Positions 1 through 64,000 of a stretch of DNA of 64,000 nucleotides are shown one piece after another. The DNA is taken from NCBI GenBank assembly GCA_000153385.1, contig CH672375.1:230352-294351 (forward strand), in the 5' to 3' direction. A program made the translations under genes and the position numbers. Position 1 is the first letter of the stretch. Each line of letters begins with the position of its first letter. The notes beneath the pieces are model-generated. The model was not told where the DNA came from, ran no database searches, and worked only from the letters and a program-made list of their open reading frames with translations. This stretch comes from Flavobacteria bacterium BBFL7 (lineage in GTDB: Bacteria; Bacteroidota; Bacteroidia; Flavobacteriales; Flavobacteriaceae).

Positions 1-519
1 TTCTTCAATTTCCTTTTCAGCAATAGCAACTTCTTGCAAATATTCTTCAGCTTGATCCGGTGCCATATCAAAAACATGATATTTAGTTAGGTATACAACT
101 CCAAAAAGAATGGTTGCATAGAATAAATAAACCCACCATGGTGGTAAGTTGTTATCTAACTCACGTATACCGTCATAATTATGATCCAGTTCTATTTCAC
201 CTTCATCTTCAATAGGTTTGCTTCCTAGCATTTTTGCATAAGTCTTTTTAATACCTGCAAACTCTTGCTCTTTACGTTCTATTGTAGCTGCATCATACCT
301 TTCTTTTGCTTCATCGTTTAAAGTATTGTAAAGTACTCTTTCTAGGGTTTTTACACTAGTTTCTAATAAATATGCACATAGAAACAAAACTCCTAGGATA
401 AGCCAAATTAAAGGATACTCTTGTACTGCCCAAGTACCTTCTTTACCAGCGACTAGTTCAAATAGAACTAAAGCTAGAATCATAAATATGATTATTCTAA
501 AAAGTGCTGATTTATTCAT
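1..519 (-). CDS. ccoP: cbb3-type cytochrome c oxidase subunit CcoP (diheme cytochrome c), 3' end missing
   Basis: The gene reads in from position 519 and is cut by the window edge, so only the first 173 residues are visible. The start codon overlaps the end of ccoQ by 8 bases. There are two membrane segments, near residues 7-24 and 36-52, then a charged linker and a third hydrophobic stretch near residues 130-147. The segment [19 protein letters not shown] is the signature of the FixP/CcoP N-terminal region just before its membrane anchor. The two CxxCH heme sites should lie beyond the window. CcoP passes electrons to CcoO and CcoN in the high-affinity terminal oxidase of the inner membrane. 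The family call rests on the motif and on gene order ccoNO-ccoQ-ccoP. Confidence 0.9.
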
Positions 520-703
520 CTTCTTGGGTTTTAATTGGTTCATTTAATGGCATCTCACTTAAAGTATTGATGTGATCTTTTTTTGCAGTAAACACATATA
601 GAAATAATAAAGTGAAGAATGTAAAAAATATAAGGAGTGATATAATCGGATATATGGACACGCCTTCTATAGCTTCTAGATTTCCTTTTATAAATTTGAG
701 CAT
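512..703 (-). CDS. ccoQ: small cbb3 oxidase subunit CcoQ/FixQ-like
   Basis: This 63-residue protein has one membrane helix near residues 16-40, followed by a short acidic tail. It starts 3 bases after the ccoNO stop and overlaps ccoP by 8 bases, which is the usual place of CcoQ. CcoQ is a non-heme single-span subunit that helps stabilise the oxidase complex. The sequence is too short for firm motif evidence, so the call depends on size, topology and position. Confidence 0.8.
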
Positions 704-706
704 GGC

Positions 707-2911
707 TTAGTCGTTTTGATTAATACTTAAATCCTCGGCGTTTTTTACCTTGATATCTGTCCCTAGACGTTGTAAGTAAGCGATAATAGAGACCACTTCT
801 CTATCTCTCATTTCAACAAACTCTTCTCCATTTTCCTCTGCATATTTTTTATCTGCATTATAGATTTTTGCAAAGTCTGGATCATTCATTAAGCTCTTTT
901 CTATTTTAAGAGCTTGAGAAGCCATTGTTTCAGGAGCATTCTCAATATCTGCTGGTGAATATGGGACACCTAGACTTACCATCACTTCCATTTTATCCTG
1001 CGTCTGGCTGCGATCATGTTCATTCTCAATTAACCATTTATAGGATGGCATTATAGAACCAGAACTGGTTGTTTGAGGATCATAAAAGTGATTTAAGTGC
1101 CAATTATCATTATACTTCCCACCTACTCTCATTAAATCTGGTCCTGTTCTTTTAGAACCGAATAAGAATGGATGATCATAAACATATTCTCCAGCTTTTG
1201 AATATTCTCCATATCGCTCTACCTCACTACGGAAAGGTCTAATCATTTGCGAGTGACATCCTACACAACCTTCTCTAATATAAATATCTCGACCTTCTAA
1301 CTCTAATGGAGTATATGGTTTCACACTAGAAATAACAGGTATATAATCATCAACCATTAACGATGGTACTATTTGAACTAATCCACCTATTAAAATAGCG
1401 ATAGTAGAATATAAAGTCATTTTTAAAGGTTTTCTTTCCAACCAGGTATGCCATCCTTCACTAGCAGTTCTTTTCTTAGAAACGCGAGTTAATGGAGCTG
1501 CCTCTACTAGCTCGTCTGTGACTGTACTACCTTGTCTCACCGTCATAATCACGTTGTATACAAGAACTAGCATACCAGCGATATATAAAGTTCCTCCTAT
1601 CGCACGCATCCAGTACATAGGCATAATTTCATTTACCGTTTCTAAAAAGTTACCATAAGCAAGTGTGCCATCGGGATTAAACTGTTTCCACATAAATGCT
1701 TGAACAAATCCTGCTACATACATAGGTAATGCATAAAGAATAATACCCAATGTTCCTATCCAGAAATGGAAGTTTGCTAGTTTAGTAGATGCTAATTTTG
1801 TTTTAAAAAGAATCGGAACTAAATAATAAATAATTCCAAAAGTCATAAATCCGTTCCATGCTAGCGCACCTACGTGAACGTGAGCAATAATCCAGTCCGA
1901 GAAGTGGGCAATCGCATTCACATTCTTAAGAGATAGCATAGGCCCTTCAAAAGTTGCCATACCATAACCAGTTATAGCTACAACCATAAATTTCAATACA
2001 GGATTTGTACGTACTTTATCCCATGCGCCGCGTAGTGTAAGCAATCCATTAATCATTCCACCCCAAGATGGTGCAATCAACATAACTGAAAATGCTACAC
2101 CCAAATTTTGAGCCCAATCTGGCAACGCACTATACAACAAGTGGTGAGGACCAGCCCAGATATAAATAAATATTAACGACCAAAAGTGTATTATAGAAAG
2201 TCTGTATGAATATACCGGTCTATTTGCAGCCTTAGGTACGAAGTAATACATCAAACCTAAAAACGGTGTTGTTAAGAAAAATGCTACCGCATTGTGACCA
2301 TACCACCATTGAACTAACGCATCTTGCACACCAGCATATGCCGAATAACTCTTAAACATATTAACCGGTAACGCCATACTATTAAAAATATGTAGTACCG
2401 CGACAGTTACAAATGTTGCTATATAAAACCAAATTGCAACATATAAATGACGCTGTCTCCTTTTAATAAGTGTACCGATTAGATTCACACCAAATGCTAC
2501 CCATATTAAAGCTATTCCTATATCGATAGGCCACTCTAGTTCGGCATACTCTTTTGAAGATGTCATACCTAATGGTAAAGTAATAGCTGCAGCGACAATA
2601 ATTAATTGCCATCCCCAAAAGTTAACCTTTGATAAAAAGTCACTCCACATACGTGCCTTAAGCAAACGTTGAGTAGAATAATAGACACCGGCAAAAATTG
2701 CATTACCTACAAAAGCAAATATTACAGCATTAGTATGAAGTGGTCTTAACCTACCGAAACTGAGCCATGAAATACCATCAGTCAGGTTAGGAAAAAGAAA
2801 CATAAACGCTAGTAATAAACCAACTGTCATCCCTACTACACCCCAAAGTATGGTAGCATACAGGAAATTCTTAACGATTTTATTATCGTAATGGAATTGT
2901 TCTAATTGCAT
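707..2911 (-). CDS. ccoN: fused cbb3 cytochrome c oxidase subunits CcoN-CcoO
   Basis: This 734-residue protein joins the catalytic subunit CcoN (about residues 1-460) to the monoheme cytochrome CcoO (about 500-734). The CcoN half keeps the expected metal-ligand histidines: H59 in RPLHTNAV, H206 in WWYGHNAV, the pair H256-H257, and H344/H346 in AHVHVGALAW. The CcoO half carries the heme c site CVGCH at 549-553 and a likely axial methionine in SIMPSYKWL. The enzyme reduces oxygen to water with high affinity and pumps protons across the inner membrane. A single CcoNO chain is common in Bacteroidetes, whereas proteobacteria encode two proteins. It lies 2 bases after ccoS and 3 bases before ccoQ. 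Confidence 0.95.
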   Translation of the reverse strand: MQLEQFHYDNKIVKNFLYATILWGVVGMTVGLLLAFMFLFPNLTDGISWLSFGRLRPLHTNAVIFAFVGNAIFAGVYYSTQRLLKARMWSDFLSKVNFWGWQLIIVAAAITLPLGMTSSKEYAELEWPIDIGIALIWVAFGVNLIGTLIKRRQRHLYVAIWFYIATFVTVAVLHIFNSMALPVNMFKSYSAYAGVQDALVQWWYGHNAVAFFLTTPFLGLMYYFVPKAANRPVYSYRLSIIHFWSLIFIYIWAGPHHLLYSALPDWAQNLGVAFSVMLIAPSWGGMINGLLTLRGAWDKVRTNPVLKFMVVAITGYGMATFEGPMLSLKNVNAIAHFSDWIIAHVHVGALAWNGFMTFGIIYYLVPILFKTKLASTKLANFHFWIGTLGIILYALPMYVAGFVQAFMWKQFNPDGTLAYGNFLETVNEIMPMYWMRAIGGTLYIAGMLVLVYNVIMTVRQGSTVTDELVEAAPLTRVSKKRTASEGWHTWLERKPLKMTLYSTIAILIGGLVQIVPSLMVDDYIPVISSVKPYTPLELEGRDIYIREGCVGCHSQMIRPFRSEVERYGEYSKAGEYVYDHPFLFGSKRTGPDLMRVGGKYNDNWHLNHFYDPQTTSSGSIMPSYKWLIENEHDRSQTQDKMEVMVSLGVPYSPADIENAPETMASQALKIEKSLMNDPDFAKIYNADKKYAEENGEEFVEMRDREVVSIIAYLQRLGTDIKVKNAEDLSINQND

Positions 2912-2913
2912 AA

Positions 2914-3096
2914 TTATTTTGAATTAATTTGGTTGTTTTCTTCTTTAGTTTTAACGACTTCATCGTCAAATAGCATGCGCACACTAGGCGTATACGTATC
3001 ATCATATTGCCCGTCTTTAACTGAAACTATAAACAGAACAAAAAATAAAAGTGCCACTACAACACTCACCGCTAATAACATATAAATGATACTCAT
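2914..3096 (-). CDS. ccoS: cbb3 oxidase maturation protein CcoS
   Basis: The protein has 60 residues and begins MSIIYMLLAVSVVVALLFF, a typical CcoS start with a single membrane helix, then an acidic stretch (YDDTYTPSVRMLFDDE). CcoS is needed for insertion of heme and copper cofactors during cbb3 assembly. A longer reading frame runs back to 3153. I chose the inner ATG because the extra residues do not resemble CcoS, and because an Fnr-like site (3148-3159) and a TATTTTTG promoter box (3117-3124) lie in that stretch. An AGAGG sequence sits just before the chosen ATG. It is the first gene after the ccoI stop and likely opens the ccoSNOQP transcript. Confidence 0.85.
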   Translation of the reverse strand: MSIIYMLLAVSVVVALLFFVLFIVSVKDGQYDDTYTPSVRMLFDDEVVKTKEENNQINSK

Positions 3097-3116
3097 ACCT
3101 CTTTGAATTATCGTTA

Positions 3117-3124
3117 CAAAAATA
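3117..3124 (-). promoter_or_regulatory. promoter -7 box of the ccoS-ccoNO-ccoQ-ccoP operon
   Basis: TATTTTTG on the minus strand matches the Bacteroidetes TAnnTTTG element. No TTG -33 element is visible at the right distance; the Fnr-like site occupies that place, as expected for an activated promoter. Taking transcription to begin about 6 bases after the G (the spacing seen at ffs), the start is near 3111. Confidence 0.55.
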
Positions 3125-3139
3125 TTTCTATAGCCTTCC

Positions 3140-3159
3140 TTAAAACATGACAATTATCA
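3140..3159 (-). promoter_or_regulatory. Fnr-like operator upstream of ccoS
   Basis: The minus strand reads TGATAATTGTCATGTTTTAA. Its first 12 bases form an imperfect inverted repeat like the Fnr/Crp consensus (TTGAT-N4-ATCAA). The same 20 bases occur at 5613-5632 upstream of ccoI. The centre of the palindrome is 36.5 bases from the G of the -7 box in both cases, which puts it near -42, the classic class II activator position. The site overlaps the ccoI stop codon. Confidence 0.6.
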
Positions 3160-5559
3160 GTTTTGAGAAGATTTATTAGAAAATTTTCTCCCCATATAAT
3201 TAGTCATAATGGTAGTAAATGCAACGACACTTAAAGAACTCAGAGGCATTAAAATCGCCGCCATCACTGGTGTTAAATTTCCACTTAACGCTATTGATAT
3301 TCCTATTAGATTATAGAATAATGATAGGATAAAGCACCAGTTAATAATATTTACCGCTTTTCGCGAAAGCGTAATTACCTCATCCATCCGGGCTATAATA
3401 CTTGCATCCATAATACCATCACATGCTGGTGTGAATACGTTTACATTTTCGGCAATAGAAATTCCTACATCTGCTTGTGCAAGTGCTCCAGCATCATTTA
3501 ATCCATCACCTACCATCATTACTCTAGCTCCTTGAGATTGTAGTTCTTTTATATAGTTGAGCTTTTCTTCTGGTTGTTGATTAAATTTAAGGGTCACACC
3601 AGATGGTAATAAATGTTGTAAGTATTCTTTTTCACCTGCATTATCACCAGAAACGACATGTAATTTGTAATGTCTTGATAACCTATCAAACAAAGTGTCG
3701 ACTCCAATTCTATATTTGTTTTTAAAAGTATATTTCCCTTTATACTCTTCGTTAAGATTTACATGTACAGCGGTCTCTACATTTTCACCTAGTCCAGTTT
3801 GGGAGGCTGTAAATGAAGGTGAACCAATTTTTATAACTTCTTTATTAATTCTAGAAACCAGCCCTTTTCCTGCAACCTCTTTGAAATCATCTAAGGCTGG
3901 TAAAATCTCATTTTTTTTAAGTTCATTATATAGTGCACGACTTAATGGATGGTTAGAACCACGTAAGGTACTAGCTAGTTTTTTTTCTTCATCCTCATTT
4001 AAAGGTTCTCCTTGATATTCAATTTGTGAGCTAGAACTGGTTGTTATAGTACCCGTTTTATCAAATACAATCGTATCAATTTGAGACATACGTTCGATAA
4101 TAACAGACTCTTTCAGATATAAACCCATGTTACCATAAATGCGCAACATGTTACCCATCGTGAAAGGTGTTGAAAGTGCAATAGCACATGGACAGGCAAC
4201 GATTAACACTGCTGTAAATACATTTACAGCAGTTAGTGGATTTATAAATAACCATACTAAGGCTCCTAAGACGGCGACTGAAATAATGGTGATGGTAAAT
4301 CGTTTTGATATACGATCAACTAGTGATTGAAAACTAGAATGTCGTTTCTTTTTAAAGACATCATTACTCCACAGGCTGGTTAAATAACTTTGCTCTACAT
4401 TTTTTATCGCTTCTACCTCTATAAGTCCAGACTGTTGTCTACCACCGGCATACAATACCTCACCTAAGTATTTAATAATATGATCTGATTCACCGGTCAC
4501 AAAACTGTAGTCCATCGTGGCTCTATCGCTTAATAAAACAGCATCTACCGGTAAAATCTCTCCAGATCTGATTAATAATCGGTCGCCTTTTTCTATTTTA
4601 TAAATAGGTACCTGATCTTCTTCAACGAGGCCATTCTTTTTAAGCAACCTAGTTACTGCTATTGGAAAATAAGACTTGAAGTCCCTATCAAATGAAAGAT
4701 ATGCATAGGTACGTTGCTGAAAAAAACGACCGAGCAATAAAAAGAAAACTAAACCTGTAAGGCTGTCTAAAAAACCAGTTCCTAAATCAAATACGATTTC
4801 AATAGTGCTGCGTATAAATAAGACTACAATCCCTAAAGCAATAGGAATATCAATATTTAATACACCAGATGCAATTCCTTTATAAGCAGATTTTAGATAA
4901 TCGATACCAGCATAAAAAACTACAGGCAATGAAAATGCAAACATCATCCAACGAAAAAGACCTTTAAACTGATCTAGCCAAAATTCTTGAACCTCAAAAT
5001 ATTCTGGAAATGATAAAAACATCACATTCCCAAAAGCAAAGCCCGCTACACCTAATTTATAGATTAAAGAACGATCAACTTTTTTATCCTTTTTTTCATA
5101 ATCATCTAACGATATATAAGGTTCATAACCTATGGATGCTAATAATATAACTAATGCCTTAAGATCTAGTTCATTTGAATTAAAGGTGACTCTAACGGTC
5201 TTTTTCGGAAAATCTACTTGAGAAGACTTAACACCATGATGAATGCGTTGTAGATTTTCTAATACCCATATGCAAGAACTACAATGTATGGATGGTATAG
5301 ATAGTTGCACCACTTGAACTTCTTGCTCATTGAATTCTAATAGCTTACGAACAATTTCTTCGTTTTCTAGAAAATTGAATTTATCCTTTGAAAAAGAAGG
5401 AGACGTTCCAGGGTTTTTTTCAATATCATAGTAATTGTCTAGGTTATTATCACTTAGTATCTCATAGACTAACTTACAGCCATTGCAACAAAACTTCTTC
5501 TCGTCATGTAAGATAGTTTGTTCTGTGCAGGGATCTCCACAATGGAAACAATTATCCAT
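3157..5559 (-). CDS. ccoI: copper-translocating P-type ATPase CcoI/FixI
   Basis: This 800-residue inner-membrane ATPase exports Cu(I) for assembly of the cbb3 binuclear centre. In order it has an N-terminal cysteine cluster (CFHCGDPC, then FCCNGC at 23-28), a heavy-metal-associated domain with C93-x-x-C96, paired membrane helices, the actuator TGES (355-358), the transport motif CPC (456-458), the phosphorylation site D500 in DKTGT, and GDGLND near residue 690. The N-terminal cysteine-rich part and the neighbourhood favour CcoI/FixI over a detoxifying CopA. A copy of the GCTTTCGCGAAAGC palindrome with one extra T lies inside the gene at 3356-3370. It has its own Fnr-like site and promoter upstream, divergent from the regulator at 5698. 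Confidence 0.93.
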   Translation of the reverse strand: MDNCFHCGDPCTEQTILHDEKKFCCNGCKLVYEILSDNNLDNYYDIEKNPGTSPSFSKDKFNFLENEEIVRKLLEFNEQEVQVVQLSIPSIHCSSCIWVLENLQRIHHGVKSSQVDFPKKTVRVTFNSNELDLKALVILLASIGYEPYISLDDYEKKDKKVDRSLIYKLGVAGFAFGNVMFLSFPEYFEVQEFWLDQFKGLFRWMMFAFSLPVVFYAGIDYLKSAYKGIASGVLNIDIPIALGIVVLFIRSTIEIVFDLGTGFLDSLTGLVFFLLLGRFFQQRTYAYLSFDRDFKSYFPIAVTRLLKKNGLVEEDQVPIYKIEKGDRLLIRSGEILPVDAVLLSDRATMDYSFVTGESDHIIKYLGEVLYAGGRQQSGLIEVEAIKNVEQSYLTSLWSNDVFKKKRHSSFQSLVDRISKRFTITIISVAVLGALVWLFINPLTAVNVFTAVLIVACPCAIALSTPFTMGNMLRIYGNMGLYLKESVIIERMSQIDTIVFDKTGTITTSSSSQIEYQGEPLNEDEEKKLASTLRGSNHPLSRALYNELKKNEILPALDDFKEVAGKGLVSRINKEVIKIGSPSFTASQTGLGENVETAVHVNLNEEYKGKYTFKNKYRIGVDTLFDRLSRHYKLHVVSGDNAGEKEYLQHLLPSGVTLKFNQQPEEKLNYIKELQSQGARVMMVGDGLNDAGALAQADVGISIAENVNVFTPACDGIMDASIIARMDEVITLSRKAVNIINWCFILSLFYNLIGISIALSGNLTPVMAAILMPLSSLSVVAFTTIMTNYMGRKFSNKSSQN
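3356..3370. repeat. palindromic repeat GCTTTCGCGAAAGC, one-base insertion variant
   Basis: The copy reads GCTTTTCGCGAAAGC inside ccoI. The core TTTCGCGAAA is intact at 3359-3368. Confidence 0.75.
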
Positions 5560-5589
5560 AATTTATTTATTTGCTCATTATACCTGATG

Positions 5590-5597
5590 CAAAGTTC
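5590..5597 (-). promoter_or_regulatory. promoter -7 box of ccoI
   Basis: GAACTTTG on the minus strand differs from TAnnTTTG at one base. I propose it because it is at exactly the same distance from the Fnr-like block as the TATTTTTG box of ccoS is from its block. Confidence 0.4.
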
Positions 5598-5612
5598 TTC
5601 TTAAAAAGAGTT

Positions 5613-5632
5613 TTAAAACATGACAATTATCA
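5613..5632 (-). promoter_or_regulatory. Fnr-like operator between ccoI and the Fnr-type regulator gene
   Basis: This block is identical over 20 bases to the one upstream of ccoS. The palindromic part is 5621-5632. It lies 62 bases before the ccoI start and about 54 bases before the predicted start of the divergent regulator transcript, so it could serve both genes. Confidence 0.6.
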
Positions 5633-5642
5633 CATTGAAAAA

Positions 5643-5674
5643 TTGATAGAACTGTCCTACAAGATTTAATTTTG
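5643..5674 (+). promoter_or_regulatory. promoter of the Crp/Fnr-type regulator gene
   Basis: A TTG at 5643-5645 and TAATTTTG at 5667-5674 are separated by 21 bases, matching the Bacteroidetes -33/-7 pattern. Transcription would begin near 5680, leaving a short leader before the ATG at 5698. Confidence 0.55.
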
Positions 5675-5697
5675 TTATAGTCCAATCTGATGAAATT

Positions 5698-6390
5698 ATG
5701 AGTACTAAATGTGAAAACTGCGTCATAAGACAGTACAATGCTCTTAGAGTATTAAACACAGAGGATCTTGTTGAAATCAATGAAACTAAAGAGCTTCAAT
5801 CAATTTCAAAAGGTGATATGATCTTTAAAGAAGGACAACGGTTAAGCGGTATTTATTGCGTGCGTAATGGTGCTACTAAGCTATCAAAGATAACAGCGTC
5901 GGGTCGTGATCAAATTATAAAAATTGCCTCAAAAGGTGAGATTTTAGGACAGCGATCTATAGTCTGTGAAGAAAATGCAAATTTGAGTGCTACTGCACTT
6001 AATGATATGGAAGTCTGTTTTATACCTAAATCTGCTATTAAAAGTAGGATTGCTCACAATCCACTTTTTGTAAAAGAATTACTCGTTACTATGGCTACAG
6101 AATTGAGAGTTGCAGATAATATGATCATCGATTTATCTCAAGAAACAGTTAAACAACGTCTAGCCCAAGCATTGTTATACCTTAAAAATCAGTTTGGTGA
6201 AGACCCAAATACCGGCGACCTAACTTTAGTTTTATCACGAGAGGATCTCGCCGCAGCTATAGGTACTGCAACAGAATCTTGTATCAGATTATTATCTGAC
6301 TTTAAAAAGAAAGGCTACATTACAACACAAGGCAAAAACATCAAAATTTTACAACTTGAAGCACTAGAAGAGTTGACTAAAGACTTTTAA
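5698..6390 (+). CDS. Crp/Fnr-family transcription regulator (Fnr-like)
   Basis: The 230-residue protein has an N-terminal cyclic-nucleotide-binding-type fold (about 25-135), a dimer helix, and a C-terminal winged helix (about 150-225). The recognition helix ATESCIRLLSDF keeps Glu193 and Arg197, which align with the DNA-reading Glu209 and Arg213 of E. coli Fnr. The cysteines C5, C8 and C107 align with Fnr C20, C23 and C122, but the residue matching C29 is Asn14. An ordinary four-cysteine iron-sulfur cluster is therefore uncertain. Divergent orientation from ccoI and the shared Fnr-like sites suggest that it controls the cbb3 genes under low oxygen. The 3' end overlaps the convergent dehydrogenase gene by 4 bases. 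Confidence 0.85.
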   Translation: MSTKCENCVIRQYNALRVLNTEDLVEINETKELQSISKGDMIFKEGQRLSGIYCVRNGATKLSKITASGRDQIIKIASKGEILGQRSIVCEENANLSATALNDMEVCFIPKSAIKSRIAHNPLFVKELLVTMATELRVADNMIIDLSQETVKQRLAQALLYLKNQFGEDPNTGDLTLVLSREDLAAAIGTATESCIRLLSDFKKKGYITTQGKNIKILQLEALEELTKDF

Positions 6391-7190
6391 AGCTTGTAAT
6401 GCTTCTTGAGCATTTTTTCATAACGCTTTTCTGGTAAGATTTTCTTGAGAACAATCGAAAATTTTTGTAAAAAACTACCCACCTTGTAGTGAATTCCAGG
6501 ATTTTTTTCTTGAAGAATACTATAAATCTTTTGAGCGACTTCCATGGGATCACTACCGTCATCGACATGCTCATCAATTAGCTTTAAGGTTTTAGAATAT
6601 CCGTCTGCATAGTCGCTTCCTTCTAGAACAGGAGCATGAAAACGACCTGCAGCAATATTAGTAGCAAAATCACCCGGCGCCACATTGCTGAAATGTATAT
6701 TTAAATGTGCACACTCCATACGATACGCCTCGGTAACGATTTCTAAAGCTCCTTTACTAGCGCTGTAAACACCTCTATAAGGTAATCCCATATATCCAGC
6801 TATACTGGTAATATTAATAACTCTACCCGATTGTTGTTTCCTCATATGCGGTAACACAGCTTGGAGAACTCGCAATGGTCCATAAAAATTAGTATCCATC
6901 GCACCTTGTATTTCTTCTATAGGTGTTTCCTCTACTGGACCGGTAATACCTACACCAGCATTATTAACAAGGATATCTATTTTACTTTCTTTATCAATAA
7001 TCTCAACAACAGCCTCCTTAATAGAAATAGGATCTTTAACATCCATAGCAACTAGATTTATAGGACTGTCCGGATAACGATTAGGATTTCTACTCGTTCC
7101 ATAAACGGTATAACCTTTACTTTTAAGATAAATAGAAATAGACTTTCCTATACCGCTAGAACCGCCGGTTACAAGAACAACTTTATTCAT
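6387..7190 (-). CDS. short-chain dehydrogenase/reductase (SDR)
   Basis: This 267-residue cytosolic oxidoreductase has the classical SDR pattern: the glycine-rich nucleotide site TGGSSGIG near residue 8, NNAGVG near 86, the catalytic serine in ITSIAG, and the YxxxK pair in YSASKGAL. The basic residue in GTSRNP after the second strand suggests NADP(H), but this is inference. The substrate cannot be read from the sequence. The C-terminal end is lysine-rich. The gene converges on the Fnr-like regulator with a 4-base overlap and shows no operon partner. Confidence 0.85.
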   Translation of the reverse strand: MNKVVLVTGGSSGIGKSISIYLKSKGYTVYGTSRNPNRYPDSPINLVAMDVKDPISIKEAVVEIIDKESKIDILVNNAGVGITGPVEETPIEEIQGAMDTNFYGPLRVLQAVLPHMRKQQSGRVINITSIAGYMGLPYRGVYSASKGALEIVTEAYRMECAHLNIHFSNVAPGDFATNIAAGRFHAPVLEGSDYADGYSKTLKLIDEHVDDGSDPMEVAQKIYSILQEKNPGIHYKVGSFLQKFSIVLKKILPEKRYEKMLKKHYKL

Positions 7191-7232
7191 AACAACCTAT
7201 TATTGAGATGATTAGATTTGAGTATTGGACAC

Positions 7233-7239
7233 AAAAAAA
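7233..7239 (-). terminator. U-tract at the 3' end of ffs
   Basis: Seven T residues on the minus strand directly follow the closing GGC of the SRP RNA stem, as expected for intrinsic termination. Confidence 0.6.
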
Positions 7240-7334
7240 GGCAAGCTACCTACATCACACTGCTACGACCGCTTACCTTTGCTGCGTTCCCGCCCTGGAG
7301 GAGTTCAACAGGAGCTAGTTGTGTAGGACTTGCC
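7240..7334 (-). ncRNA. ffs: signal recognition particle RNA, small bacterial type (4.5S RNA)
   Basis: The minus-strand RNA of about 95 nt folds as a long hairpin. Its ends pair (5' GGCAAG with CUUGCC 3'), and the apical region CAGGGCGGGAACGCAGCAAAGG corresponds to the conserved Ffh-binding domain of small SRP RNAs, including the A-rich internal loop. It guides Ffh to ribosomes making membrane and secreted proteins. A promoter lies directly upstream and a T-tract directly downstream, so the ends are well fixed. An 87-codon reading frame on the other strand across this gene is not real. Confidence 0.93.
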
Positions 7335-7339
7335 AGGTG

Positions 7340-7370
7340 CAAATATAATACCTTGTTTATACTCTGCAAA
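7340..7370 (-). promoter_or_regulatory. promoter of ffs
   Basis: TTTG (7367-7370) and TATATTTG (7340-7347) on the minus strand are separated by 19 bases. The RNA 5' end follows 6 bases after the last G. This is the best defined promoter in the window and was used to calibrate the others. Confidence 0.75.
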
Positions 7371-7422
7371 GATTTTAAGCAAGCAATTTTATCGTTATAT
7401 TTCGACCTCTTAAAAACCATAT

Positions 7423-8472
7423 ATGAACTGGAAAAATGCCGCTATAATCTTACTAGCAACCATCTCGTTAACAGCTTGTAAGAATGATATCGATACCTTT
7501 AAAGACAATTATAGTTTAGAAATAACAAACCCTAAAAATTCGTACACTAACTCAGATTCTATCAATTTATCCGTGATTGATGCCTCAGAAATAGGAAATG
7601 ATAGTATCATCTGGCACATTAATGCTGGTAAAGTTGAAGGTGAAAATGGTATTACGCTTTCGCGAAAGCTGAATACACAACCTTATGGTAAACTAACATT
7701 TGAAGCGTCCATATATAAAGATGGAAAGATGGTAACAAAGTCAGCACACATCACAAGACTAGCACCTAACAATGTCAAAGTTTATCAAATAGAAGAAATT
7801 GCGACTTATCCACATAAAACAGAATCTTACACGCAAGGGCTTGAGTTTTATGGCGACTCACTTTATGAGAGTACCGGACAGTTTAAAGAAAGTGATTTAA
7901 GAATTACAGATGTTAACACTGGAGAGGCTTTAAAAAAGTTTGAATTACCAGACCACATATTTGCTGAAGGTATGACGATTCTTGATAACAAAATATATCA
8001 ATTAACATGGCAGGCTGGTTATGGCTATGTATACGACCTATCCCTTAACCGTATAGACGAATTTAAATATGGCCGTAGTAAAGAAGGTTGGGGACTTTGC
8101 AATGATGGACAATTTCTCTACAAAAGCGATGGAAGTGATAAAATATGGAAGATCGACCCAATAACTTTTGAAGAAATAAGTTATGTTCAGGTCGTATCTA
8201 CTAAGAATAGTATCACAAAGATTAATGAGCTGGAATGGATTGATGGTAAAATCTATGCCAATGTTTATCAAACGAATGGTATTACCATTATAAACCCACA
8301 AACTGGTGTGGTAGAAGGCATTGTAGATTTAAAATCTTTAACTGCTCAAATCTCTAATGCAAATAAAGATGATAACGTACTTAATGGGATTGCTTTCAAC
8401 CCAAAGAGCGGTACTATCTTTGTAACGGGTAAGAGATGGGATAAGATGTTTGAAATTAAAATTAAGAAATAG
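7423..8472 (+). CDS. glutaminyl-peptide cyclotransferase family lipoprotein
   Basis: The 349-residue protein begins with a lipoprotein signal ending in LTAC (Cys19). Residues about 30-110 look like an extracellular Ig-like domain. The rest is a glutamine cyclotransferase-type beta-propeller, with the typical segments SYTQGLEFYGDSLYEST, GWGLCNDG, LYKSDGS and NELEWIDGKIYANVYQ. The family converts N-terminal glutamine of peptides to pyroglutamate. Lipid anchoring suggests activity at the periplasmic or surface face of a membrane. A palindromic repeat (7656-7669) lies in frame near the domain junction and encodes LSRKL. The stop overlaps the GTG start of the thioesterase gene by one base, so the two are likely cotranscribed. 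Confidence 0.85.
   Translation: MNWKNAAIILLATISLTACKNDIDTFKDNYSLEITNPKNSYTNSDSINLSVIDASEIGNDSIIWHINAGKVEGENGITLSRKLNTQPYGKLTFEASIYKDGKMVTKSAHITRLAPNNVKVYQIEEIATYPHKTESYTQGLEFYGDSLYESTGQFKESDLRITDVNTGEALKKFELPDHIFAEGMTILDNKIYQLTWQAGYGYVYDLSLNRIDEFKYGRSKEGWGLCNDGQFLYKSDGSDKIWKIDPITFEEISYVQVVSTKNSITKINELEWIDGKIYANVYQTNGITIINPQTGVVEGIVDLKSLTAQISNANKDDNVLNGIAFNPKSGTIFVTGKRWDKMFEIKIKK
7656..7669. repeat. palindromic repeat GCTTTCGCGAAAGC
   Basis: Perfect copy inside the glutaminyl cyclase gene, encoding part of LSRKL. Confidence 0.85.
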
Positions 8473-8882
8473 TGATTAGTGCAGATTTACCAACATACAC
8501 AGTAACTAGAAAAGTTACAGATGCTGAAATTGATGATCTTAACCATGTTAATAATGTGGTTTATAATCAATGGGCTAATGAAATTGCCATAGAGCACTGG
8601 TTAAACGTAGGCACAGAGGCTTTAAAAAAACAGTTTGACTGGGTCATGATTAAACATAATCTAGAGTACAAAGCTGCAGCATTTTTAGGCGATACTATAT
8701 TGATCAAAACCCAAGTAGGACAGGCAACAAATGTAAAATATGAGCGTTTTATAGAAATATATAATGCCACGACAGAACAGTTATTAGTTAAAACTAAATC
8801 TGTATGGTGTGCTATAAATAAAAAAGGAAAACCGGTAAAAATATCTCAAGAATTAAGGGATCTTTTTGAAACACTTACATGA
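8472..8882 (+). CDS. acyl-CoA thioesterase, hotdog fold (4HBT/YbgC-like)
   Basis: This 136-residue protein has the hotdog-fold signature DAEIDDLNHVNNVVYNQWANEIAIEHW, which holds the catalytic Asp and the HVNN turn typical of 4HBT thioesterases. It would hydrolyse an acyl-CoA or related thioester in the cytoplasm; the substrate is not clear. No ATG is placed well, so I take GTG at 8472, which overlaps the preceding stop as GTG/TAG. Its own stop overlaps the next ATG as ATGA, which indicates translational coupling in a three-gene operon. Confidence 0.82.
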   Translation: MISADLPTYTVTRKVTDAEIDDLNHVNNVVYNQWANEIAIEHWLNVGTEALKKQFDWVMIKHNLEYKAAAFLGDTILIKTQVGQATNVKYERFIEIYNATTEQLLVKTKSVWCAINKKGKPVKISQELRDLFETLT

Positions 8883-10417
8883 AGAAATATTTTATAATCA
8901 TTCCGTCTCTTTTATTATGCATCATCTTTGCTTCTTGTAGAGATGATTTTGCTTTTTCAAATAGTACAGGAGATTTAGGCTTTTCTCAAGATACTGTTTT
9001 CTTAGATACCGTATTTACTAATATAGGATCTAGTACACGCACTTTTAAGGTTTACAATAACAGTAGTGATGATATTGTTATTCCTCGTGTTGCTCTCGCT
9101 CAAGGCGAAAGCTCAAAATACAGACTAGCAGTAGATGGTATTCCTGGTCGCATTTTTGAAAATGTAGAATTACTGGCCAAAGATTCCTTATTTGTATTTG
9201 TTGAAACTACGATTGACATTAACGACTTCTCTTCAGGAGACGAGTTTTTATATACCGACACCATAGAGTTTGATAGTGGTCCTAACCAGCAAAAGGTAGA
9301 ACTAGTTACTCTAGTTCAAGATGCTATATTTCTATTTCCTGAAAGAGATGCGCAAGGTATTGAAGAAACTTTATTATTAGGAACTACAGATGATGGTGAA
9401 GATATTAGAATAAGTGGCTTTTTTCTAGACGATACTGAATTGACACTAACAGCCGCAAAACCTTATGTAATTTATGGATATGCTGGTGTACCACCCAATA
9501 AAACACTCACTATTGATGCCGGAGCAAGATTACATTTCCATAATGACAGTGGTATCATAGTCGCTAACGAAGGTAGTTTACAGGTAAATGGATTGCCATC
9601 CTCAACAGAGGAATTAGAAAACGAAGTGATTTTTGAAGGAGATAGATTAGAACCTACTTATACAGACATCGCTGGCCAATGGGGCGCTATATGGCTTACC
9701 GCTGGCAGTAAAAATAATATTATCAATAACGCTACTATTAAAAATGCGAGTGTAGGTATTATCATGGATAGTGTTAATACAACTTCTACAGGTGCAACAT
9801 TAAAACTTAGTAATACACAAATTTATAATAGTTCAAACTCTGGTTTAATAGCAACTGGTGCAAATATAGAAGCAGAAAATCTTATCATTAATAATTCTGG
9901 TCAATCTTCTTTGGTATTACGTTTAGGTGGTGAATACACCTTTAACAATTGTACAATAGCAAATTATTGGAATAATAGTTTTAGACAAGATCCTACTCTA
10001 TTTATTTCTAACATTATCCCTAACACGGATTTAACAGAGGATTTAGTACAAGCTCGATTTACTAATTGTATTATTTATGGTGATAGAGATATAGAACTTA
10101 TACTGGCAGATGATGGCGTGTCACAATTCAATTTCAGCTTTGAGAATTCGTTAATTAAATTTAATGACCGTTTTGATGATTTTGTAGGATTTACTAATTA
10201 TGATTTTACTGATGTTAGTGTATATAATCAATGTACATTTAATGTAGATCCTATTTTTAAAGATGAGGATAATAATCTATTACAGATAGATAACTCAGGA
10301 GGAGCAAATGGAATTGCAAATCCAGCTAGTGCAACTACAAATGATATCTTAGATAATCCTAGAAGCGCTGCTCCAGATGCTGGTGCTTATGAATCTACTG
10401 ACTTAAGCGCAGGATAA
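8879..10417 (+). CDS. beta-helix repeat lipoprotein of unknown function
   Basis: The 512-residue protein has a lipoprotein signal ending in FASC (Cys20). Residues about 35-150 look like an immunoglobulin-type domain of the kind found in flagellar and choice-of-anchor proteins. Residues about 165-480 contain asparagine- and isoleucine-rich turns (for example NIINNATIKNASVGIIM) typical of a right-handed parallel beta-helix, which often binds or cleaves polysaccharide. No catalytic residues can be assigned. It overlaps the thioesterase stop by 4 bases and ends the operon. It is probably surface-exposed. Confidence 0.7.
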   Translation: MKKYFIIIPSLLLCIIFASCRDDFAFSNSTGDLGFSQDTVFLDTVFTNIGSSTRTFKVYNNSSDDIVIPRVALAQGESSKYRLAVDGIPGRIFENVELLAKDSLFVFVETTIDINDFSSGDEFLYTDTIEFDSGPNQQKVELVTLVQDAIFLFPERDAQGIEETLLLGTTDDGEDIRISGFFLDDTELTLTAAKPYVIYGYAGVPPNKTLTIDAGARLHFHNDSGIIVANEGSLQVNGLPSSTEELENEVIFEGDRLEPTYTDIAGQWGAIWLTAGSKNNIINNATIKNASVGIIMDSVNTTSTGATLKLSNTQIYNSSNSGLIATGANIEAENLIINNSGQSSLVLRLGGEYTFNNCTIANYWNNSFRQDPTLFISNIIPNTDLTEDLVQARFTNCIIYGDRDIELILADDGVSQFNFSFENSLIKFNDRFDDFVGFTNYDFTDVSVYNQCTFNVDPIFKDEDNNLLQIDNSGGANGIANPASATTNDILDNPRSAAPDAGAYESTDLSAG

Positions 10418-10778
10418 ACCAACGATTAAAACATCGATTAAAAGGGCTTTTACTACCAAAAATCTGTTAAATACGACCTTTAAACGTCAAAATATCTTAA
10501 AAATGTTGCAAGACAACATATTAAAGTATATGTTTGTCTCATCTTAAACAAGAAAATATTTCTTTTCAAGATATTTAGAAATGATAAATGCCCAGTAAAG
10601 AATCCCTACATTCTTACTGGGCATTACCTTTTATATAAATACCAAAACGGAATAGGCACAGAACTATTGATAATTGCGTAAGTATCATAGTTAGTTACCC
10701 TAGACATATTTGAATCTTGCTCAGGGACTCAAGTCCACTATGTAGATAACGCATTTACTACATAAGGATAAAGAGCGC
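10418..10778. other. intergenic region between convergent genes, with hairpins
   Basis: This 361-base gap holds a small hairpin (arms ATGTTG and CAACAT, 10503-10519), a strong terminator hairpin (10587-10625) and a cluster of inverted repeats (10649-10785, reaching into the stop of the next gene). No coding capacity is seen. Confidence 0.6.
10587..10625 (-). terminator. terminator hairpin at the end of the curli cluster, GTAGGG loop
   Basis: Arms 10587-10603 and 10610-10625 form a stem of about 16 bp with one bulged base. The loop is CCCTAC on the plus strand and GTAGGG on the minus strand, the same as in the stem-loops after the curlin genes. It sits between convergent genes and may also end the operon from the left, but the loop ties it to the curli transcript. 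Confidence 0.65.
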
Positions 10779-10785
10779 CTATTCC
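10649..10785 (-). other. possible structured 3' UTR element of the curli operon
   Basis: Outer arms GGAATAGGC (10649-10657) and GCCTATTCC (10777-10785) are perfect complements. They enclose a 10-bp stem with one bulge (10662-10672 with 10683-10692), a 4-bp stem with a tetraloop (10725-10736) and a 7-bp stem (10739-10745 with 10758-10764). On the minus strand the outer arm includes the TAG stop of the last gene. Whether the RNA folds this way is an inference. Confidence 0.4.
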
Positions 10786-12251
10786 CAATCTGGCATTATA
10801 GCATTTGTAAATAAATCTTCTCTAGTATCTGCTATAGTTAATTCTAGAGTTTGTATTATCGGTGCAGAGTTTCCATCATTATCTTGATTTTTACATATGA
10901 CTAAACCTTCTGTAGGAGAAAAACGTGCGTCCAGATCGTTAGTTCCTGCTGGTTTATTAAATGAAACTTCTAATTCTTGTAACGTATTTAAATTATATAC
11001 AAAAAGTCTGGAATCTAGTTGTCTATAAGCGATGTTTTCAAATCCAGAAACATCTCTAGAATAGAGTATCGTAGAATTATTTGCGCTCAAATCAATACTG
11101 CCCGCTGCACCTGGCACACCACTTAAAACAGTTTGAACGACCGCAGCTTGCATGTCTAGCACTAAAATCTCCACATTATAACCTGCAAAATCATTAGTTT
11201 TAACCGCTACTCGAGGTTCATTAACATCAACATCAGATATAATATTACCATTAGCGGTTTGATAAAATTGAGTCAATCCGGCTCCATTAGGTTGTATGGT
11301 ATATAGCTTATCTAATGATGGGTAATAAATTAAAGAACCGTTAGTAGCCCATGAAATATCTACTTCATCAAGGTTGAATCCAGCAACAGCTACAGTAGAT
11401 GTTACTTGCTGAACTTGTGTCCCGTCTAAATCCATTGTAAAAACATGTACTTGTGCGCCTACACTTCTTAGAAATGCAATTTTATTAGCCTGTCTATTTA
11501 CTCTAGGTCGCCAGCTATTAGTAGTCGTAGTGGTAAGCGCCACTTCTGTTCCATTCTCATCACTACTGTAAATAACATTATTGCCGTTCACCTTACGTAC
11601 ATATAGAAATCTATTGGTCGGAAAATCAGAAGTACTGAAAGAAAATAATGCACTATTAATTGTCTGGTTAATCCCATCGTTAGCCCTTACTTGCCATAAA
11701 TAAGTGGTCCCAAAATCTAGAGTCACGTCCAACATAGGCTCTGTAATATCTTCAAATACTTCTACCGTATTATCAGATGTGTTTCTCAGTTCTACTGTAA
11801 ACGTTAGAGCATCATCTTCAGGATCTGTTGCTAGCCATTCTAGGGTAACATTAGATGATACATCTACCTCATTATCTGCCGGAGAGACCAATATAGGTGT
11901 ATCTGGTGCTCTGTTATTTGCTGTTTCTATCTGTAATTCAAATACAATTTCTACCGTTTCATCTACATCGACAGTAGCACTTTCAAAATCTGTTAAGAAT
12001 CCATCCTTTTCTGCCTGTACAGAATATTGACCATTATCTAATTCAAATTCAAATAATCCATCAGCATCTGTAAAAACAGTATTCGTATTAGGATTAGTTG
12101 AAATTTTGACATTTTCTTGAGGTATAAAAGTCTCGGCAGCCACTACGCGACCTTTAAGAGTACCTTTACCATTTATTTGTAATTTATCTTCACTACATCC
12201 CGATACTAAAAGTAGGATGCTAATTCCAGCTATATATTGCAGTAATTTCAT
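10779..12251 (-). CDS. lipoprotein with carboxypeptidase-regulatory, FN3-like and TolB-like propeller domains, in the curli operon
   Basis: The 490-residue protein has a lipobox ending LLVSGC (Cys19). Residues about 30-105 form a carboxypeptidase-regulatory-like sandwich (GRVVAAETFIPQENVKIS, TDADGLFEFEL). Residues about 115-208 look like a fibronectin-III/cadherin-type domain (TPILVSPADNEVDVSSNVTLEW). Residues about 215-490 carry TolB/WD40-like propeller blades (RPRVNRQANKIAFLRS, ISWATNGSLIYYPS). It starts 16 bases after the csgG stop on the same strand, so it is probably cotranscribed with the curli secretion genes. No function is known to me for it. Possible roles are binding of the outer membrane, CsgG or fibres. 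Confidence 0.65.
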   Translation of the reverse strand: MKLLQYIAGISILLLVSGCSEDKLQINGKGTLKGRVVAAETFIPQENVKISTNPNTNTVFTDADGLFEFELDNGQYSVQAEKDGFLTDFESATVDVDETVEIVFELQIETANNRAPDTPILVSPADNEVDVSSNVTLEWLATDPEDDALTFTVELRNTSDNTVEVFEDITEPMLDVTLDFGTTYLWQVRANDGINQTINSALFSFSTSDFPTNRFLYVRKVNGNNVIYSSDENGTEVALTTTTTNSWRPRVNRQANKIAFLRSVGAQVHVFTMDLDGTQVQQVTSTVAVAGFNLDEVDISWATNGSLIYYPSLDKLYTIQPNGAGLTQFYQTANGNIISDVDVNEPRVAVKTNDFAGYNVEILVLDMQAAVVQTVLSGVPGAAGSIDLSANNSTILYSRDVSGFENIAYRQLDSRLFVYNLNTLQELEVSFNKPAGTNDLDARFSPTEGLVICKNQDNDGNSAPIIQTLELTIADTREDLFTNAIMPDWE

Positions 12252-12267
12252 GTTTTCTATCTTTTAA

Positions 12268-13782
12268 TTATGGGTTAGGGAAGTTTGAGTTATTACGCTT
12301 TCGCGAAAGCGTATCTCCAGCAACCTCTTGCTCTGCCTGAACTCTTAGTTTCATTTTTTCTATACGTCGTTGAGTACGACGGTATTTTCTCATTTTACGT
12401 TTTTCATCATTATCCTTTGCATCATTGCCGCCTATATATATATTAAGACCTAGTCCAAACTTAAGATAATGGTCATCTCGCTGACCAGCGACAACGTAAT
12501 CAAGATCATCTGATAAAACAGCGTTGTAATCTGCATATAACTTAACACCTACAGAAGGCGATACAGTGTACTCTAGACCAAAGCCTGCTTGCGCTTTAAT
12601 ATCGTTCTTATCAAATTGATTTGCGTGATTTAAACCTGCACCTCCATATACATAAGGTGTGAATTTATCATAAGGCAACATGGTTAAATGCACATTAAGC
12701 TCTGATGCAGCAAACTCTCGATTAAACAAGTCTGTATTTTTTAATCTGAATTTGTGTACCGAAGCATGTATACCTATATAAGGAGTAAAGTTATATTGCG
12801 CACCTAGTGTTGCAGCGTATTCATAGTATGCATTAGGATAATCTCCATTAATTAAGGTTCCACCTGCACCTGCATCTACTCGCCATTTACTACGTCTATT
12901 TATCATATTACGTTGATAAACATCTGTATTCTCTGCGATTGATTTTTCCTTTTTATAACTAGCTATCATCTGATCTGCGACAGGTCTTCCTCCTTTAGGG
13001 TACCATAATTGTGCATCGATCCCTTCAATTATCAATGCTTCAACAGCTTTTTCAATTGCTTCTTTAACAGCAAGCTGTCCTGGTTCATTTCTAGTGAATC
13101 CAGTCTCTGCTTCTAGTAACCTTTGAAAACTTACGTATCTAAATAAACTCGCATCTACAGCTTGAGAATAAATGGTTTTAGAGACATATACAGTTTTCAT
13201 TATTTGACCTGTTTTTGTGGAGACAGCTCTTAAGTATACAGTAACTCGATCCTGTCTATATTGTGCTGATCCGCCAGCACCAAAATATCTAGCCCCAGCT
13301 CCACCAGTTAAAACATTAGTGTCATAAGAAACTATTCCACCTTCAATAAGTACGCCCGCATAAAGTAATGGGTCTAGCTCTTTTACTTGTGTATTACTAC
13401 GTGCTGCATAATCTTTTCTAGTGTTGAGAATGATATTACGTTCTTGAAGTAAGTTTCCTAGATTTTCTCTTTCAATAGGTGTAAACCATTTTGAATCTTC
13501 TAGTGCTTTTACTAATATGGTCGTACCACCTTGTGTAACAGCATTGCTAAAGGTGCTTCCCGTTTCTGATTGTTTGAATTGACCTGTTTGGTCTTCAAAT
13601 TCATAGACACCTACTACGGCAGGTGCGCTAGGTTCTGGTAGAGCGATTAATCTCTTAGAGACTTCAGTCGCTTCTCCTATACGGGCTGGTTGAGTTCCCA
13701 TAGGTTGATTCATATATGCTCCACAAGCAGATAATAGCGAGGTAAGCATCATGAGAATCATGATGTTTTTGTAAGATTTCAT
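12268..13782 (-). CDS. csgG: curli secretion pore CsgG with C-terminal beta-barrel extension
   Basis: Residues 1-20 are a lipoprotein signal ending LSAC. Residues about 50-275 match CsgG closely: DSKWFTPIERENLGNLLQER, GGIVSYDTNVLTGGAGARYFG, QYRQDRVTVYLRAVSTKTGQ, FRYVSFQRLLEAE and TRNEP. CsgG forms the outer-membrane channel for curlin export. Around the constriction, Phe78 matches E. coli Phe56, Thr77 replaces Asn55, and no Tyr51 equivalent is seen. The protein has 504 residues against 277 in E. coli. The extra part is an OmpA-like eight-strand barrel (about 300-455) and a very basic helical tail (460-485). A palindromic repeat encodes TLSRKR near the C-terminus. The gene lies 17 bases after csgF. 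Confidence 0.92.
   Translation of the reverse strand: MKSYKNIMILMMLTSLLSACGAYMNQPMGTQPARIGEATEVSKRLIALPEPSAPAVVGVYEFEDQTGQFKQSETGSTFSNAVTQGGTTILVKALEDSKWFTPIERENLGNLLQERNIILNTRKDYAARSNTQVKELDPLLYAGVLIEGGIVSYDTNVLTGGAGARYFGAGGSAQYRQDRVTVYLRAVSTKTGQIMKTVYVSKTIYSQAVDASLFRYVSFQRLLEAETGFTRNEPGQLAVKEAIEKAVEALIIEGIDAQLWYPKGGRPVADQMIASYKKEKSIAENTDVYQRNMINRRSKWRVDAGAGGTLINGDYPNAYYEYAATLGAQYNFTPYIGIHASVHKFRLKNTDLFNREFAASELNVHLTMLPYDKFTPYVYGGAGLNHANQFDKNDIKAQAGFGLEYTVSPSVGVKLYADYNAVLSDDLDYVVAGQRDDHYLKFGLGLNIYIGGNDAKDNDEKRKMRKYRRTQRRIEKMKLRVQAEQEVAGDTLSRKRNNSNFPNP
12297..12310. repeat. palindromic repeat GCTTTCGCGAAAGC
   Basis: Perfect copy in the 3' end of csgG, encoding part of TLSRKR. Confidence 0.85.
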
Positions 13783-13799
13783 AATAGAGTTCTTTAGGC

Positions 13800-14219
13800 C
13801 TAATTATTAGGTATAATAATTTGGGTTTGATCTCCAGTATTGGTATCCAATAAATTAACCACTAATCCTTCTAAAGATTCTAATACTTCTACTTCATAAG
13901 AACCAATAGTAAAAACTCCTGGTGTTAGTTCTTCATCTCCTAATTGAAGATTTAAAATTTGACGAGAAAAACCGCTTAATAGCTGTCTATTTAATCCTTC
14001 AGTAAAGGCATCTAGTTCTGATGTATCGTCTATAGCTGATTCTGCTGGATCAGTAAATTTATTTTGTGCTTCAGCACTTTGTATAAGCCATTGGTAATTA
14101 AACGTATCACCTCCAAAGGCTGGATTAATAGGTTTATAAGTGAATTGTTGTGCGTTACACGCTGTATAAGCGAGAACTAAAAATAACAACGAGAGCAATG
14201 TTGTAGATTTTGTGAGCAT
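13800..14219 (-). CDS. csgF: curli assembly protein CsgF
   Basis: This 139-residue protein has a signal sequence (a cleavage site near CNAQ) followed by the CsgF signature: FTYKPINPAFGGDTFNYQWLIQSAEAQNKF matches FQFRNPNFGG...LLNSAQAQN of E. coli CsgF, which is the part that sits in the CsgG constriction. The C-terminal half (SYEVEVLESLEGLVVNLLDTNTG) also fits. CsgF leaves through CsgG and couples secretion to nucleation at the surface. The length is close to the 138 residues of E. coli CsgF. An AC cysteine near residue 21 could make it a lipoprotein, but an ordinary signal peptidase I site is equally possible. It lies 11 bases after csgE. Confidence 0.92.
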   Translation of the reverse strand: MLTKSTTLLSLLFLVLAYTACNAQQFTYKPINPAFGGDTFNYQWLIQSAEAQNKFTDPAESAIDDTSELDAFTEGLNRQLLSGFSRQILNLQLGDEELTPGVFTIGSYEVEVLESLEGLVVNLLDTNTGDQTQIIIPNN

Positions 14220-14230
14220 GATAAATTTAT

Positions 14231-14959
14231 TTAGTTAGATTTTTCTTTTTGAATTTGTAAAAACTTTTGAAAAACAGAGCGTATGGCATTATCTGCCATC
14301 TGTTTTAAATACTTCTTTTTAGGCTGTACAAAAAATTGATAAACAATTTCTCTACCTACGGTAACTTTAATAAGAGAACTTCTTCCTTGACCAAATTCCT
14401 CTTCTACGGTAACAATACGGTTACCATTAATTTTATATTTATGATATTCTCCATAGAAATAATCATAGAAGTCTCGAGCTGGTTTAGTTCTTGTTTTTTC
14501 TATGACAATACCTCTAATTTCTACACCATCATTTGAAACAATCTCTTTTTTCTCAAGTTGCAAAGAATTTTCTTTTAATACTTGGACTGCCTTACCTACT
14601 AATTTATTGTTCAAGTCGTAAACCAGTAACATGATGGTAATTTTTGAAGGACTATTAATATTAACTGTTGTTGTGGATAGAATCGCTTTAGTCTTAGCAT
14701 TTAAAACACCACTTCCTTCTTGCTTGTTTTTTGAAGTGTTATTAAGACTGTCTTTTTTAAATACAGTTAGTTCATATCTGATGCTGGCTGAAACATCAGT
14801 AAGGTTAGATGCTACACCTTGAATAGAAACATAATCTCCTTTTTGTTCTAAAAATAACTCACCACTTATTTCTTGATTATAATACGATTTTTGCTCTTGA
14901 GCTTGAGCCTGTATAATAAAACAAAGGAGTAATGCAATTATGTTTAGAGCAATTTTCAT
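14231..14959 (-). CDS. csgE: curli assembly protein CsgE with an N-terminal extra domain
   Basis: The protein has 242 residues, against 129 for E. coli CsgE. After a signal peptide (to about AQAQ, residue 20) comes a beta-rich domain (about 25-130), then the CsgE domain (about 143-242). The latter shows GIVIEKTRTKPARDFYDYFY, IVTVEEEFGQGRSSLIKVTVG and VYQFFVQPKKKYLKQMADNAI, matching GLLTDHTVS..GHDFYRAF and VIFQTFLFPLKRDFEK. CsgE caps the periplasmic side of CsgG and selects curlin. The N-terminal domain (GVLNAKTKAILSTTTVNI, ITIMLLVYDLNNKLVGKA) recalls the CsgH curlin chaperone; this is inference. It sits 6 bases after the CsgB-like gene. Confidence 0.88.
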   Translation of the reverse strand: MKIALNIIALLLCFIIQAQAQEQKSYYNQEISGELFLEQKGDYVSIQGVASNLTDVSASIRYELTVFKKDSLNNTSKNKQEGSGVLNAKTKAILSTTTVNINSPSKITIMLLVYDLNNKLVGKAVQVLKENSLQLEKKEIVSNDGVEIRGIVIEKTRTKPARDFYDYFYGEYHKYKINGNRIVTVEEEFGQGRSSLIKVTVGREIVYQFFVQPKKKYLKQMADNAIRSVFQKFLQIQKEKSN

Positions 14960-14965
14960 ATTAAA

Positions 14966-15475
14966 TTAAAAATTTATGACATAAACAGATCTACCATTTC
15001 CTGTCTGATTAATTTGCATATTTTCTGATATCGCATTTGATCCTGCCGAAATGGAGGTATTATAATTTCCATTTTGCACGATATTCAAATTATGACTTGC
15101 AGCTCCCATCGTACTATAATCATAAATTACATTTGAGTTTCCGATTTGAACAATATTTTGTCTAATACGATCTGCTGAATGATTGAGAGTTGTACTATTA
15201 AGCGTACCATTTTGATACAAGGATATCTGACTATCGTCTGATGCAACACTCACTATAGCACTATTACTATTACCAACTTGTTCGATAAAAACACTATTTT
15301 GATTTACGAATTGAGTTGTTGTATTACTGGTTGATGAATTTTGATCTGAAGCCAAATTCAGTTGTGCATTGGTCGTTTGCAAATTTGCTGTATTGATTAC
15401 TTGACTATCATCAACATAAGTCTGACCTAAGGCTGTAAATGTGGTAAAAACGAGTAAGAAAAGTATTTTTTTCAT
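14966..15475 (-). CDS. CsgB-like curlin-repeat protein (putative nucleator)
   Basis: This 169-residue protein has a signal peptide (MKKILFLLVFTTFTALGQ) and degenerate curlin repeats: NSVFIEQVGNSNSAIV, NIVQIGNSNVIY, NLNIVQNGNYNTSI and MQINQTGNGRS. Length and position between the large curlins and csgE match CsgB, the surface-bound nucleator. The repeat spacing is less regular than in the large paralogs. Like all curlins here it ends in Phe (VYVINF). It is separated from the last large curlin by 65 bases that contain a hairpin, which may lower expression of the downstream assembly genes relative to the curlins. Confidence 0.75.
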   Translation of the reverse strand: MKKILFLLVFTTFTALGQTYVDDSQVINTANLQTTNAQLNLASDQNSSTSNTTTQFVNQNSVFIEQVGNSNSAIVSVASDDSQISLYQNGTLNSTTLNHSADRIRQNIVQIGNSNVIYDYSTMGAASHNLNIVQNGNYNTSISAGSNAISENMQINQTGNGRSVYVINF

Positions 15476-15493
15476 AATGATAGTTTTAAATTA

Positions 15494-15523
15494 AACCGAA
15501 AAGCCCAATTGGGCCTTTCAGTT
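15494..15523 (-). terminator. hairpin between curlin A and the CsgB-like gene (attenuator-like)
   Basis: GAAA-A-GCCC (15498-15506) pairs with GGGC-C-TTTC (15511-15519) around an AATT loop, and AAC/GTT extend the stem. The tail after it has only a weak T-tract, so partial readthrough is likely. Confidence 0.5.
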
Positions 15524-15540
15524 CAAGCAATTAAGCAATT

Positions 15541-16815
15541 TTAAAAAGTGTGAGCTTTGGTTGCTGCTGTTCTTTGAGTTTGACGAGTCAAAGAAACATT
15601 AGCATTTCTTTGAGTCACAATAGCGGTATTACTACCTCCTGTACCTGCAGATGTTCCAAGGCTATTTTGATTAATAACTGATTGATGATTCATACCTAAT
15701 TGATCTACATCGGCAATATTTCCATTTGCCATTTGATTAATATATGAATCGTTATTCATTCCTCTTTGAATGGATAAAGCTTGGTTTCCTGAAACTTGAC
15801 CACCATTTTGTATAACAACTGATTCATTGAAAATCCCATATTGTTCTTGATTAGCAGAATGATTCTGTCCATCTTGTTCAATGTATGCTTCGTTTAAACC
15901 TCCTAATTGGTACTGCTCTGCATAATTATCTCCACCTGTAGATGAAGTGTTTTGATGTACCTCGGCAGTATTTAAAAGACCGTTTTGTTCTTGGAACGAA
16001 GAATTATCTGATCCATATTGCGTAGAATATGCATTATTGTAACCACCTGACTGTATTTGTTGAGAGAAAGCTCTTTCTGAAGTTACAGTAGCATCTCCTT
16101 GATTAGCCTCAGCATAATTATCACCGCCAAATGGCTGGTAATCACTATCTTGATTTTGAATAATTTCATTATCATCTCCATATTGAGTTCCTATGGCTGT
16201 ATGACCTGGAGTTTGATTTCCATCTGAAATTTGTGCTTGATAAGATCTATTTCCTATTCCATTTACAGCGTCATTATTTTGTATAATAGATGCCTCATTA
16301 TTATCAAATCTCTGCTGAATTTCAGCATCATTATCCTTACCATTTTGATCTACTAATGCAAGATTATCTTGTGCTTGTTGAGCTAAGTCAGCACCTTGTT
16401 GAACCAATGCAGTATTATCTAAACCTGTTTGAGTACCAAATACTTCATTCTTGTCTCCTTGTTGGAATACTGAGAAGTTATTTCCTGCACCATCTTGTTT
16501 GATTTCAGAATAGTTTTCTTCACCACTTAAGGCTGATACATTTCCCCATTGTAGGACGTCAACTGAATTACGATTACTGGCATCTGTTCCAGTTTGTTCT
16601 ATAAATGAAGCATTAGCAGTTCCCTGTTGTTGAACTAATGCATCACTACCGACTCCTTTTTGATCGATATTTGAATAATTACCTCCGACTGTAGCACCAG
16701 CCGTTGGAGATATTTGTTGTACAGGCGCCACTATTGCTTGTCTTGTCTGTGATGTTTGAGCGAATGCGATTCCACCTATGAGCAGTGATAATGCGCTTAT
16801 TATTGAGCTTTTCAT
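15541..16815 (-). CDS. large curlin-repeat amyloid subunit A (CsgA-like)
   Basis: The 424-residue secreted protein has a signal peptide ending near IAFAQ (residue 20). About 28 strand-like units of the form N-x(5)-Q-x-G follow, such as NYSEIKQDG, NTALVQQGA and NEAYIEQDG. E. coli CsgA has 151 residues and ten such strands. The C-terminal tail (TQRNANVSLTRQTQR..AHTF) is conserved among all four paralogs. This copy is the most divergent of the four. Its leader has TTCTAAATAT just before the ATG, as do the other three. It should form extracellular amyloid fibres after export through CsgG. Unlike the others, it is not followed by the TAAACC stem-loop. Confidence 0.85.
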   Translation of the reverse strand: MKSSIISALSLLIGGIAFAQTSQTRQAIVAPVQQISPTAGATVGGNYSNIDQKGVGSDALVQQQGTANASFIEQTGTDASNRNSVDVLQWGNVSALSGEENYSEIKQDGAGNNFSVFQQGDKNEVFGTQTGLDNTALVQQGADLAQQAQDNLALVDQNGKDNDAEIQQRFDNNEASIIQNNDAVNGIGNRSYQAQISDGNQTPGHTAIGTQYGDDNEIIQNQDSDYQPFGGDNYAEANQGDATVTSERAFSQQIQSGGYNNAYSTQYGSDNSSFQEQNGLLNTAEVHQNTSSTGGDNYAEQYQLGGLNEAYIEQDGQNHSANQEQYGIFNESVVIQNGGQVSGNQALSIQRGMNNDSYINQMANGNIADVDQLGMNHQSVINQNSLGTSAGTGGSNTAIVTQRNANVSLTRQTQRTAATKAHTF

Positions 16816-16840
16816 ATGTAATATTTAGAAATTATAAATA

Positions 16841-16875
16841 AAGGATGGTAATGGCATATTACAATTACCATCCTT
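16841..16875 (-). terminator. terminator hairpin after curlin B
   Basis: A perfect 12-bp stem (16841-16852 with 16864-16875) encloses an 11-nt loop. It lies between curlin B and curlin A. Confidence 0.65.
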
Positions 16876-16889
16876 AAGTACTTATTTAA

Positions 16890-16914
16890 ATTAAACCTTC
16901 CCTACTGGTTTAAT
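16890..16914 (-). promoter_or_regulatory. conserved stem-loop after curlin B (loop AGTAGGGAA)
   Basis: Arms ATTAAACC and GGTTTAAT are perfect, with a 9-nt loop, TTCCCTACT on the plus strand. It starts 2 bases after the curlin B stop. Related elements follow curlins C and D. Confidence 0.65.
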
Positions 16915-16916
16915 GA

Positions 16917-18197
16917 TTAGAACGTGTGTCTTTTAGACGCAGCAATTCTTCTAGTTTGTGGAGTTAATGCTACGTTAGCATTTCTCTGGATAACTGTTGC
17001 ATTATTGTAACCACCAGCTGCAGCAGCCGCTCCAGTTGTAGGGTTATTTTGATTAATTAAACTAGTTTGACCATCACCTGTTTGATCTACCATAGACATG
17101 TTACCATGAGATTGTTGGTTGATTACAGAGTTGTTTAAAGAACCATCTTGGATAGATGTTGCCATGTTACCAGCATCCTGACCATAACGTTGCTTCACAC
17201 TAGAAAAGTTATCTTGACCATATTGCTCTTGGTTAACAGAATTACCATTACCATTTTGATCAGAACGAGCTTCATTACGATCTCCATCTTGGAACTGCTC
17301 AACTAAGTTATTTCCTCCAGAAGAAATACCACCAGTATTTTGCTCAACAACAGCTTTATTATCTGTTCCTAACTGCTCTTGGTAAGAAGTATCACTTGAA
17401 AGGTATTGTGTAGCATAAGCTTCGTTAGTCGCACCAGACTGAACTTGTTGTGCAAATGCTCCAGTAGCTTCAGTAGATCCATCACCTTGCTGAATTTCAG
17501 CATGATTTCCTCCACCTAACGCAGGAGAACCGCTATCTTGAATTTGTATAGCTTCGTTATCATCACCCCATTGCTCACCTATAGCAACTTGACCTGCAGA
17601 TTGGTTCGGGTTTGAAACTTGATCTTGGTAAGAACGGTTACCTACACCAGCTATCTGATCGTTTCTTTGAAGAATACTTGCTTCATTATCATCATAACGT
17701 TGTTGAATTTCAGCATCGTTTCCTTTACCATCTTGATCAACTATGGCTAAATTATTTTGCGCTTGTTGTGGAGTATTTGCTCCTTGTTGCACAAGTGCCA
17801 CATTATCTAGACCATTTTGTAAACCTAAGATTTCATTTTCATCACCTTGTTGAGTAGCCATAAACATATTCCCAGCACCATCTTGCTTAATATCAGAATA
17901 GTTAAGGTGTCCACTTATACTAGGTTGTACATTACCCCATTGTAAAACATCTACTGAGTTACGATTTGCTACGTCAGTACCTGTTTGCTCGATAAAAGAT
18001 GCATTTGCAGTTCCTTGTTGTTGAACCATTGCATCACTACCTGTCCCTTTTTGGTCGATATCAGAATAGTTTCCACCTACAGTGGCTGAAGCTGTCGGAG
18101 ATGACTGCTGTACGATCGGTGTGATTGTCTGCGGAGTTTGTGCAAAGACAAAACCTCCTATTGCAAGTGCCGCGGCACTTAGAATTACTCTTTTCAT
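16917..18197 (-). CDS. large curlin-repeat amyloid subunit B (CsgA-like)
   Basis: The 426-residue secreted protein has signal peptide MKRVILSAAALAIGGFVFAQ and about 28 curlin-type strand units (NYSDIDQKG, NASFIEQTG, NEAIQIQDS, NEARSDQNG and others). The ending VIQRNANVALTPQTRR..RHTF is shared with the paralogs. It is nearly identical to curlin D in the N-terminal half, even at synonymous DNA positions, and diverges in places toward the C-terminus. This points to recent duplication or gene conversion. The leader carries TTCTAAATAT. Downstream come the TAAACC stem-loop and a terminator hairpin. It is probably a major fibre subunit, but the division of labour among the four is unknown. Confidence 0.87.
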   Translation of the reverse strand: MKRVILSAAALAIGGFVFAQTPQTITPIVQQSSPTASATVGGNYSDIDQKGTGSDAMVQQQGTANASFIEQTGTDVANRNSVDVLQWGNVQPSISGHLNYSDIKQDGAGNMFMATQQGDENEILGLQNGLDNVALVQQGANTPQQAQNNLAIVDQDGKGNDAEIQQRYDDNEASILQRNDQIAGVGNRSYQDQVSNPNQSAGQVAIGEQWGDDNEAIQIQDSGSPALGGGNHAEIQQGDGSTEATGAFAQQVQSGATNEAYATQYLSSDTSYQEQLGTDNKAVVEQNTGGISSGGNNLVEQFQDGDRNEARSDQNGNGNSVNQEQYGQDNFSSVKQRYGQDAGNMATSIQDGSLNNSVINQQSHGNMSMVDQTGDGQTSLINQNNPTTGAAAAAGGYNNATVIQRNANVALTPQTRRIAASKRHTF

Positions 18198-18253
18198 AAT
18201 TAAAATATTTAGAATTAAATTGATTATGAGAAATTAATTTGATTGAAAAGTTA

Positions 18254-18277
18254 ACTATGATTCTCAAAATTCATAGT
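18254..18277 (-). terminator. terminator-like hairpin of the orphan unit
   Basis: ACTATGA (18254-18260) pairs with TCATAGT (18271-18277) around a 10-nt loop containing TCTCAAA. The same TCTCAAA occurs in the loop of the terminator after curlin D. Confidence 0.45.
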
Positions 18278-18292
18278 CCGCTTTGATTCCTT

Positions 18293-18315
18293 ATAAACCT
18301 TCCCTACAGATTTAT
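18293..18315 (-). promoter_or_regulatory. orphan copy of the curlin 3' stem-loop (loop TGTAGGGAA)
   Basis: Arms ATAAACC and GATTTAT pair with one mismatch around a 9-nt loop, TTCCCTACA on the plus strand. No reading frame precedes it on the minus strand. Confidence 0.55.
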
Positions 18316-18412
18316 TGAATTGGTGTCTATCTGATGCATAGCTCTTAAAGATTGAACATAAAGAGCTACATATAAATAGATTCAGTTTTAGTAATAAACA
18401 TTTAAGTTAATA

Positions 18413-18444
18413 ATAGGCTAAGGCTTTTATTTTCCTTAGCCTAT
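18413..18444 (-). terminator. terminator hairpin after curlin C
   Basis: An 11-bp stem (18413-18423 with 18434-18444; ATAGGCTAAGG type) encloses a T-rich 10-nt loop. Confidence 0.6.
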
Positions 18445-18456
18445 ATTAGATTACTA

Positions 18457-18479
18457 TTAAACCGTTCTTACTGGTTTAA
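18457..18479 (-). promoter_or_regulatory. conserved stem-loop after curlin C (loop AGTAAGAAC)
   Basis: Arms TTAAACC and GGTTTAA are perfect around a 9-nt loop, and the stem begins 2 bases after the curlin C stop. The loop is the most divergent of the set. Confidence 0.6.
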
Positions 18480-18481
18480 GA

Positions 18482-19762
18482 TTAAAAATGTCTTCTAGCA
18501 GCTGCTGCTCTTTGAGTTTGAGGAGTTAAAGAAACATTTGCGTTTCTTTGGATAACTGTAGCATTATTGTAACCATTTCCATTCGGTGCTGAACTTGAAG
18601 CTAAGTTTTGATTAACTACACTCATTTGACCGTCACCAGTTTGATCAACAATAGCACTGTTACCTCTTGCTTTTTGCTCAATCATACTGTGATTTAAACT
18701 ACCATCTTGAATAGATAATGCTACATTAGCATCTCCTGGATTAACACCTCCACGTTGTTCTATAGAAGAGAAGTTTTGATCACCATATTGCTCTTGGTAC
18801 GCCTCATTATTAGAACCATTTTGCTTAGAACGAGCTTCGTTATCTGTACCATCTTGATATTGCTCTGCATACAAGCTAGAACCACTAGTTGGGTTATCTG
18901 CTTGAGAAGCCACAGCTTTATTACCACTTCCTATTTGTTCTTGGAATAATGTATTATCAGTTCCTTTCTGAGATGCATAAGCTTCGTTTAACTCTCCAGT
19001 CTGTACTTGTTGAGCAAAAGCATTTGTTGCATCATCAGCTACATCTCCTTGGTCAGCTTGCGCATAGTTACCAGCACCAGTTGGAGCTAAACCACCTTCC
19101 TGAATTTGAACCATAGTGTTACCATCTCCGTACTGTGTACCTATTGCAGTATGTCCAGAACTCATATTAGGATTTGCAATTTGCTCTTGATAAGATCTGT
19201 TTCCTACACCTGCAGCTACATCGTTACGTTGAGTGATACTTGCTTCACTATTATCATAACGCTGTTGTACCTCAGCAAAGTTATCTCTACCATCTTGATC
19301 AACTAAAGAAAGGTTACTTTGTGCATGTTGAGGAGTATTAGCTCCTTGTTGTACAATCGCAGTATTATCTAGACCCATTTGAGTACCATATACTTCATTC
19401 AAATCACCTTGTTGAGTAACCATAAAAGCATTACCAGCACCATCTTGCTTAATATCAGAATAGTTTAACTGTCCACTAATACTAGGTTGTATGTTACCCC
19501 ATTGTAATACGTCTACCATATTTCGGTTTCCGGCATCTGTTCCCGTCTGCTCAATAAATGAAGCATTAGATGTTCCTTGTTGTTGTACTACCGCGTCACT
19601 TCCTACACCTTTTTGATCAATGTCAGAATAGTTACCACCTACAGTAGCGGTTGGTACTACCGGAGAAGGTTGTTGTCCAGGATTTACTATTACCTGTGGA
19701 GATTGTGCAAAAGCTAGCCCACATATAGTTAAGGCGGCTGCACTTAAAATTACTCTTTTCAT
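18482..19762 (-). CDS. large curlin-repeat amyloid subunit C (CsgA-like)
   Basis: The 426-residue protein has signal peptide MKRVILSAAALTICGLAFAQ with an unusual cysteine (Cys14) inside the hydrophobic core. About 28 curlin-type units follow (NTAIVQQGA, NLSLVDQDG, NEAYASQKG, NEAYQEQYG). The C-terminal block VIQRNANVSLTPQTQR..RRHF is conserved but lacks the Thr of the HTF ending. It resembles curlins B and D in the first third and differs more afterwards. The leader again carries TTCTAAATAT. No good promoter is seen between the curlin D terminator and this start, so transcription likely comes by readthrough from the D promoter. Confidence 0.87.
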   Translation of the reverse strand: MKRVILSAAALTICGLAFAQSPQVIVNPGQQPSPVVPTATVGGNYSDIDQKGVGSDAVVQQQGTSNASFIEQTGTDAGNRNMVDVLQWGNIQPSISGQLNYSDIKQDGAGNAFMVTQQGDLNEVYGTQMGLDNTAIVQQGANTPQHAQSNLSLVDQDGRDNFAEVQQRYDNSEASITQRNDVAAGVGNRSYQEQIANPNMSSGHTAIGTQYGDGNTMVQIQEGGLAPTGAGNYAQADQGDVADDATNAFAQQVQTGELNEAYASQKGTDNTLFQEQIGSGNKAVASQADNPTSGSSLYAEQYQDGTDNEARSKQNGSNNEAYQEQYGDQNFSSIEQRGGVNPGDANVALSIQDGSLNHSMIEQKARGNSAIVDQTGDGQMSVVNQNLASSSAPNGNGYNNATVIQRNANVSLTPQTQRAAAARRHF

Positions 19763-19815
19763 AATTTAGATATTTAGAATTTAATTGGATTGATTTTGAG
19801 ATTGATTTGGTTTTA

Positions 19816-19853
19816 AAAGTTAGCTAAGGCTCTCAAATCCCTTAGCTAACTTT
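19816..19853 (-). terminator. terminator hairpin after curlin D
   Basis: A perfect 14-bp stem (19816-19829 with 19840-19853) encloses a 10-nt loop, and TTTT follows on the minus strand. Confidence 0.7.
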
Positions 19854-19863
19854 ATCATCACAT

Positions 19864-19884
19864 TAAACCGTCCCTACGGGTTTA
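19864..19884 (-). promoter_or_regulatory. conserved stem-loop after curlin D (loop CGTAGGGAC)
   Basis: Arms TAAACC and GGTTTA are perfect, with plus-strand loop GTCCCTACG. The stem begins 8 bases after the curlin D stop. Confidence 0.65.
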
Positions 19885-19892
19885 TGAAATTA

Positions 19893-21173
19893 TTAAAATG
19901 TATGTCTCTTTGTTGCTACAGCTCTTCTCGTTTGAGGCGTTAATGCAACGTTTGCGTTTCTTTGAATTACAGTTGCAGTATTTTGACCAGAAGTTAACGC
20001 TGGTTGTCCTGCTAATGGAGAGTTTTGGTTAATTAAACTTCTCTGCCCATTACCTGTTTGATCAACCATAGCCTCATTGCCATTTGCACGTTGATTAATT
20101 ACAGAATGGTGGTCAGCTCCATCTTGGATAGATGTAGCCATGTTACCTACTGCTTGACCATGACCTTGACTTACTCGAGAATAGTTATCCATACCGTACT
20201 GTTCTTGGTTAACTTCATTATTGTTACCATTTTGAGTTGAACGAGCCTCATTACGATCACCATCTTGGAATTGCTCTACCAGATTATCTCCACCACTTAA
20301 AGAACCAGCAGTATTTTGATTTACTACAGCTTTGTTATCTGTACCTAATTGCTCTTGGTAAGATTCATCACTTGATAAGAATTGTGTAGCATATGCTTCA
20401 TTAGTAGCACCTGACTGAACTTGTTGTGCAAAAGCGCCGGTAGCATCCATAGAAGCGTCTCCTTGCTTAATTTCAGCATGGTTTCCACCACCTAATGCAG
20501 GAGAACCACTATCTTGAATTTGTATAGCTTCGTTATTATCACCCCATTGCTCACCTATAGCAACTTGTCCTGCAGATTGGTTCGGGTTTGAAACTTGATC
20601 CTGGTAAGAGCGATTACCTACACCAGCTATCTGATCGTTTCTTTGAAGAATACTTGCTTCATTGTCATCATAACGTTGTTGAACTTCAGCATAGTTATCT
20701 TTTCCATCTTGATCTAAAACAGCTAAATTATTTTGCGCTTGTTGAGGAGTATTTGCTCCTTGTTGTACTAGAGCTTCATTATCTAGTCCATTTTGTAAAC
20801 CTAAGATTTCATTTTCGTCACCTTGTTGAGTGGCCATAAACATATTCCCAGCACCATCTTGCTTAATATCAGAATAGTTAAGATGTCCACTTATACTAGG
20901 TTGTACATTACCCCATTGTAAAACATCTACTGAGTTACGATTTGCTACGTCAGTACCTGTTTGCTCGATAAAAGATGCATTTGCTGTTCCTTGTTGTTGA
21001 ACCATTGCATCACTACCAGTTCCTTTTTGATCAATGTCTGAATAGTTTCCACCTACAGTGGCTGAAGCTGTCGGAGATGACTGCTGTACGATCGGTGTGA
21101 TTGTCTGCGGAGTTTGTGCAAAGACAAAACCTCCTATTGCAAGTGCCGCGGCACTCATGATTACTCTTTTCAT
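19893..21173 (-). CDS. large curlin-repeat amyloid subunit D (CsgA-like), first gene of the cluster
   Basis: The 426-residue protein starts at the ATG of MKRVIMSAAALAIGGFVFAQ. A longer frame (to 21260) is rejected because its 29 extra residues would hide the signal peptide and the paralogs all start here. About 28 curlin-type units follow (NEALVQQGA, NLAVLDQDG, NEARSTQNG), then the conserved tail VIQRNANVALTPQTRR..RHTF. It is very close to curlin B. The TTCTAAATAT leader lies just upstream, and a good promoter lies at 21345-21377, giving a 5' leader of about 165 nt. It is probably the first gene of the curli transcript. Confidence 0.88.
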   Translation of the reverse strand: MKRVIMSAAALAIGGFVFAQTPQTITPIVQQSSPTASATVGGNYSDIDQKGTGSDAMVQQQGTANASFIEQTGTDVANRNSVDVLQWGNVQPSISGHLNYSDIKQDGAGNMFMATQQGDENEILGLQNGLDNEALVQQGANTPQQAQNNLAVLDQDGKDNYAEVQQRYDDNEASILQRNDQIAGVGNRSYQDQVSNPNQSAGQVAIGEQWGDNNEAIQIQDSGSPALGGGNHAEIKQGDASMDATGAFAQQVQSGATNEAYATQFLSSDESYQEQLGTDNKAVVNQNTAGSLSGGDNLVEQFQDGDRNEARSTQNGNNNEVNQEQYGMDNYSRVSQGHGQAVGNMATSIQDGADHHSVINQRANGNEAMVDQTGNGQRSLINQNSPLAGQPALTSGQNTATVIQRNANVALTPQTRRAVATKRHTF

Positions 21174-21344
21174 AATTAAATATTTAGAATTAATATAAAC
21201 ACATTTGCGAGCGACGATAATAGCCTTACATGCTATAATCATTTGCGAACCAAGGTTCATTAATCTAAGGGGTTAATTATGACAGGAGATAGGGATATCT
21301 GCCAATTGTTTTTAAAAAACTTGAGCCGTTTTTTATTTACAGTT

Positions 21345-21377
21345 CAAATATAACTGCGTTTTTTAGAATCTCACAAA
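21345..21377 (-). promoter_or_regulatory. promoter of the curlin D / curli cluster
   Basis: TTTG (21374-21377) and TATATTTG (21345-21352) on the minus strand are 21 bases apart. The -7 box is identical to that of ffs. The start would be near 21339. Confidence 0.65.
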
Positions 21378-21509
21378 CAGCAAAATTTAAAATGAATATA
21401 ATTTCTTAAAAAAAGTAAAATTTTTGCAGCAAAATCAAACCATATAAGCAGATGTTAATTTTATGTTAATGTTAATATATGTAAGACTATTCTTCAAATA
21501 ATAAAAAAT

Positions 21510-21523
21510 CGAAAACGTTTTCG
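21510..21523. promoter_or_regulatory. perfect palindrome CGAAAACGTTTTCG upstream of the curli promoter
   Basis: A 14-bp perfect palindrome of the kind bound by LacI-type regulators (central CG). It is about 135 bases upstream of the -7/-33 region. Confidence 0.45.
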
Positions 21524-21602
21524 TTTAACTAGTACCGTCAAATATTCAACAGATTGACTTTTTTAACAATCTTTATCCCACATCAATCAAGTACTAGTAT
21601 CA

Positions 21603-21618
21603 CACTTAACGTTAAGTG
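21603..21618. promoter_or_regulatory. perfect palindrome CACTTAACGTTAAGTG upstream of the curli promoter
   Basis: A 16-bp perfect palindrome, unlike any other in the window. It suits a dimeric regulator, but no family can be named. Confidence 0.45.
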
Positions 21619-21682
21619 AATAGCGAGTCATTAATTATTATGAATGTTATAAAAAAGTCAATAAATTTATCTTATAAACACA

Positions 21683-21719
21683 AAAAAGCACTTGTTATTG
21701 AGAACAACAAATGCTTTTT
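21683..21719 (-). terminator. htpG terminator
   Basis: AAAAAGCA and TTGTT (21683-21696) pair with AACAA and TGCTTTTT (21706-21719), with one mismatch and a 9-nt loop, followed by T residues on the minus strand. Confidence 0.7.
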
Positions 21720-21740
21720 AATAAATCGAGATGAGTGTAA

Positions 21741-23633
21741 TTATTTAATTAACTCATAACTTCTTTTAACAAAATCTGTAAGAGCTTCTCCCTTTAGAAG
21801 ACCTTGAGAAAGTTTAGCTAGATCGACTGATTGTTTAATTAAGCTCGCTTTCTTTTCATCAGATTTTGAGTTAAAAATCTCTTGAATAAGATCGTGGTTT
21901 GCATTAACAACTAAATTGTACATATCTGGCATATTACCGAAGCCCATCATTCCACCGCCGCCACCAGTGGCTTGCATTTCTTTCATACGTCGCATAAATT
22001 CTGGCTGTGTAATAATAAAGGGCGCTGAGTCGCTACTCATTGCTTCTACTTGAACAGTGTAGCTCGCGTCGTTAATAGTGTCAGTTATCGTTTTTTGTAA
22101 GGATTCTTTTTCTTCATCTGATAATTTTGAAATTTGATCTTCATCTTTCTTAATCAAATTATCTATATGATCTGCATCTACTCTCACAAAAGAAATATTC
22201 TCTTTAGAACTTTCAAGTTTTTGCATTAAGTGAGATACTATAGGAGAATCTAACAATAATACCTCATACCCTTTATCTGATGCTGCATTTACATAACTAT
22301 GTTGAGCTTCTCTATTTGAAGTATACAATACAACTGTCTTGTCATCTTTATCTGTTTGAGTAGGCTTAATTTTCTCTATTAATTCATCCCAAGTGTAATA
22401 AGATCCATTTACAGTAGGATAAAGTGCAAACTTATCTGCTTTTTCAAAAAACTTCTCCTCACTCAACATACCATATTCAATGACTATTTTAATATCGTTC
22501 CACTTTTCTTCAAAAGCAGCGCGATCTTCATTAAATAGGGATTTAAGCTTATCTGCAACTTTACGGGTAATGTAACTAGATATTTTTTTAACTGCGCCAT
22601 CTGCTTGTAAATATGATCTCGACACATTCAAAGGAATGTCTGGAGAATCAATCACACCACGTAACATAGTTAAAAACTCAGGCACAATACCTTCTACATT
22701 ATCTGTAACATAGACTTGATTTTGATACAACTGGATACGATCCTTTTGCACATTCAGGTCTTGAGTCATTTTAGGGAAATAAAGTATCCCAGTAAGATTA
22801 AAAGGATAATCTACATTTAAATGAATATTAAAAAGTGGCTCTTCAAATTGCATAGGATACAATTCTCTGTAGAAATTTTTATAATCCTCTTCTTCTAAAT
22901 CTGCCGGTTGTTTAGTCCATGCAGGATTAGGATTATTGATAATATTTTCCACTTCTTGAGTTGGAGCTGGATCTTCTTCCTTTGCGTCTTCTGGTTTAGG
23001 TAAAGTTTCAGTTTTAGTACCAAACTTAATTGGGACCGGCATGAACTTATTATACTTATTTAAAAGTTCAGTAATTCGAGACTCTTCTAAAAACTCATGT
23101 TCATCATCAGAAATATGTAATACTATCTCTGTCCCAAAATCAGATTTATCTGCTGGCTCGATAGTATAATTAGGAGAACCATCACAAGACCAGTGAACAG
23201 CAGGTTCATCTTTAAAAGATTTTGTGATGATATCTACTTTATCTGCTACCATAAAGGCACTATAAAACCCTAGACCAAAATGTCCGATGATACCACTATC
23301 TTTTGCAGTGTCTTTATATTTTTCTAAAAATTCTTCAGCTCCAGAAAATGCAACTTCGTTAATATACTTCTGCACTTCTTCTTCACTCATTCCTAGACCT
23401 TGATCGATAATGTGAAGTGTTTTTGCTTCTTTATCAATCTTAACCTCTATTTTCTGATCGCCTAGCTCTACTTTTGCTTCGCCAATTCTAGCGAGGTGTT
23501 GCAGTTTAAGAGTTGCATCTGTAGCATTTGAGATAAGCTCACGTAGAAAAATCTCGTGATCACTGTATAAAAACTTCTTAATGAGCGGGAAGATATTTTC
23601 CACCGCTACGTTAATGGTTCCTTGTTGAGACAT
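21741..23633 (-). CDS. htpG: molecular chaperone HtpG (Hsp90)
   Basis: The 630-residue cytosolic ATPase has the GHKL-type N-terminal domain with FLRELISNATDA, DQGLGM and GHFGLGFYSAFMVADKV. The middle domain carries NVSRSYLQ, and the C-terminal dimerisation domain includes FIITQPEFMRRM. The length matches bacterial Hsp90. It helps client proteins fold, especially under stress. It stands alone, with a strong terminator after it. A palindromic repeat lies 31 bases before its start (23664-23677). Confidence 0.96.
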   Translation of the reverse strand: MSQQGTINVAVENIFPLIKKFLYSDHEIFLRELISNATDATLKLQHLARIGEAKVELGDQKIEVKIDKEAKTLHIIDQGLGMSEEEVQKYINEVAFSGAEEFLEKYKDTAKDSGIIGHFGLGFYSAFMVADKVDIITKSFKDEPAVHWSCDGSPNYTIEPADKSDFGTEIVLHISDDEHEFLEESRITELLNKYNKFMPVPIKFGTKTETLPKPEDAKEEDPAPTQEVENIINNPNPAWTKQPADLEEEDYKNFYRELYPMQFEEPLFNIHLNVDYPFNLTGILYFPKMTQDLNVQKDRIQLYQNQVYVTDNVEGIVPEFLTMLRGVIDSPDIPLNVSRSYLQADGAVKKISSYITRKVADKLKSLFNEDRAAFEEKWNDIKIVIEYGMLSEEKFFEKADKFALYPTVNGSYYTWDELIEKIKPTQTDKDDKTVVLYTSNREAQHSYVNAASDKGYEVLLLDSPIVSHLMQKLESSKENISFVRVDADHIDNLIKKDEDQISKLSDEEKESLQKTITDTINDASYTVQVEAMSSDSAPFIITQPEFMRRMKEMQATGGGGGMMGFGNMPDMYNLVVNANHDLIQEIFNSKSDEKKASLIKQSVDLAKLSQGLLKGEALTDFVKRSYELIK

Positions 23634-23958
23634 AATATGTATTAATTAAGTTATTGTAATTACGCTTTCGCGAAAGCGAGATTATTCATCTTCATTCTAT
23701 TACTCAAAGGCAGTACCATTTCATACAAAATGACAAGGTGACAGCAAAACTGAAAATCTATCAGCTTTTCAAAAAAACCATTGCTGTATTGAATACTACC
23801 GTTCATCAATTACCTCTAGTTAACTCCTGTCATAGATTTCATATTTGAACCGTGGAAAGCTACAAAGAGCAGTGATAGGGCTGTGGATTACGAATTAGCC
23901 AAAATAAATAAACCATCGCCCTTTCACTTTATAATTAAAACTTTTAAAATTCTGAATT
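23634..23958. other. intergenic region between divergent htpG and an OmpA-family gene
   Basis: These 325 bases hold one palindromic repeat and the promoters of both genes. I see no exact TAnnTTTG box and no RNA gene. No heat-shock inverted repeat (CIRCE) was found by eye. Confidence 0.5.
23664..23677. repeat. palindromic repeat GCTTTCGCGAAAGC
   Basis: Perfect intergenic copy just upstream of htpG. Confidence 0.85.
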
Positions 23959-25674
23959 ATGAAACTTTATAAACCATTACTAATTTTATTGATACTATTA
24001 CAAAGTATTTTTTCATGGTCTCAAGTCAACCATGCGACCAACAATTATTTTCAAATATCACCTCGCATAGGTTATGATTTTCCATCATACCACAATAACA
24101 CGCCTTACATAAATTACAATGGTGGTCTTGAAGCTGGAATAAGCGTTGATTATTATTGGAACTGGATAGGTGTAGGTATAGATGTAGATTACATTAAGAA
24201 CAGTCCCGAAAGCATTTACCCTACAGATGGACTCATTGATTTTGACGGTTCTGCCTTTAATTCATTTAATGTGACAGAGGATGGAATTACCCGACTTTTC
24301 TATGGGATTGGTCCTAATTTTCAATACCGTAATGCGAGTAGAAACTTCAGTGCCGAGTTCAATTCTCGTGTAGGACTTGCATCCATAAAAGGCGGACGTG
24401 TATCTCATGAAGGTTCTACTGCTAATAGTACAGATGTTCCATTAAACTTTCATGCTGGATATGACGTGGGAAGTGCCTTGACCTTTAAGTTACAAACTAG
24501 ATTAAATTACTTTTTCAACCCAAATTGGGGAATCCATGCTGGTGCTTATTATATGAGGCATCTTAATGTAACCGAGTCTATCGAAAGTGGCGTCTCTACT
24601 GGATATCATGGATTTAATGATGATCAAGGAGCATTATTTTTATCACAACGTTCTTATAGACAACGAGAAGAGCCATGTGATTGTGACATTTCTTCAGTAG
24701 GAATTTTTGCTGGAGTTACATTTAAGCTCAATAAACATGATAAAGAAGAATGTCAAGTTTGCGATAAGTATAATTTAACTGTAATAGCTCGCGATAAATT
24801 TACCAAAGAACTATTACCTGATACTGAGGTCGTTCTTAAAGATACAGACGGAAATATAGTTCAAACAGGAACTTCAAACTCCTATGGTGCAGTTGTTTTT
24901 AACGACATTAAAAAAGATGACTATACTATAGAAGGAAAATTATATGATGTAAATCTAGAGGGAACTACAGCAGTAAAAAATGAATTCAAGGCAAACGAAA
25001 CTCTCCAAAAAGAAATGGTTTACAGTGATCTTAACTTTATTCTTAAAGGAAATGCAGTAGTATGTAATACAACAACAGCGCTAGATGGAGTCTCTGTAAT
25101 TTTAAATAATCTTACCGATGCGGAGCAAAAAAATACGATCACAAATATTCAAGGAGAATTTATTTTCAATGTAAAGCAAAAAGCTACCTATTCTCTACGT
25201 GGTAAAAAAGCAAACTACTTCTCACAAACAGAAACGATTTCTACAGAAAATTATGACCGTAGCACTACTCTATTTGTAAAATTAGAAGTATGTCTAGAAG
25301 AGGCAGACTGTGGTAAAGCAATCGCTCTTAAAAACATCCTATATGATTTAGACAAGTACTATATACGAGCAGATGCTGAACCTGAATTGAATAGACTTGT
25401 ACAATTTATGAAGGACAATCCTGGAGTGCGTATTGAGATTTCCTCTCATACAGATTCTAGAGGTTCAAACGCCTATAACAAAACACTTTCTCAAAACCGT
25501 GCTAGTGCCGCTAGAGATTATATCGCTTCTCAGGGAATAGATGCTAATCGTGTAGTGGGAATAGGCTATGGAGAAACCAGACTTTTAAACCGCTGTGCAG
25601 ACGGTATTGAGTGCAGCGCTGCTGAACATCAAATCAATCGTAGAACAGAGATGAAAGTAATCTGTCCAAAATAA
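23959..25674 (+). CDS. OmpA-family outer membrane protein with carboxypeptidase-regulatory-like domains
   Basis: The 571-residue protein has a signal peptide (ending near FSWSQ, residue 22). A beta-barrel-like region (about 25-265) rich in aromatic and glycine residues follows. Two carboxypeptidase-regulatory-like sandwiches come next (about 272-350, DTEVVLKDTDGNIVQTG; and 355-440, LDGVSVILNNLTD), then an OmpA peptidoglycan-binding domain (about 450-571, with ISSHTDSRGSNAYNKTLSQNRASAARDYI). It should tie the outer membrane to the cell wall. The middle domains are a common Bacteroidetes addition. A hairpin follows at 25692-25717. Confidence 0.85.
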   Translation: MKLYKPLLILLILLQSIFSWSQVNHATNNYFQISPRIGYDFPSYHNNTPYINYNGGLEAGISVDYYWNWIGVGIDVDYIKNSPESIYPTDGLIDFDGSAFNSFNVTEDGITRLFYGIGPNFQYRNASRNFSAEFNSRVGLASIKGGRVSHEGSTANSTDVPLNFHAGYDVGSALTFKLQTRLNYFFNPNWGIHAGAYYMRHLNVTESIESGVSTGYHGFNDDQGALFLSQRSYRQREEPCDCDISSVGIFAGVTFKLNKHDKEECQVCDKYNLTVIARDKFTKELLPDTEVVLKDTDGNIVQTGTSNSYGAVVFNDIKKDDYTIEGKLYDVNLEGTTAVKNEFKANETLQKEMVYSDLNFILKGNAVVCNTTTALDGVSVILNNLTDAEQKNTITNIQGEFIFNVKQKATYSLRGKKANYFSQTETISTENYDRSTTLFVKLEVCLEEADCGKAIALKNILYDLDKYYIRADAEPELNRLVQFMKDNPGVRIEISSHTDSRGSNAYNKTLSQNRASAARDYIASQGIDANRVVGIGYGETRLLNRCADGIECSAAEHQINRRTEMKVICPK

Positions 25675-25691
25675 TTCATTTATAACACAAT

Positions 25692-25717
25692 ATCTCTGTC
25701 ACGGATGTGGCAGAGAT
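25692..25717 (+). terminator. terminator hairpin after the OmpA-family gene
   Basis: ATCTCTGTCAC pairs with GTGGCAGAGAT (one wobble pair) around a GGAT loop. It lies between 25674 and 25732. Confidence 0.55.
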
Positions 25718-25731
25718 TAAAAATAGAAAAC

Positions 25732-26619
25732 ATGAAAAATATTATAAGTAATTTTAAAATAATAGGACTAAGCTTCTTAGCTATTATGATTCTTTCCTGC
25801 GACGGCGACGAAGTTTGCGGCTACACTGGAGATAATGATCCCGATTGCCCTAACCTAGAAGCAAACATAGGAGATGATTGTGACAGTAATGGTGACACCT
25901 TACTCGACGGAACGGTAAATGAGTTTTGTGAGTGTATTGGGGAGATGATGCCTACTGTAGCATGTGATGATTTCATGCAAAATGTGGACTTTGAAGTAGT
26001 AACAGGAGATGTAAACGCCAGTATCGATCAAGATATAAACCTTGCAACTTCTTGGGGTCCTTTATGGGGCAGTGGTAGCGGCTCAGCTAGCCTTGCAGAT
26101 TTATGGGACTCATCATCTACATTACCAAGTGGATTTGTTCATCCTACTCCTTCTTCAGGAAACTATGCAGGAATGTGGATAGAAAATTCAAATGCTGCTA
26201 GCCCTAGTTTTAGGGAAGGAATGTTTAACCAGCTCAGTACATCCATTTTACCTTCTACAGGAAGTTATGTCATGTCTTTCAATCATGCAGTTATGGGCAT
26301 CACAGTAAATAATGATGTAAAAATAGGCGTGTATGGTGTGAACTTTAGTGGGACACTTCCACCTAACCCTACCAGTATGCAAACTCCATCTAATCTAGAT
26401 TTATATGGTCCAGGAAACTCTGTTTTATTAGGTGAAATTTTAGTTCCTGCGGGATCTTCAAACACATACACAACAGCAAGTCTCAGTTTTGACACCAATA
26501 GCTTAACTATGCCAGCAGCTGGGTTTACACATATTATGATTACTCACAGTCATATCGTATTACCTGATTTTGGTAGAATGTTCATCGCATTTGACGATTA
26601 CTGTTTAATTAGTGAATAA
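25732..26619 (+). CDS. secreted lipoprotein of unknown function
   Basis: The 295-residue protein begins MKNIISNFKIIGLSFLAIMILSC, a lipoprotein signal with the acylated Cys near residue 23. An upstream in-frame ATG at 25705 lies inside the terminator hairpin and is rejected. Residues about 25-80 are cysteine-rich and acidic (NIGDDCDSNGDTLLDGTVNEFCECIG), a short module seen in many Bacteroidetes surface proteins. The rest (about 85-295) is glycine/serine-rich and probably a beta-sandwich of the jelly-roll type (FREGMFNQLSTSILPSTGSYVMSF). No catalytic motif was found. Confidence 0.65.
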   Translation: MKNIISNFKIIGLSFLAIMILSCDGDEVCGYTGDNDPDCPNLEANIGDDCDSNGDTLLDGTVNEFCECIGEMMPTVACDDFMQNVDFEVVTGDVNASIDQDINLATSWGPLWGSGSGSASLADLWDSSSTLPSGFVHPTPSSGNYAGMWIENSNAASPSFREGMFNQLSTSILPSTGSYVMSFNHAVMGITVNNDVKIGVYGVNFSGTLPPNPTSMQTPSNLDLYGPGNSVLLGEILVPAGSSNTYTTASLSFDTNSLTMPAAGFTHIMITHSHIVLPDFGRMFIAFDDYCLISE

Positions 26620-26634
26620 TGATTTTTAAGGGGA

Positions 26635-26666
26635 CAGCGTAGTGCAGAGCAATCTCGCTGCGCTGG
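26635..26666 (+). terminator. weak terminator-like hairpin
   Basis: AGCG and CGCT arms enclose GCAGAG/CTC-type pairings, followed by TTCTTTTA. The fold is imperfect. Confidence 0.3.
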
Positions 26667-26683
26667 TTCTTTTATAATATTTC

Positions 26684-26697
26684 GCTTTCGCGAAAGC
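26684..26697. repeat. palindromic repeat GCTTTCGCGAAAGC
   Basis: Perfect intergenic copy upstream of the lipoprotein gene at 26755. Confidence 0.85.
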
Positions 26698-26754
26698 GAT
26701 TCTAACGATAATAAAAAAACATATACCTTTAAAACTTACTTAAAACCCAACCTT

Positions 26755-27273
26755 ATGAAAACTAAACAAATTACTTATTTATTACTAGCATGTATTGTTG
26801 TACTAGTTACCGCTTGCAACTGGCCTACATCATCTTCAGATGACGATATAACACTTGATTGTTCTGGAGACAACGGGCAAATTAATCGAGATATAGCTGT
26901 AGGTATGGTAAGACAATATGAAGCTATTAGAAATTCAACTGTTAATGACGATACAATCGTATATCGAGATACGAGTGACACGATTGTTAATTTTAACCAT
27001 TCCACTGAAGTCTTTTTTAAGCTTGAGGATATGAAATGTTTTATTGAACATGTAGAAAGTTATGATGGTAACTATGATAACTTAGGAATTAGAGCATACT
27101 TAGCTGCAAGTAATGACCAGAACGGGACTCTAACGAGCACGATCATTTTTGTGCCAGCAGGAACAACAGCGGGCAATAGAAGTAGTGATATTCCTAATAT
27201 TCCAGGAGGAAATGTTCTTAATCATGGTACTGCAGGAATGCCACCATCTGGAAATCAAATAACTAATCCATAA
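26755..27273 (+). CDS. small lipoprotein at the head of a two-component operon
   Basis: The 172-residue protein has a lipoprotein signal ending VTAC (Cys21). I do not recognise the rest. The central part (GQINRDIAVGMVRQYEAIRNSTVND, FKLEDMKCFIEHVES) looks globular, and the tail is rich in Gly, Pro and Asn. It is followed after 3 bases by a membrane protein and then by a histidine kinase and a response regulator. It may be a periplasmic sensor or accessory of that pathway, but this is only inference from context. Confidence 0.6.
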   Translation: MKTKQITYLLLACIVVLVTACNWPTSSSDDDITLDCSGDNGQINRDIAVGMVRQYEAIRNSTVNDDTIVYRDTSDTIVNFNHSTEVFFKLEDMKCFIEHVESYDGNYDNLGIRAYLAASNDQNGTLTSTIIFVPAGTTAGNRSSDIPNIPGGNVLNHGTAGMPPSGNQITNP

Positions 27274-27276
27274 GAA

Positions 27277-27909
27277 GTGGATTTTATATCAATTACTCAA
27301 TACTTTTTATATGGCAGTATGATAATTGCATTCATTTATGCAATTATCAACTGGCATATTTTGAAAAACACACCTGAAAAATGGTTAGTAGTTTTTCTCT
27401 CCATAACGGTTGTAATTGAATTATTTGCAAACTATTTCAAAAGAGTTGAAGAATCTAATTTATTAATTTTCAGTAATTTAGTTATAATTCTAACTAATAT
27501 AATTTTGTTCATTTGGTTTTATGAATACATAAAAAACGCCAAATTATTAATTACTAGTATATCCATAGGATTATTATCTTTTTTAATCAATATGTTTTAC
27601 CAAAATTTTCTTTTTGAAATTTTTTACTATTCCAATTTTATTATTTCAATAATTATTTTGATCAACGTGTTTGTCTACTTACAACAACTATTAAATAATA
27701 GTGAAGTCCTACATTTCAAAAAGATACCTGCATTTTGGATATCAATAGCAGTAATCATTTATCAATTAAACTTAGTTGTCATTTTCTTCTTAATACAAGA
27801 ATTAATCACGATTCATAAAAACATCTTTTATTCAATAATTACTATATCAAGTTTAGTTTTATACGGTAGCATAATTTATGGAATTAAACTTAGAAAATTA
27901 AATGGATAA
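27277..27909 (+). CDS. seven-helix membrane protein of a LytS/LytTR operon
   Basis: The 210-residue protein is almost entirely hydrophobic and shows seven likely membrane helices (about 5-25, 36-50, 60-82, 86-103, 110-135, 148-173 and 180-203). I do not recognise a family. It uses GTG at 27277, 3 bases after the lipoprotein stop; the next ATG is 42 bases inside the first helix. It overlaps the kinase gene by 8 bases. A separate 7TM protein next to a kinase that has only one helix suggests a sensory membrane module encoded apart from the kinase. The DNA is more AT-rich than its neighbours, as expected for such a protein. Confidence 0.65.
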   Translation: MDFISITQYFLYGSMIIAFIYAIINWHILKNTPEKWLVVFLSITVVIELFANYFKRVEESNLLIFSNLVIILTNIILFIWFYEYIKNAKLLITSISIGLLSFLINMFYQNFLFEIFYYSNFIISIIILINVFVYLQQLLNNSEVLHFKKIPAFWISIAVIIYQLNLVVIFFLIQELITIHKNIFYSIITISSLVLYGSIIYGIKLRKLNG

Positions 27910-28702
27910 TCTAGCGATAACATATCTATTTCTATTTATATTAATACTAGTTATAGTGCTAGGAATGGTGTTTTTATTTATAACCTTCAACAATCGCAAA
28001 AACCAGCTTCTCCAACAACAACTAGAAGACCAACTAGCTGCCCAAAAGAAGCAATACGAGAGTGAGCTTAATGCCTTGCGCAGCCAGCTCAATCCGCATT
28101 TTGTGCATAATAGTTTAAATGCTATCCAGTATTATATCCAGCGCAATGAGGTCGAGATAAGCGAAGATTATCTTACCAAGTTTTCAAAATTAATGCGTCT
28201 CTTTTTTGATTATTCTCGTACCAAAACTATTACACTTAAAGAAGAAATAGCCTTCATTAAAAAATATCTAGATATTGAAAAACTAAGGTTTGAAGATAAA
28301 ATATCTTACAAAATAAATGTGGATAAGGAACTTGATTTGAATGATTTAGAAATCCCTACCATGCTATTACAACCCATGTTAGAAAACTCTGTAAATCATG
28401 GGATTTTTCATAAATCCACGTCAGGAACTATACATGTAGAATTTCTTAAAACCGAAATTGAAAACAAATATCAAATCATCATTAAAGATGACGGAATAGG
28501 AATCAATAAGACTAAAAAACACAATAAAAACACCACTGGCACGGCAAAGGCACACTCTAGTGCTGTTATTGCAGAACGATTAGATATTTTAAACGATAGT
28601 GGTGACTGGAACATCTCCTACTCTATCCATGACCGGTCTGATATTGATGACGGTACAGGTACCATCGTTCAATTAACCATTCAAAATTTAAGTGACTTAT
28701 GA
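27902..28702 (+). CDS. LytS-type sensor histidine kinase
   Basis: The 266-residue protein has one membrane helix (about 6-28), a glutamine-rich coiled coil (32-60), and a His_kinase domain with phospho-accepting His66 in SQLNPHFVHNSLNAIQYY. The ATPase part keeps PTMLLQPMLENSVNHGI and DDGIGI. Such kinases phosphorylate LytTR-type regulators. It has no sensing domain of its own beyond the helix, so input probably comes from the 7TM protein or lipoprotein before it. Its stop overlaps the start of the regulator as ATGA. Confidence 0.88.
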   Translation: MDNLAITYLFLFILILVIVLGMVFLFITFNNRKNQLLQQQLEDQLAAQKKQYESELNALRSQLNPHFVHNSLNAIQYYIQRNEVEISEDYLTKFSKLMRLFFDYSRTKTITLKEEIAFIKKYLDIEKLRFEDKISYKINVDKELDLNDLEIPTMLLQPMLENSVNHGIFHKSTSGTIHVEFLKTEIENKYQIIIKDDGIGINKTKKHNKNTTGTAKAHSSAVIAERLDILNDSGDWNISYSIHDRSDIDDGTGTIVQLTIQNLSDL

Positions 28703-29445
28703 GCATAAAAACTATTTTAATAGATGATGAGCCTAAGGCTATCGCTATACTTAAAAATAAGATTGAACGCTTATGTCCAGATCTAGAAATCGTAGCAACG
28801 ATAGAAAAACCAGCACTCGCATTTGACATTATAAACGAGTTACAACCACAACTAGTATTTATAGATATCGCCATGCCAGGCATGAGCGGTTTTGACGTAT
28901 TAGAACAGTTTAAAAAACCGCAATTCGAAATCATATTTGCCACAGCTTTTGATCAATATGCCTTAGACGCTATTAAACAATGCGCTATAGGATACCTAGT
29001 TAAGCCTATTGATAATGAAGACCTTGTAGAAGCAGTCACTAATGCTACAACAAATATCGAGCAAAAAAATGCACTAGTTAAAAACACGCAACTTCTCGAA
29101 AACATCAATCAAGAAAACTTTCATAAAAAGAAAATTGTCATTCCATCTACTGATGGATTAGAGTTTGTAAAAGTTAAAAGTATCACGCATTGCGAAGGCG
29201 TTGATGGATATACTAAAATTCACTTTACTAACCGTAAACCCATTCTTAGCTCCAGTAGCATTGGTCATTTTAAAAAACTACTATCGCATCCAGATTTTTA
29301 CCATGTTCACAAATCTTATGTAACAAATACTAATCATATCATCAAGTATTTAAACGATGGATATGTGACCTTAACAGGTGATGTCACCATACCAGTCGCA
29401 AGAGCAAAACGTGCAGAGTTTTTAGAAAAATTTCGTAATGTTTAG
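28699..29445 (+). CDS. LytTR-family response regulator
   Basis: The 248-residue protein has a receiver domain (1-120) with acidic pocket DDEP and phospho-acceptor Asp56 in VFIDIAMPG. A C-terminal LytTR DNA-binding domain (about 140-245) has FVKVKSITHCEGVDGYTKIHF and FYHVHKSYVTNTNHI. It is translationally coupled to the kinase. Targets are unknown; the operon itself or nearby surface proteins are possible. The gene ends 2 bases before the convergent glycosylase gene. Confidence 0.9.
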   Translation: MSIKTILIDDEPKAIAILKNKIERLCPDLEIVATIEKPALAFDIINELQPQLVFIDIAMPGMSGFDVLEQFKKPQFEIIFATAFDQYALDAIKQCAIGYLVKPIDNEDLVEAVTNATTNIEQKNALVKNTQLLENINQENFHKKKIVIPSTDGLEFVKVKSITHCEGVDGYTKIHFTNRKPILSSSSIGHFKKLLSHPDFYHVHKSYVTNTNHIIKYLNDGYVTLTGDVTIPVARAKRAEFLEKFRNV

Positions 29446-29447
29446 TA

Positions 29448-30053
29448 TTATCGTTTACTTACATATGTACTCGAGTTCAAGTAAAAACGCCATGGCAAAT
29501 TCTTATCTTCACCAGCATAATCGATTCCAATTCTAGTGGTTGATATAATATCGCTTTCGCGAAAGCGCAATAAATCACTCTTCTCTATCCATACTTCATC
29601 ACCGGTTAAATCTGCTCCATAGAACGATTTATCGAGAGCAAAGGCTTTACTAAAATTACCAGGTCCTGAGGTTAAGGTCTTATCTAGTTTCTTTTTACCT
29701 CTGCGTTTTAGCATGATGTCTATACCTTCTACAGGCTCTACCGCACGTATTAAAATAGCGTCTGCATTACCATCAGTATTTGTGATAATATTAAATAAAT
29801 GATGGATGCCATAACACAAGTAAACATAAGCAACGCCACCTGGCTCATACATCACCTTAGTACGATCTGTAAAACGACCTAAATGTGCGTGACAAGCCTT
29901 ATCATCATAACCACGATAAGCCTCAGTTTCTGTAATTATGCCGCTTGTTAGTTCACCGTTAATATTACTTACAATCTTTTTACCTATTAAATCTCGCGAT
30001 AAGGCAACGACATCGTGATGCTGATAATATAAATTAGGAAGCTTGTCTGGCAT
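29448..30053 (-). CDS. DNA-3-methyladenine glycosylase (AAG/Mpg family)
   Basis: This 201-residue base-excision repair enzyme removes alkylated and deaminated purines from DNA. It has the family blocks IITETEAYRGYDDKACHAHLGRFTDRTKVMY (with the catalytic Glu), GVAYVYLCYGIHHLFNIIT, AILIRAVEP and LTSGPGNFSKAF. The length fits the bacterial family (about 190-210). A palindromic repeat lies inside (29553-29566) and encodes part of LRFRESD. It converges with the response regulator, with 2 bases between. Confidence 0.92.
   Translation of the reverse strand: MPDKLPNLYYQHHDVVALSRDLIGKKIVSNINGELTSGIITETEAYRGYDDKACHAHLGRFTDRTKVMYEPGGVAYVYLCYGIHHLFNIITNTDGNADAILIRAVEPVEGIDIMLKRRGKKKLDKTLTSGPGNFSKAFALDKSFYGADLTGDEVWIEKSDLLRFRESDIISTTRIGIDYAGEDKNLPWRFYLNSSTYVSKR
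29553..29566. repeat. palindromic repeat GCTTTCGCGAAAGC
   Basis: Perfect copy inside the glycosylase gene, encoding part of RFRES. Confidence 0.85.
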
Positions 30054-30105
30054 GGATAATCAATTGAAAACACTAATTTAAACCTTGCAACGTTTTTCTA
30101 TTGTT

Positions 30106-30945
30106 ATGAAGATGATAAAATACCTTTTCTTATTAATTACCTCTTTAGGATATTCTCAAGTATCGACTGAAGAATTATCTATATACTTTGAAACCGATAG
30201 TGCAATACTTACAGAGCAATCAATTAAAAATCTAGAAGCTCGATTAATTGTAGATCAGACAACAAAAATAACCGCAATTGCTCTAATTGGTTACTGTGAT
30301 GATCGTGGTAGTGTTTCTTACAACCAGCAACTCGCGACTAACAGAGTTCAATCAGTAATCAATTATCTAAAACCACGATTTACAGACAATTATTTTCAAC
30401 AGAAAATTGTGGGCGAGGTACCATTAAAGAATCGTAGCAATATAAAAGCGCAACGTTATAGAAATAGACGAGTGGAAATAAGTGTAACCTATAAAAGAAC
30501 AATAGATATACCTAAAGCTGTGGTTAACGATAGTATTGAAAAATACCGTTCTTATGATATCTTAAAAGATAGTCTTCAAATAGGTGATAAACTAGTTTTT
30601 AATAATGTCATATTTTATCCAGGACGACATGTTTTAAGGGAATCTTCTTTTCCTGTAATGGACTCCATCATCAACTCTTTACTACTTCACAAAAAATATG
30701 AAATCGAGATACAAGGCCATATATGCTGTCTATCTCCTGGTGTTTATGGACGTGACATGGACACAGGCCAATGGAATCTATCAAAAGCTAGAGCAGAACA
30801 AGTAAAACGTTTTCTCGTTAAATATGGAGTCGCTGCTGATCGTCTAACGACCATAGGAAAACAGGCTAATTTTAAAACCGGAAAAGGTGATTTTTATGAC
30901 CGTAGAGTTGAGATTCATATCACGGGAATACGTGAAGATGATTAA
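30106..30945 (+). CDS. protein with two tandem OmpA-like domains
   Basis: The 279-residue protein starts MKMIKYLFLLITSLGYSQ, a signal peptide. I chose this ATG over a TTG 21 bases upstream for that reason. An OmpA-like domain at about 20-135 (YFETDSAIL, ALIGYCDDRGSVSYNQQLATNRVQSVINYL, RYRNRRVEI) is followed by a second at about 165-279 (FNNVIFYPGRHVL, IQGHICCL, WNLSKARAEQVKRFLVKYGVAADRL, FYDRRVEIHI). Both keep the arginine-containing repeat end. It would bind peptidoglycan in the periplasm. Two such domains without a barrel are unusual. Confidence 0.8.
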   Translation: MKMIKYLFLLITSLGYSQVSTEELSIYFETDSAILTEQSIKNLEARLIVDQTTKITAIALIGYCDDRGSVSYNQQLATNRVQSVINYLKPRFTDNYFQQKIVGEVPLKNRSNIKAQRYRNRRVEISVTYKRTIDIPKAVVNDSIEKYRSYDILKDSLQIGDKLVFNNVIFYPGRHVLRESSFPVMDSIINSLLLHKKYEIEIQGHICCLSPGVYGRDMDTGQWNLSKARAEQVKRFLVKYGVAADRLTTIGKQANFKTGKGDFYDRRVEIHITGIREDD

Positions 30946-31050
30946 AAATAGTCAACCTGATATTTTCATATTCTAAACTTGAAATTTTAAAACTAAATCT
31001 CTTATCAGTTACACATACTAGGACAGCTGTATTTTACTGTAAAAACGAGC

Positions 31051-31058
31051 TATCTTTG
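31051..31058 (+). promoter_or_regulatory. promoter -7 box of the DEAD-box helicase gene
   Basis: TATCTTTG matches TAnnTTTG and gives a leader of about 14 bases. No clear -33 element is seen. Confidence 0.5.
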
Positions 31059-31077
31059 CAAGGTATAAAATCAACAT

Positions 31078-32211
31078 ATGTCTTTTGAATCCTTAGGATT
31101 ATCTAACCAATTACTTTTTGCCTTAAGAGAAAATCAATTCTCTCACCCTACACCTATTCAAAAGCTAGCCATGCCGGATATTCTAGCTGGTAAAGATGTG
31201 CTAGGAATTGCAAAAACTGGATCTGGTAAAACCATGGCCTATGCCCTACCGCTTTTACAGCGATTAGAAGGAATTGAATCTGAAAACAGACATATTACCG
31301 CATTGATATTGGTACCTACCAGAGAACTAGCAGCGCAGGTAAGTGAGGTTTTTATTCCATATTCTAAAGCTTTAACAAAGCCGTTGATTACTATGGCCGT
31401 TTATGGAGGTGCTTCCATCAATCCGCAAATGCGTAAGATGAATAACGTCGATATTCTAGTAGCGACACCTGGTAGATTGTTAGAACTTATTGAAGCAAAC
31501 GCAGTGCATTTAAAAAATGTCAAAGCTTTAGTCCTCGATGAAGCCGATAAAATGTTAACTAAAGGTTTTAAAAAAGAACTCGACCAGATTCTAAAACTAT
31601 TACCTAATAAAAGACAAAACTTGTTATTCTCTGCAACATTAAGTGAAGATGTTGATGAATTACAAAGAGTTTTGCTGAATGATCCAGTAACAGCATCTGT
31701 AGAAGAAAAGGAAGAGGATATATCTTTAATTAAGCAAACAGGTTATCGAGTCACTGAGAATAAAAAAGGAGCATTATTAAGACATCTCATGAAAGAAAAA
31801 GAGATGACTCAAGTACTGATTTTTTGCTCTTCTACCTACCAAGTAGATCATGTAAATGATAAGCTTAAAAAGAATGGAATAGCCTCAAAAGCTATTCATA
31901 GTAAGAAAAGTCAAGGTGCAAGAAACTCTGCATTGAGCGAATTCAAATCTGGAGAATTAACAGCACTAGTCTCAACAGATCTACTCGCTCGCGGAATAGA
32001 CATCGAGTTTCTACCGTTTGTAGTTAATTATGAATTACCTCGATCTCCTAAAGACTTTGTCCACCGTATAGGAAGAACAGGTCGAGCTGAAAATCCAGGA
32101 GAAGCTATTACGTTCATAAGTTCAGAAGAGTCTCACCACTGGCGTGTGATTCAGAAGAAAATGAAAATCAAAGTATGGACTGAGGATTTGCCAGAGTGGA
32201 ATTCTAAGTAG
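31078..32211 (+). CDS. DEAD-box ATP-dependent RNA helicase
   Basis: The 377-residue protein has the full helicase motif set: the Q motif (FSHPTPIQKLAMP), AKTGSGKT, PTRELAAQ, TPGRL, DEAD, SAT, STDLLARGID and HRIGRTGR. It unwinds RNA duplexes, probably in ribosome assembly or cold adaptation. It stops soon after the second RecA domain, without the basic tail of RhlE or CsdA, so it is near the minimal size for the family. A short leader and a TATCTTTG promoter precede it. Confidence 0.9.
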   Translation: MSFESLGLSNQLLFALRENQFSHPTPIQKLAMPDILAGKDVLGIAKTGSGKTMAYALPLLQRLEGIESENRHITALILVPTRELAAQVSEVFIPYSKALTKPLITMAVYGGASINPQMRKMNNVDILVATPGRLLELIEANAVHLKNVKALVLDEADKMLTKGFKKELDQILKLLPNKRQNLLFSATLSEDVDELQRVLLNDPVTASVEEKEEDISLIKQTGYRVTENKKGALLRHLMKEKEMTQVLIFCSSTYQVDHVNDKLKKNGIASKAIHSKKSQGARNSALSEFKSGELTALVSTDLLARGIDIEFLPFVVNYELPRSPKDFVHRIGRTGRAENPGEAITFISSEESHHWRVIQKKMKIKVWTEDLPEWNSK

Positions 32212-32281
32212 GTCTTGAGTCTTTTAGTCCTCAGTCTGTAGTATTATATTTAGTGTAAAATCGCAGCTTTCTGATTCTGAT

Positions 32282-32341
32282 TTTAAGTTTAAGTTTAAGT
32301 TTAAGTTTAAGTTTAAGTTTAAGTTTAAGTTTAAATTTAAA
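32282..32341 (+). repeat. tandem hexanucleotide repeat (TTTAAG)8 plus two TTTAAA
   Basis: Eight perfect TTTAAG units and two TTTAAA units run without interruption for 60 bases. The tract ends 35 bases before the ATG of a lipoprotein gene. Such tracts change length by slippage, so it could alter expression. Confidence 0.9.
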
Positions 32342-32376
32342 CTACTTAAAGGCACAAAACTTGATGCTATCATCTC

Positions 32377-33060
32377 ATGAAAATATTTCTTCTATTTCTA
32401 TCGCTCTTTCTCTTGTGTTCTTGTAAAAAAGAAGTAAAAACGGCTATTACTGAAGAGCCTACTTTTGACTACAAGGCGTATTTGTTGAAGAATGATGAAA
32501 ATGTACTATCCGTTGAAATATCAAATTTTGACTCTGAACCTATTATTAAAGAACTAAAAAAAATACTGAATACTAGTTGCTTCGATGGCATTAAATTCAA
32601 CGCTGTTACCAAATACGGTATTATTAATTCTTCAGTGAGTCAGTTTTGTGAGAATACTGCTGTATGTGCTAGAGGTTTTGGTGTTACCGTAATCATCAAT
32701 AGAGATAATCAAATATTATTAGATGAAGAATTGGTTCACATCGATAATTTTCAATATTTAGAAATAGAGAATTATTTCAATCGATTCGATAAGAAAAATT
32801 GTTATTTAACTATTTATAATGATAAATATGCAAATCAAGAAATTGTAGATACGGTTGTACAATCATTTATATCTTCATATATAAGATATACTGAAAAATT
32901 GAGTAAAAAGAACTTTTATCAACCATTAAGAAATCTCAACTCAAGAGAATTGGATTCATTAAAAAATATATCTTCATTTTATTTCCATTTCAAGGAAGAA
33001 AACATTTATTCACCAGCGCCAACTGTGCCAGCGGCTTCTGAAATCAACAACGAGTTTTAA
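32377..33060 (+). CDS. lipoprotein, first of a paralogous pair
   Basis: The 227-residue protein has signal MKIFLLFLSLFLLCSC, with the lipid-modified Cys at residue 16. It shares order and motifs with the next gene: TFDYKAYLL near the start, a pair of cysteines in mid-protein, then VIINRDNQILLDEE and a C-terminal helix. The block after IINRDNQILLDEELV recalls the periplasmic fold of ExbD/TolR, but without a membrane anchor or the key Asp; this is a weak inference. The stop overlaps the next ATG (TAATG). The microsatellite lies upstream. Confidence 0.65.
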   Translation: MKIFLLFLSLFLLCSCKKEVKTAITEEPTFDYKAYLLKNDENVLSVEISNFDSEPIIKELKKILNTSCFDGIKFNAVTKYGIINSSVSQFCENTAVCARGFGVTVIINRDNQILLDEELVHIDNFQYLEIENYFNRFDKKNCYLTIYNDKYANQEIVDTVVQSFISSYIRYTEKLSKKNFYQPLRNLNSRELDSLKNISSFYFHFKEENIYSPAPTVPAASEINNEF

Positions 33061-33728
33061 TGAGAAAACTTCTCCTACTTTTAGCATTAATTACATTTCT
33101 TTCCTGCAAACAAGAAAAGAAGACCATTCTCGAAAACAATACTCTATTTGACTACACCAGTTACTTACTAAGTCATCCCGATACTGTTCCCTCTTTAGAT
33201 ATAGAATTTGACCAACCCGATTCATTATTCTTCGTTCAATTAAACGAGAAATTAATGCCAGATGGCTGTGAAACCTCTAAAGTTTTCAATCTCAAAATTG
33301 ATAGTTTAACTTTTGCAGCAAGATTACAACAGCCTTGTGGTGTGCCTATTTTTGAAGGGATAAAGATGAATGTAGAGATACTCATTAATAGAGATGGTCA
33401 AATATTTATTGAACAAGAGGTGGTAAATGACATATCAGATTTACTTTTAAAAATTGAAAATATTATTAAAGATAAACATGAATATGCTTATAACAACAGA
33501 ACTGGACTTATCATAATAAGAGATAAAAAAGCAGATTTAAGTCAAAGTAAACTTGTCCTTAAATCTTTTTTAGCGTCTTATAATAAACACATGGATAGCA
33601 TTGCATTAGATAGATTTGAAAAGCACCTCAAACATTTAAGTTTGAAACAACTCGATGAGATAAAAAAGGAAAGGATATTGATTTTAGAATATTGGAATTA
33701 TCCCATACCTAAGCCACCTCGAGTTTAG
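33060..33728 (+). CDS. lipoprotein, second of a paralogous pair
   Basis: The 222-residue protein has signal MRKLLLLLALITFLSC (lipobox Cys16). It repeats the pattern of its neighbour: LFDYTSYLL, a CE...QPC cysteine pair, ILINRDGQIFIEQEV, a helical C-terminal part (HLKHLSLKQLDEIKKERI). Sequence identity is modest, so the duplication is old. It is translationally coupled to the first gene. Function is unknown; ExbD-like folding is possible but unproven. Confidence 0.65.
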   Translation: MRKLLLLLALITFLSCKQEKKTILENNTLFDYTSYLLSHPDTVPSLDIEFDQPDSLFFVQLNEKLMPDGCETSKVFNLKIDSLTFAARLQQPCGVPIFEGIKMNVEILINRDGQIFIEQEVVNDISDLLLKIENIIKDKHEYAYNNRTGLIIIRDKKADLSQSKLVLKSFLASYNKHMDSIALDRFEKHLKHLSLKQLDEIKKERILILEYWNYPIPKPPRV

Positions 33729-33743
33729 AAACCATAACATACC

Positions 33744-33787
33744 ATATCTCGACTAGTTTACATCGAGCGCAGTGGAGATACTCGATA
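33744..33787. repeat. degenerate TCTCGAC-type interspersed sequence
   Basis: ATCTCGACT and CATCGAGCGCAGTGGAGAT look like a decayed copy of TCGAGCGCAGTCGAGA-type intergenic elements that I recall from other Flavobacteriia. This rests on memory, and only one copy is seen here. Confidence 0.25.
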
Positions 33788-33810
33788 TCGTATTTTAATT
33801 CAATCGGAAG

Positions 33811-33841
33811 ACTTAAGCTTGAACTTAGACTTAAACTTAAC
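33811..33841. repeat. degenerate CTTAAA-type tract, inverse of the upstream microsatellite
   Basis: ACTTAAGCTTGAACTTAGAC and ACTTAAACTTAA run up to the msrB stop. Read on the other strand they are TTTAAG/TCTAAG units like those at 32282-32341, so the lipoprotein pair is flanked by inverted related tracts. Confidence 0.55.
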
Positions 33842-33843
33842 TA

Positions 33844-34227
33844 CTACTCAGCCTTAAAATCCACACTCACACTGTTTACACAGTGTCTAATTCCTGTCGC
33901 TGTAGGTCCATCGTTAAAAACATGGCCTAGATGGCTGCCGCAGTTGGCACACATAATCTCGGTACGTATCATACCATGAGATATATCACGTTTGCGCATA
34001 ATCGCTCCTTCTATTTCATCATCAAAAGATGGCCATCCACAACCGCTATCAAATTTAGTTTCAGATTTATATAAGTCATTTCCACAGGCAGCACAGCTAT
34101 AAGTTCCATCTTCATAATGCGTATTATACTCACCTGTAAACGGTCGCTCTGTTCCTTTTTCTCTTAGAATTCTATATTGCTCTGGAGTGAGTTCCTTTTT
34201 CCACTCCGCTTCTGTTTTTTCTACCAT
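33844..34227 (-). CDS. msrB: peptide-methionine (R)-S-oxide reductase MsrB, cytosolic
   Basis: This 127-residue enzyme repairs methionine R-sulfoxide in proteins. It has the two zinc CxxC pairs (SCAACGN and MCANCGSH), KFDSGCGWPSFD, and the catalytic cysteine in RHCVNSVSVDF. There is no signal peptide. It lies 72 bases downstream of a second msrB gene with an export signal, and a palindromic repeat sits between them. An MsrA gene is at 62880. Confidence 0.95.
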   Translation of the reverse strand: MVEKTEAEWKKELTPEQYRILREKGTERPFTGEYNTHYEDGTYSCAACGNDLYKSETKFDSGCGWPSFDDEIEGAIMRKRDISHGMIRTEIMCANCGSHLGHVFNDGPTATGIRHCVNSVSVDFKAE

Positions 34228-34262
34228 AATACTAATGTTTGTGTGCTATGATCTTTGATTAC

Positions 34263-34276
34263 GCTTTCGCGAAAGC
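34263..34276. repeat. palindromic repeat GCTTTCGCGAAAGC
   Basis: Perfect intergenic copy between the two msrB genes, in the longer palindromic context TTACGC...GCGTAA. Confidence 0.88.
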
Positions 34277-34299
34277 GTAATTAATACCAGCTCATGAGA

Positions 34300-34812
34300 T
34301 TATTTATTTAAAGTAGGAATCTCTTCACCTTCAGGTATAAATGCTAGAGCTACTCCATTTATGCAATGGCGCTTTCCCGTTGTATCGCTAGGTCCATCAT
34401 TAAATTCATGTCCTAGATGACTACCACATGTATTACATTTCAATTCTGTACGAGCATATCCTATTTTATAATCCACATCACGTTCTACCTGACCTTCAAT
34501 AGCCCTATCATAACTAGGCCATCCCGTACCTGAATCAAATTTGTGAGCATTATCATAAACAGGGGCATTACAAGCTGCGCAGATTAAGGTTCCTGCGGCG
34601 TATTGTTTATTTAATGGACTAGTGTGAGGTCGCTCTGTACCTGCACGACGCAGTACATCATATTGCGCTGGCGTTAATTCTGCTTTCCATTGTGCATCAG
34701 ATTTTTGTACTTCATATACTTTTTCTTGAGTATCATTCTGTGCTAATTCTGTTGTTGATGTTTTACAACCTATAGCTGCAATAATCGTTAAAGCTATTAT
34801 TAAATATTTCAT
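34300..34812 (-). CDS. msrB: exported MsrB-type methionine sulfoxide reductase (lipoprotein)
   Basis: The 170-residue protein begins with a lipoprotein signal, MKYLIIALTIIAAIGC, then a linker and an MsrB domain (about 38-165). Zinc cysteines (ICAACNA, CNTCGSH) and the catalytic Cys in RHCINGVAL are present. It would repair oxidised methionines in the envelope, while the next gene serves the cytoplasm. The pair probably arose by duplication. The usual Ser after RHC(V/I)N is Gly here, a small change near the active site. Confidence 0.9.
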   Translation of the reverse strand: MKYLIIALTIIAAIGCKTSTTELAQNDTQEKVYEVQKSDAQWKAELTPAQYDVLRRAGTERPHTSPLNKQYAAGTLICAACNAPVYDNAHKFDSGTGWPSYDRAIEGQVERDVDYKIGYARTELKCNTCGSHLGHEFNDGPSDTTGKRHCINGVALAFIPEGEEIPTLNK

Positions 34813-35007
34813 GTATTATTTTTAAGTAAAGTTACGTGATTAAAGAGTTTTCGGTTCTTTAAGATTTGTTAAGTATTATGTCGTTTAAATCACAAAAACA
34901 TTGCAGTTATGTAAACAGTAAGATAGGAATGATTACAGAAACAAAAGAAAATAAAAAATGCTCTTAAATAGCGACTGCCTTTACGGCATAATTGCTAATT
35001 TTAGGGC

Positions 35008-35502
35008 ATGAATAAAAAAGTAGCAATAATAATGGGCTCTACTAGTGACTTGCCAGTGATGCAGGACGCTATAGACGTTTTAAAAGAATTAGGAATAAAG
35101 ACCGATGTAGATGTTGTAAGTGCACATCGTACACCAGAGAAAATGTATGATTTTGGTAAAAACGCCCATAAGAATGGGATTGCTGTAATCATAGCTGGTG
35201 CTGGTGGCGCTGCTCATTTACCAGGTATGGTAGCAAGTTTATCTCCTTTACCTGTAGTAGGTGTCCCTGTAAAATCATCAAACTCTATTGATGGATGGGA
35301 TAGTGTTCTTTCAATTTTACAAATGCCTGGTGGCGTACCTGTCGCAACGGTTGCACTAAATGGTGCAAAAAACGCAGGAATTCTTGCGGCACAAATCATA
35401 GGTGCTACCCAAGAAGACGTACGTGAACGCATTATCACTTACAAAGAAAGCCTTAAAGAAAAGGTGACTAAGGCCGCACAAGAGATGCGCAATAATGGCT
35501 AG
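35008..35502 (+). CDS. purE: N5-carboxyaminoimidazole ribonucleotide mutase PurE
   Basis: The 164-residue enzyme of purine synthesis has the class I PurE pattern: [42 protein letters not shown] and [32 protein letters not shown]. PurE converts N5-CAIR to CAIR, normally with PurK, which is not in this window. The gene ends by overlapping a small membrane protein gene by 8 bases. PurM is encoded separately at 61021. Confidence 0.95.
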
Positions 35503-35734
35503 ATCTTTTCAAATCGCTTCTATCATTACCATATGCCTCACTGTTATATGGTTTTTAATTTTGGGAATGGATAAATATACTCCACAGTGGCAATTTCTTA
35601 CCGCTGGCGGCATTCATTTCCTAATGTCTATAATTATCAATAGACAGTTTGTAAAAGCTCGATATAACTACCTAGGCATCATACACAGTATATTAATGAT
35701 TGTACTAGGTGGCTATGGCTACTTCTTTATTTAA
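35495..35734 (+). CDS. small membrane protein after purE
   Basis: The 79-residue protein has three likely membrane helices (about 5-24, 33-48 and 58-78). It overlaps purE by 8 bases, so it is probably translated from the same message. I recognise no family. The overlap and clean hydrophobic pattern make it a believable gene, but its function and link to purine synthesis are unknown. Confidence 0.6.
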
Positions 35735-35751
35735 ATTATTTTGTTTAACCT

Positions 35752-35763
35752 TTTTGTACAAAA
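35752..35763. promoter_or_regulatory. palindrome TTTTGTACAAAA between GTTTAAC repeats
   Basis: A perfect 12-bp palindrome, flanked by GTTTAAC on both sides in the same orientation, 56 bases before the M3 peptidase ATG. A possible operator. Confidence 0.35.
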
Positions 35764-35818
35764 GTTTAACAGTTCTACATGGAACATATTGACTTTTGAA
35801 GATTAATTTTACCATATC

Positions 35819-37879
35819 ATGAGTGTTACTAAAAACCCTTTATTAGAAAAATTTAATACTTTTCAAGATACAGCTCCTTTTTCATTCATAAAAGAAGAAC
35901 ATTTTGAAGAGGCTTTTGATGTTGCCATTGAAATGGCTCGTAAAGAAATAGATGCTATAACTAATAATACTGTAGCGCCTACTTTTGAAAACACGATTGA
36001 AGCCCTTGATGCATCTGGAGATATATTAAGTCGCATATCAAGTATATTTTTTAATCTTAATAGTGCCGAGACTAATGACGAGATACAACGTATTGCAAGA
36101 GAAGTAAGTCCTAAGCTATCACAGTTCGGTAATGACGTCACGCTAAATGAGACCCTATTTAAACGTGTAAAAACGGTTTATGAATCTAGAAATGACCTAG
36201 AGTTAAATGTAGAACAAGCGACATTATTAGATAAAAAATATAAGAGTTTCTCACGCAACGGTGCAAATTTAAGTGAAGATAAAAAATCACGCTTACGCGA
36301 AATAGATAGTCAACTATCACAGTTAACTTTAAAATTTGGTGAGAATGTACTAGCAGCTACTAATGCTTATGAATTACATTTAGAAGATGATACTAGACTA
36401 GCTGGTTTACCAGAGAGTGCTAAGGAAGCTGCGGCAGAGCTTGCTAAAGCCAAAGAAAAAGAAGGATATATTTTCACATTAGACTATCCTAGCTATATCC
36501 CATTCATGACTTATGTAGATGATCGTGAATTACGTAAAGAATTATCAATGGCTTTTGGATCAAAAGCTTTTAAAGATGAGTTTGATAATCAAGATAACGT
36601 GCTTCAAATAGCTACACTAAGATATGAAAGAGCCCAGCTATTAGGTTATGAAACACATGCTCATTTTGTGCTAGAAGAACGTATGGCCATGACACCAGAA
36701 AAGGTCATGGAATTTTCTAATGATATTCTAGAAAAAGCAAAGCCTGCAGCAGAACGAGATTTCATGGAACTACAAAATTTTGCAATTGCTACGGCCTCAA
36801 AATCTGAAGTGAGCGAACCTATTACACAATTGCAAAAGTGGGATGCAGCATATTATGCTGAGAAGTTAAAAAAACAGCTTTTTGAACTAGATGACGAATT
36901 ACTAAAGCCATATTTTAAATTGGAAAACGTCATTGATGGAGCCTTTGAAGTAGCAAATCGTCTTTTCGGCCTGAGCTTTGAAAAGACAACACAGGTAGAT
37001 AAATATCATGATGATGTTATGACCTATGAAGTTAAAAATGAAGATGGAAGTTTAAATTCTATCTTTTATGCAGACTTCTTCCCACGTAAAGGGAAACGCA
37101 ATGGTGCCTGGATGACCTCTTTTAAAAGTCAATACGTAGAAAACGATAGTAATGAACGTCCACATGTATCTATTGTATGTAATTTTACTAAACCTACTCA
37201 AACCAAACCGTCGTTACTTACTTTTAATGAAGTAACTACATTGTTTCATGAATTCGGCCATGCGCTACATGGTATGCTGGCAAATACACATTACCGTAGT
37301 TTGTCAGGAACATCTGTTTACTGGGATTTTGTAGAATTACCTAGCCAGATTTTAGAGAATTGGTGTTATGAAAAAGAAGCTCTAGAAATTTTTGCTAGAC
37401 ATTATGAAACAGGCGAAGTTATACCACTAGAATACATTGAAAAAATTAAAAAAGCAGCAAACTTTCAAGAAGGACTACAGACTTTAAGACAATTATCTTT
37501 TGGGATGTTAGACATGAGCTGGCATGGTATTAATCCATCAGACATTAAAGATGTTAAGGCTCATGAAAGAACTGTATTTGATAAAACAGACTTATATCCA
37601 GATGTTACTTCAAGTTGTATGAGCACAGCATTTGGACATATTTTTCAAGGTGGATATAGTGCTGGGTACTATAGTTATAAATGGGCAGAAGTACTCGATG
37701 CAGACGCCTTTGAAGTATTTAAAGAGAAAGGGATTTTTGATCGTTCTACTGCAACTAGCTTTAAAGATCATATTTTATCTAAAGGAGGAACAGAAAATCC
37801 GATGTTATTATATAAACGTTTCCGCGGAAGCGAACCTAAAATTGATGCCTTGCTTAAAAGAGCAGGACTCGTAACATAA
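35819..37879 (+). CDS. M3-family oligopeptidase (peptidyl-dipeptidase Dcp/oligopeptidase A type)
   Basis: The 686-residue zinc peptidase has the active site LFHEFGHALHG, with zinc ligands His477 and His481 and catalytic Glu478. It has the usual long helical N-terminal part and the downstream block FELPSQILENWCYE-like (VELPSQILENW), whose Glu is the third ligand region. It degrades short peptides. No signal peptide is seen, so it is probably cytosolic. The ECF sigma factor gene begins 7 bases after its stop, an unusual link. A GTTTCCGCGGAAGC sequence near the 3' end only resembles the palindromic repeat. Confidence 0.93.
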   Translation: MSVTKNPLLEKFNTFQDTAPFSFIKEEHFEEAFDVAIEMARKEIDAITNNTVAPTFENTIEALDASGDILSRISSIFFNLNSAETNDEIQRIAREVSPKLSQFGNDVTLNETLFKRVKTVYESRNDLELNVEQATLLDKKYKSFSRNGANLSEDKKSRLREIDSQLSQLTLKFGENVLAATNAYELHLEDDTRLAGLPESAKEAAAELAKAKEKEGYIFTLDYPSYIPFMTYVDDRELRKELSMAFGSKAFKDEFDNQDNVLQIATLRYERAQLLGYETHAHFVLEERMAMTPEKVMEFSNDILEKAKPAAERDFMELQNFAIATASKSEVSEPITQLQKWDAAYYAEKLKKQLFELDDELLKPYFKLENVIDGAFEVANRLFGLSFEKTTQVDKYHDDVMTYEVKNEDGSLNSIFYADFFPRKGKRNGAWMTSFKSQYVENDSNERPHVSIVCNFTKPTQTKPSLLTFNEVTTLFHEFGHALHGMLANTHYRSLSGTSVYWDFVELPSQILENWCYEKEALEIFARHYETGEVIPLEYIEKIKKAANFQEGLQTLRQLSFGMLDMSWHGINPSDIKDVKAHERTVFDKTDLYPDVTSSCMSTAFGHIFQGGYSAGYYSYKWAEVLDADAFEVFKEKGIFDRSTATSFKDHILSKGGTENPMLLYKRFRGSEPKIDALLKRAGLVT

Positions 37880-37886
37880 ATAAACG

Positions 37887-38450
37887 ATGCCAGAAGTAAA
37901 ATTGATACCAGAAAAATGGGTAGACCGATACGGTGATTACCTTTTTAACTTTACCATTTCCAGAGTGAACGACTCGATAATGGCTCAAGACTTGGTATCG
38001 GAAACATTTCTGGCAGGTTTAAAAAGTGCTCATAGATTTAAGGGGCAATCTACAGAACGTACCTGGTTAATCTCGATTCTCAAGCGCAAAATAATTGATC
38101 ACTATCGTAAATCTAATTCAAAAAAAGGTCAGGCCGAAGTGCGCATGAGTTACCTAGACAATGGTGATCAGAATGGTGACTGGATGGAAGAACAGGTTAG
38201 AGACCTGCGCAACCCAAATGTTGAGGATGAAATTGAACAAAAAGAATTAGGGATAGCATTAAATGACTGTATTGCTGGTTTACCTGAGAGATATGCGACT
38301 ATATTTGTTCAAAAAACTATTGATAAATTGGATACTGAAACGATATGTAAGGAACATGATATCACAGCGTCCAACCTATGGGTAATCATTCACCGTGCTC
38401 GTGTACAGTTGATGGATTGCTTGAATAGTAAATGGTTCAAGAAGGCATAA
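37887..38450 (+). CDS. ECF-type RNA polymerase sigma factor
   Basis: The 187-residue protein has sigma region 2 (about 15-80: YLFNFTISRVNDSIMAQDLVSETFLAGLKSAHRFKGQSTERTWLISILKRKIIDHYRK) and region 4 (about 128-180: LPERYATIFVQKTIDKLDTETICKEHDITASNLWVIIHRARVQLMDCL). It would direct RNA polymerase to a small regulon. It follows the M3 peptidase after 7 bases and precedes a short zinc-finger protein after 4 bases, so the three are likely one transcript. Confidence 0.92.
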   Translation: MPEVKLIPEKWVDRYGDYLFNFTISRVNDSIMAQDLVSETFLAGLKSAHRFKGQSTERTWLISILKRKIIDHYRKSNSKKGQAEVRMSYLDNGDQNGDWMEEQVRDLRNPNVEDEIEQKELGIALNDCIAGLPERYATIFVQKTIDKLDTETICKEHDITASNLWVIIHRARVQLMDCLNSKWFKKA

Positions 38451-38454
38451 TACA

Positions 38455-38700
38455 ATGGGTAGATTTTTTATCTCGTGTGATGAGGCGAGTATTTTAAGCA
38501 CTAGAGATCAATATAATGATCTCTCTCCTAAGGAAAAATTTAGGCAAAAGTTACATCATGGACATTGTCTAGGATGTAGAAGCTTTGATAAAAAATCGCG
38601 GTTATTTTCTAGGACTATGAATAGCTTGGGATGGATAAAATTATCAAAGAGTCAAAAGAAGGCCATTAAACAAAAGCTTCAAGAAGCTATGAAAAAATAA
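38455..38700 (+). CDS. small zinc-binding anti-sigma-like protein
   Basis: The 81-residue protein has Cys8 in SCDEAS and the motif H34-x3-C38-x2-C41 in LHHGHCLGCRSF, 26 residues apart. This is the spacing of zinc-binding anti-sigma (ZAS/zf-HC2) domains. The rest is basic (KKAIKQKLQEAMKK). No membrane helix is seen, unlike many anti-sigma factors, so it may act in the cytosol. It is 4 bases from the ECF sigma gene, a normal place for its antagonist. The function is inferred from motif and context. Confidence 0.75.
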   Translation: MGRFFISCDEASILSTRDQYNDLSPKEKFRQKLHHGHCLGCRSFDKKSRLFSRTMNSLGWIKLSKSQKKAIKQKLQEAMKK

Positions 38701-38702
38701 GG

Positions 38703-39542
38703 CTATAAAATATTGTACATTCCTAACCATAGCAACGGTATTGCCTCCACAAAGAAACTTGAATAATAGTCTGATTTGAATCGATCAGAGAACCATATAG
38801 CTATTGCTGTAATTATCACCATTATCACTTCAAGTACATTAGGTAAACTATAACAAAGCAATAGGAGATAGAATATACACAAAATCAATCCTATATATTT
38901 TGAAGCCTTAATTCCTAATACCTGAGGCAAAGTTTGAAGCTGTTCTTCATCATATTTTAAATCCCTAATTTCAAACGGTATACATAGCGCAATGACTAAA
39001 ATGAATATTTTTAGAGTATGCCATTCAACAGCATCGTTTGTTAAAACACCTCTATTAAATTCAATAATCACAGGTGTATCCACACCGGTATTATAATATA
39101 AAAATTGTGGGATGGCGATAATTAAAATCGCCCAAACTATAGAAACAGAAAATAGCTTAAAAAATGGGCTATAACGCAACCCATGACCTTTCCAAATAGG
39201 TAAAACATACAACATGTTTATAAGGATAACTATCATTAATAAGAACCATGCATAACTACTAATGTTTAGTTTTAACAATATAATTAAAGCAATAGCCGCA
39301 GCGGCAATAGAAAGTAACTTATAAAGTACATTAGATAAGAGTCTATTTTTAAGCCATATAAATCCATATTTAATTAAGTTATATCCCGCAACTGCTGAAC
39401 AAAATAAAAATATGTAGTATCCAAAAGGCACATAAAATTGATAAGTAAAATGATACACCATAGCCATTGCCACAAAACAAATGCCTACATGTAAACTACT
39501 ACGTATATAAAAGTCCAGAATTGTTTTCAATAAACTCATCAT
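38703..39542 (-). CDS. polytopic membrane protein, possibly UbiA-like
   Basis: The 279-residue protein has about eight or nine membrane helices. The segment CIPFEIRDLKYDEEQLQTLPQVLGIKASK has an Asp-rich loop similar to the second motif of UbiA-type prenyltransferases. The first Asp-rich motif is not clear (FIWLKNRLL lies where it might be). The protein could be a distant or inactive UbiA relative. It is alone on the minus strand, 2 bases from the convergent anti-sigma-like gene. Confidence 0.55.
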   Translation of the reverse strand: MMSLLKTILDFYIRSSLHVGICFVAMAMVYHFTYQFYVPFGYYIFLFCSAVAGYNLIKYGFIWLKNRLLSNVLYKLLSIAAAAIALIILLKLNISSYAWFLLMIVILINMLYVLPIWKGHGLRYSPFFKLFSVSIVWAILIIAIPQFLYYNTGVDTPVIIEFNRGVLTNDAVEWHTLKIFILVIALCIPFEIRDLKYDEEQLQTLPQVLGIKASKYIGLILCIFYLLLLCYSLPNVLEVIMVIITAIAIWFSDRFKSDYYSSFFVEAIPLLWLGMYNIL

Positions 39543-39638
39543 TCAAATTTAATGCGCATAGTTAATAACTAGGTTAAAAAGGTTGAAAAATACATCTATT
39601 TCTTGCGAACGCTTGTTAGTTTAAAAGTCTTAAACGAC

Positions 39639-39646
39639 TACTTTTG
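39639..39646 (+). promoter_or_regulatory. promoter -7 box of gcvP
   Basis: TACTTTTG matches TAnnTTTG 30 bases before the ATG. No clear -33 element is seen. Confidence 0.45.
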
Positions 39647-39675
39647 CACTATCTCAAATAGACCATATAAGTACT

Positions 39676-42513
39676 ATGAATACAGATCGTTTTGCCCTTA
39701 GACATATCGGACCTCGCAAGGCAGACCTTGCACCCATGCTAGAAAAAATAGGTGTAGAATCTATTGACCAGCTCGTTTATGAAACCATTCCTGAAAATAT
39801 ACGCCTTCAACAGGATTTACAGTTAGACACTGCAATGAGTGAATATGAGTTTTTATCTCATATTAAAAAGTTAGGCGATAAGAATAAGCAATTTAGATCT
39901 TATATCGGTTTAGGTTACAATGCTCCTATTACACCGGCAGTAATCCAAAGAAATATTCTGGAAAACCCAGGATGGTATACAGCTTACACGCCATACCAAG
40001 CCGAAATTGCTCAAGGTCGACTAGAAGCTCTATTGAACTTCCAGACCATGATAACAGATCTTACTGGTATGGAGCTGGCTAATGCATCTTTACTAGATGA
40101 GTCTACGGCAGCGGCAGAAGCTATGACATTACTTTTCTCAGTTAGAGAAAGAGCTCAGAAAAAAGAAAATGTTGTAAAATTCTTTGTCGATCACGATACT
40201 TTACCACAGACTAAAGAATTATTAAAAACTCGCGCTACTCCATTAGGTATAGAGCTTGTAGAAGGTAATCCTCAAGATATGGATATGAGCGATGGCTACT
40301 ATGCCATTCTTCTACAATATCCTGGCGCTAGTGGTAATGTGGTAGATTATACCGCATTTGCTCAAAAATGTCATGATAATAATATACGTATTGCAGTAGC
40401 GGCAGATATATTATCATTAGTACTTTTAGAAGCACCAGGACACTGGAATGCAGATGTGGTAGTAGGAACCACACAACGTTTCGGGATTCCACTAGGTTAT
40501 GGTGGACCTCATGCTGCATATTTTGCAACTCGCGAAGAGTACAAGAGACAAATTCCAGGACGTATAATAGGTGTTACTAAAGATACTGATGGAAAACGTG
40601 CGCTACGTATGGCGTTACAGACTCGTGAACAGCATATTAAAAGAGATAAAGCCACTTCTAACATCTGTACTGCGCAAGTTTTACTGGCTGTAATGGCTGG
40701 TATGTATGGTGTATATCACGGACCACGTGGATTAAAGTTTATCGCAAATAAATTACATGCACAAACAGCAACACTTGCAGATGCTGTTGAGAAATTAGGA
40801 ATATATCAAACTAATGAGAATTTCTTTGACACACTTTGCTTTAAAGTGAATGCCGAAGCTGTAAAGAAAGAAGCTTTAGCATTAGAGATCAACTTCTATT
40901 ATCCAGATGCAGATACAGTTCAGGTTTCATTAAATGAAACGACTTCATTAACAGACTTAAATGATATTGTTTCCGCTTTCGCGAAAGCAGTAAATAAAGA
41001 CTTCTCACCTATAACTGCGCTTCTAGATAGTACACACTTAGGAACAGGTCGTCAAACTGAGTTCATGACTTATGATGTATTTAATTCTTATCACTCAGAG
41101 ACGGAATTAATGCGTTATATCAAGAAACTAGAACGTAAAGATCTAGCATTAAATCACTCTATGATTGCGCTGGGATCTTGTACAATGAAATTAAACGCGG
41201 CGGCAGAAATGCTACCTCTTTCAAATCCACAATGGGGAAATATTCACCCATTTGTACCGGTAGATCAAGCTCAAGGTTATCAAGAAATGTTACAGAAATT
41301 AGAGCTTCAATTAAATGAGGCAACAGGTTTTGCTGGCACATCTTTACAACCTAATTCTGGTGCACAAGGAGAATTTGCGGGATTAATGGCGATACGAGCA
41401 TATCATCAAAGTCGTGGAGATCATCATAGAAACATCTGCTTAATTCCATCTAGTGCTCATGGTACTAATCCTGCAAGTGCAGTAATGGCAGGTATGAAAG
41501 TTATCGTTACTAAAGCACTAGAAAACGGAAACATCGATGTCGATGACTTACGTGAAAAAGCAGAAAAGCATAAAGATAATTTAAGTGCTTTAATGGTTAC
41601 TTATCCATCGACTCATGGTGTATATGAAAGTGCCATTAAAGAAATAACAGGCATCATCCATGAAAATGGTGGACAGGTTTATATGGATGGCGCAAATATG
41701 AATGCACAAGTAGGATTAACTAATCCTGGAAACATCGGTGCAGACGTTTGTCACTTAAATCTTCATAAAACATTTGCCATACCTCATGGTGGTGGTGGAC
41801 CTGGTGTAGGACCTATATGTGTAGCACCACAATTAGTACCATTCTTACCTAGCAATCCAATTATTAAAACAGGTGGTGACCAGGCAATTACACCTATCAG
41901 TGCTGCACCATACGGTAGCGCATCTGTATGTTTAATATCTTATGGTTACATCTGTATGTTAGGTGCTGAAGGTTTAAAACGCTCTACAGAGTATGCTATT
42001 ATCAATGCAAACTACATTAAGGAACGTCTTAAAGGTAGTTATGAATGTCTGTATACGGGTGAGAAAGGTCGCGCAGCGCATGAAATGATTATAGACTGTC
42101 GTCCATTTAAACAACATGGTATTGAAGTAGTAGACATTGCAAAGCGTTTAATGGATTATGGATTTCATGCACCAACCGTTTCATTTCCAGTAAATGGCAC
42201 CATGATGATAGAACCTACTGAGTCTGAATCTAAAGAAGAAATGGATCGCTTTTGTGATGCCATGATTTCTATAAGAAAAGAAATAGCAGATTGCTCTAGT
42301 GATGATCCTAATAATGTTCTTAAAAACAGTCCTCATACATTAGAAATGATTACTAATGATGAGTGGGAACTACCATATACTAGAAAACAAGCAGCTTATC
42401 CATTAGAATATATTGCAGATAATAAATTTTGGCCTACCGTACGTCGTGCAGATGATGCTTATGGAGACCGTAATTTAATGTGTACTTGTGCACCGATGGA
42501 AGAGTATATGTAA
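39676..42513 (+). CDS. gcvP: glycine dehydrogenase (decarboxylating), P protein
   Basis: The 945-residue pyridoxal-phosphate enzyme decarboxylates glycine and passes the aminomethyl group to the H protein. It begins RFALRHIGPRKADLAPML, typical of P proteins, and has the PLP lysine at about 698 in NLHKTFAIPHGGGGPGVGP. The single-chain length is that of proteobacterial and eukaryotic types rather than the split form of Firmicutes. A palindromic repeat lies in frame at the domain junction (40975-40988), encoding part of SAFAKAV. GcvT and GcvH are not nearby. A strong terminator follows. Confidence 0.97.
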   Translation: MNTDRFALRHIGPRKADLAPMLEKIGVESIDQLVYETIPENIRLQQDLQLDTAMSEYEFLSHIKKLGDKNKQFRSYIGLGYNAPITPAVIQRNILENPGWYTAYTPYQAEIAQGRLEALLNFQTMITDLTGMELANASLLDESTAAAEAMTLLFSVRERAQKKENVVKFFVDHDTLPQTKELLKTRATPLGIELVEGNPQDMDMSDGYYAILLQYPGASGNVVDYTAFAQKCHDNNIRIAVAADILSLVLLEAPGHWNADVVVGTTQRFGIPLGYGGPHAAYFATREEYKRQIPGRIIGVTKDTDGKRALRMALQTREQHIKRDKATSNICTAQVLLAVMAGMYGVYHGPRGLKFIANKLHAQTATLADAVEKLGIYQTNENFFDTLCFKVNAEAVKKEALALEINFYYPDADTVQVSLNETTSLTDLNDIVSAFAKAVNKDFSPITALLDSTHLGTGRQTEFMTYDVFNSYHSETELMRYIKKLERKDLALNHSMIALGSCTMKLNAAAEMLPLSNPQWGNIHPFVPVDQAQGYQEMLQKLELQLNEATGFAGTSLQPNSGAQGEFAGLMAIRAYHQSRGDHHRNICLIPSSAHGTNPASAVMAGMKVIVTKALENGNIDVDDLREKAEKHKDNLSALMVTYPSTHGVYESAIKEITGIIHENGGQVYMDGANMNAQVGLTNPGNIGADVCHLNLHKTFAIPHGGGGPGVGPICVAPQLVPFLPSNPIIKTGGDQAITPISAAPYGSASVCLISYGYICMLGAEGLKRSTEYAIINANYIKERLKGSYECLYTGEKGRAAHEMIIDCRPFKQHGIEVVDIAKRLMDYGFHAPTVSFPVNGTMMIEPTESESKEEMDRFCDAMISIRKEIADCSSDDPNNVLKNSPHTLEMITNDEWELPYTRKQAAYPLEYIADNKFWPTVRRADDAYGDRNLMCTCAPMEEYM
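40975..40988. repeat. palindromic repeat GCTTTCGCGAAAGC
   Basis: Perfect copy inside gcvP, between the two halves of the protein, encoding part of SAFAKA. Confidence 0.85.
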
Positions 42514-42538
42514 TCTCATTATTTATTTTTTAAGTAAT

Positions 42539-42573
42539 AAAGCCGAATCAATGATAAGTTGATTCGGCTTTTA
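42539..42573 (+). terminator. gcvP terminator
   Basis: A perfect 13-bp stem (AAAGCCGAATCAA, 42539-42551, with 42559-42571) with a 7-nt loop and a T-tail. Confidence 0.8.
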
Positions 42574-42712
42574 TTATGCACTGCATTATATTATTCGTAA
42601 CGAAAACGATGTAAACGTGTCATATTCTTAAACAACTGAAAAGTTCTATATATTAAGTTGTCGATTATTAGGAAAACATCGCATTTATCACTTTTTTTGT
42701 CTTTACAAGTTG

Positions 42713-43777
42713 ATGAATATGAGAGCAAAAATTACAGGAGTAGGTAGTCACATACCTGATGTAGTAAGAAAAAATGAAGAGTTCATGAATCATGAATTTC
42801 TTAATAATGATGGAAGTTCCTTTGGTAGTGATAATGCGACTATTATTGAAAAATTTGTAGCCATAACTGGGATAGAAGAACGTCGCTACATGAGTGATGA
42901 GCTTTTAACTAGCGATATCGCAACTCTTGCTGGACAAAAAGCTATCGACGACGCAAAGTGTGATCCTGAAACATTAGATTTTATTATTGTTGCTCACAAT
43001 TATGGAGATGTTAAACCAGATGGTGGATCTAGCGATATGGTCCCTAGTCTGGCTAGTCGTGTAAAAAACAAACTAGGAATTAAAAATCCCGCTTGTGTCG
43101 CTTATGATGTTCTTTTTGGCTGTCCAGGTTGGGTTCTCGGACTTACGCAGGCCGATTCTTTTATCAAATCCGGACTGGCTAAAAAAGTCTTAGTCATTGG
43201 TGCCGAAGCTTTATCACGTGTTGTAGATCCACATGATCGTGACTCTATGATTTATTCTGATGGCGCTGGTGCTGCTATCGTAGAACCTAGCGAGGATGAA
43301 CATGGTATTTTAGGACAAGCGACTGCTACCTATACTGAAGAAGAAGCCTTCTTTATCTTTAATGAAACTTCATATAATAAAGAACTACAGGATAAGACTA
43401 AATACATTAAAATGTATGGCCGTCGTATCTACAACTTTGCACTATCCAAAGTTCCTGAAGGAATGAAAGCTGCTATGGATCAAGCTGGTGTCGACATTAA
43501 GGATTTAAAGAAAATATTTATTCATCAGGCAAATGAGAAAATGGATGAGGCTATAGTAGAACGTTTCTATAAATTATATGACATGGAAGTACCGCGTGAT
43601 ATTATGCCTATGATTATACATAAACTAGGAAATAGTTCTGTAGCCACAGTTCCAACTGTGATGGATCTGGTAGTAAGAGGTAAAATGGAAAATCACAGAG
43701 TCGAAAAAGGTGATGTAGTAATGTTTGCCAGTGTAGGTGCTGGTATGAATATTAATGCAATAGTTTATCGTTACTAG
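42713..43777 (+). CDS. 3-oxoacyl-ACP synthase III family protein (FabH-like)
   Basis: The 354-residue thiolase-fold enzyme has the Cys-His-Asn triad: Cys137 in DVLFGCPGWVLGL, His in FIHQANEKMDEAI and Asn in KLGNSSVATVPTV. KAS III enzymes condense acetyl-CoA with malonyl-ACP, or make head groups of special lipids and 2-alkyl compounds. The protein is longer than E. coli FabH (317) and stands outside any fatty-acid operon, so a specialised role is possible. I take ATG at 42713; a TTG just before it and an ATG at 42719 are alternatives. Confidence 0.85.
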   Translation: MNMRAKITGVGSHIPDVVRKNEEFMNHEFLNNDGSSFGSDNATIIEKFVAITGIEERRYMSDELLTSDIATLAGQKAIDDAKCDPETLDFIIVAHNYGDVKPDGGSSDMVPSLASRVKNKLGIKNPACVAYDVLFGCPGWVLGLTQADSFIKSGLAKKVLVIGAEALSRVVDPHDRDSMIYSDGAGAAIVEPSEDEHGILGQATATYTEEEAFFIFNETSYNKELQDKTKYIKMYGRRIYNFALSKVPEGMKAAMDQAGVDIKDLKKIFIHQANEKMDEAIVERFYKLYDMEVPRDIMPMIIHKLGNSSVATVPTVMDLVVRGKMENHRVEKGDVVMFASVGAGMNINAIVYRY

Positions 43778-43802
43778 ATTAATACATCATTTAAATATTA
43801 CG

Positions 43803-43840
43803 AATCCATCTTTTATAACTAAAGATGGATTTTTATTTTT
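43803..43840 (+). terminator. terminator after the KAS III gene
   Basis: An 11-bp stem (AATCCATCTTT with AAAGATGGATT) with a 7-nt loop, then TTTTATTTTT. Confidence 0.75.
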
Positions 43841-43903
43841 AAACTACTACAGTAACAACAGAAAACTGTTTGAATTAAAACAATACAGTTCCTGATTTAA
43901 TTT

Positions 43904-44644
43904 CTAGTTGACCACACTCATTTCAATATAAATGTCATTTTTAGGCCAGTCTCGTGAATCAGTTTCAACTTTAGAAATAGCCTCTGCTACCTTCATACCT
44001 TTAATTACACGACCAAAAATAGTATGCTCTCCATCTAAATGATCTGTGGCACGTAATGAGATAAAAAAGTCAAAAGGATTGTGCCAGTTTTCTGGATTAT
44101 TTTCCCAGTATTTTGCACTACTTAGCGTCCCATAAGAATGTTGAACACCTGGTAAAATTTGCATAGGTAATTGATAATTGCCAGCACTACCTTTTTTTTG
44201 AGCAGTTATCATATTATCACTATTACCAGCTTGCACTATAAAACCTTTCACTGCTCTATGTACAACGGTTTCATCAAAATATCCATTATTAATTAGGAAT
44301 AAAAAACTTGCTCTATATAAAGGCGTTTCTTTAAATAGTTCCATTTCAATATCGCCAAAACTAGTGGTCATACGCACTATCGTTTCAGGATGTTCCTTTC
44401 CATATCTAGTAAAAAAAACCTCTACAGAATCTTGAGGTATATAAGGCAATAAGGTATCGCCTTTTCTATTAACACTACGTTTATAGAACTTTGCAATTCC
44501 CTTTTCCTTGCGTTCTATTAAGACTTCCTCTTTAGTGCGAGTCTCCTCTACGATATCAATTACAGGTGTTTCTTTTTGTGAACTATCTTTACAACTAATT
44601 GTAAGGAATAACACTAATATAAAAAACAGGCCATTTGATTTCAT
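43904..44644 (-). CDS. cyclophilin-type peptidyl-prolyl isomerase, lipoprotein
   Basis: The 246-residue protein has a lipoprotein signal (MKSNGLFFILVLFLTISC) and a linker rich in charged residues. A cyclophilin domain follows (about 82-246: FGDIEMELFKETPLYRASFLFLINNGYFDETVVHRAVKGFIVQAGNSD, then TIFGRVIKGMKVAEAI). It should speed prolyl isomerisation of exported proteins. The 5' end overlaps the divergent NUDIX gene by 10 bases, so each promoter would lie inside the other gene. A TATTTTTG box at 44669-44676 (minus strand) could start it. Confidence 0.85.
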   Translation of the reverse strand: MKSNGLFFILVLFLTISCKDSSQKETPVIDIVEETRTKEEVLIERKEKGIAKFYKRSVNRKGDTLLPYIPQDSVEVFFTRYGKEHPETIVRMTTSFGDIEMELFKETPLYRASFLFLINNGYFDETVVHRAVKGFIVQAGNSDNMITAQKKGSAGNYQLPMQILPGVQHSYGTLSSAKYWENNPENWHNPFDFFISLRATDHLDGEHTIFGRVIKGMKVAEAISKVETDSRDWPKNDIYIEMSVVN

Positions 44645-45291
44645 TCAACGCATTTATAGATTCGATTTCAAAAATAAAGAAAATGCCACTACCAGGTTTT
44701 GAAACGCAACTTAAAATGGCTGCGGTAGACAGACTGGAAGAATTGCAACGCAAGTCACTTTTAAATAAGACTCCACGCAAGGCGGCAGTAATGATGCTGA
44801 TCTATCCCAAAAATAATATAGCCCATTTTGTCCTAATAGAACGAATGATCTCTAAAGGTGCTCATAGTGGTCAAATAGCATTTCCTGGTGGTCGTCAAGA
44901 AAGTGAAGATCAAAACGACTCTATTACAGCCATTAGAGAAACGCATGAAGAAGTAGGCATAAACCCAGAACTTCAAGAAATCATTACGGCAGGTACACCT
45001 ATATTTATTCCACCTAGCAATTATATGGTCTCTCCTTTTCTCGCTTTCGCGAAAGCGGAATTAAAATTCACACCACAGCCTAGCGAAGTGAAATCGATTA
45101 TAGAAGTACCATTACATGAATTAATGGATTCACGAAGCATAAAGCACCACACACTTTCCACTAGCTATGTCACAGACCTAACTGTTCCTTGCTATAACTT
45201 AAATAATCAAATTGTTTGGGGTGCTACAGCAATGATGCTAGCAGAATTTAGAGCAATTTTAAAAGATAGTTTACCTTTAAGCGATGAATAA
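44635..45291 (+). CDS. NUDIX hydrolase, CoA pyrophosphatase type
   Basis: The 218-residue enzyme carries the NUDIX box GGRQESEDQNDSITAIRETHEEVGI, preceded by the HSGQIAFPGG motif of CoA diphosphatases (NudL/YeaB). It would cleave CoA or its derivatives. I take TTG at 44635 as start because ISFNAFIDSISKIKKMPLPG resembles the family N-terminus. The next ATG (44683) would remove that part. A palindromic repeat lies inside (45043-45056), encoding part of FLAFAKAE. It overlaps the next gene by 8 bases. Confidence 0.85.
   Translation: MISFNAFIDSISKIKKMPLPGFETQLKMAAVDRLEELQRKSLLNKTPRKAAVMMLIYPKNNIAHFVLIERMISKGAHSGQIAFPGGRQESEDQNDSITAIRETHEEVGINPELQEIITAGTPIFIPPSNYMVSPFLAFAKAELKFTPQPSEVKSIIEVPLHELMDSRSIKHHTLSTSYVTDLTVPCYNLNNQIVWGATAMMLAEFRAILKDSLPLSDE
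45043..45056. repeat. palindromic repeat GCTTTCGCGAAAGC
   Basis: Perfect copy inside the NUDIX gene, encoding part of AFAKAE. Confidence 0.85.
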
Positions 45292-47110
45292 ATCACTTTT
45301 TTTACTTGTTTTTATATACTCTGCCTTTTTAACAACAGCGATTGCTCAAGAACGTGTGTTTATTGACTTTGGATCTACAAATGAAGATTTGGCAAGTAGA
45401 GAATACATTAACAATATTTCTACCAGTTATCAATCGGGTTATTCTAATGGTGTCCTATTATACAATGATGCAGGTGTCTCAACAGGAATAAATTTAAAAG
45501 TGCATGATGCATGGTTAAATATCAATCTGTCAGGCTCTACCGCTCCAGCATATCAAGTAAATGTACCTCTAAGTGCGAGTAGAGACAATTTTTTTGGAGC
45601 AACCAGTCCATTTAATGGTAGTGCTCAAGTAACCGCCGGTTTTAAGTTAAGACAGTTGGACCCTAATAAGTTTTATAGTTTCTCGTTTTTTGCCTCTAGA
45701 ATGAATGTGACGGATAACAGGGAAACCCAATATACAGTTACTGGAAACACGATACAGACCGTTAACCTTAACGCTTCCAATAACACAACTCAAAGAGTTG
45801 AAGTCCTCAATATGCAACCAGATGGTAATGGTGAAATAGAAATAATAGCTACTGCTGGCACAAATAACACCAACAGTTACGGGTTTTATTACCTTAATGC
45901 TTTAGAAATACAAGTAGATAACACGGCAATTTCTCAATTAATAACTCAGCAAAATTTACAACTGACTTACCCTATACAACAGTCTACATGGGAAGTAGGT
46001 AAAACGGTATCACTATCTTGGAATAGTGAAGGTATAAATCAAGTAACGCTAGAATATTCTATAGATGGTGGTAGTACTTTTAATAATATAGCCACCGTTC
46101 CTGCTACAGATCGTAGTTATGATTTTACAGTTCCTAATTCACTTTCTACTAACGTCATTATTAGATTAAGTGATGGCAGTCAAATGATAGTTAGCGCACC
46201 TGTTACAATCATACCAGATGATAATACGGTATATAGAATTGTGGTGTTGGGATCGTCGACTGCTGCAGGAAGTGGTCCTTCTAGTCAGTATAACGCTTGG
46301 GTATGGAAATATCGTCGCTATTTAGAACAACTAGATACACGATATGAAGTGATCAACCTCGCACAAGGTGGTTTTGTTACTTATAACATCTTACCTACAG
46401 GAACAGCCATTCCTGCTGGAGTTAACAAAACTATTAATATAAATAAAAATATTACCAAAGCTGTAAGTCTCAACGCGCATGGCATCATTATTAATTTACC
46501 ATCTAACGATGCCGCAGGCAATTATCCTGTATCAGACCAACTTCATAATTATAGTTTGATTGCTCAAACAGCCTCACAAAATCAGATTCCTTTATGGGTT
46601 GCGACACCACAGCCTCGTAACTTTCCAGCAAATGGTAGTCAAGTAGCCATTCAAACACAAATGGTTACAGAAACATATAACACCTTTGGAAACTATGCTG
46701 TAGATTTCTGGACTGGATTAGGAAATACAGCTGGTAATCAAATATTACCGGCATATAATAGTGGCGATGGCGTTCATGCCACTAATGAGGCGCATCAAAT
46801 ATTTTATGAAAGACTGCTTTTAAAGGACATCCATGGAACTGTAAAAAATCAAGTAGATGCAGCACTATCCGCATCAGATAATGAAATAAATGTTGTCTCT
46901 CTTTACCCTAATCCGGTAAATGAATTGCTGTTTATTGAAACTATAGAACCTATTTCATCAATAAAAATTTACAATCAATTAGGTCAACTTGTATTAGAAG
47001 ATCAAGACGTGATTAACATGATCAACCTACAACATTTAGAATCAGGATATTATATTGCACACCTTTACATTGGGAATAAGGTTTTATATAGAAAAGTTAT
47101 AAAAAAATAA
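45284..47110 (+). CDS. SGNH/GDSL-family hydrolase with type IX secretion sorting domain
   Basis: The 608-residue secreted protein has a signal peptide (to about IAQ, residue 22) and an N-terminal carbohydrate-binding-like sandwich (about 22-210). An Ig-like segment follows (about 225-310). The SGNH hydrolase domain (about 318-525) has VVLGSSTAAGSG (nucleophile Ser), NLAQGG, NLPSNDA and DGVHATNEAHQ (Asp and His). The last 75 residues are a type A sorting domain (VVSLYPNPVNELLFIE...KVIKK). It probably removes acyl groups from a polysaccharide outside the cell. It overlaps the NUDIX gene by 8 bases. Confidence 0.87.
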   Translation: MNKSLFLLVFIYSAFLTTAIAQERVFIDFGSTNEDLASREYINNISTSYQSGYSNGVLLYNDAGVSTGINLKVHDAWLNINLSGSTAPAYQVNVPLSASRDNFFGATSPFNGSAQVTAGFKLRQLDPNKFYSFSFFASRMNVTDNRETQYTVTGNTIQTVNLNASNNTTQRVEVLNMQPDGNGEIEIIATAGTNNTNSYGFYYLNALEIQVDNTAISQLITQQNLQLTYPIQQSTWEVGKTVSLSWNSEGINQVTLEYSIDGGSTFNNIATVPATDRSYDFTVPNSLSTNVIIRLSDGSQMIVSAPVTIIPDDNTVYRIVVLGSSTAAGSGPSSQYNAWVWKYRRYLEQLDTRYEVINLAQGGFVTYNILPTGTAIPAGVNKTININKNITKAVSLNAHGIIINLPSNDAAGNYPVSDQLHNYSLIAQTASQNQIPLWVATPQPRNFPANGSQVAIQTQMVTETYNTFGNYAVDFWTGLGNTAGNQILPAYNSGDGVHATNEAHQIFYERLLLKDIHGTVKNQVDAALSASDNEINVVSLYPNPVNELLFIETIEPISSIKIYNQLGQLVLEDQDVINMINLQHLESGYYIAHLYIGNKVLYRKVIKK

Positions 47111-47186
47111 CTGATTTTTAAATATGACTTATAACTAGTATCCTCACAATCCCTATATTAGCCGTCCCTTAAACTAAAATGACTCT

Positions 47187-47990
47187 ATGGGATTATTCAA
47201 AAAGAATCCTTTCGGACATATATTATGGATTAAACGCTTCTTAATACGCTTTCTAGGTGTATTATCACACAGACGCTTTAGAGGATTTAATGAGCTTGAA
47301 ATAGAAGGAAGCGATGTTCTAAGAAACTTACCTGATCAAGGTGTCCTTTTTATATCAAATCATCAAACCTATTTTGCAGATGTGGTGAGCATGTTTCATG
47401 TTTTCAATGCTGCACTATCTGGAAGACAAGATTCTATTAAAAATGTAGGATACTTATGGAATCCTAAACTAAACATCTACTATGTAGCTGCAAAGGAAAC
47501 GATGACTAGTGGTTTTTTACCTAAAGTATTTGCTTATGTAGGAGCGATAACAGTAGAACGCACGTGGCGTGCTAAAGGTGAAGAAGTAAATCGATCAGTT
47601 AACCCTAATGATACTAAGAATATAGGTGTCGCACTTGATGATGGATGGGTTATTACATTCCCACAAGGAACCACTAAACCTTTTAAACCCATAAGAAAAG
47701 GTACTGCCCACATTATAAAGCAGTATCAACCTATTGTAGTACCTATAGTGATCGACGGTTTCCGTAGAAGTTTTGATAAAAAAGGATTACGAATTAAAAA
47801 ACGTAATATTCTTCAATCTATGGTTATTAAAGAACCTTTAGAAATCGATTATGAAAACGAAAGCGTAGAATCTATTGTTGAAAAAATCGAATATGCTATT
47901 GAGCAACATCCATCATTTTTAAAAGTTATTCCACAAGAAACTCTAGAAGAGATGGAGCAACTCAATCAAAAGCGTAGATGGGATTACTAA
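47187..47990 (+). CDS. lysophospholipid acyltransferase family protein (PlsC-like)
   Basis: The 267-residue protein has the acyltransferase blocks in order: ISNHQTYFADV (about 57-66), AAKETM and AYVGAITVERTW, then FPQGTTKPFKPIRKGTAHI, and VVPIVIDGFRRSF. The catalytic pair here is His59 and Asp65, spaced H-x5-D instead of the common H-x4-D, and the FPEGT motif has Gln for Glu. It may transfer acyl groups to lysophospholipids or another lipid at the inner membrane. The family call is firm; the substrate is not. Confidence 0.82.
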   Translation: MGLFKKNPFGHILWIKRFLIRFLGVLSHRRFRGFNELEIEGSDVLRNLPDQGVLFISNHQTYFADVVSMFHVFNAALSGRQDSIKNVGYLWNPKLNIYYVAAKETMTSGFLPKVFAYVGAITVERTWRAKGEEVNRSVNPNDTKNIGVALDDGWVITFPQGTTKPFKPIRKGTAHIIKQYQPIVVPIVIDGFRRSFDKKGLRIKKRNILQSMVIKEPLEIDYENESVESIVEKIEYAIEQHPSFLKVIPQETLEEMEQLNQKRRWDY

Positions 47991-48016
47991 CTAGTTATTG
48001 TTAGAAGACTAATTTA

Positions 48017-48784
48017 ATGGAAACATTCATCTATCTCATTTTTATACTTACCGCGCTAGCAATGATAGGCTTTGTTGTCGGTATGTTCTTTTTTATAAGG
48101 TGGCTGGTTAGAAAAGGTAATAAGAAAAAATCCCCAGAAGAAACACTCAACGAGAAACAACAAATGCTGGCCCGAGTAGATTATATGAAAAAATCTCTTG
48201 TACCATGGGATAATCGCAGCTTCACAGATATTTCATCATGGATGACTTATCAATTCTCAAAAGGTATAACCCGACGGTTAATAGGTACCGTATATGCAAC
48301 AGACCAGCAACCTATCATGGCCTTTAGTCGGATTGAGCGTGGTTTTAGATCAGATGGACAGTTCTATGTTGGATCGACTAATTTCAACCTCGGTTATGAG
48401 GTTAAAGAAGACACCATATACATCACTCTTAATGGTCAATATCTAGGCAACATTACTAATTCTGGTGGATTATTTAACGCACAAGGTGACCATATAGGAA
48501 CTGCCGTTCATCCTACAAAAATCTCTGTAAGCTCAGGGAATTTAAGATATAGATTTGGTGATTCTAGCTATGAGGTTGTTATTAACAATAAAAAACTAGC
48601 TACCGTTTGGGTCGCCCCTAATTATGCCGATTTTCATCACGGAAATTTTACTAAGAATTTTAATGAAAATGCTATAGGACAACCCATCATGTCCTTAAAT
48701 AATACCGCGTCGCCTGAAGAAGAGAAATGGTTACTCGCCATTGCCGTTTTAGAAATTGTACATCATGGTCACTGGATGATATAA
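48017..48784 (+). CDS. single-span membrane protein of unknown function
   Basis: The 255-residue protein has one N-terminal helix (about 4-29), a charged linker, then a soluble part with alternating strands (QPIMAFSRIERGFRSDGQFYVGS, YEVVINNKKLATVWVAPNY). It ends with a helix (EEKWLLAIAVLEIVHHGHWM). I recognise no domain. It follows the acyltransferase by 26 bases and may be cotranscribed. A palindromic repeat lies just after its stop. Confidence 0.65.
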   Translation: METFIYLIFILTALAMIGFVVGMFFFIRWLVRKGNKKKSPEETLNEKQQMLARVDYMKKSLVPWDNRSFTDISSWMTYQFSKGITRRLIGTVYATDQQPIMAFSRIERGFRSDGQFYVGSTNFNLGYEVKEDTIYITLNGQYLGNITNSGGLFNAQGDHIGTAVHPTKISVSSGNLRYRFGDSSYEVVINNKKLATVWVAPNYADFHHGNFTKNFNENAIGQPIMSLNNTASPEEEKWLLAIAVLEIVHHGHWMI

Positions 48785-48808
48785 TGCAAGTGTGATTATG
48801 TGGGATAC

Positions 48809-48822
48809 GCTTTCGCGAAAGC
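48809..48822. repeat. palindromic repeat GCTTTCGCGAAAGC
   Basis: Perfect intergenic copy, 42 bases upstream of pheT. Confidence 0.88.
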
Positions 48823-48864
48823 GGCATTAATACTATCTTTACCGCCTTAAAAAATCAATATTCT

Positions 48865-51288
48865 ATGAAGGTTTCTTATAACTGGATACGTCAATTTATC
48901 ACTGTTCCTGAATCTATTGAAGATCACGCTGCGTTGTTAACTTCTCTAGGTTTAGAAGTTGAAGGTGTTGAGAAATTTGAAAGTGTTAAAGGAGGATTGC
49001 AAGGTATCGTAGTAGGTCATGTTCTAGAATGTGTAAAACACCCTAATGCTGATAAGCTAAAGCTTACTAAAGTTAATATAGGTTCAGAAACTGTACAGAT
49101 TGTTTGCGGTGCTCCTAATGTCGCTGCTGGTCAAAAAGTTCCCGTAGCTACCATAGGCACTACCCTATACACAGAATCTGGTGAAGCTTGGAAAATCAAG
49201 AAAGGTAAAATACGTGGTGAGGAAAGCCACGGAATGATCTGTGCTGAGGATGAGCTTAACATAGGTACTTCTCATGATGGTATCATGGTACTAGATGAAA
49301 ATTTAGACCCAGGAACTCTTTTTAGTGATGTCATTAATATTGAAAATGATTACACAATAGAAATTGGGCTTACACCTAATCGATCTGACGCGATGTCTCA
49401 TCTAGGTGTTGCTCGCGATTTAAGAGCTGGTCTAGCTATCGATGGTGATCTCCTTGAATTTATCACACCTTCTGTAAGTAGTTTTCATGTAGATAATCGT
49501 TCACATAGAGTGGATATTGAAATTGAGAAGTCAGAGCTAGCACCTAGATATTGTGGTGTTACTTTAACAGGTTTAACAATTAAGGATTCTCCAGAATGGA
49601 TTCAAAATAGATTAAAAGCTATAGGAATTGTGCCTAAAAATAATGTAGTGGATATTACTAACTATGTAATGCATGAATTAGGACAACCGTTGCACGCATT
49701 TGACCTAGCAACTATTGAAGGTAATAAAATTGTTGTTAAAACTTTACCAGCAGGCACTACCTTTACCACACTGGATGAGGTTGAACATGAATTGCATGAA
49801 GAGGACTTAATGATCTGTGATAGTGTAAAACCTTTATGTATTGCTGGTGTTTATGGTGGTTTAAATAGCGGAGTAAAAAAAGGAACTAATTCTATTTTCT
49901 TAGAATCTGCTTACTTCAATCCTGTAAGCGTTCGTAAAACAGCAAAACGACATGGCTTTAATACAGATGCCTCATTTAGATTTGAACGTGGAATCGATCC
50001 CAATATTACAGAATATGCGTTAAAACGTGCTGCTCTTTTAATATTAGAGTCTGCAGGTGGGGAAATAAGCAGTGACATTACTGATGTTTATCCTCAAAAA
50101 ATTGAAGACCAACAGGTTTTTCTTCCGTTTTCAAAAGTAAATTCTTTGATAGGTCAGGAGATCCCTAAAGAAGAAATCAAAAGCATTCTTAGAACTTTAG
50201 ATATCAATGTAAATAATGTAACAGAAACAGGTCTAGGATTAACAATTCCAGCTTATCGTAATGATGTTACTAGACCAGCAGATGTAATTGAAGAGATATT
50301 ACGTGTCTATGGTTATGACAGAATAGGTACTAGTGATAAACTTAACGCTAGTATCGCAAAAACATCTAGATTAGACAATCATAAATTACAAGATCTCGTA
50401 GCACAACAACTAGCTGGTCAGGGATTCTATGAGATGATGGCCAATAGTCTTACATCTGATAAACATCATACACTAACAGATCAGATTTCTCCAAAGAATG
50501 AAGTGCGCATGTTAAATCCACTGAGTAGTGATTTATCTGTTATGAGACAAAGCTTAATATATGGAGCTCTAGAGGCTGTATCCCATAATATTAATCGTAG
50601 ACAAGAAAATTTAAGATTATTTGAATTCGGTAATACTTATCATCAATATCAAGAAAGACAGTTTACAGAGCAAAAGCATTTGAGTTTAATAACCACAGGT
50701 GCTATACATGAACAAAGTTGGAACCATCCATCTCGCAAGGCAGACTTCTTTTATATTAAAGGTGCTGTCTTAAGCGCTCTTAAAAGATTAGGGATAACAT
50801 CTATTAATGAAAAACCCACTAAGATGGACTTCTTAAGTGAAGGAATTTCTTTAAACAGTGGTGTAAAAATTGCAGATCTAGGTGTGGTAAAGAAGAAAAT
50901 ATGTAAATCTTTTGATATAGATGCTACAGTACACTACGCAAATATTTACTGGGATGAGGTATTAAAACTAGTTAAAGAAGAACGTAAAACTGTCACCACT
51001 ATTCCTAAATTTCCAGCGGTTAAAAGAGACCTGGCTTTACTAGTAAATGATGAGACTAGTTTTAAAGAATTACATGATATTGCGTTACAGACTGAGAAAA
51101 AATTATTAAAAGAGGTTCAATTATTTGATGTCTATGAAGGTAAGAATCTAGCAAAAGGAAAAAAATCATATGCCTTAAGCTTCCTATTACAGGATGAAGT
51201 AAAAACTCTTACTGACAAACAAATTGATAAAGCAATGCAAAAAATACAACAGCAATTAGAAAAACAGGCTGGTGTGGAATTACGTTAA
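48865..51288 (+). CDS. pheT: phenylalanyl-tRNA synthetase beta subunit
   Basis: The 807-residue subunit has, in order, the N-terminal tRNA-binding domain (about 40-150, VGHVLECVKHPNADKLKLTKVNIG), B3/B4 editing region (about 205-380), B5 domain (about 400-475) and the catalytic-core-like domain. The C-terminal FDX-ACB domain (about 715-807, IPKFPAVKRDLALLV) binds tRNA. It pairs with PheS, which is not in the window. It is preceded by a palindromic repeat and followed by a strong terminator. Confidence 0.97.
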   Translation: MKVSYNWIRQFITVPESIEDHAALLTSLGLEVEGVEKFESVKGGLQGIVVGHVLECVKHPNADKLKLTKVNIGSETVQIVCGAPNVAAGQKVPVATIGTTLYTESGEAWKIKKGKIRGEESHGMICAEDELNIGTSHDGIMVLDENLDPGTLFSDVINIENDYTIEIGLTPNRSDAMSHLGVARDLRAGLAIDGDLLEFITPSVSSFHVDNRSHRVDIEIEKSELAPRYCGVTLTGLTIKDSPEWIQNRLKAIGIVPKNNVVDITNYVMHELGQPLHAFDLATIEGNKIVVKTLPAGTTFTTLDEVEHELHEEDLMICDSVKPLCIAGVYGGLNSGVKKGTNSIFLESAYFNPVSVRKTAKRHGFNTDASFRFERGIDPNITEYALKRAALLILESAGGEISSDITDVYPQKIEDQQVFLPFSKVNSLIGQEIPKEEIKSILRTLDINVNNVTETGLGLTIPAYRNDVTRPADVIEEILRVYGYDRIGTSDKLNASIAKTSRLDNHKLQDLVAQQLAGQGFYEMMANSLTSDKHHTLTDQISPKNEVRMLNPLSSDLSVMRQSLIYGALEAVSHNINRRQENLRLFEFGNTYHQYQERQFTEQKHLSLITTGAIHEQSWNHPSRKADFFYIKGAVLSALKRLGITSINEKPTKMDFLSEGISLNSGVKIADLGVVKKKICKSFDIDATVHYANIYWDEVLKLVKEERKTVTTIPKFPAVKRDLALLVNDETSFKELHDIALQTEKKLLKEVQLFDVYEGKNLAKGKKSYALSFLLQDEVKTLTDKQIDKAMQKIQQQLEKQAGVELR

Positions 51289-51313
51289 AAATAAAGATAG
51301 CTGATAGCTTTTC

Positions 51314-51348
51314 AACTCCTTTACGACCTAGTTCGTAAAGGAGTTTTT
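51314..51348 (+). terminator. pheT terminator
   Basis: A 13-bp stem (AACTCCTTTACGA, 51314-51326, with 51333-51345) with a 6-nt loop, then T residues. Confidence 0.78.
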
Positions 51349-51396
51349 AATTTAAAAAAAATCCTCATATTTTTAATGATCTAATAATAGGAATTT

Positions 51397-52116
51397 ATGT
51401 TTGAGCGCACAGATATTGAACAACAACTTCAGAAAGCGAGAAATAAAAAGTATCAAGAGGTCGATATTTTAAAACAGGTTGCTCACATTCTTAAAGAAGA
51501 TCAATTAAAAGAGGATGCTATCATGGCTAGAATGAAAAGTCCTCAAAAACCTACTCCTAGAAATCAGTTCAATATTGATTTACTGGAGACTAATCGTATC
51601 TATCATGTTGATCAAATAAGAGATATATGTATAAATTATAGGTTGAGGTTTTTAGATTCAAAGTATTTTAAAAATGAGATTCCTAAAGAAGCTGTAGTTA
51701 TCATTAAACAAATTGAAAAAAAGCACAACATTACTTTACGTGGTTTCAAAATAGTCGCACCTTCAAAAATGTTTAAACTAGAAAATGCAGACGACCCATT
51801 ATTGTTTGCCCCTATAGGAAATGGCTACTTCTATCTAATTCATAAATGGGGAAACGATTTAAGTCCATATCGTAAAGCATGGGCGTGGTCGTTCAAAAGT
51901 TTTGAGAATTTGATTTTTACAACTTTATTAATTAGTCTATTCATAAGTGCACTAGTTCCAGGAGGTGTTTTTTCTCCCGAAACGAGTGGAATTCAGTTTT
52001 TATTAATTTTCTTTTTCATGTTCAAATCAGTTGCTGCAATAGTGTTGTACTACTCATTTGCAAAAGGCAAGAATTTTAATAAAGCAATTTGGAACTCAAA
52101 GTATTTTAATGCCTAA
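51397..52116 (+). CDS. hypothetical protein with two C-terminal membrane helices
   Basis: The 239-residue protein has a charged helical N-terminus (1-55) and a soluble middle part (about 60-160; FKIVAPSKMFKLENADDPLLFAPIGNGYFYLIHKWGNDL). Two membrane helices follow (about 172-190 and 202-223). I do not recognise a family. It stands alone between two terminators. The soluble part may face the cytosol. Confidence 0.6.
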   Translation: MFERTDIEQQLQKARNKKYQEVDILKQVAHILKEDQLKEDAIMARMKSPQKPTPRNQFNIDLLETNRIYHVDQIRDICINYRLRFLDSKYFKNEIPKEAVVIIKQIEKKHNITLRGFKIVAPSKMFKLENADDPLLFAPIGNGYFYLIHKWGNDLSPYRKAWAWSFKSFENLIFTTLLISLFISALVPGGVFSPETSGIQFLLIFFFMFKSVAAIVLYYSFAKGKNFNKAIWNSKYFNA

Positions 52117-52137
52117 TAAAAAAGGTAAATGACAGTA

Positions 52138-52176
52138 TGAAGCGCTTCTTATATCAATAAAGGAGCGTTTTTTTAT
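52138..52176 (+). terminator. imperfect terminator after the gene at 51397
   Basis: AGCGCTTCTTAT and ATAAAGGAGCGT pair with mismatches around a short loop, followed by seven T residues. Confidence 0.4.
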
Positions 52177-52200
52177 TATCTTGCTTTCATAAATAATGAT

Positions 52201-52392
52201 ATGAAAACTAGAAACCCATTTTTAGGTGGAATCATAGCTGCTGTAATGATTGGATTTGGCTCTTGGAGACTTTATAACTACTTTGTTTTAGGTGAAGAGA
52301 TGCCTACCTGGCGTGTAGTCTTATCTGTTGCTATAGTAATTTATGGTCTAGTAGTAGCTTTTAATGCATTGAGTAAAAAAGATGCAGAATAA
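52201..52392 (+). CDS. small two-helix membrane protein, first of a tandem pair
   Basis: The 63-residue protein has two helices (about 8-26 and 38-58) and ends in a charged tail (SKKDAE). The segment FLGGIIAAVMIGFGSWRLYNYFVLGEEMPTWR matches FLGIAFLGLGAWKIHERYILNDDVSNLQ of the next gene in pattern, so the two appear to be duplicates. Its end overlaps the next start by 11 bases. Function unknown. Confidence 0.6.
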   Translation: MKTRNPFLGGIIAAVMIGFGSWRLYNYFVLGEEMPTWRVVLSVAIVIYGLVVAFNALSKKDAE

Positions 52393-52579
52393 AGACTCCA
52401 TTAAATTTTTTCTTGGAATCGCTTTTTTAGGTTTGGGAGCATGGAAAATCCATGAACGATATATTTTAAACGATGACGTTTCTAACCTTCAACTAGCAGG
52501 CTCTATCTTTTTAGTAGGCTTAGGACTATATAGAGTCTTTGAATATCTTAATAGAAAAAACAAAAAACCTAATTCTTAA
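52382..52579 (+). CDS. small two-helix membrane protein, second of a tandem pair
   Basis: The 65-residue protein has the same layout as the gene before it: a helix with FLGLGAW, a short charged loop (ERYILNDD), a second helix (LAGSIFLVGLGLYRV) and a basic tail. The 11-base overlap means coupled translation. A strong bidirectional terminator separates it from the convergent ABC-F gene. Confidence 0.6.
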   Translation: MQNKDSIKFFLGIAFLGLGAWKIHERYILNDDVSNLQLAGSIFLVGLGLYRVFEYLNRKNKKPNS

Positions 52580-52602
52580 AAAACAATATCCTTTTAAATA
52601 AA

Positions 52603-52637
52603 AAAAGCCCGTTTCTATTAAAATAGAACGGGCTTTT
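52603..52637. terminator. bidirectional terminator
   Basis: AAAAGCCCGTTTCTATT (52603-52619) pairs with AATAGAACGGGCTTTT (52622-52637), with one bulged base. A- and T-tracts on both sides serve both convergent genes. Confidence 0.78.
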
Positions 52638-52654
52638 ATTATGTATTTAAAATG

Positions 52655-54307
<1,653 letters not shown>

Positions 54308-54412
54308 TTATTAGGTTTTTGCTATAACCTAATTGCGGTTTTTAACAGCTCATTAACTACTTTTAGTGAAGATAAATCTTTCTTTTGTTGTTAGCCCATA
54401 TTTGTAATAGTA

Positions 54413-55867
54413 ATGACCTTTTTAAGTTTGCTTTCGCGAAAGCGTAATTATCTTCTTATCAGCTCTCTCATAACAGGAGTGTTGCTGCTTACCACGTCGT
54501 GTAAAGAAGAAAAATTAAATGCTAACACATACTTGTCTGGGAAAATCATCAATGCTCATAAGGATTTTGTAACACTAAGAGATTTTAATGGCTTGCTGGA
54601 CACTATTCCACTAGCGGCAGATGGATCTTTTTCCAAGTCTTACAACTCGTTACAACCTGGATTATACACATTTGCTCATCCAGGAGAGTATCAATCTATA
54701 TATCTTTCACCTGGTGACAGTACTATTTTAAGGTTAAATACTAAGGCATTTGATGAAACATTAGCCTTCTCTGGCACACACTCTAAAGAAAATAATTATT
54801 TAATTAATCTTTATGTCCAGATTGAAAAAGATGATCGAGAATTTTTAAACAATTACAAATTATCATCTTCTCAGTTTAAAAAAACACTAGATCGTATTAC
54901 CGAAGCAAGATTGAATCATCTAGATTCTATTGCCGAACAACATTCTTTTGATCCTGATTTTTTATGTCATGCAAATAAGATTATTAAATTCTCGATGTGG
55001 TCTAAAATCGAACGATTCCCTTTTGTCCATTATGGAAAAAATGATTTTTTAGATAGTAAAGAATTACCTGAATCTTTCTATTCTTATAGAAAAGACTTTG
55101 ATATTGATGATAGATCGCTGCTTAATAATATCGCTTTCAGACCTTATGTGAATTCACTTATTTCTAATATGGCATTTACAAGTCTAGCTGAAGAATTAGG
55201 CTCTGGTATACTTGTAGATAGATCTAGCTTAAAATACCAAAAGAAAAGACTAGCTGTCATAGATAGTTTATTTAAACGCGGTATTATAAAAGATATTTTT
55301 GCATCAAACATTACTCAGCATTTCATCATGAATCGTAAAAATGCTAATGAGATAAATGATCTAGTTGATGTGTTTACCAGCATGACAGATGACACTGAGT
55401 TGAAAAAGCACATTACTACTACTGCAGCAACTTATATAAAATTAGATCCAGGTAATGAAATGCCTAATATCAAAATTCAAAACACTAATAAAGATAAAAT
55501 GGAGTTATCTGAACGTGTTAAAAGACTTACAGTTCTATTTTTCTGGTCTGATGATGAGCGAGAGTATGCATTAAGAGTACATGACAAGATTAAAGACCTA
55601 AGGTTAAAATATCCAGAGATCGACTTTATAGGTATTAATTTAGATGATTCTGAAGGTAATCAATGGGAAGAAGCTTATCAACGATATCGTTTCAATCCTC
55701 AAATGGAGTATCAAATCTTGAACACTTCACCTGTTACTGCACAACTTGCATTACGTAATAATAATCGCAGTATGGTTATTGATAGAAATCTCACCATAAT
55801 AGACCCTAGTATTAACCTATTTCATTATCAAATAGAAACTACGTTATTGGGTTATATTAACAGATAA
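54413..55867 (+). CDS. thioredoxin-fold lipoprotein without a CxxC active site
   Basis: The 484-residue protein has a lipoprotein signal ending LLLTTSC (about Cys30), a beta-rich N-terminal part (about 35-120) like the DUF4369-type partner of TlpA proteins, and a long helical middle. The C-terminal thioredoxin-like domain (about 345-484) has RLTVLFFWSDDEREYALRVHDKIKDLRLKYPEIDFIGINLD. The usual CxxC is replaced by SDDE, so ordinary disulfide chemistry is unlikely. The n-region of the signal (LSRKRN) is encoded by a palindromic repeat (54430-54443). Confidence 0.75.
   Translation: MTFLSLLSRKRNYLLISSLITGVLLLTTSCKEEKLNANTYLSGKIINAHKDFVTLRDFNGLLDTIPLAADGSFSKSYNSLQPGLYTFAHPGEYQSIYLSPGDSTILRLNTKAFDETLAFSGTHSKENNYLINLYVQIEKDDREFLNNYKLSSSQFKKTLDRITEARLNHLDSIAEQHSFDPDFLCHANKIIKFSMWSKIERFPFVHYGKNDFLDSKELPESFYSYRKDFDIDDRSLLNNIAFRPYVNSLISNMAFTSLAEELGSGILVDRSSLKYQKKRLAVIDSLFKRGIIKDIFASNITQHFIMNRKNANEINDLVDVFTSMTDDTELKKHITTTAATYIKLDPGNEMPNIKIQNTNKDKMELSERVKRLTVLFFWSDDEREYALRVHDKIKDLRLKYPEIDFIGINLDDSEGNQWEEAYQRYRFNPQMEYQILNTSPVTAQLALRNNNRSMVIDRNLTIIDPSINLFHYQIETTLLGYINR
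54430..54443. repeat. palindromic repeat GCTTTCGCGAAAGC
   Basis: Perfect copy at the start of the lipoprotein gene. It supplies the LSRKR of its signal peptide. Confidence 0.88.
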
Positions 55868-55898
55868 AAAAAAGGCTCGCAGTGCGAGCCTTTTTTTT
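55866..55898 (+). terminator. terminator after the thioredoxin-fold gene
   Basis: GGCTCGC (55874-55880) pairs with GCGAGCC (55884-55890), flanked by A8 and T8, so it works in both directions for the convergent transaldolase-like gene. Confidence 0.85.
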
Positions 55899-55919
55899 AT
55901 CTAATAACTATGCTATCTC

Positions 55920-56573
55920 TTAATTTCCTTTCTTATAATCAGCAAGAAATTTAGCCAGACCTATATCTGTTAATGGGTGTTTTAACAAACCTTCAATAGA
56001 ACTTAATGGTCCAGTCATAACATCTGCTCCTAATTTTGCACAGTCAATCACATGCATAGTGTGTCTTACAGAAGCTGCTAGGATTTCAGTATCAAAACCA
56101 TAGTTATCATAAATCATTCGTATCTCAGCAATTAGATTTAATCCATCTGTTGAAATATCATCTAATCTACCAATAAATGGTGATACATAAGTTGCACCAG
56201 CTTTTGCCGCTAGAAGTGCCTGTCCAGGACTGAATACAAGAGTTACATTTGTTTTAATTCCCTTATCACTAAAGTATTTACATGCTCTAACACCATCTTT
56301 AATCATTGGTAGCTTTACAACGATTTGGTCATTCATAGCAGCTAGAGCTTCTCCTTCTTTAACCATTCCATCAAAATCGGTTGAAATCACCTCGGCACTT
56401 ACGTGTCCATCAACAATATCACATATCTTTTTATAGTGATTTAAAATATTCTTGCTACCTGTGATACCTTCTTTTGCCATAAGAGAAGGATTAGTAGTTA
56501 CTCCATCTAAAACACCCATGGATTGGGCTTCAGCAATTTGATCAAGGTTTGCGGTGTCAATAAAAAATTTCAT
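55920..56573 (-). CDS. fructose-6-phosphate aldolase / transaldolase-like protein
   Basis: This 217-residue protein has the short transaldolase-family sequence: [30 protein letters not shown], the Schiff-base lysine in QIVVKLPM, and [26 protein letters not shown]. The short length fits the FSA/TalC branch, but these proteins are often true transaldolases. It converts sugar phosphates in the cytosol, either in the pentose phosphate pathway or by aldol cleavage. It is a single gene with a strong terminator on its 3' side. Confidence 0.9.
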
Positions 56574-56694
56574 AGTTGTGGTATCTTATTAAAAGTTGAT
56601 GTTAACTAGTAGCAAAAGTCGTCAATGTAATGTCTAATTTTGTAATCTTGTAGTCTTAAGATATTAAATGTTTTTAACAGCTAAGTTTTACTTA

Positions 56695-57495
56695 ATGAAA
56701 TTTTTAAAAAAAGCTCCTTTTACCTTATATATTCTTTTCTTTATAACATTAAGTTGTGGTCCAAAACCTTCTCAAACCGAAGTTGCTGTGGAGTTAGAGG
56801 ACACATCCATCCCACCGGGAACTATAAAACTAACTGATAATTTATATATAGACCGTGTACCGGTGACTAACTTAATGTATGCTGAATTTTTGGACCATTT
56901 AGGAAACTACTGGTCTGAAAAAAAACACGAAAAAATGAAATCCTATGCCTCATATGGTCTAGAAGCAGACTCTGTTTTTCAACCTTATACTGGCAGCACA
57001 CGACTTATGATGGGTTCAACCTTAGACCCAAAGCACATGGTAACATCAAACTTGACTCTTGGGAATTACACTAGCCATCCATATTATCAATGGCATCCCG
57101 TGGTGAACATTTCTCAAGAAAAAGCAGAGTTATTTTGTAAATGGCGTACTGATATGGTTAACGCGGTATATGGAATACGTAGTAGGAACGAGAGTCAAAG
57201 GTCTCAATACCCTACACAAGTATATTATCGTTTACCTACTGAAAAAGAAATGATTGCTGCTCAAAATCTACTAGACAAAAAACTAAAGCTCCTTACATAT
57301 CAAGATGAAATTTATAGCTATGGCGGTGATTTCTATAAATTTAGAAGAATCCAAGATGAGTATCACATGGCAATATTTGAAATGAAAGAACTTTCTAAAA
57401 ACGGACCTTATCTACCTGTGTACAAATCATTGTCCTATTATGAATCCAACCAACTCCAAACAGGTTTTCGTTGTATTTGTGAAGTAACACCTTAA
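56695..57495 (+). CDS. SUMF1/formylglycine-generating-fold lipoprotein (GldJ/GldK-like)
   Basis: The 266-residue protein begins MKFLKKAPFTLYILFFITLSC, a lipoprotein signal. A longer frame starts 27 bases earlier and is rejected. The body fits a SUMF1 (C-type-lectin-like) domain: IPPGTIKLTDNLYIDRVPVTNLMYAEFL, HPVVNISQEKAELFCKWR, YYRLPTEKEMIAAQ and a C-terminal GFRCICEV. In gliding Flavobacteria the lipoproteins GldJ and GldK share this fold. This one is shorter and outside a gld cluster, so its role is open. Confidence 0.72.
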   Translation: MKFLKKAPFTLYILFFITLSCGPKPSQTEVAVELEDTSIPPGTIKLTDNLYIDRVPVTNLMYAEFLDHLGNYWSEKKHEKMKSYASYGLEADSVFQPYTGSTRLMMGSTLDPKHMVTSNLTLGNYTSHPYYQWHPVVNISQEKAELFCKWRTDMVNAVYGIRSRNESQRSQYPTQVYYRLPTEKEMIAAQNLLDKKLKLLTYQDEIYSYGGDFYKFRRIQDEYHMAIFEMKELSKNGPYLPVYKSLSYYESNQLQTGFRCICEVTP

Positions 57496-57542
57496 CCTTT
57501 TGAAGGTCAAAACGTTTAAATTATAATATATCTATACTTGAT

Positions 57543-58496
57543 ATGAGTTTATTTTATTTATTAATTGGTCTAGTTCTATTAGTTATCGGTGGAGAGTTTC
57601 TAGTAAGATCTTCGGTAGGATTATCGCTAAAATTAAGATTGTCGAGAATGATTATCGGGCTTACGGTAGTCTCATTTGCGACTAGTGCTCCAGAATTAAT
57701 CGTAAGTATTCAATCTGCATTAGACGGTTTTTCTGGTTTAGCAATTGGAAATGTCATCGGTAGTAATATTGCAAATATTGCTTTAGTATTAGGTGCCACA
57801 GCACTTATTGCACCATTAGCTATTGATAAAGACTTCTTTAAATTCAACTGGCCATGGATGATGGCTTTTAGTATACTCTTATATATCCTATTATTGTCCG
57901 ATAACAATTTAGTACGTTGGGAAGGCGGAATATTATTAGGTTCAATAATTGTTTTTTTAATACTCCTTATCAGGCGTGCTCGTAAAAACCCAGAAGCCAG
58001 TAATGTTGAAGAAGAGTTACAAGAAACAAAATGGTGGAAAATTTTTATGTTTTTAGCTTTAGGAGGACTAGCTCTATGGCAAGGAAGTGAACTTTTAGTA
58101 AAAGGTGCTGTTGATATTGCAGCTAGTTTAGGTATTCCAGAAAGCATTATAGCAGTATCTATGGTCGCCTTAGGAACATCTGTTCCAGAACTTGCGGCAT
58201 CTATTATAGCGGCTTTGAAGAAAGAAAAAGCTATCTCACTAGGAAACCTGATTGGGTCTAATATTTTTAATATCGGATCGGTACTAGGAATTACGGCCTT
58301 AATACAACCTATACAAATACAACCGGAAGGTATGGGCTTATTAAATAATGACATATTTTGGATGTTAGGAATTTCATTTGCTTTATTACCACTAGCCTTC
58401 TTACCTAAAGTATATCACATATCAAGATATAAAGGTATATTATTCTTAGCTGCGTACTTATTATTTATCTACCTAGCCTTTTCTACCCTATCGTAA
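57543..58496 (+). CDS. calcium/sodium antiporter (CaCA family, YrbG-like)
   Basis: The 317-residue inner-membrane protein has about ten helices and the two alpha repeats of CaCA exchangers: FATSAPELIVSI with GNVIGSNIANIALVLG, and ALGTSVPELAASI with GNLIGSNIFNIGSVLG. The acidic residue in SAPE/SVPE binds the cation. It exchanges sodium for calcium or another cation. A reading frame on the opposite strand (57710-58354) reflects the repeated composition and is not a gene. Confidence 0.92.
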   Translation: MSLFYLLIGLVLLVIGGEFLVRSSVGLSLKLRLSRMIIGLTVVSFATSAPELIVSIQSALDGFSGLAIGNVIGSNIANIALVLGATALIAPLAIDKDFFKFNWPWMMAFSILLYILLLSDNNLVRWEGGILLGSIIVFLILLIRRARKNPEASNVEEELQETKWWKIFMFLALGGLALWQGSELLVKGAVDIAASLGIPESIIAVSMVALGTSVPELAASIIAALKKEKAISLGNLIGSNIFNIGSVLGITALIQPIQIQPEGMGLLNNDIFWMLGISFALLPLAFLPKVYHISRYKGILFLAAYLLFIYLAFSTLS

Positions 58497-58575
58497 ATAA
58501 GGGGTTATTCACATAATTTAATGATTTGTTGATATTACATCCCTAAAAAAACAAGGGTTGATTTGTAAAAAGTGT

Positions 58576-58583
58576 TACTTTTG
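58576..58583 (+). promoter_or_regulatory. promoter -7 box of glnA
   Basis: TACTTTTG matches TAnnTTTG 32 bases before the ATG. No convincing -33 element is seen. Confidence 0.5.
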
Positions 58584-58614
58584 CGGTGTATTATTATAAA
58601 AATAACACCACATC

Positions 58615-60801
58615 ATGTCTACATTAAGATTTAATGCTTTAAAAGAAACACTCAATCGCCAGCCTATTGAAGTGAATGAACCACAACGTCGTAGTGAAAT
58701 ATTCGGTAAGAATGTATTCAATAAATATGCGATGCGTCAGCACTTAACTAAGCAAGCTTATAAAAGTGTTATAGACGCTATGGAAAACGGCACTAAAATA
58801 AGCCGTGAAGTAGCAGATCATATCTCTACAGGTATGAAAGAATGGTCTATACAAAATGGAGCAACTCACTACACGCACTGGTTTCAACCTCTTACCGGTG
58901 GAACTGCAGAGAAACATGATGCTTTCTTTGAACTAGAAATGGATGGTGAAGTGATTGAGAAATTTGGTGGTGGACAATTAGTACAACAAGAGCCAGACGC
59001 TTCTTCTTTCCCTAATGGTGGGATTAGAAACACATTTGAAGCACGTGGTTATACTGCTTGGGATCCTACGTCTCCAGCTTTTATAATGGGAACTACCTTA
59101 TGTATTCCTACTGTATTTATCGCTTATACAGGAGAAGCTTTAGATAACAAAACACCTCTTTTAAGATCTCTTCAGGTAGTAGATCAAGCTGCTACTGATG
59201 TTTGTAAATACTTTGATAAAAATGTTTCTAAAGTAGTTGCAACATTAGGTTGGGAACAAGAATATTTTTTAATAGACGCTGCACTTGCTGACTCACGTCC
59301 AGATTTACAACTAGCTGGTCGTACATTATTAGGTCACTCATCTGCTAAAGGACAACAACTAGATGATCATTACTTTGGATCTATACCATCTAGAGTATTG
59401 AACTACATGCGTGACATGGAAACAGAATGTATGCTATTAGGTATACCTGTTAAAACACGTCATAATGAGGTAGCTCCTAACCAATTTGAGCTTGCTCCTA
59501 TTTTTGAAGAAGCAAACCTAGCGGTAGATCACAATTCATTATTAATGGATGTGATGAGAAAAGTAGCTTCACGTCATAATTTTAAAGTATTATTCCACGA
59601 GAAGCCATTTGCAGGTGTAAACGGTTCTGGGAAACATAATAACTGGTCTCTAGCTACTAATACTGGTGTGAATTTATTATCACCAGGTAGCACACCTATG
59701 AAGAATTTACAATTCTTAACATTCTTTGTAAATACGATTAAAGCGGTACATGATAATGAAGAATTAATAAGAGCTACCATCGCTAGTGCATCTAACGATC
59801 ACCGTTTAGGAGCAAATGAAGCGCCACCAGCAATTATTTCTGTATTCATAGGTTCGCAATTGACTAAAGTTCTTGATGAATTAGAAAAAGTAACTGATGG
59901 AAAGCTTTCTCCAGAAGAGAAAACAGATCTAAAACTTAATGTTGTAGGTAAAATTCCAGAGGTAATTTTAGATAACACTGACCGTAACCGTACATCTCCA
60001 TTTGCATTTACCGGTAACAAGTTTGAATTACGTGCTGTAGGTTCTACAGCAAACTGTGCAAACCCAATGACTGTGTTAAACGCAATTGTTGCACAACAAT
60101 TAATTGAGTTCAAATCGGAAGTAGATGCTTTAATTAAAGACAAAAAACTTAAGAAGGACGAAGCTATCTTTAATGTATTACGTGAGTACATCAAGCAATC
60201 TAAAAAGATACGTTTTGAAGGTGATGGATATGGAGAAGCATGGGAAAAAGAAGCTAAAAAACGTGGCTTAAGTAATAATAAAACGACGCCTACAGCTCTT
60301 AAAGCAAAAGTTTCTAAGAAAACCATCAAGCTTTTTGAAGACTTAAACATCATGAGTAAGATCGAGACAGAATCTCGTTATGAAATTGAAGTTGAGGAAT
60401 ATGCAATGCGCATCCAGATTGAAGGACGTATATTAGGTGATATCGCACGTAATCATGTGATTCCTACAGCAGTTAAATATCAAAACAGATTGATAGAAAA
60501 CGTAGTAGGATTAAAAGAAATCTACGGTAAAGAATTCAAGAAAGTAGCAAAAGAGCAAATGATTCTTATTGAAGAAATTTCAGAGCATATTGAGAAGATC
60601 AATAAAGGAATTACAGAAATGACTGATGCTCGTAAAAAAGCAAATAACGCTAAGAATGCCGAGGACACAGCAGCTCAATACTGTGACAAAGTAAAACCTT
60701 ACTTTGACGTGATCCGTTATAGCTGTGATAAATTAGAATTATTAGTAGATGATGAATTATGGCCACTTACTAAGTACCGTGAATTATTATTTACACGATA
60801 G
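58615..60801 (+). CDS. glnA: glutamine synthetase type III
   Basis: The 728-residue enzyme makes glutamine from glutamate and ammonia. It is the long type III form common in Bacteroidetes. Visible blocks include RRSEIFGKNVFNKYAMRQHLTKQAYK at the start, THYTHWFQPLTGGTAEKHD, GWEQEYFLI, TRHNEVAPNQFELAPIFEEANLAVDHNSLLMDVM, GSGKHNNWSLATNTG and RLGANEAPPAIIS, then a C-terminal coiled region. The neighbours are an antiporter and purM, and no nitrogen regulator is nearby. A terminator follows at 60825. Confidence 0.96.
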   Translation: MSTLRFNALKETLNRQPIEVNEPQRRSEIFGKNVFNKYAMRQHLTKQAYKSVIDAMENGTKISREVADHISTGMKEWSIQNGATHYTHWFQPLTGGTAEKHDAFFELEMDGEVIEKFGGGQLVQQEPDASSFPNGGIRNTFEARGYTAWDPTSPAFIMGTTLCIPTVFIAYTGEALDNKTPLLRSLQVVDQAATDVCKYFDKNVSKVVATLGWEQEYFLIDAALADSRPDLQLAGRTLLGHSSAKGQQLDDHYFGSIPSRVLNYMRDMETECMLLGIPVKTRHNEVAPNQFELAPIFEEANLAVDHNSLLMDVMRKVASRHNFKVLFHEKPFAGVNGSGKHNNWSLATNTGVNLLSPGSTPMKNLQFLTFFVNTIKAVHDNEELIRATIASASNDHRLGANEAPPAIISVFIGSQLTKVLDELEKVTDGKLSPEEKTDLKLNVVGKIPEVILDNTDRNRTSPFAFTGNKFELRAVGSTANCANPMTVLNAIVAQQLIEFKSEVDALIKDKKLKKDEAIFNVLREYIKQSKKIRFEGDGYGEAWEKEAKKRGLSNNKTTPTALKAKVSKKTIKLFEDLNIMSKIETESRYEIEVEEYAMRIQIEGRILGDIARNHVIPTAVKYQNRLIENVVGLKEIYGKEFKKVAKEQMILIEEISEHIEKINKGITEMTDARKKANNAKNAEDTAAQYCDKVKPYFDVIRYSCDKLELLVDDELWPLTKYRELLFTR

Positions 60802-60824
60802 TCTAACTAAAGCATAAATGATAC

Positions 60825-60857
60825 AAAGCCTCTAATTTAATTATTAGAGGCTTTTTT
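60825..60857 (+). terminator. glnA terminator
   Basis: A 12-bp stem (60825-60836 with 60843-60854) with a 6-nt loop and a T-tail. Confidence 0.78.
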
Positions 60858-60866
60858 CAATGCACG

Positions 60867-60880
60867 CTTTCGCGAAAGCG
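60867..60880. repeat. palindromic repeat GCTTTCGCGAAAGC
   Basis: Perfect intergenic copy just after the glnA terminator. Confidence 0.88.
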
Positions 60881-61008
60881 TGATTATAAGAAACAGAAAC
60901 CACATTTTATTAAACAGAATAGAAATATATAAATTCATTTCTTAACAACCTATTCATACTTTTTACTTAATACTTAGAACTTCATACCTCATAATTATAT
61001 GTAAATAG

Positions 61009-61016
61009 TAAATTTG
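61009..61016 (+). promoter_or_regulatory. promoter -7 box of purM
   Basis: TAAATTTG matches TAnnTTTG and ends 5 bases before the ATG. By the ffs spacing, transcription would begin at or beside the start codon. Confidence 0.45.
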
Positions 61017-61020
61017 CCAT

Positions 61021-62199
61021 ATGAGCCAAGACATTTCCAAAAGATATGCGCAGCGTGGTGTAAGCGCTGGCAAAGAAGACGTACATAACGCGATAAAAAA
61101 TGTAGACAAAGGATTGTTTCCACAAGCCTTTTGTAAAATAGTACCAGATACATTAACCGGTTCGCAAGATCATTGTCTTATCATGCATGCAGATGGTGCT
61201 GGAACTAAATCCAGTCTTGCTTATATGTACTGGAAAGAAACAGGTGACATTACAGTCTGGAAAGGTATTGCTCAAGATGCACTTATCATGAATGTAGACG
61301 ACTTACTTTGTGTAGGCGCAACAGATAATATCTTACTTTCTAGCACGATAGGTAGAAATAAAAACTTAATTCCTGGCGAGGTGATCAGTGCTATTATTAA
61401 TGGTACTGAAGAGCTCATTGCAGATCTTAAAAAACATGGTGTAGAAATCATATCTACAGGTGGAGAAACAGCAGATGTTGGTGATCTAGTAAGAACTATT
61501 ATCGTAGATTCTACAGTAACGGCACGTATGAAACGTAGCGATGTAGTGGATAATGCAAACATTAAAGCTGGCGATGTGATTGTAGGACTTTCTAGTTCTG
61601 GTCAGGCTACTTATGAAACAGAATATAATGGCGGCATGGGATCAAATGGTCTCACTAGCGCTAGACATGATGTATTTAATAAAACGCTAGCTCAAAAATT
61701 CCCAGAGAGTTTTGACGCAGCCGTACCAGAAGACTTAGTGTATTCTGGATCTCAAAATTTGACTAATCCAGTTGAAGGTAGTCCTCTAGATGCAGGTAAA
61801 CTAGTCCTTTCTCCTACTCGAACTTATGCTCCTATTATCAAAAAGATATTGAGCGATGTAAATCGTGCAGATCTACACGGTATGGTACACTGTTCTGGTG
61901 GCGCACAGACTAAAATTTTACACTTTGTAAATGATTTACATATCATTAAGGATAACATGTTTGAATTACCACCGCTTTTCAACATGATTCAAGAGGAATC
62001 TGGTACAGATTGGAAAGAAATGTACCAAGTTTTCAACATGGGACACCGCATGGAACTGTATGTAAATGAATCTATTGCACAACAAATCATTGATATCTCA
62101 AAATCCTTTAATGTCGATGCTCAAATCATAGGTCGTGTAGAAGCTGCTAGCTCTAAGAAGTTGACTATTGATAGTGAATTTGGAGTTTTTGAATATTAA
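61021..62199 (+). CDS. purM: phosphoribosylformylglycinamidine cyclo-ligase (AIR synthetase) PurM
   Basis: The 392-residue enzyme makes aminoimidazole ribonucleotide in purine synthesis. It has the blocks KRYAQRGVSAGKEDVHNAIK near the start, HADGAGTKSSLAY (ATP site), DALIMNVDDLLCVGA, GGETADVGDL and CSGGAQTKILHF. It is somewhat longer than E. coli PurM (345). The probable promoter lies so close to the ATG that the message may be leaderless. The next gene starts 2 bases after its stop. Confidence 0.92.
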   Translation: MSQDISKRYAQRGVSAGKEDVHNAIKNVDKGLFPQAFCKIVPDTLTGSQDHCLIMHADGAGTKSSLAYMYWKETGDITVWKGIAQDALIMNVDDLLCVGATDNILLSSTIGRNKNLIPGEVISAIINGTEELIADLKKHGVEIISTGGETADVGDLVRTIIVDSTVTARMKRSDVVDNANIKAGDVIVGLSSSGQATYETEYNGGMGSNGLTSARHDVFNKTLAQKFPESFDAAVPEDLVYSGSQNLTNPVEGSPLDAGKLVLSPTRTYAPIIKKILSDVNRADLHGMVHCSGGAQTKILHFVNDLHIIKDNMFELPPLFNMIQEESGTDWKEMYQVFNMGHRMELYVNESIAQQIIDISKSFNVDAQIIGRVEAASSKKLTIDSEFGVFEY

Positions 62200-62201
62200 C
62201 C

Positions 62202-62807
62202 ATGGACTATACTTTATCACAAAAGAGAATATTTAAATCTCAAGTGTTAACGATTGAAAAGGACAGGCTGAAAATTTCAATTAAGGATTTAAATAGCTCT
62301 CAAACATTTTACATGTTGTTTGAAGAAATTGACATTACTAAAATTCGAAATGAAAAAAAGTTTGAAATAATATTTTTAAGTATCAGTTTGTTTTTTGGAC
62401 TGTTCTTTTTTATAAATCTTTTCAACCCAAGCAATTATGAAGGTGACAGCACTACAATCATACCTGTTCTTATTTTTCTATTATCTGGCTTTCTTTGCAG
62501 TAGTTTTATAACGTTTCTATATTACCGAAATAACATAATCATACCATCTACCAGCGGTGTAATAGTGTTGTATAAAAACATTCCTGATGAAAAAACGGTA
62601 GACAATTTCTTAACTATTTTAAAAGAATCAATTAATCATTTTCTAAAAGAAAAATATGCTAAAGTAGATATTGATTTACCTAAAGAACAACAATTTAATG
62701 CTTACAATTATCTTAGAGAGCGAGATATCATATCAGAAGATGAATATCAAGATTTAAAGAAGAAATTAAAAAGTGGCAAAGAAGACTTTAAATCAATCGG
62801 GTTTTAA
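62202..62807 (+). CDS. two-helix membrane protein after purM
   Basis: The 201-residue protein has two central helices (about 55-75 and 86-108), a beta-rich N-terminus and a charged C-terminal helix. The ending DIISEDEYQDLKKKLKS resembles a SHOCT-like short helix. It lies 2 bases after purM, so it may be cotranscribed. I recognise no full-length family. Confidence 0.6.
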   Translation: MDYTLSQKRIFKSQVLTIEKDRLKISIKDLNSSQTFYMLFEEIDITKIRNEKKFEIIFLSISLFFGLFFFINLFNPSNYEGDSTTIIPVLIFLLSGFLCSSFITFLYYRNNIIIPSTSGVIVLYKNIPDEKTVDNFLTILKESINHFLKEKYAKVDIDLPKEQQFNAYNYLRERDIISEDEYQDLKKKLKSGKEDFKSIGF

Positions 62808-62879
62808 TCAATAATAATCACAATTTCACTTTTCTGTTATTGACATAATTCCTGTATAACAGACTAAAATATATTATCA

Positions 62880-63356
62880 TCAGCCTGTTATTATGTGCTT
62901 AACAATTTCTAACTTCGGCTCGATATATCGTTTACAAAACGGCGCGTCTGGCCTGGTTTTATAGTAATTCTGGATGGACTCGCGAGATGGTATAAACGCT
63001 ACAAAAGGTAACACTGCGGTGATGTAATTTTTACTACGCTTACGCGAAAGCGTGTTTATAATAGACTTCACTTTTTTTTCAGTCTCTACATTAAAGAAAT
63101 ATACCGCACTACGATAGTCTTCTCTCCTACTGTGTTGTTGTGTTGAAGCATGCGTTTCTAAATGAACGTCAATGAGTTGCTCTAGATCAACTAGAGTAGA
63201 GAAATGAACGATAACAGCCTCACTCATAGAATCGTAAGGTGTCTCACTAGAAATGTATCCTTGCTCTACTTTTACAACACCAGTCACTGCTTGAAAAACA
63301 GCCTCAGTACACCAGTGACAGCCGCCACCTAATCCTATTTTGAGAATTGTTTTCAT
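62880..63356 (-). CDS. msrA: peptide-methionine (S)-S-oxide reductase MsrA
   Basis: The 158-residue enzyme repairs methionine S-sulfoxide. It carries GLGGGCHWCTEAVFQAVTGV with the catalytic Cys. The usual GCFWC is GCHWC here. QGYISSETPYDSMSEAVIVHF follows the family. It is shorter than E. coli MsrA (212 residues). A one-mismatch copy of the palindromic repeat encodes TLSRKR inside (63038-63051). It complements the two MsrB genes at 33844 and 34300, though it is far from them. Confidence 0.9.
   Translation of the reverse strand: MKTILKIGLGGGCHWCTEAVFQAVTGVVKVEQGYISSETPYDSMSEAVIVHFSTLVDLEQLIDVHLETHASTQQHSRREDYRSAVYFFNVETEKKVKSIINTLSRKRSKNYITAVLPFVAFIPSRESIQNYYKTRPDAPFCKRYIEPKLEIVKHIITG
63038..63051. 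repeat. palindromic repeat GCTTTCGCGAAAGC, one-mismatch variant
   Basis: GCTTACGCGAAAGC inside msrA, encoding part of TLSRKR, as in csgG. Confidence 0.7.
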
Positions 63357-63418
63357 AGAGATTAATATAGTAAAAAATTGGGCCGAATTTTGTATTTTCG
63401 CAGGACTTGATATAGACC

Positions 63419-64000
63419 ATGATAGATAAATTAAATATAGTAAAAAATCGTTTTGACGAGGTTAATGATTTAATCATCCAACCTGATATTATTTCTGATC
63501 AAAAGCGATATGTTCAACTTACTAAAGAATATAAAGACCTTAAAGCTTTAATGGAAGTACGTGAAGAGTACATGACTCTTACCGCAAATCTAGATGAAGC
63601 AAAAGAAATCATAGCAGATGGTAGCGATGCAGACATGGTTGAAATGGCGCAGATGCAGTATGATGAGGCTAAAGAAGCTATACCTGAATTAGAAGAAAAA
63701 ATACGCATGATGCTGGTGCCTAAAGACCCAGAAGATGCTAAAAATGCCGTAATGGAAATACGTGCAGGTGCTGGTGGAGATGAGGCGAGTATTTTTGCTG
63801 GAGATCTTTTTAGAATGTATGAAAAATATTGTTCTAGTAAAGGCTGGAGCACTAGTGTGGTAGATACTAGTCATGGTACTAGTGGTGGTTATAAAGAGAT
63901 CATTCTAGAAGTAAATGGTGAAGATGTTTATGGAACACTTAAGTTTGAGGCTGGTGTACACCGTGTACAACGTGTACCTCAAACTGAAACTCAAGGTCGT
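63419..64000 (+). CDS. prfA: peptide chain release factor 1, 3' end missing
   Basis: The first 194 residues are visible. Residues 1-100 form the helical N-terminal domain, followed by [26 protein letters not shown] and [15 protein letters not shown], which are standard RF1/RF2 core blocks. The GGQ motif lies beyond the window. I choose RF1 because the gene starts with [18 protein letters not shown] and no RF2-type frameshift is seen. It ends translation at UAA and UAG codons. A box with one mismatch (TATTTTCG, 63393-63400) may be its promoter. Confidence 0.93.

Follow-up and report, generated by a model that had tools for sequence, protein, structure and literature searches.

The curli system of Escherichia coli, csgBAC/csgDEFG, shares with the locus described here the CsgG, CsgF and CsgE domains and the curlin repeats, but the E. 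coli curlins have five repeats compared with about 14 in the present ones. The locus differs further in its four curlins, in a CsgE with a chaperone-like domain, in a longer CsgG with a probable barrel, and in an extra lipoprotein; neither csgC nor csgD was recognised on inspection of the listed ORFs of 8–26 kb. PMC4838910 defines CsgH by two distant cysteines and reports subfamilies of it from Bacteroidetes. Long curlins of Bacteroidota (PMC3521004; the degenerate class of PMC10192328, e.g. Sediminicola) are described as likewise having many repeats with insertions and several copies per genome.

The window, i.e. the whole stretch of 64,000 nucleotides analysed here, comes from Flavobacteria bacterium BBFL7, whose genus is probably Nonlabens. 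ORF analysis of the minus strand gave the gene order four curlins, CsgB-like, csgE, csgF, csgG and a TolB-propeller lipoprotein, with short gaps between these unidirectional genes.

19893..21173, minus strand: curlin A1, 426 aa, probable signal peptide; Pfam Curlin_rpt 63.3 bits
18482..19762, minus strand: curlin A2, 426 aa, 28 predicted strands (AlphaFold2 model); Curlin_rpt 80.2 bits
16917..18197, minus strand: curlin A3, 426 aa; Curlin_rpt 50.3 bits
15541..16815, minus strand: curlin A4, 424 aa; Curlin_rpt 76.8 bits
14966..15475, minus strand: CsgB-like short curlin, putative nucleator, 169 aa; Curlin_rpt 16.9 bits, below the cut-off of 20.7
14231..14959, minus strand: two-domain CsgE, with an N-terminal CsgC/CsgH-type domain (strands 31–129) and a C-terminal CsgE domain (148–240)
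13800..14219, minus strand: CsgF, 139 aa; Pfam CsgF 134.5 bits, above cut-off
12268..13782, minus strand: CsgG lipoprotein with a charged tail, 504 aa; Pfam CsgG 216.3 bits, cut-off 20.8
10779..12251, minus strand: ninth gene, TolB-propeller lipoprotein, 490 aa, beyond the interval 12268–21377

With an upstream ATG as its start, the A1 ORF was listed as reaching 21260 (455 aa); the ATG at 21173, aligned with the paralogs, gives 426 aa. The initial annotation had placed csgG, csgF, csgE and a CsgB-like gene after four tandem genes for secreted proteins of 424–426 aa, and this arrangement was confirmed by the ORFs and by Pfam, with the CsgB-like protein below the Curlin_rpt cut-off. In the profile search with the curlin repeat and the CsgG/E/F models, all four curlins (cut-off, 20.7 bits), CsgG, CsgF and CsgE scored above the Pfam cut-offs. 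Across the 3.1 Mb genome, all nine matches to the curlin repeat lay inside this locus, the same profile search found no further curlin loci, and one copy of CsgG was found. For comparison with named relatives, the best 79 of 551 confirmed places were used, which are hence close relatives; a phylum sample of 296 genomes had csgE in 29, the window's own included, and gave 30 stretches besides the window. The order curlin(s)-B-E-F-G-lipoprotein was retained in most relatives, and this order, together with the Pfam matches, supports the earlier reading as a Bacteroidetes type VIII system with long subunits. The locus is probably a functional Bacteroidota-type (type VIII) curli locus of a Nonlabens-like species.

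The position of the CsgB-like gene was conserved in relatives, and its product matched the NCBIfam CsgA model at E = 1.7e-9, far under the cut-off of that model; its position, size and weak similarity make the 169-aa protein a probable nucleator. CsgG matched the solved E. coli-type pore in a PDB profile search (E 9.4e-84), and CsgG was at least 440 aa in all 28 csgG-showing loci among the 30 of the phylum sample. Residues ~297–439 of the window CsgG matched Pfam OMP_b-brl at 25.2 bits, under the cut-off of 28.7, and this model was matched at E ≤ 0.01 by 10 of 14 aligned CsgG proteins (best, 5.3e-11), suggesting that the C-terminal extension is a probable outer-membrane barrel. The ninth-gene protein combines a carboxypeptidase-regulatory-like domain (PF13620, 39.9 bits; cut-off 32.3), an FnIII-like domain and a TolB-like propeller (TolB structures by profile, E about 1e-6), and its gene accompanies csgG in 78 of the best 79 of 551 loci. 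Both that barrel and the linked lipoprotein are candidate additional components of the curli machinery of Bacteroidota. The extra domain of CsgE, the CsgG barrel and the ninth gene were absent from the initial annotation. An OmpA-family gene at 23959–25674 was also considered as part of the system and set aside: it adjoins htpG only in the close relatives L021 and L022.

The curlins had been described as oversized, each with about 28 N-x(5)-Q-x-G units. The number 28 stood as a count of strands (~14 two-strand repeats), but about half of them carry the motif in the form given: the strict form N-x5-Q-x-G occurs only 12–15 times per curlin, and the looser form [NS]-x5-Q 28–30 times. Each curlin has 28 core glutamines, at columns chosen for being the same throughout 21 Nonlabens curlins, or in one case almost so; in A2, all 28 positions are Q, and 17 of the 27 spacings between them are 11 residues. 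As for size, the curlins 200 aa or longer in the best 79 of 551 loci (n = 102) had a median length of 430.5 aa (range, 205–834), and PMC10192328 reports curlins with 4–62 repeats and genomes with as many as 30 copies. Both length and number in the window fall within this published range, so the subunits are of ordinary length and curlin size was rejected as a novelty. Four copies are uncommon, being found in 2 of the best 79 of 551 loci.

A2, the only one of the four to be modelled, gave an AlphaFold2 model with 28 strands (pLDDT 77.5, pTM 0.79) and therefore about 14 layers. A Foldseek search of this model against the PDB gave zero matches below 0.001 (best E, 0.022), and the weak best matches include several proteins which we take to be of the parallel beta-helix class. 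The model is consistent with a stacked beta-solenoid fold for A2.

The four copies would have arisen by duplication, and the pairwise identities were examined for their later history. A1 and A3 were 89–98% identical across the first ~720 nucleotide alignment columns and 67–82% thereafter. Identity to orthologs was 78–96% for A1, 84–94% for A3 (L021 ortholog; 89–94% in the C-terminal half) and 78–94% for A4 (L021 ortholog, by 120-nt window). Like N-terminal halves with differing C-terminal halves are the pattern expected of within-genome exchange, of which the sequences give a hint; since the N-terminal excess of A1–A3 identity is small (89–98% compared with 84–96% for orthologs), it is the step at 720 nt that carries the case. 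Exchange would keep A1 and A3 similar in their N-terminal halves and leave the C-terminal halves distinct. Recent tandem amplification that maintains four curlins with the same role for dosage alone would also account for the near-identical N-terminal halves, and 14 Nonlabens-type loci do differ in their curlin ORFs, having between 1 and 4. This explanation is possible but the less probable one, as A1 and A3 resemble each other less in their C-terminal halves than the A3 orthologs do, and A2 and A4 are only 54–83% identical to A1 or A3 (three pairs measured). Subunits whose ends or faces differ would fit the divergent C-terminal halves better than a need for dosage alone.

CsgE matched Pfam CsgE above the cut-off (52.4 bits) and 2NA4 by profile. 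Its N-terminal domain, for which seven strands were predicted in a structure model, barely reached the cut-off of NCBIfam NF041112 (CsgH; 35.1 bits, cut-off 35). When PDB chains were searched with Foldseek, CsgH (2N59) ranked first (E 1.2e-5, TM by target 0.65) with a small margin over ranks 2–7, which were other, mostly larger proteins (E 1.8e-5 to 4.5e-5), and CsgC (2XSK) ranked eighth; a PDB profile search with the domain gave no CsgH, and CsgC only at E 0.3. Among 60 fused CsgE proteins scanned, 52 matched the CsgH model and 17 the CsgC model at E ≤ 0.01. The domain resembles the CsgH/CsgC chaperones of PMC4838910 and PMC5135000 in predicted fold, best PDB match and HMM matches, and differs in being fused to CsgE, in being doubled in some Olleya loci and in lacking the CsgH cysteine pair (the sole cysteine of the window CsgE, C13, lies in the signal peptide). 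Because this pair is absent, we class the domain as CsgC/CsgH-type, not as CsgH. Net charges of −25 to −30 for the curlins, +3 for the chaperone-like domain and +8 for the CsgE domain are consistent with the electrostatic model of PMC4838910.

The missing cysteines, the many unrelated enzymes at similar E-values in the Foldseek list, and the LysM-like domain that occupies the same CsgE slot in other Bacteroidota (LysM protein model matched by 9 of 47), showing that the slot can serve anchoring, would agree with a generic Ig-like sandwich acting as a spacer or as a peptidoglycan/CsgG docking module, with no amyloid chaperone activity. We consider this unlikely, since the best fold match is CsgH and CsgC is also listed, both being small curli chaperones, and the CsgH model is matched by most of the proteins scanned. 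In addition, ORFs like the domain stand free near csg genes in two Bacteroidota loci, where CsgE is without it, and three of the four Olleya loci carry it twice in tandem. The N-terminal domain probably works like CsgH. No CsgE-chaperone-domain fusion came up in the open-access papers searched.

The window csgE is of the plain fused form; the A10 tract considered below lies outside the window, in Flavobacterium. Of the 72 Flavobacterium genomes with csgE, 34 carry the chaperone-like half and the CsgE half in different frames, and in all 34 the frame breaks at exactly A10-G in the same direction. This regularity fits conserved programmed slippage, which would yield a free chaperone in addition to the fusion. 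Alternatively, the frame change may reflect phase variation by replication slippage, or decay, as homopolymers are classic switch tracts and L152, a sister of L149/L207 on the CsgE tree, has an in-frame A11. This alternative is judged quite improbable: switching would predict mixed lengths, but every split genome has exactly A10 in one direction; both halves remain open; 6 of the 34 are single-contig assemblies; and among the 276 other ORFs of 18 Flavobacterium loci (296 kb, counting mechanical ORFs from 150 aa upward with their overlaps), none had an A-run of at least 10. Separate translation of the CsgE half is disfavoured, with 17 of 34 having no ATG, GTG or TTG before the CsgE core in that frame. 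The highest 12-residue hydropathy, a simple maximum rather than a trained signal-peptide predictor, was 0.2–1.9 in the frame of the CsgE half compared with 1.8–3.3 at the frame 0 start, the two ranges touching.

On the CsgE-domain tree, which has few columns and gives a tentative count of origins, the split state required seven changes, at least two of them forced. The split row L240 falls among fused rows, and the tract group comprises nine rows, including L206, in which the junction position of the A-run is putative. The dnaX A10 tracts of PMC3711429, with inferred transcriptional slippage, have in common with csgE an A10 and two products inferred from one gene, but the csgE tract parts a chaperone-like domain from a secretion adaptor. 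The words 'curli' and 'CsgE' are absent from the main text of that paper. Recoding in csgE did not come up in the open-access papers searched either; if true, the conserved site would represent programmed recoding in an amyloid secretion system.

Taken together, an operon with a fused chaperone-CsgE, a CsgG barrel, 14-layer curlins, and duplication with exchange is an explanation of the locus that we hold to be quite probable. Curlins would cross the inner membrane by their signal peptides and be held unfolded by the chaperone-like domain on CsgE, bringing inhibitor and gate adaptor together. They would then pass through the CsgG pore, fold outside as roughly 14-layer solenoids and stack end to end upon the CsgB-like seed; an extra outer-membrane barrel per subunit would anchor CsgG, and the propeller lipoprotein would be a further partner. 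With somewhat less confidence, though still on balance, we favour the view that flavobacterial curli physically couple amyloid inhibition to secretion by a CsgC/CsgH-type inhibitor on every CsgE gate subunit, and that A10 slippage in a large part of Flavobacterium sets the ratio of free inhibitor to fusion. Should CsgE be a nonamer, as it is in E. coli, a ring of inhibitor domains would lie beneath the pore. The question of how an amyloid protein is kept soluble until it is outside the cell is open and has medical echoes. That an inhibitor-like domain is naturally fused to an export adaptor suggests coupling of the two steps and offers a single protein for testing it, and the fused, split, doubled and domain-swapped versions of CsgE in relatives are ready-made comparisons.

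All nine genes may form one operon. Upstream of A1 lies a tentative promoter-like site, and RNA hairpins were predicted in the gaps 3' of the curlin genes.

21345..21377, minus strand: promoter-like site, Bacteroidota type, TTTG-N-TATATTTG, tentative, 172 bp upstream of the A1 start
19763..19892, minus strand: A1-A2 gap, RNA hairpin, −25.9 kcal/mol, z −3.06, 1 of 200 shuffles as low
18198..18481, minus strand: A2-A3 gap, RNA hairpins, −56.4 kcal/mol, z −3.18, 0 of 200 shuffles as low
16816..16916, minus strand: A3-A4 gap, RNA hairpin, −25.8 kcal/mol, z −4.10, 0 of 200 shuffles as low
15476..15540, minus strand: A4-csgB gap, RNA hairpin, −24.2 kcal/mol, z −6.09, 0 of 200 shuffles as low

The form TTTG-N17-23-TANNTTTG had a single minus-strand match within 10501–21740. 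The pattern used, which we take to be that of Bacteroidota promoters, had 6 matches in the whole window compared with 4.25 expected by chance, i.e. no excess, and a sigma-70 style scan was uninformative (40 sites; 46.2 expected from shuffling). A terminator scan listed 10 sites compared with 5.5 expected, none of them in the four hairpin gaps. The hairpin predicted 3' of each curlin gene was stronger than in shuffled sequence, and such hairpins may act as mRNA ends or stabilisers, which would give more curlin than machinery.

The initial annotation was right in observing a curli locus with four long tandem curlin genes in the window, which lies within a 3.1 Mb genome. The real news, however, is the rebuilt export machinery and a probable recoding site in relatives, not the size or number of the curlins. 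Since the window CsgG was 94-96% identical to the CsgG of two Nonlabens ulvanivorans assemblies, the genus was taken to be Nonlabens. The locus was arranged as follows.

21377-21345, minus strand: promoter-like site of Bacteroidota-type pattern, the sole minus-strand match within 11.2 kb
19893-21173, minus strand: curlin gene A1, first in transcription order
18482-19762, minus strand: curlin gene A2, second
16917-18197, minus strand: curlin gene A3, third
15541-16815, minus strand: curlin gene A4, fourth
3' of A4, minus strand, in this order: genes for a short CsgB-like curlin, csgE, csgF and csgG
10779-12251, minus strand: ninth gene, for a lipoprotein, adjoining the 3' end of csgG and omitted from the initial annotation

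Intergenic gaps were 101-284 bases between the curlin genes and 6-17 bases from csgB onward. Hairpins in the gaps after A1, A2, A3 and A4 surpassed shuffled sequence (z = -3.06, -3.18, -4.10 and -6.09, respectively), and none of these four was listed in a terminator scan of the window. The Bacteroidota-type promoter pattern occurred across the window without excess over chance (6 matches against 4.25 expected). From the sequence, we infer that the locus would form one operon, with curlin mRNA more abundant than machinery mRNA.

Residues 148-240 of the window CsgE matched Pfam CsgE, and residues 35-115 reached the NCBIfam CsgH cut-off (35.1 against 35). In the predicted structure, seven strands formed a domain (31-129), followed by a linker of low confidence (134-145) and then the CsgE part. 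The top PDB fold match of the N-terminal domain was 2N59, a solution structure of CsgH, at E = 1.2e-5 and a TM by target of 0.65. CsgC (2XSK) ranked eighth; since ranks 2-7, all larger or unrelated proteins, scored 1.8e-5 to 4.5e-5, the lead of CsgH was small. A sequence-profile search of the PDB with CsgE returned CsgC weakly (E = 0.3), and CsgH was absent from its matches. Among 60 CsgE proteins encoded in a single frame (fused; that of the window and 59 of the 70 eligible ones from closely related loci), 52 matched the CsgH model and 17 the CsgC model. PMC4838910 defines CsgH by a disulphide; because the mature N-terminal domain of the window CsgE contains no cysteine, we call it a CsgC/CsgH-type domain. 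That paper already reports sequences resembling CsgH from Bacteroidetes, which means that the domain as such is known there. Similar free-standing domains were present in two loci whose CsgE is without it (L071 and L073), and three of the four Olleya loci encoded two such domains in one CsgE protein of 395-396 aa:

L123, 8402-9589: CsgE with tandem CsgH-type domains
L136, 3296-4486: CsgE with tandem CsgH-type domains
L138, 8360-9547: CsgE with tandem CsgH-type domains

As a whole, the window probably holds a Nonlabens-like Bacteroidota curli locus with a chaperone-like domain on CsgE. The joint reading that every flavobacterial CsgE brings a CsgC/CsgH-type inhibitor, and that A10 slippage in much of Flavobacterium yields both free inhibitor and fusion, is somewhat favoured. 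It is unlikely that the domain is instead a generic sandwich acting as a spacer or docking module and no amyloid chaperone. The narrow lead in the fold match, together with promoter and terminator scans that lent no support, weighs slightly against the first two readings and in favour of the generic sandwich. In a wider sample, 24 of 47 CsgE proteins matched the CsgH model and 9 matched a LysM model instead. An N-terminal LysM-like domain replaced the CsgH-type domain in L069, L077, L081 and other loci of the phylum sample.

The CsgH-type and CsgE halves lay in different frames (split csgE) in 6 of the best 79 of 551 confirmed loci (L149, L156, L159, L166, L171 and L176). csgE was found in 72 of 299 Flavobacterium genomes searched; it was split in 34 (L207-L240), fused by DNA reading in 31, and, in the remaining 7, called fused on the basis of one open frame. 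In 34/34 the split fell at a run of exactly ten A and then G, and the frame change was identical. These genomes contained 32 different junction sequences with divergent flanks: averaged over pairs, identity was 66% in the 40 nt upstream and 51% in the 60 nt downstream. Frame 0 reached a stop within four codons past the tract in 33 of the 34. No A-run of at least ten occurred in 276 other ORFs (mechanical, at least 150 aa, overlaps counted; 296 kb of 18 Flavobacterium loci), which held 153 runs of seven, 37 of eight and 2 of nine. In split genes, the CsgE half lacked a clear signal-like segment, and 17 of 34 had no ATG, GTG or TTG ahead of the CsgE core; thus, this half probably reaches the periplasm only in the fusion. 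The junction looks like conserved programmed slippage. In-frame A9-A11 tracts kept at the same place in some fused relatives, including a sister of a split species (L152), leave room for phase variation. Within the slippage reading, RNA polymerase slippage is favoured because the exact A10 exceeds the A_AAA_AAG heptamer of ribosomal frameshifting, which may be the alternative. RNA polymerase slippage is argued for dnaX in PMC3711429, and dnaX shares the A10 tract with Flavobacterium csgE. The window csgE has six A at the junction place and, by eye, no in-phase slippery site.

The first part of the window CsgG (504 aa) matched the solved pore. Of 14 aligned CsgG proteins, 10 matched a model of an outer-membrane barrel with their C-terminal part; the window match lay just below the cut-off. 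CsgG was at least 440 aa in all 28 of the 30 phylum-sample loci that showed csgG, and in 77 of the best 79 of 551 loci, the other two being fragmented. The lipoprotein contained a carboxypeptidase-regulatory-like domain and an FnIII-like part as well as a TolB-like propeller. It was present in all of the best 79 of 551 loci but one, a contig of 7 kb (78 of 79), and started -52 to +161 bases from the csgG end where both were measured. Its profile matched in 26 of the 30 loci of the phylum sample; 15 of these matches reached 480 aa or more, and 11 were short. The short forms lack the propeller and belong to more distant loci. Regulatory-like domains of this type are common in Bacteroidota, and since most short matches cover mainly that domain, their kinship to the lipoprotein is less sure. 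Our partial coverage of the open-access literature, with queries not aimed evenly at each subject, yielded no description of the CsgE fusion, CsgG barrel, lipoprotein or recoding. Beyond htpG, the window (23959-25674) also encodes a protein with regulatory-like domains, an OmpA domain and partial PorE similarity.

Curlin size and number, the main point of the initial annotation, proved ordinary to uncommon. By motif count in the best 79 of 551 loci, curlins of at least 200 aa (n = 102) had a median length of 430.5 aa, and 58 of them reached 424 aa or more, which makes the window curlins average in length. One copy was present in 64 of these 79 loci, two in 9, three in 4 and four in 2; four copies were seen in L100 and L103, both Nonlabens. 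Curlin ORFs numbered 1 to 4 across the 14 Nonlabens-type loci in which the array was visible (one count includes broken copies). Of 22 further Nonlabens genomes searched, csgE was present in 15. All four window curlins shared 28 core glutamines, chosen from conserved columns, at 11-residue spacing in 17 of 27 intervals and 4-9 residues longer in the rest. The AlphaFold2 model of A2, built on an alignment of 21 Nonlabens curlins, had 28 strands (mean pLDDT 77.5, pTM 0.79). Foldseek against the PDB gave nothing below 0.001; its weak top matches included several proteins that we take to be parallel beta-helices.

Identity between A1 and A3 was 89-98% up to alignment column 720 and 67-82% beyond. 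Against orthologs in L021, a related locus, identity was 84-94% throughout for A3 and 78-96% for A1, and the same step appeared between the two L021 paralogs (82% over columns 1-120, 93-100% to 720, 74-82% beyond). Within-genome exchange homogenising the N-terminal halves, with C-terminal halves inherited distinct, would give this pattern, which counts against dosage alone as the reason for four copies and falls short of proof of differing roles. In the draft assembly of N. ulvanivorans JCM 19298 (L140), the first curlin and csgG were fragmented, which may reflect sequencing error or decay. In two Winogradskyella loci (L135 and L143), the curlins (779-834 aa and 400-411 aa) lay on the opposite strand, 3' of the lipoprotein gene and not 5' of csgB.
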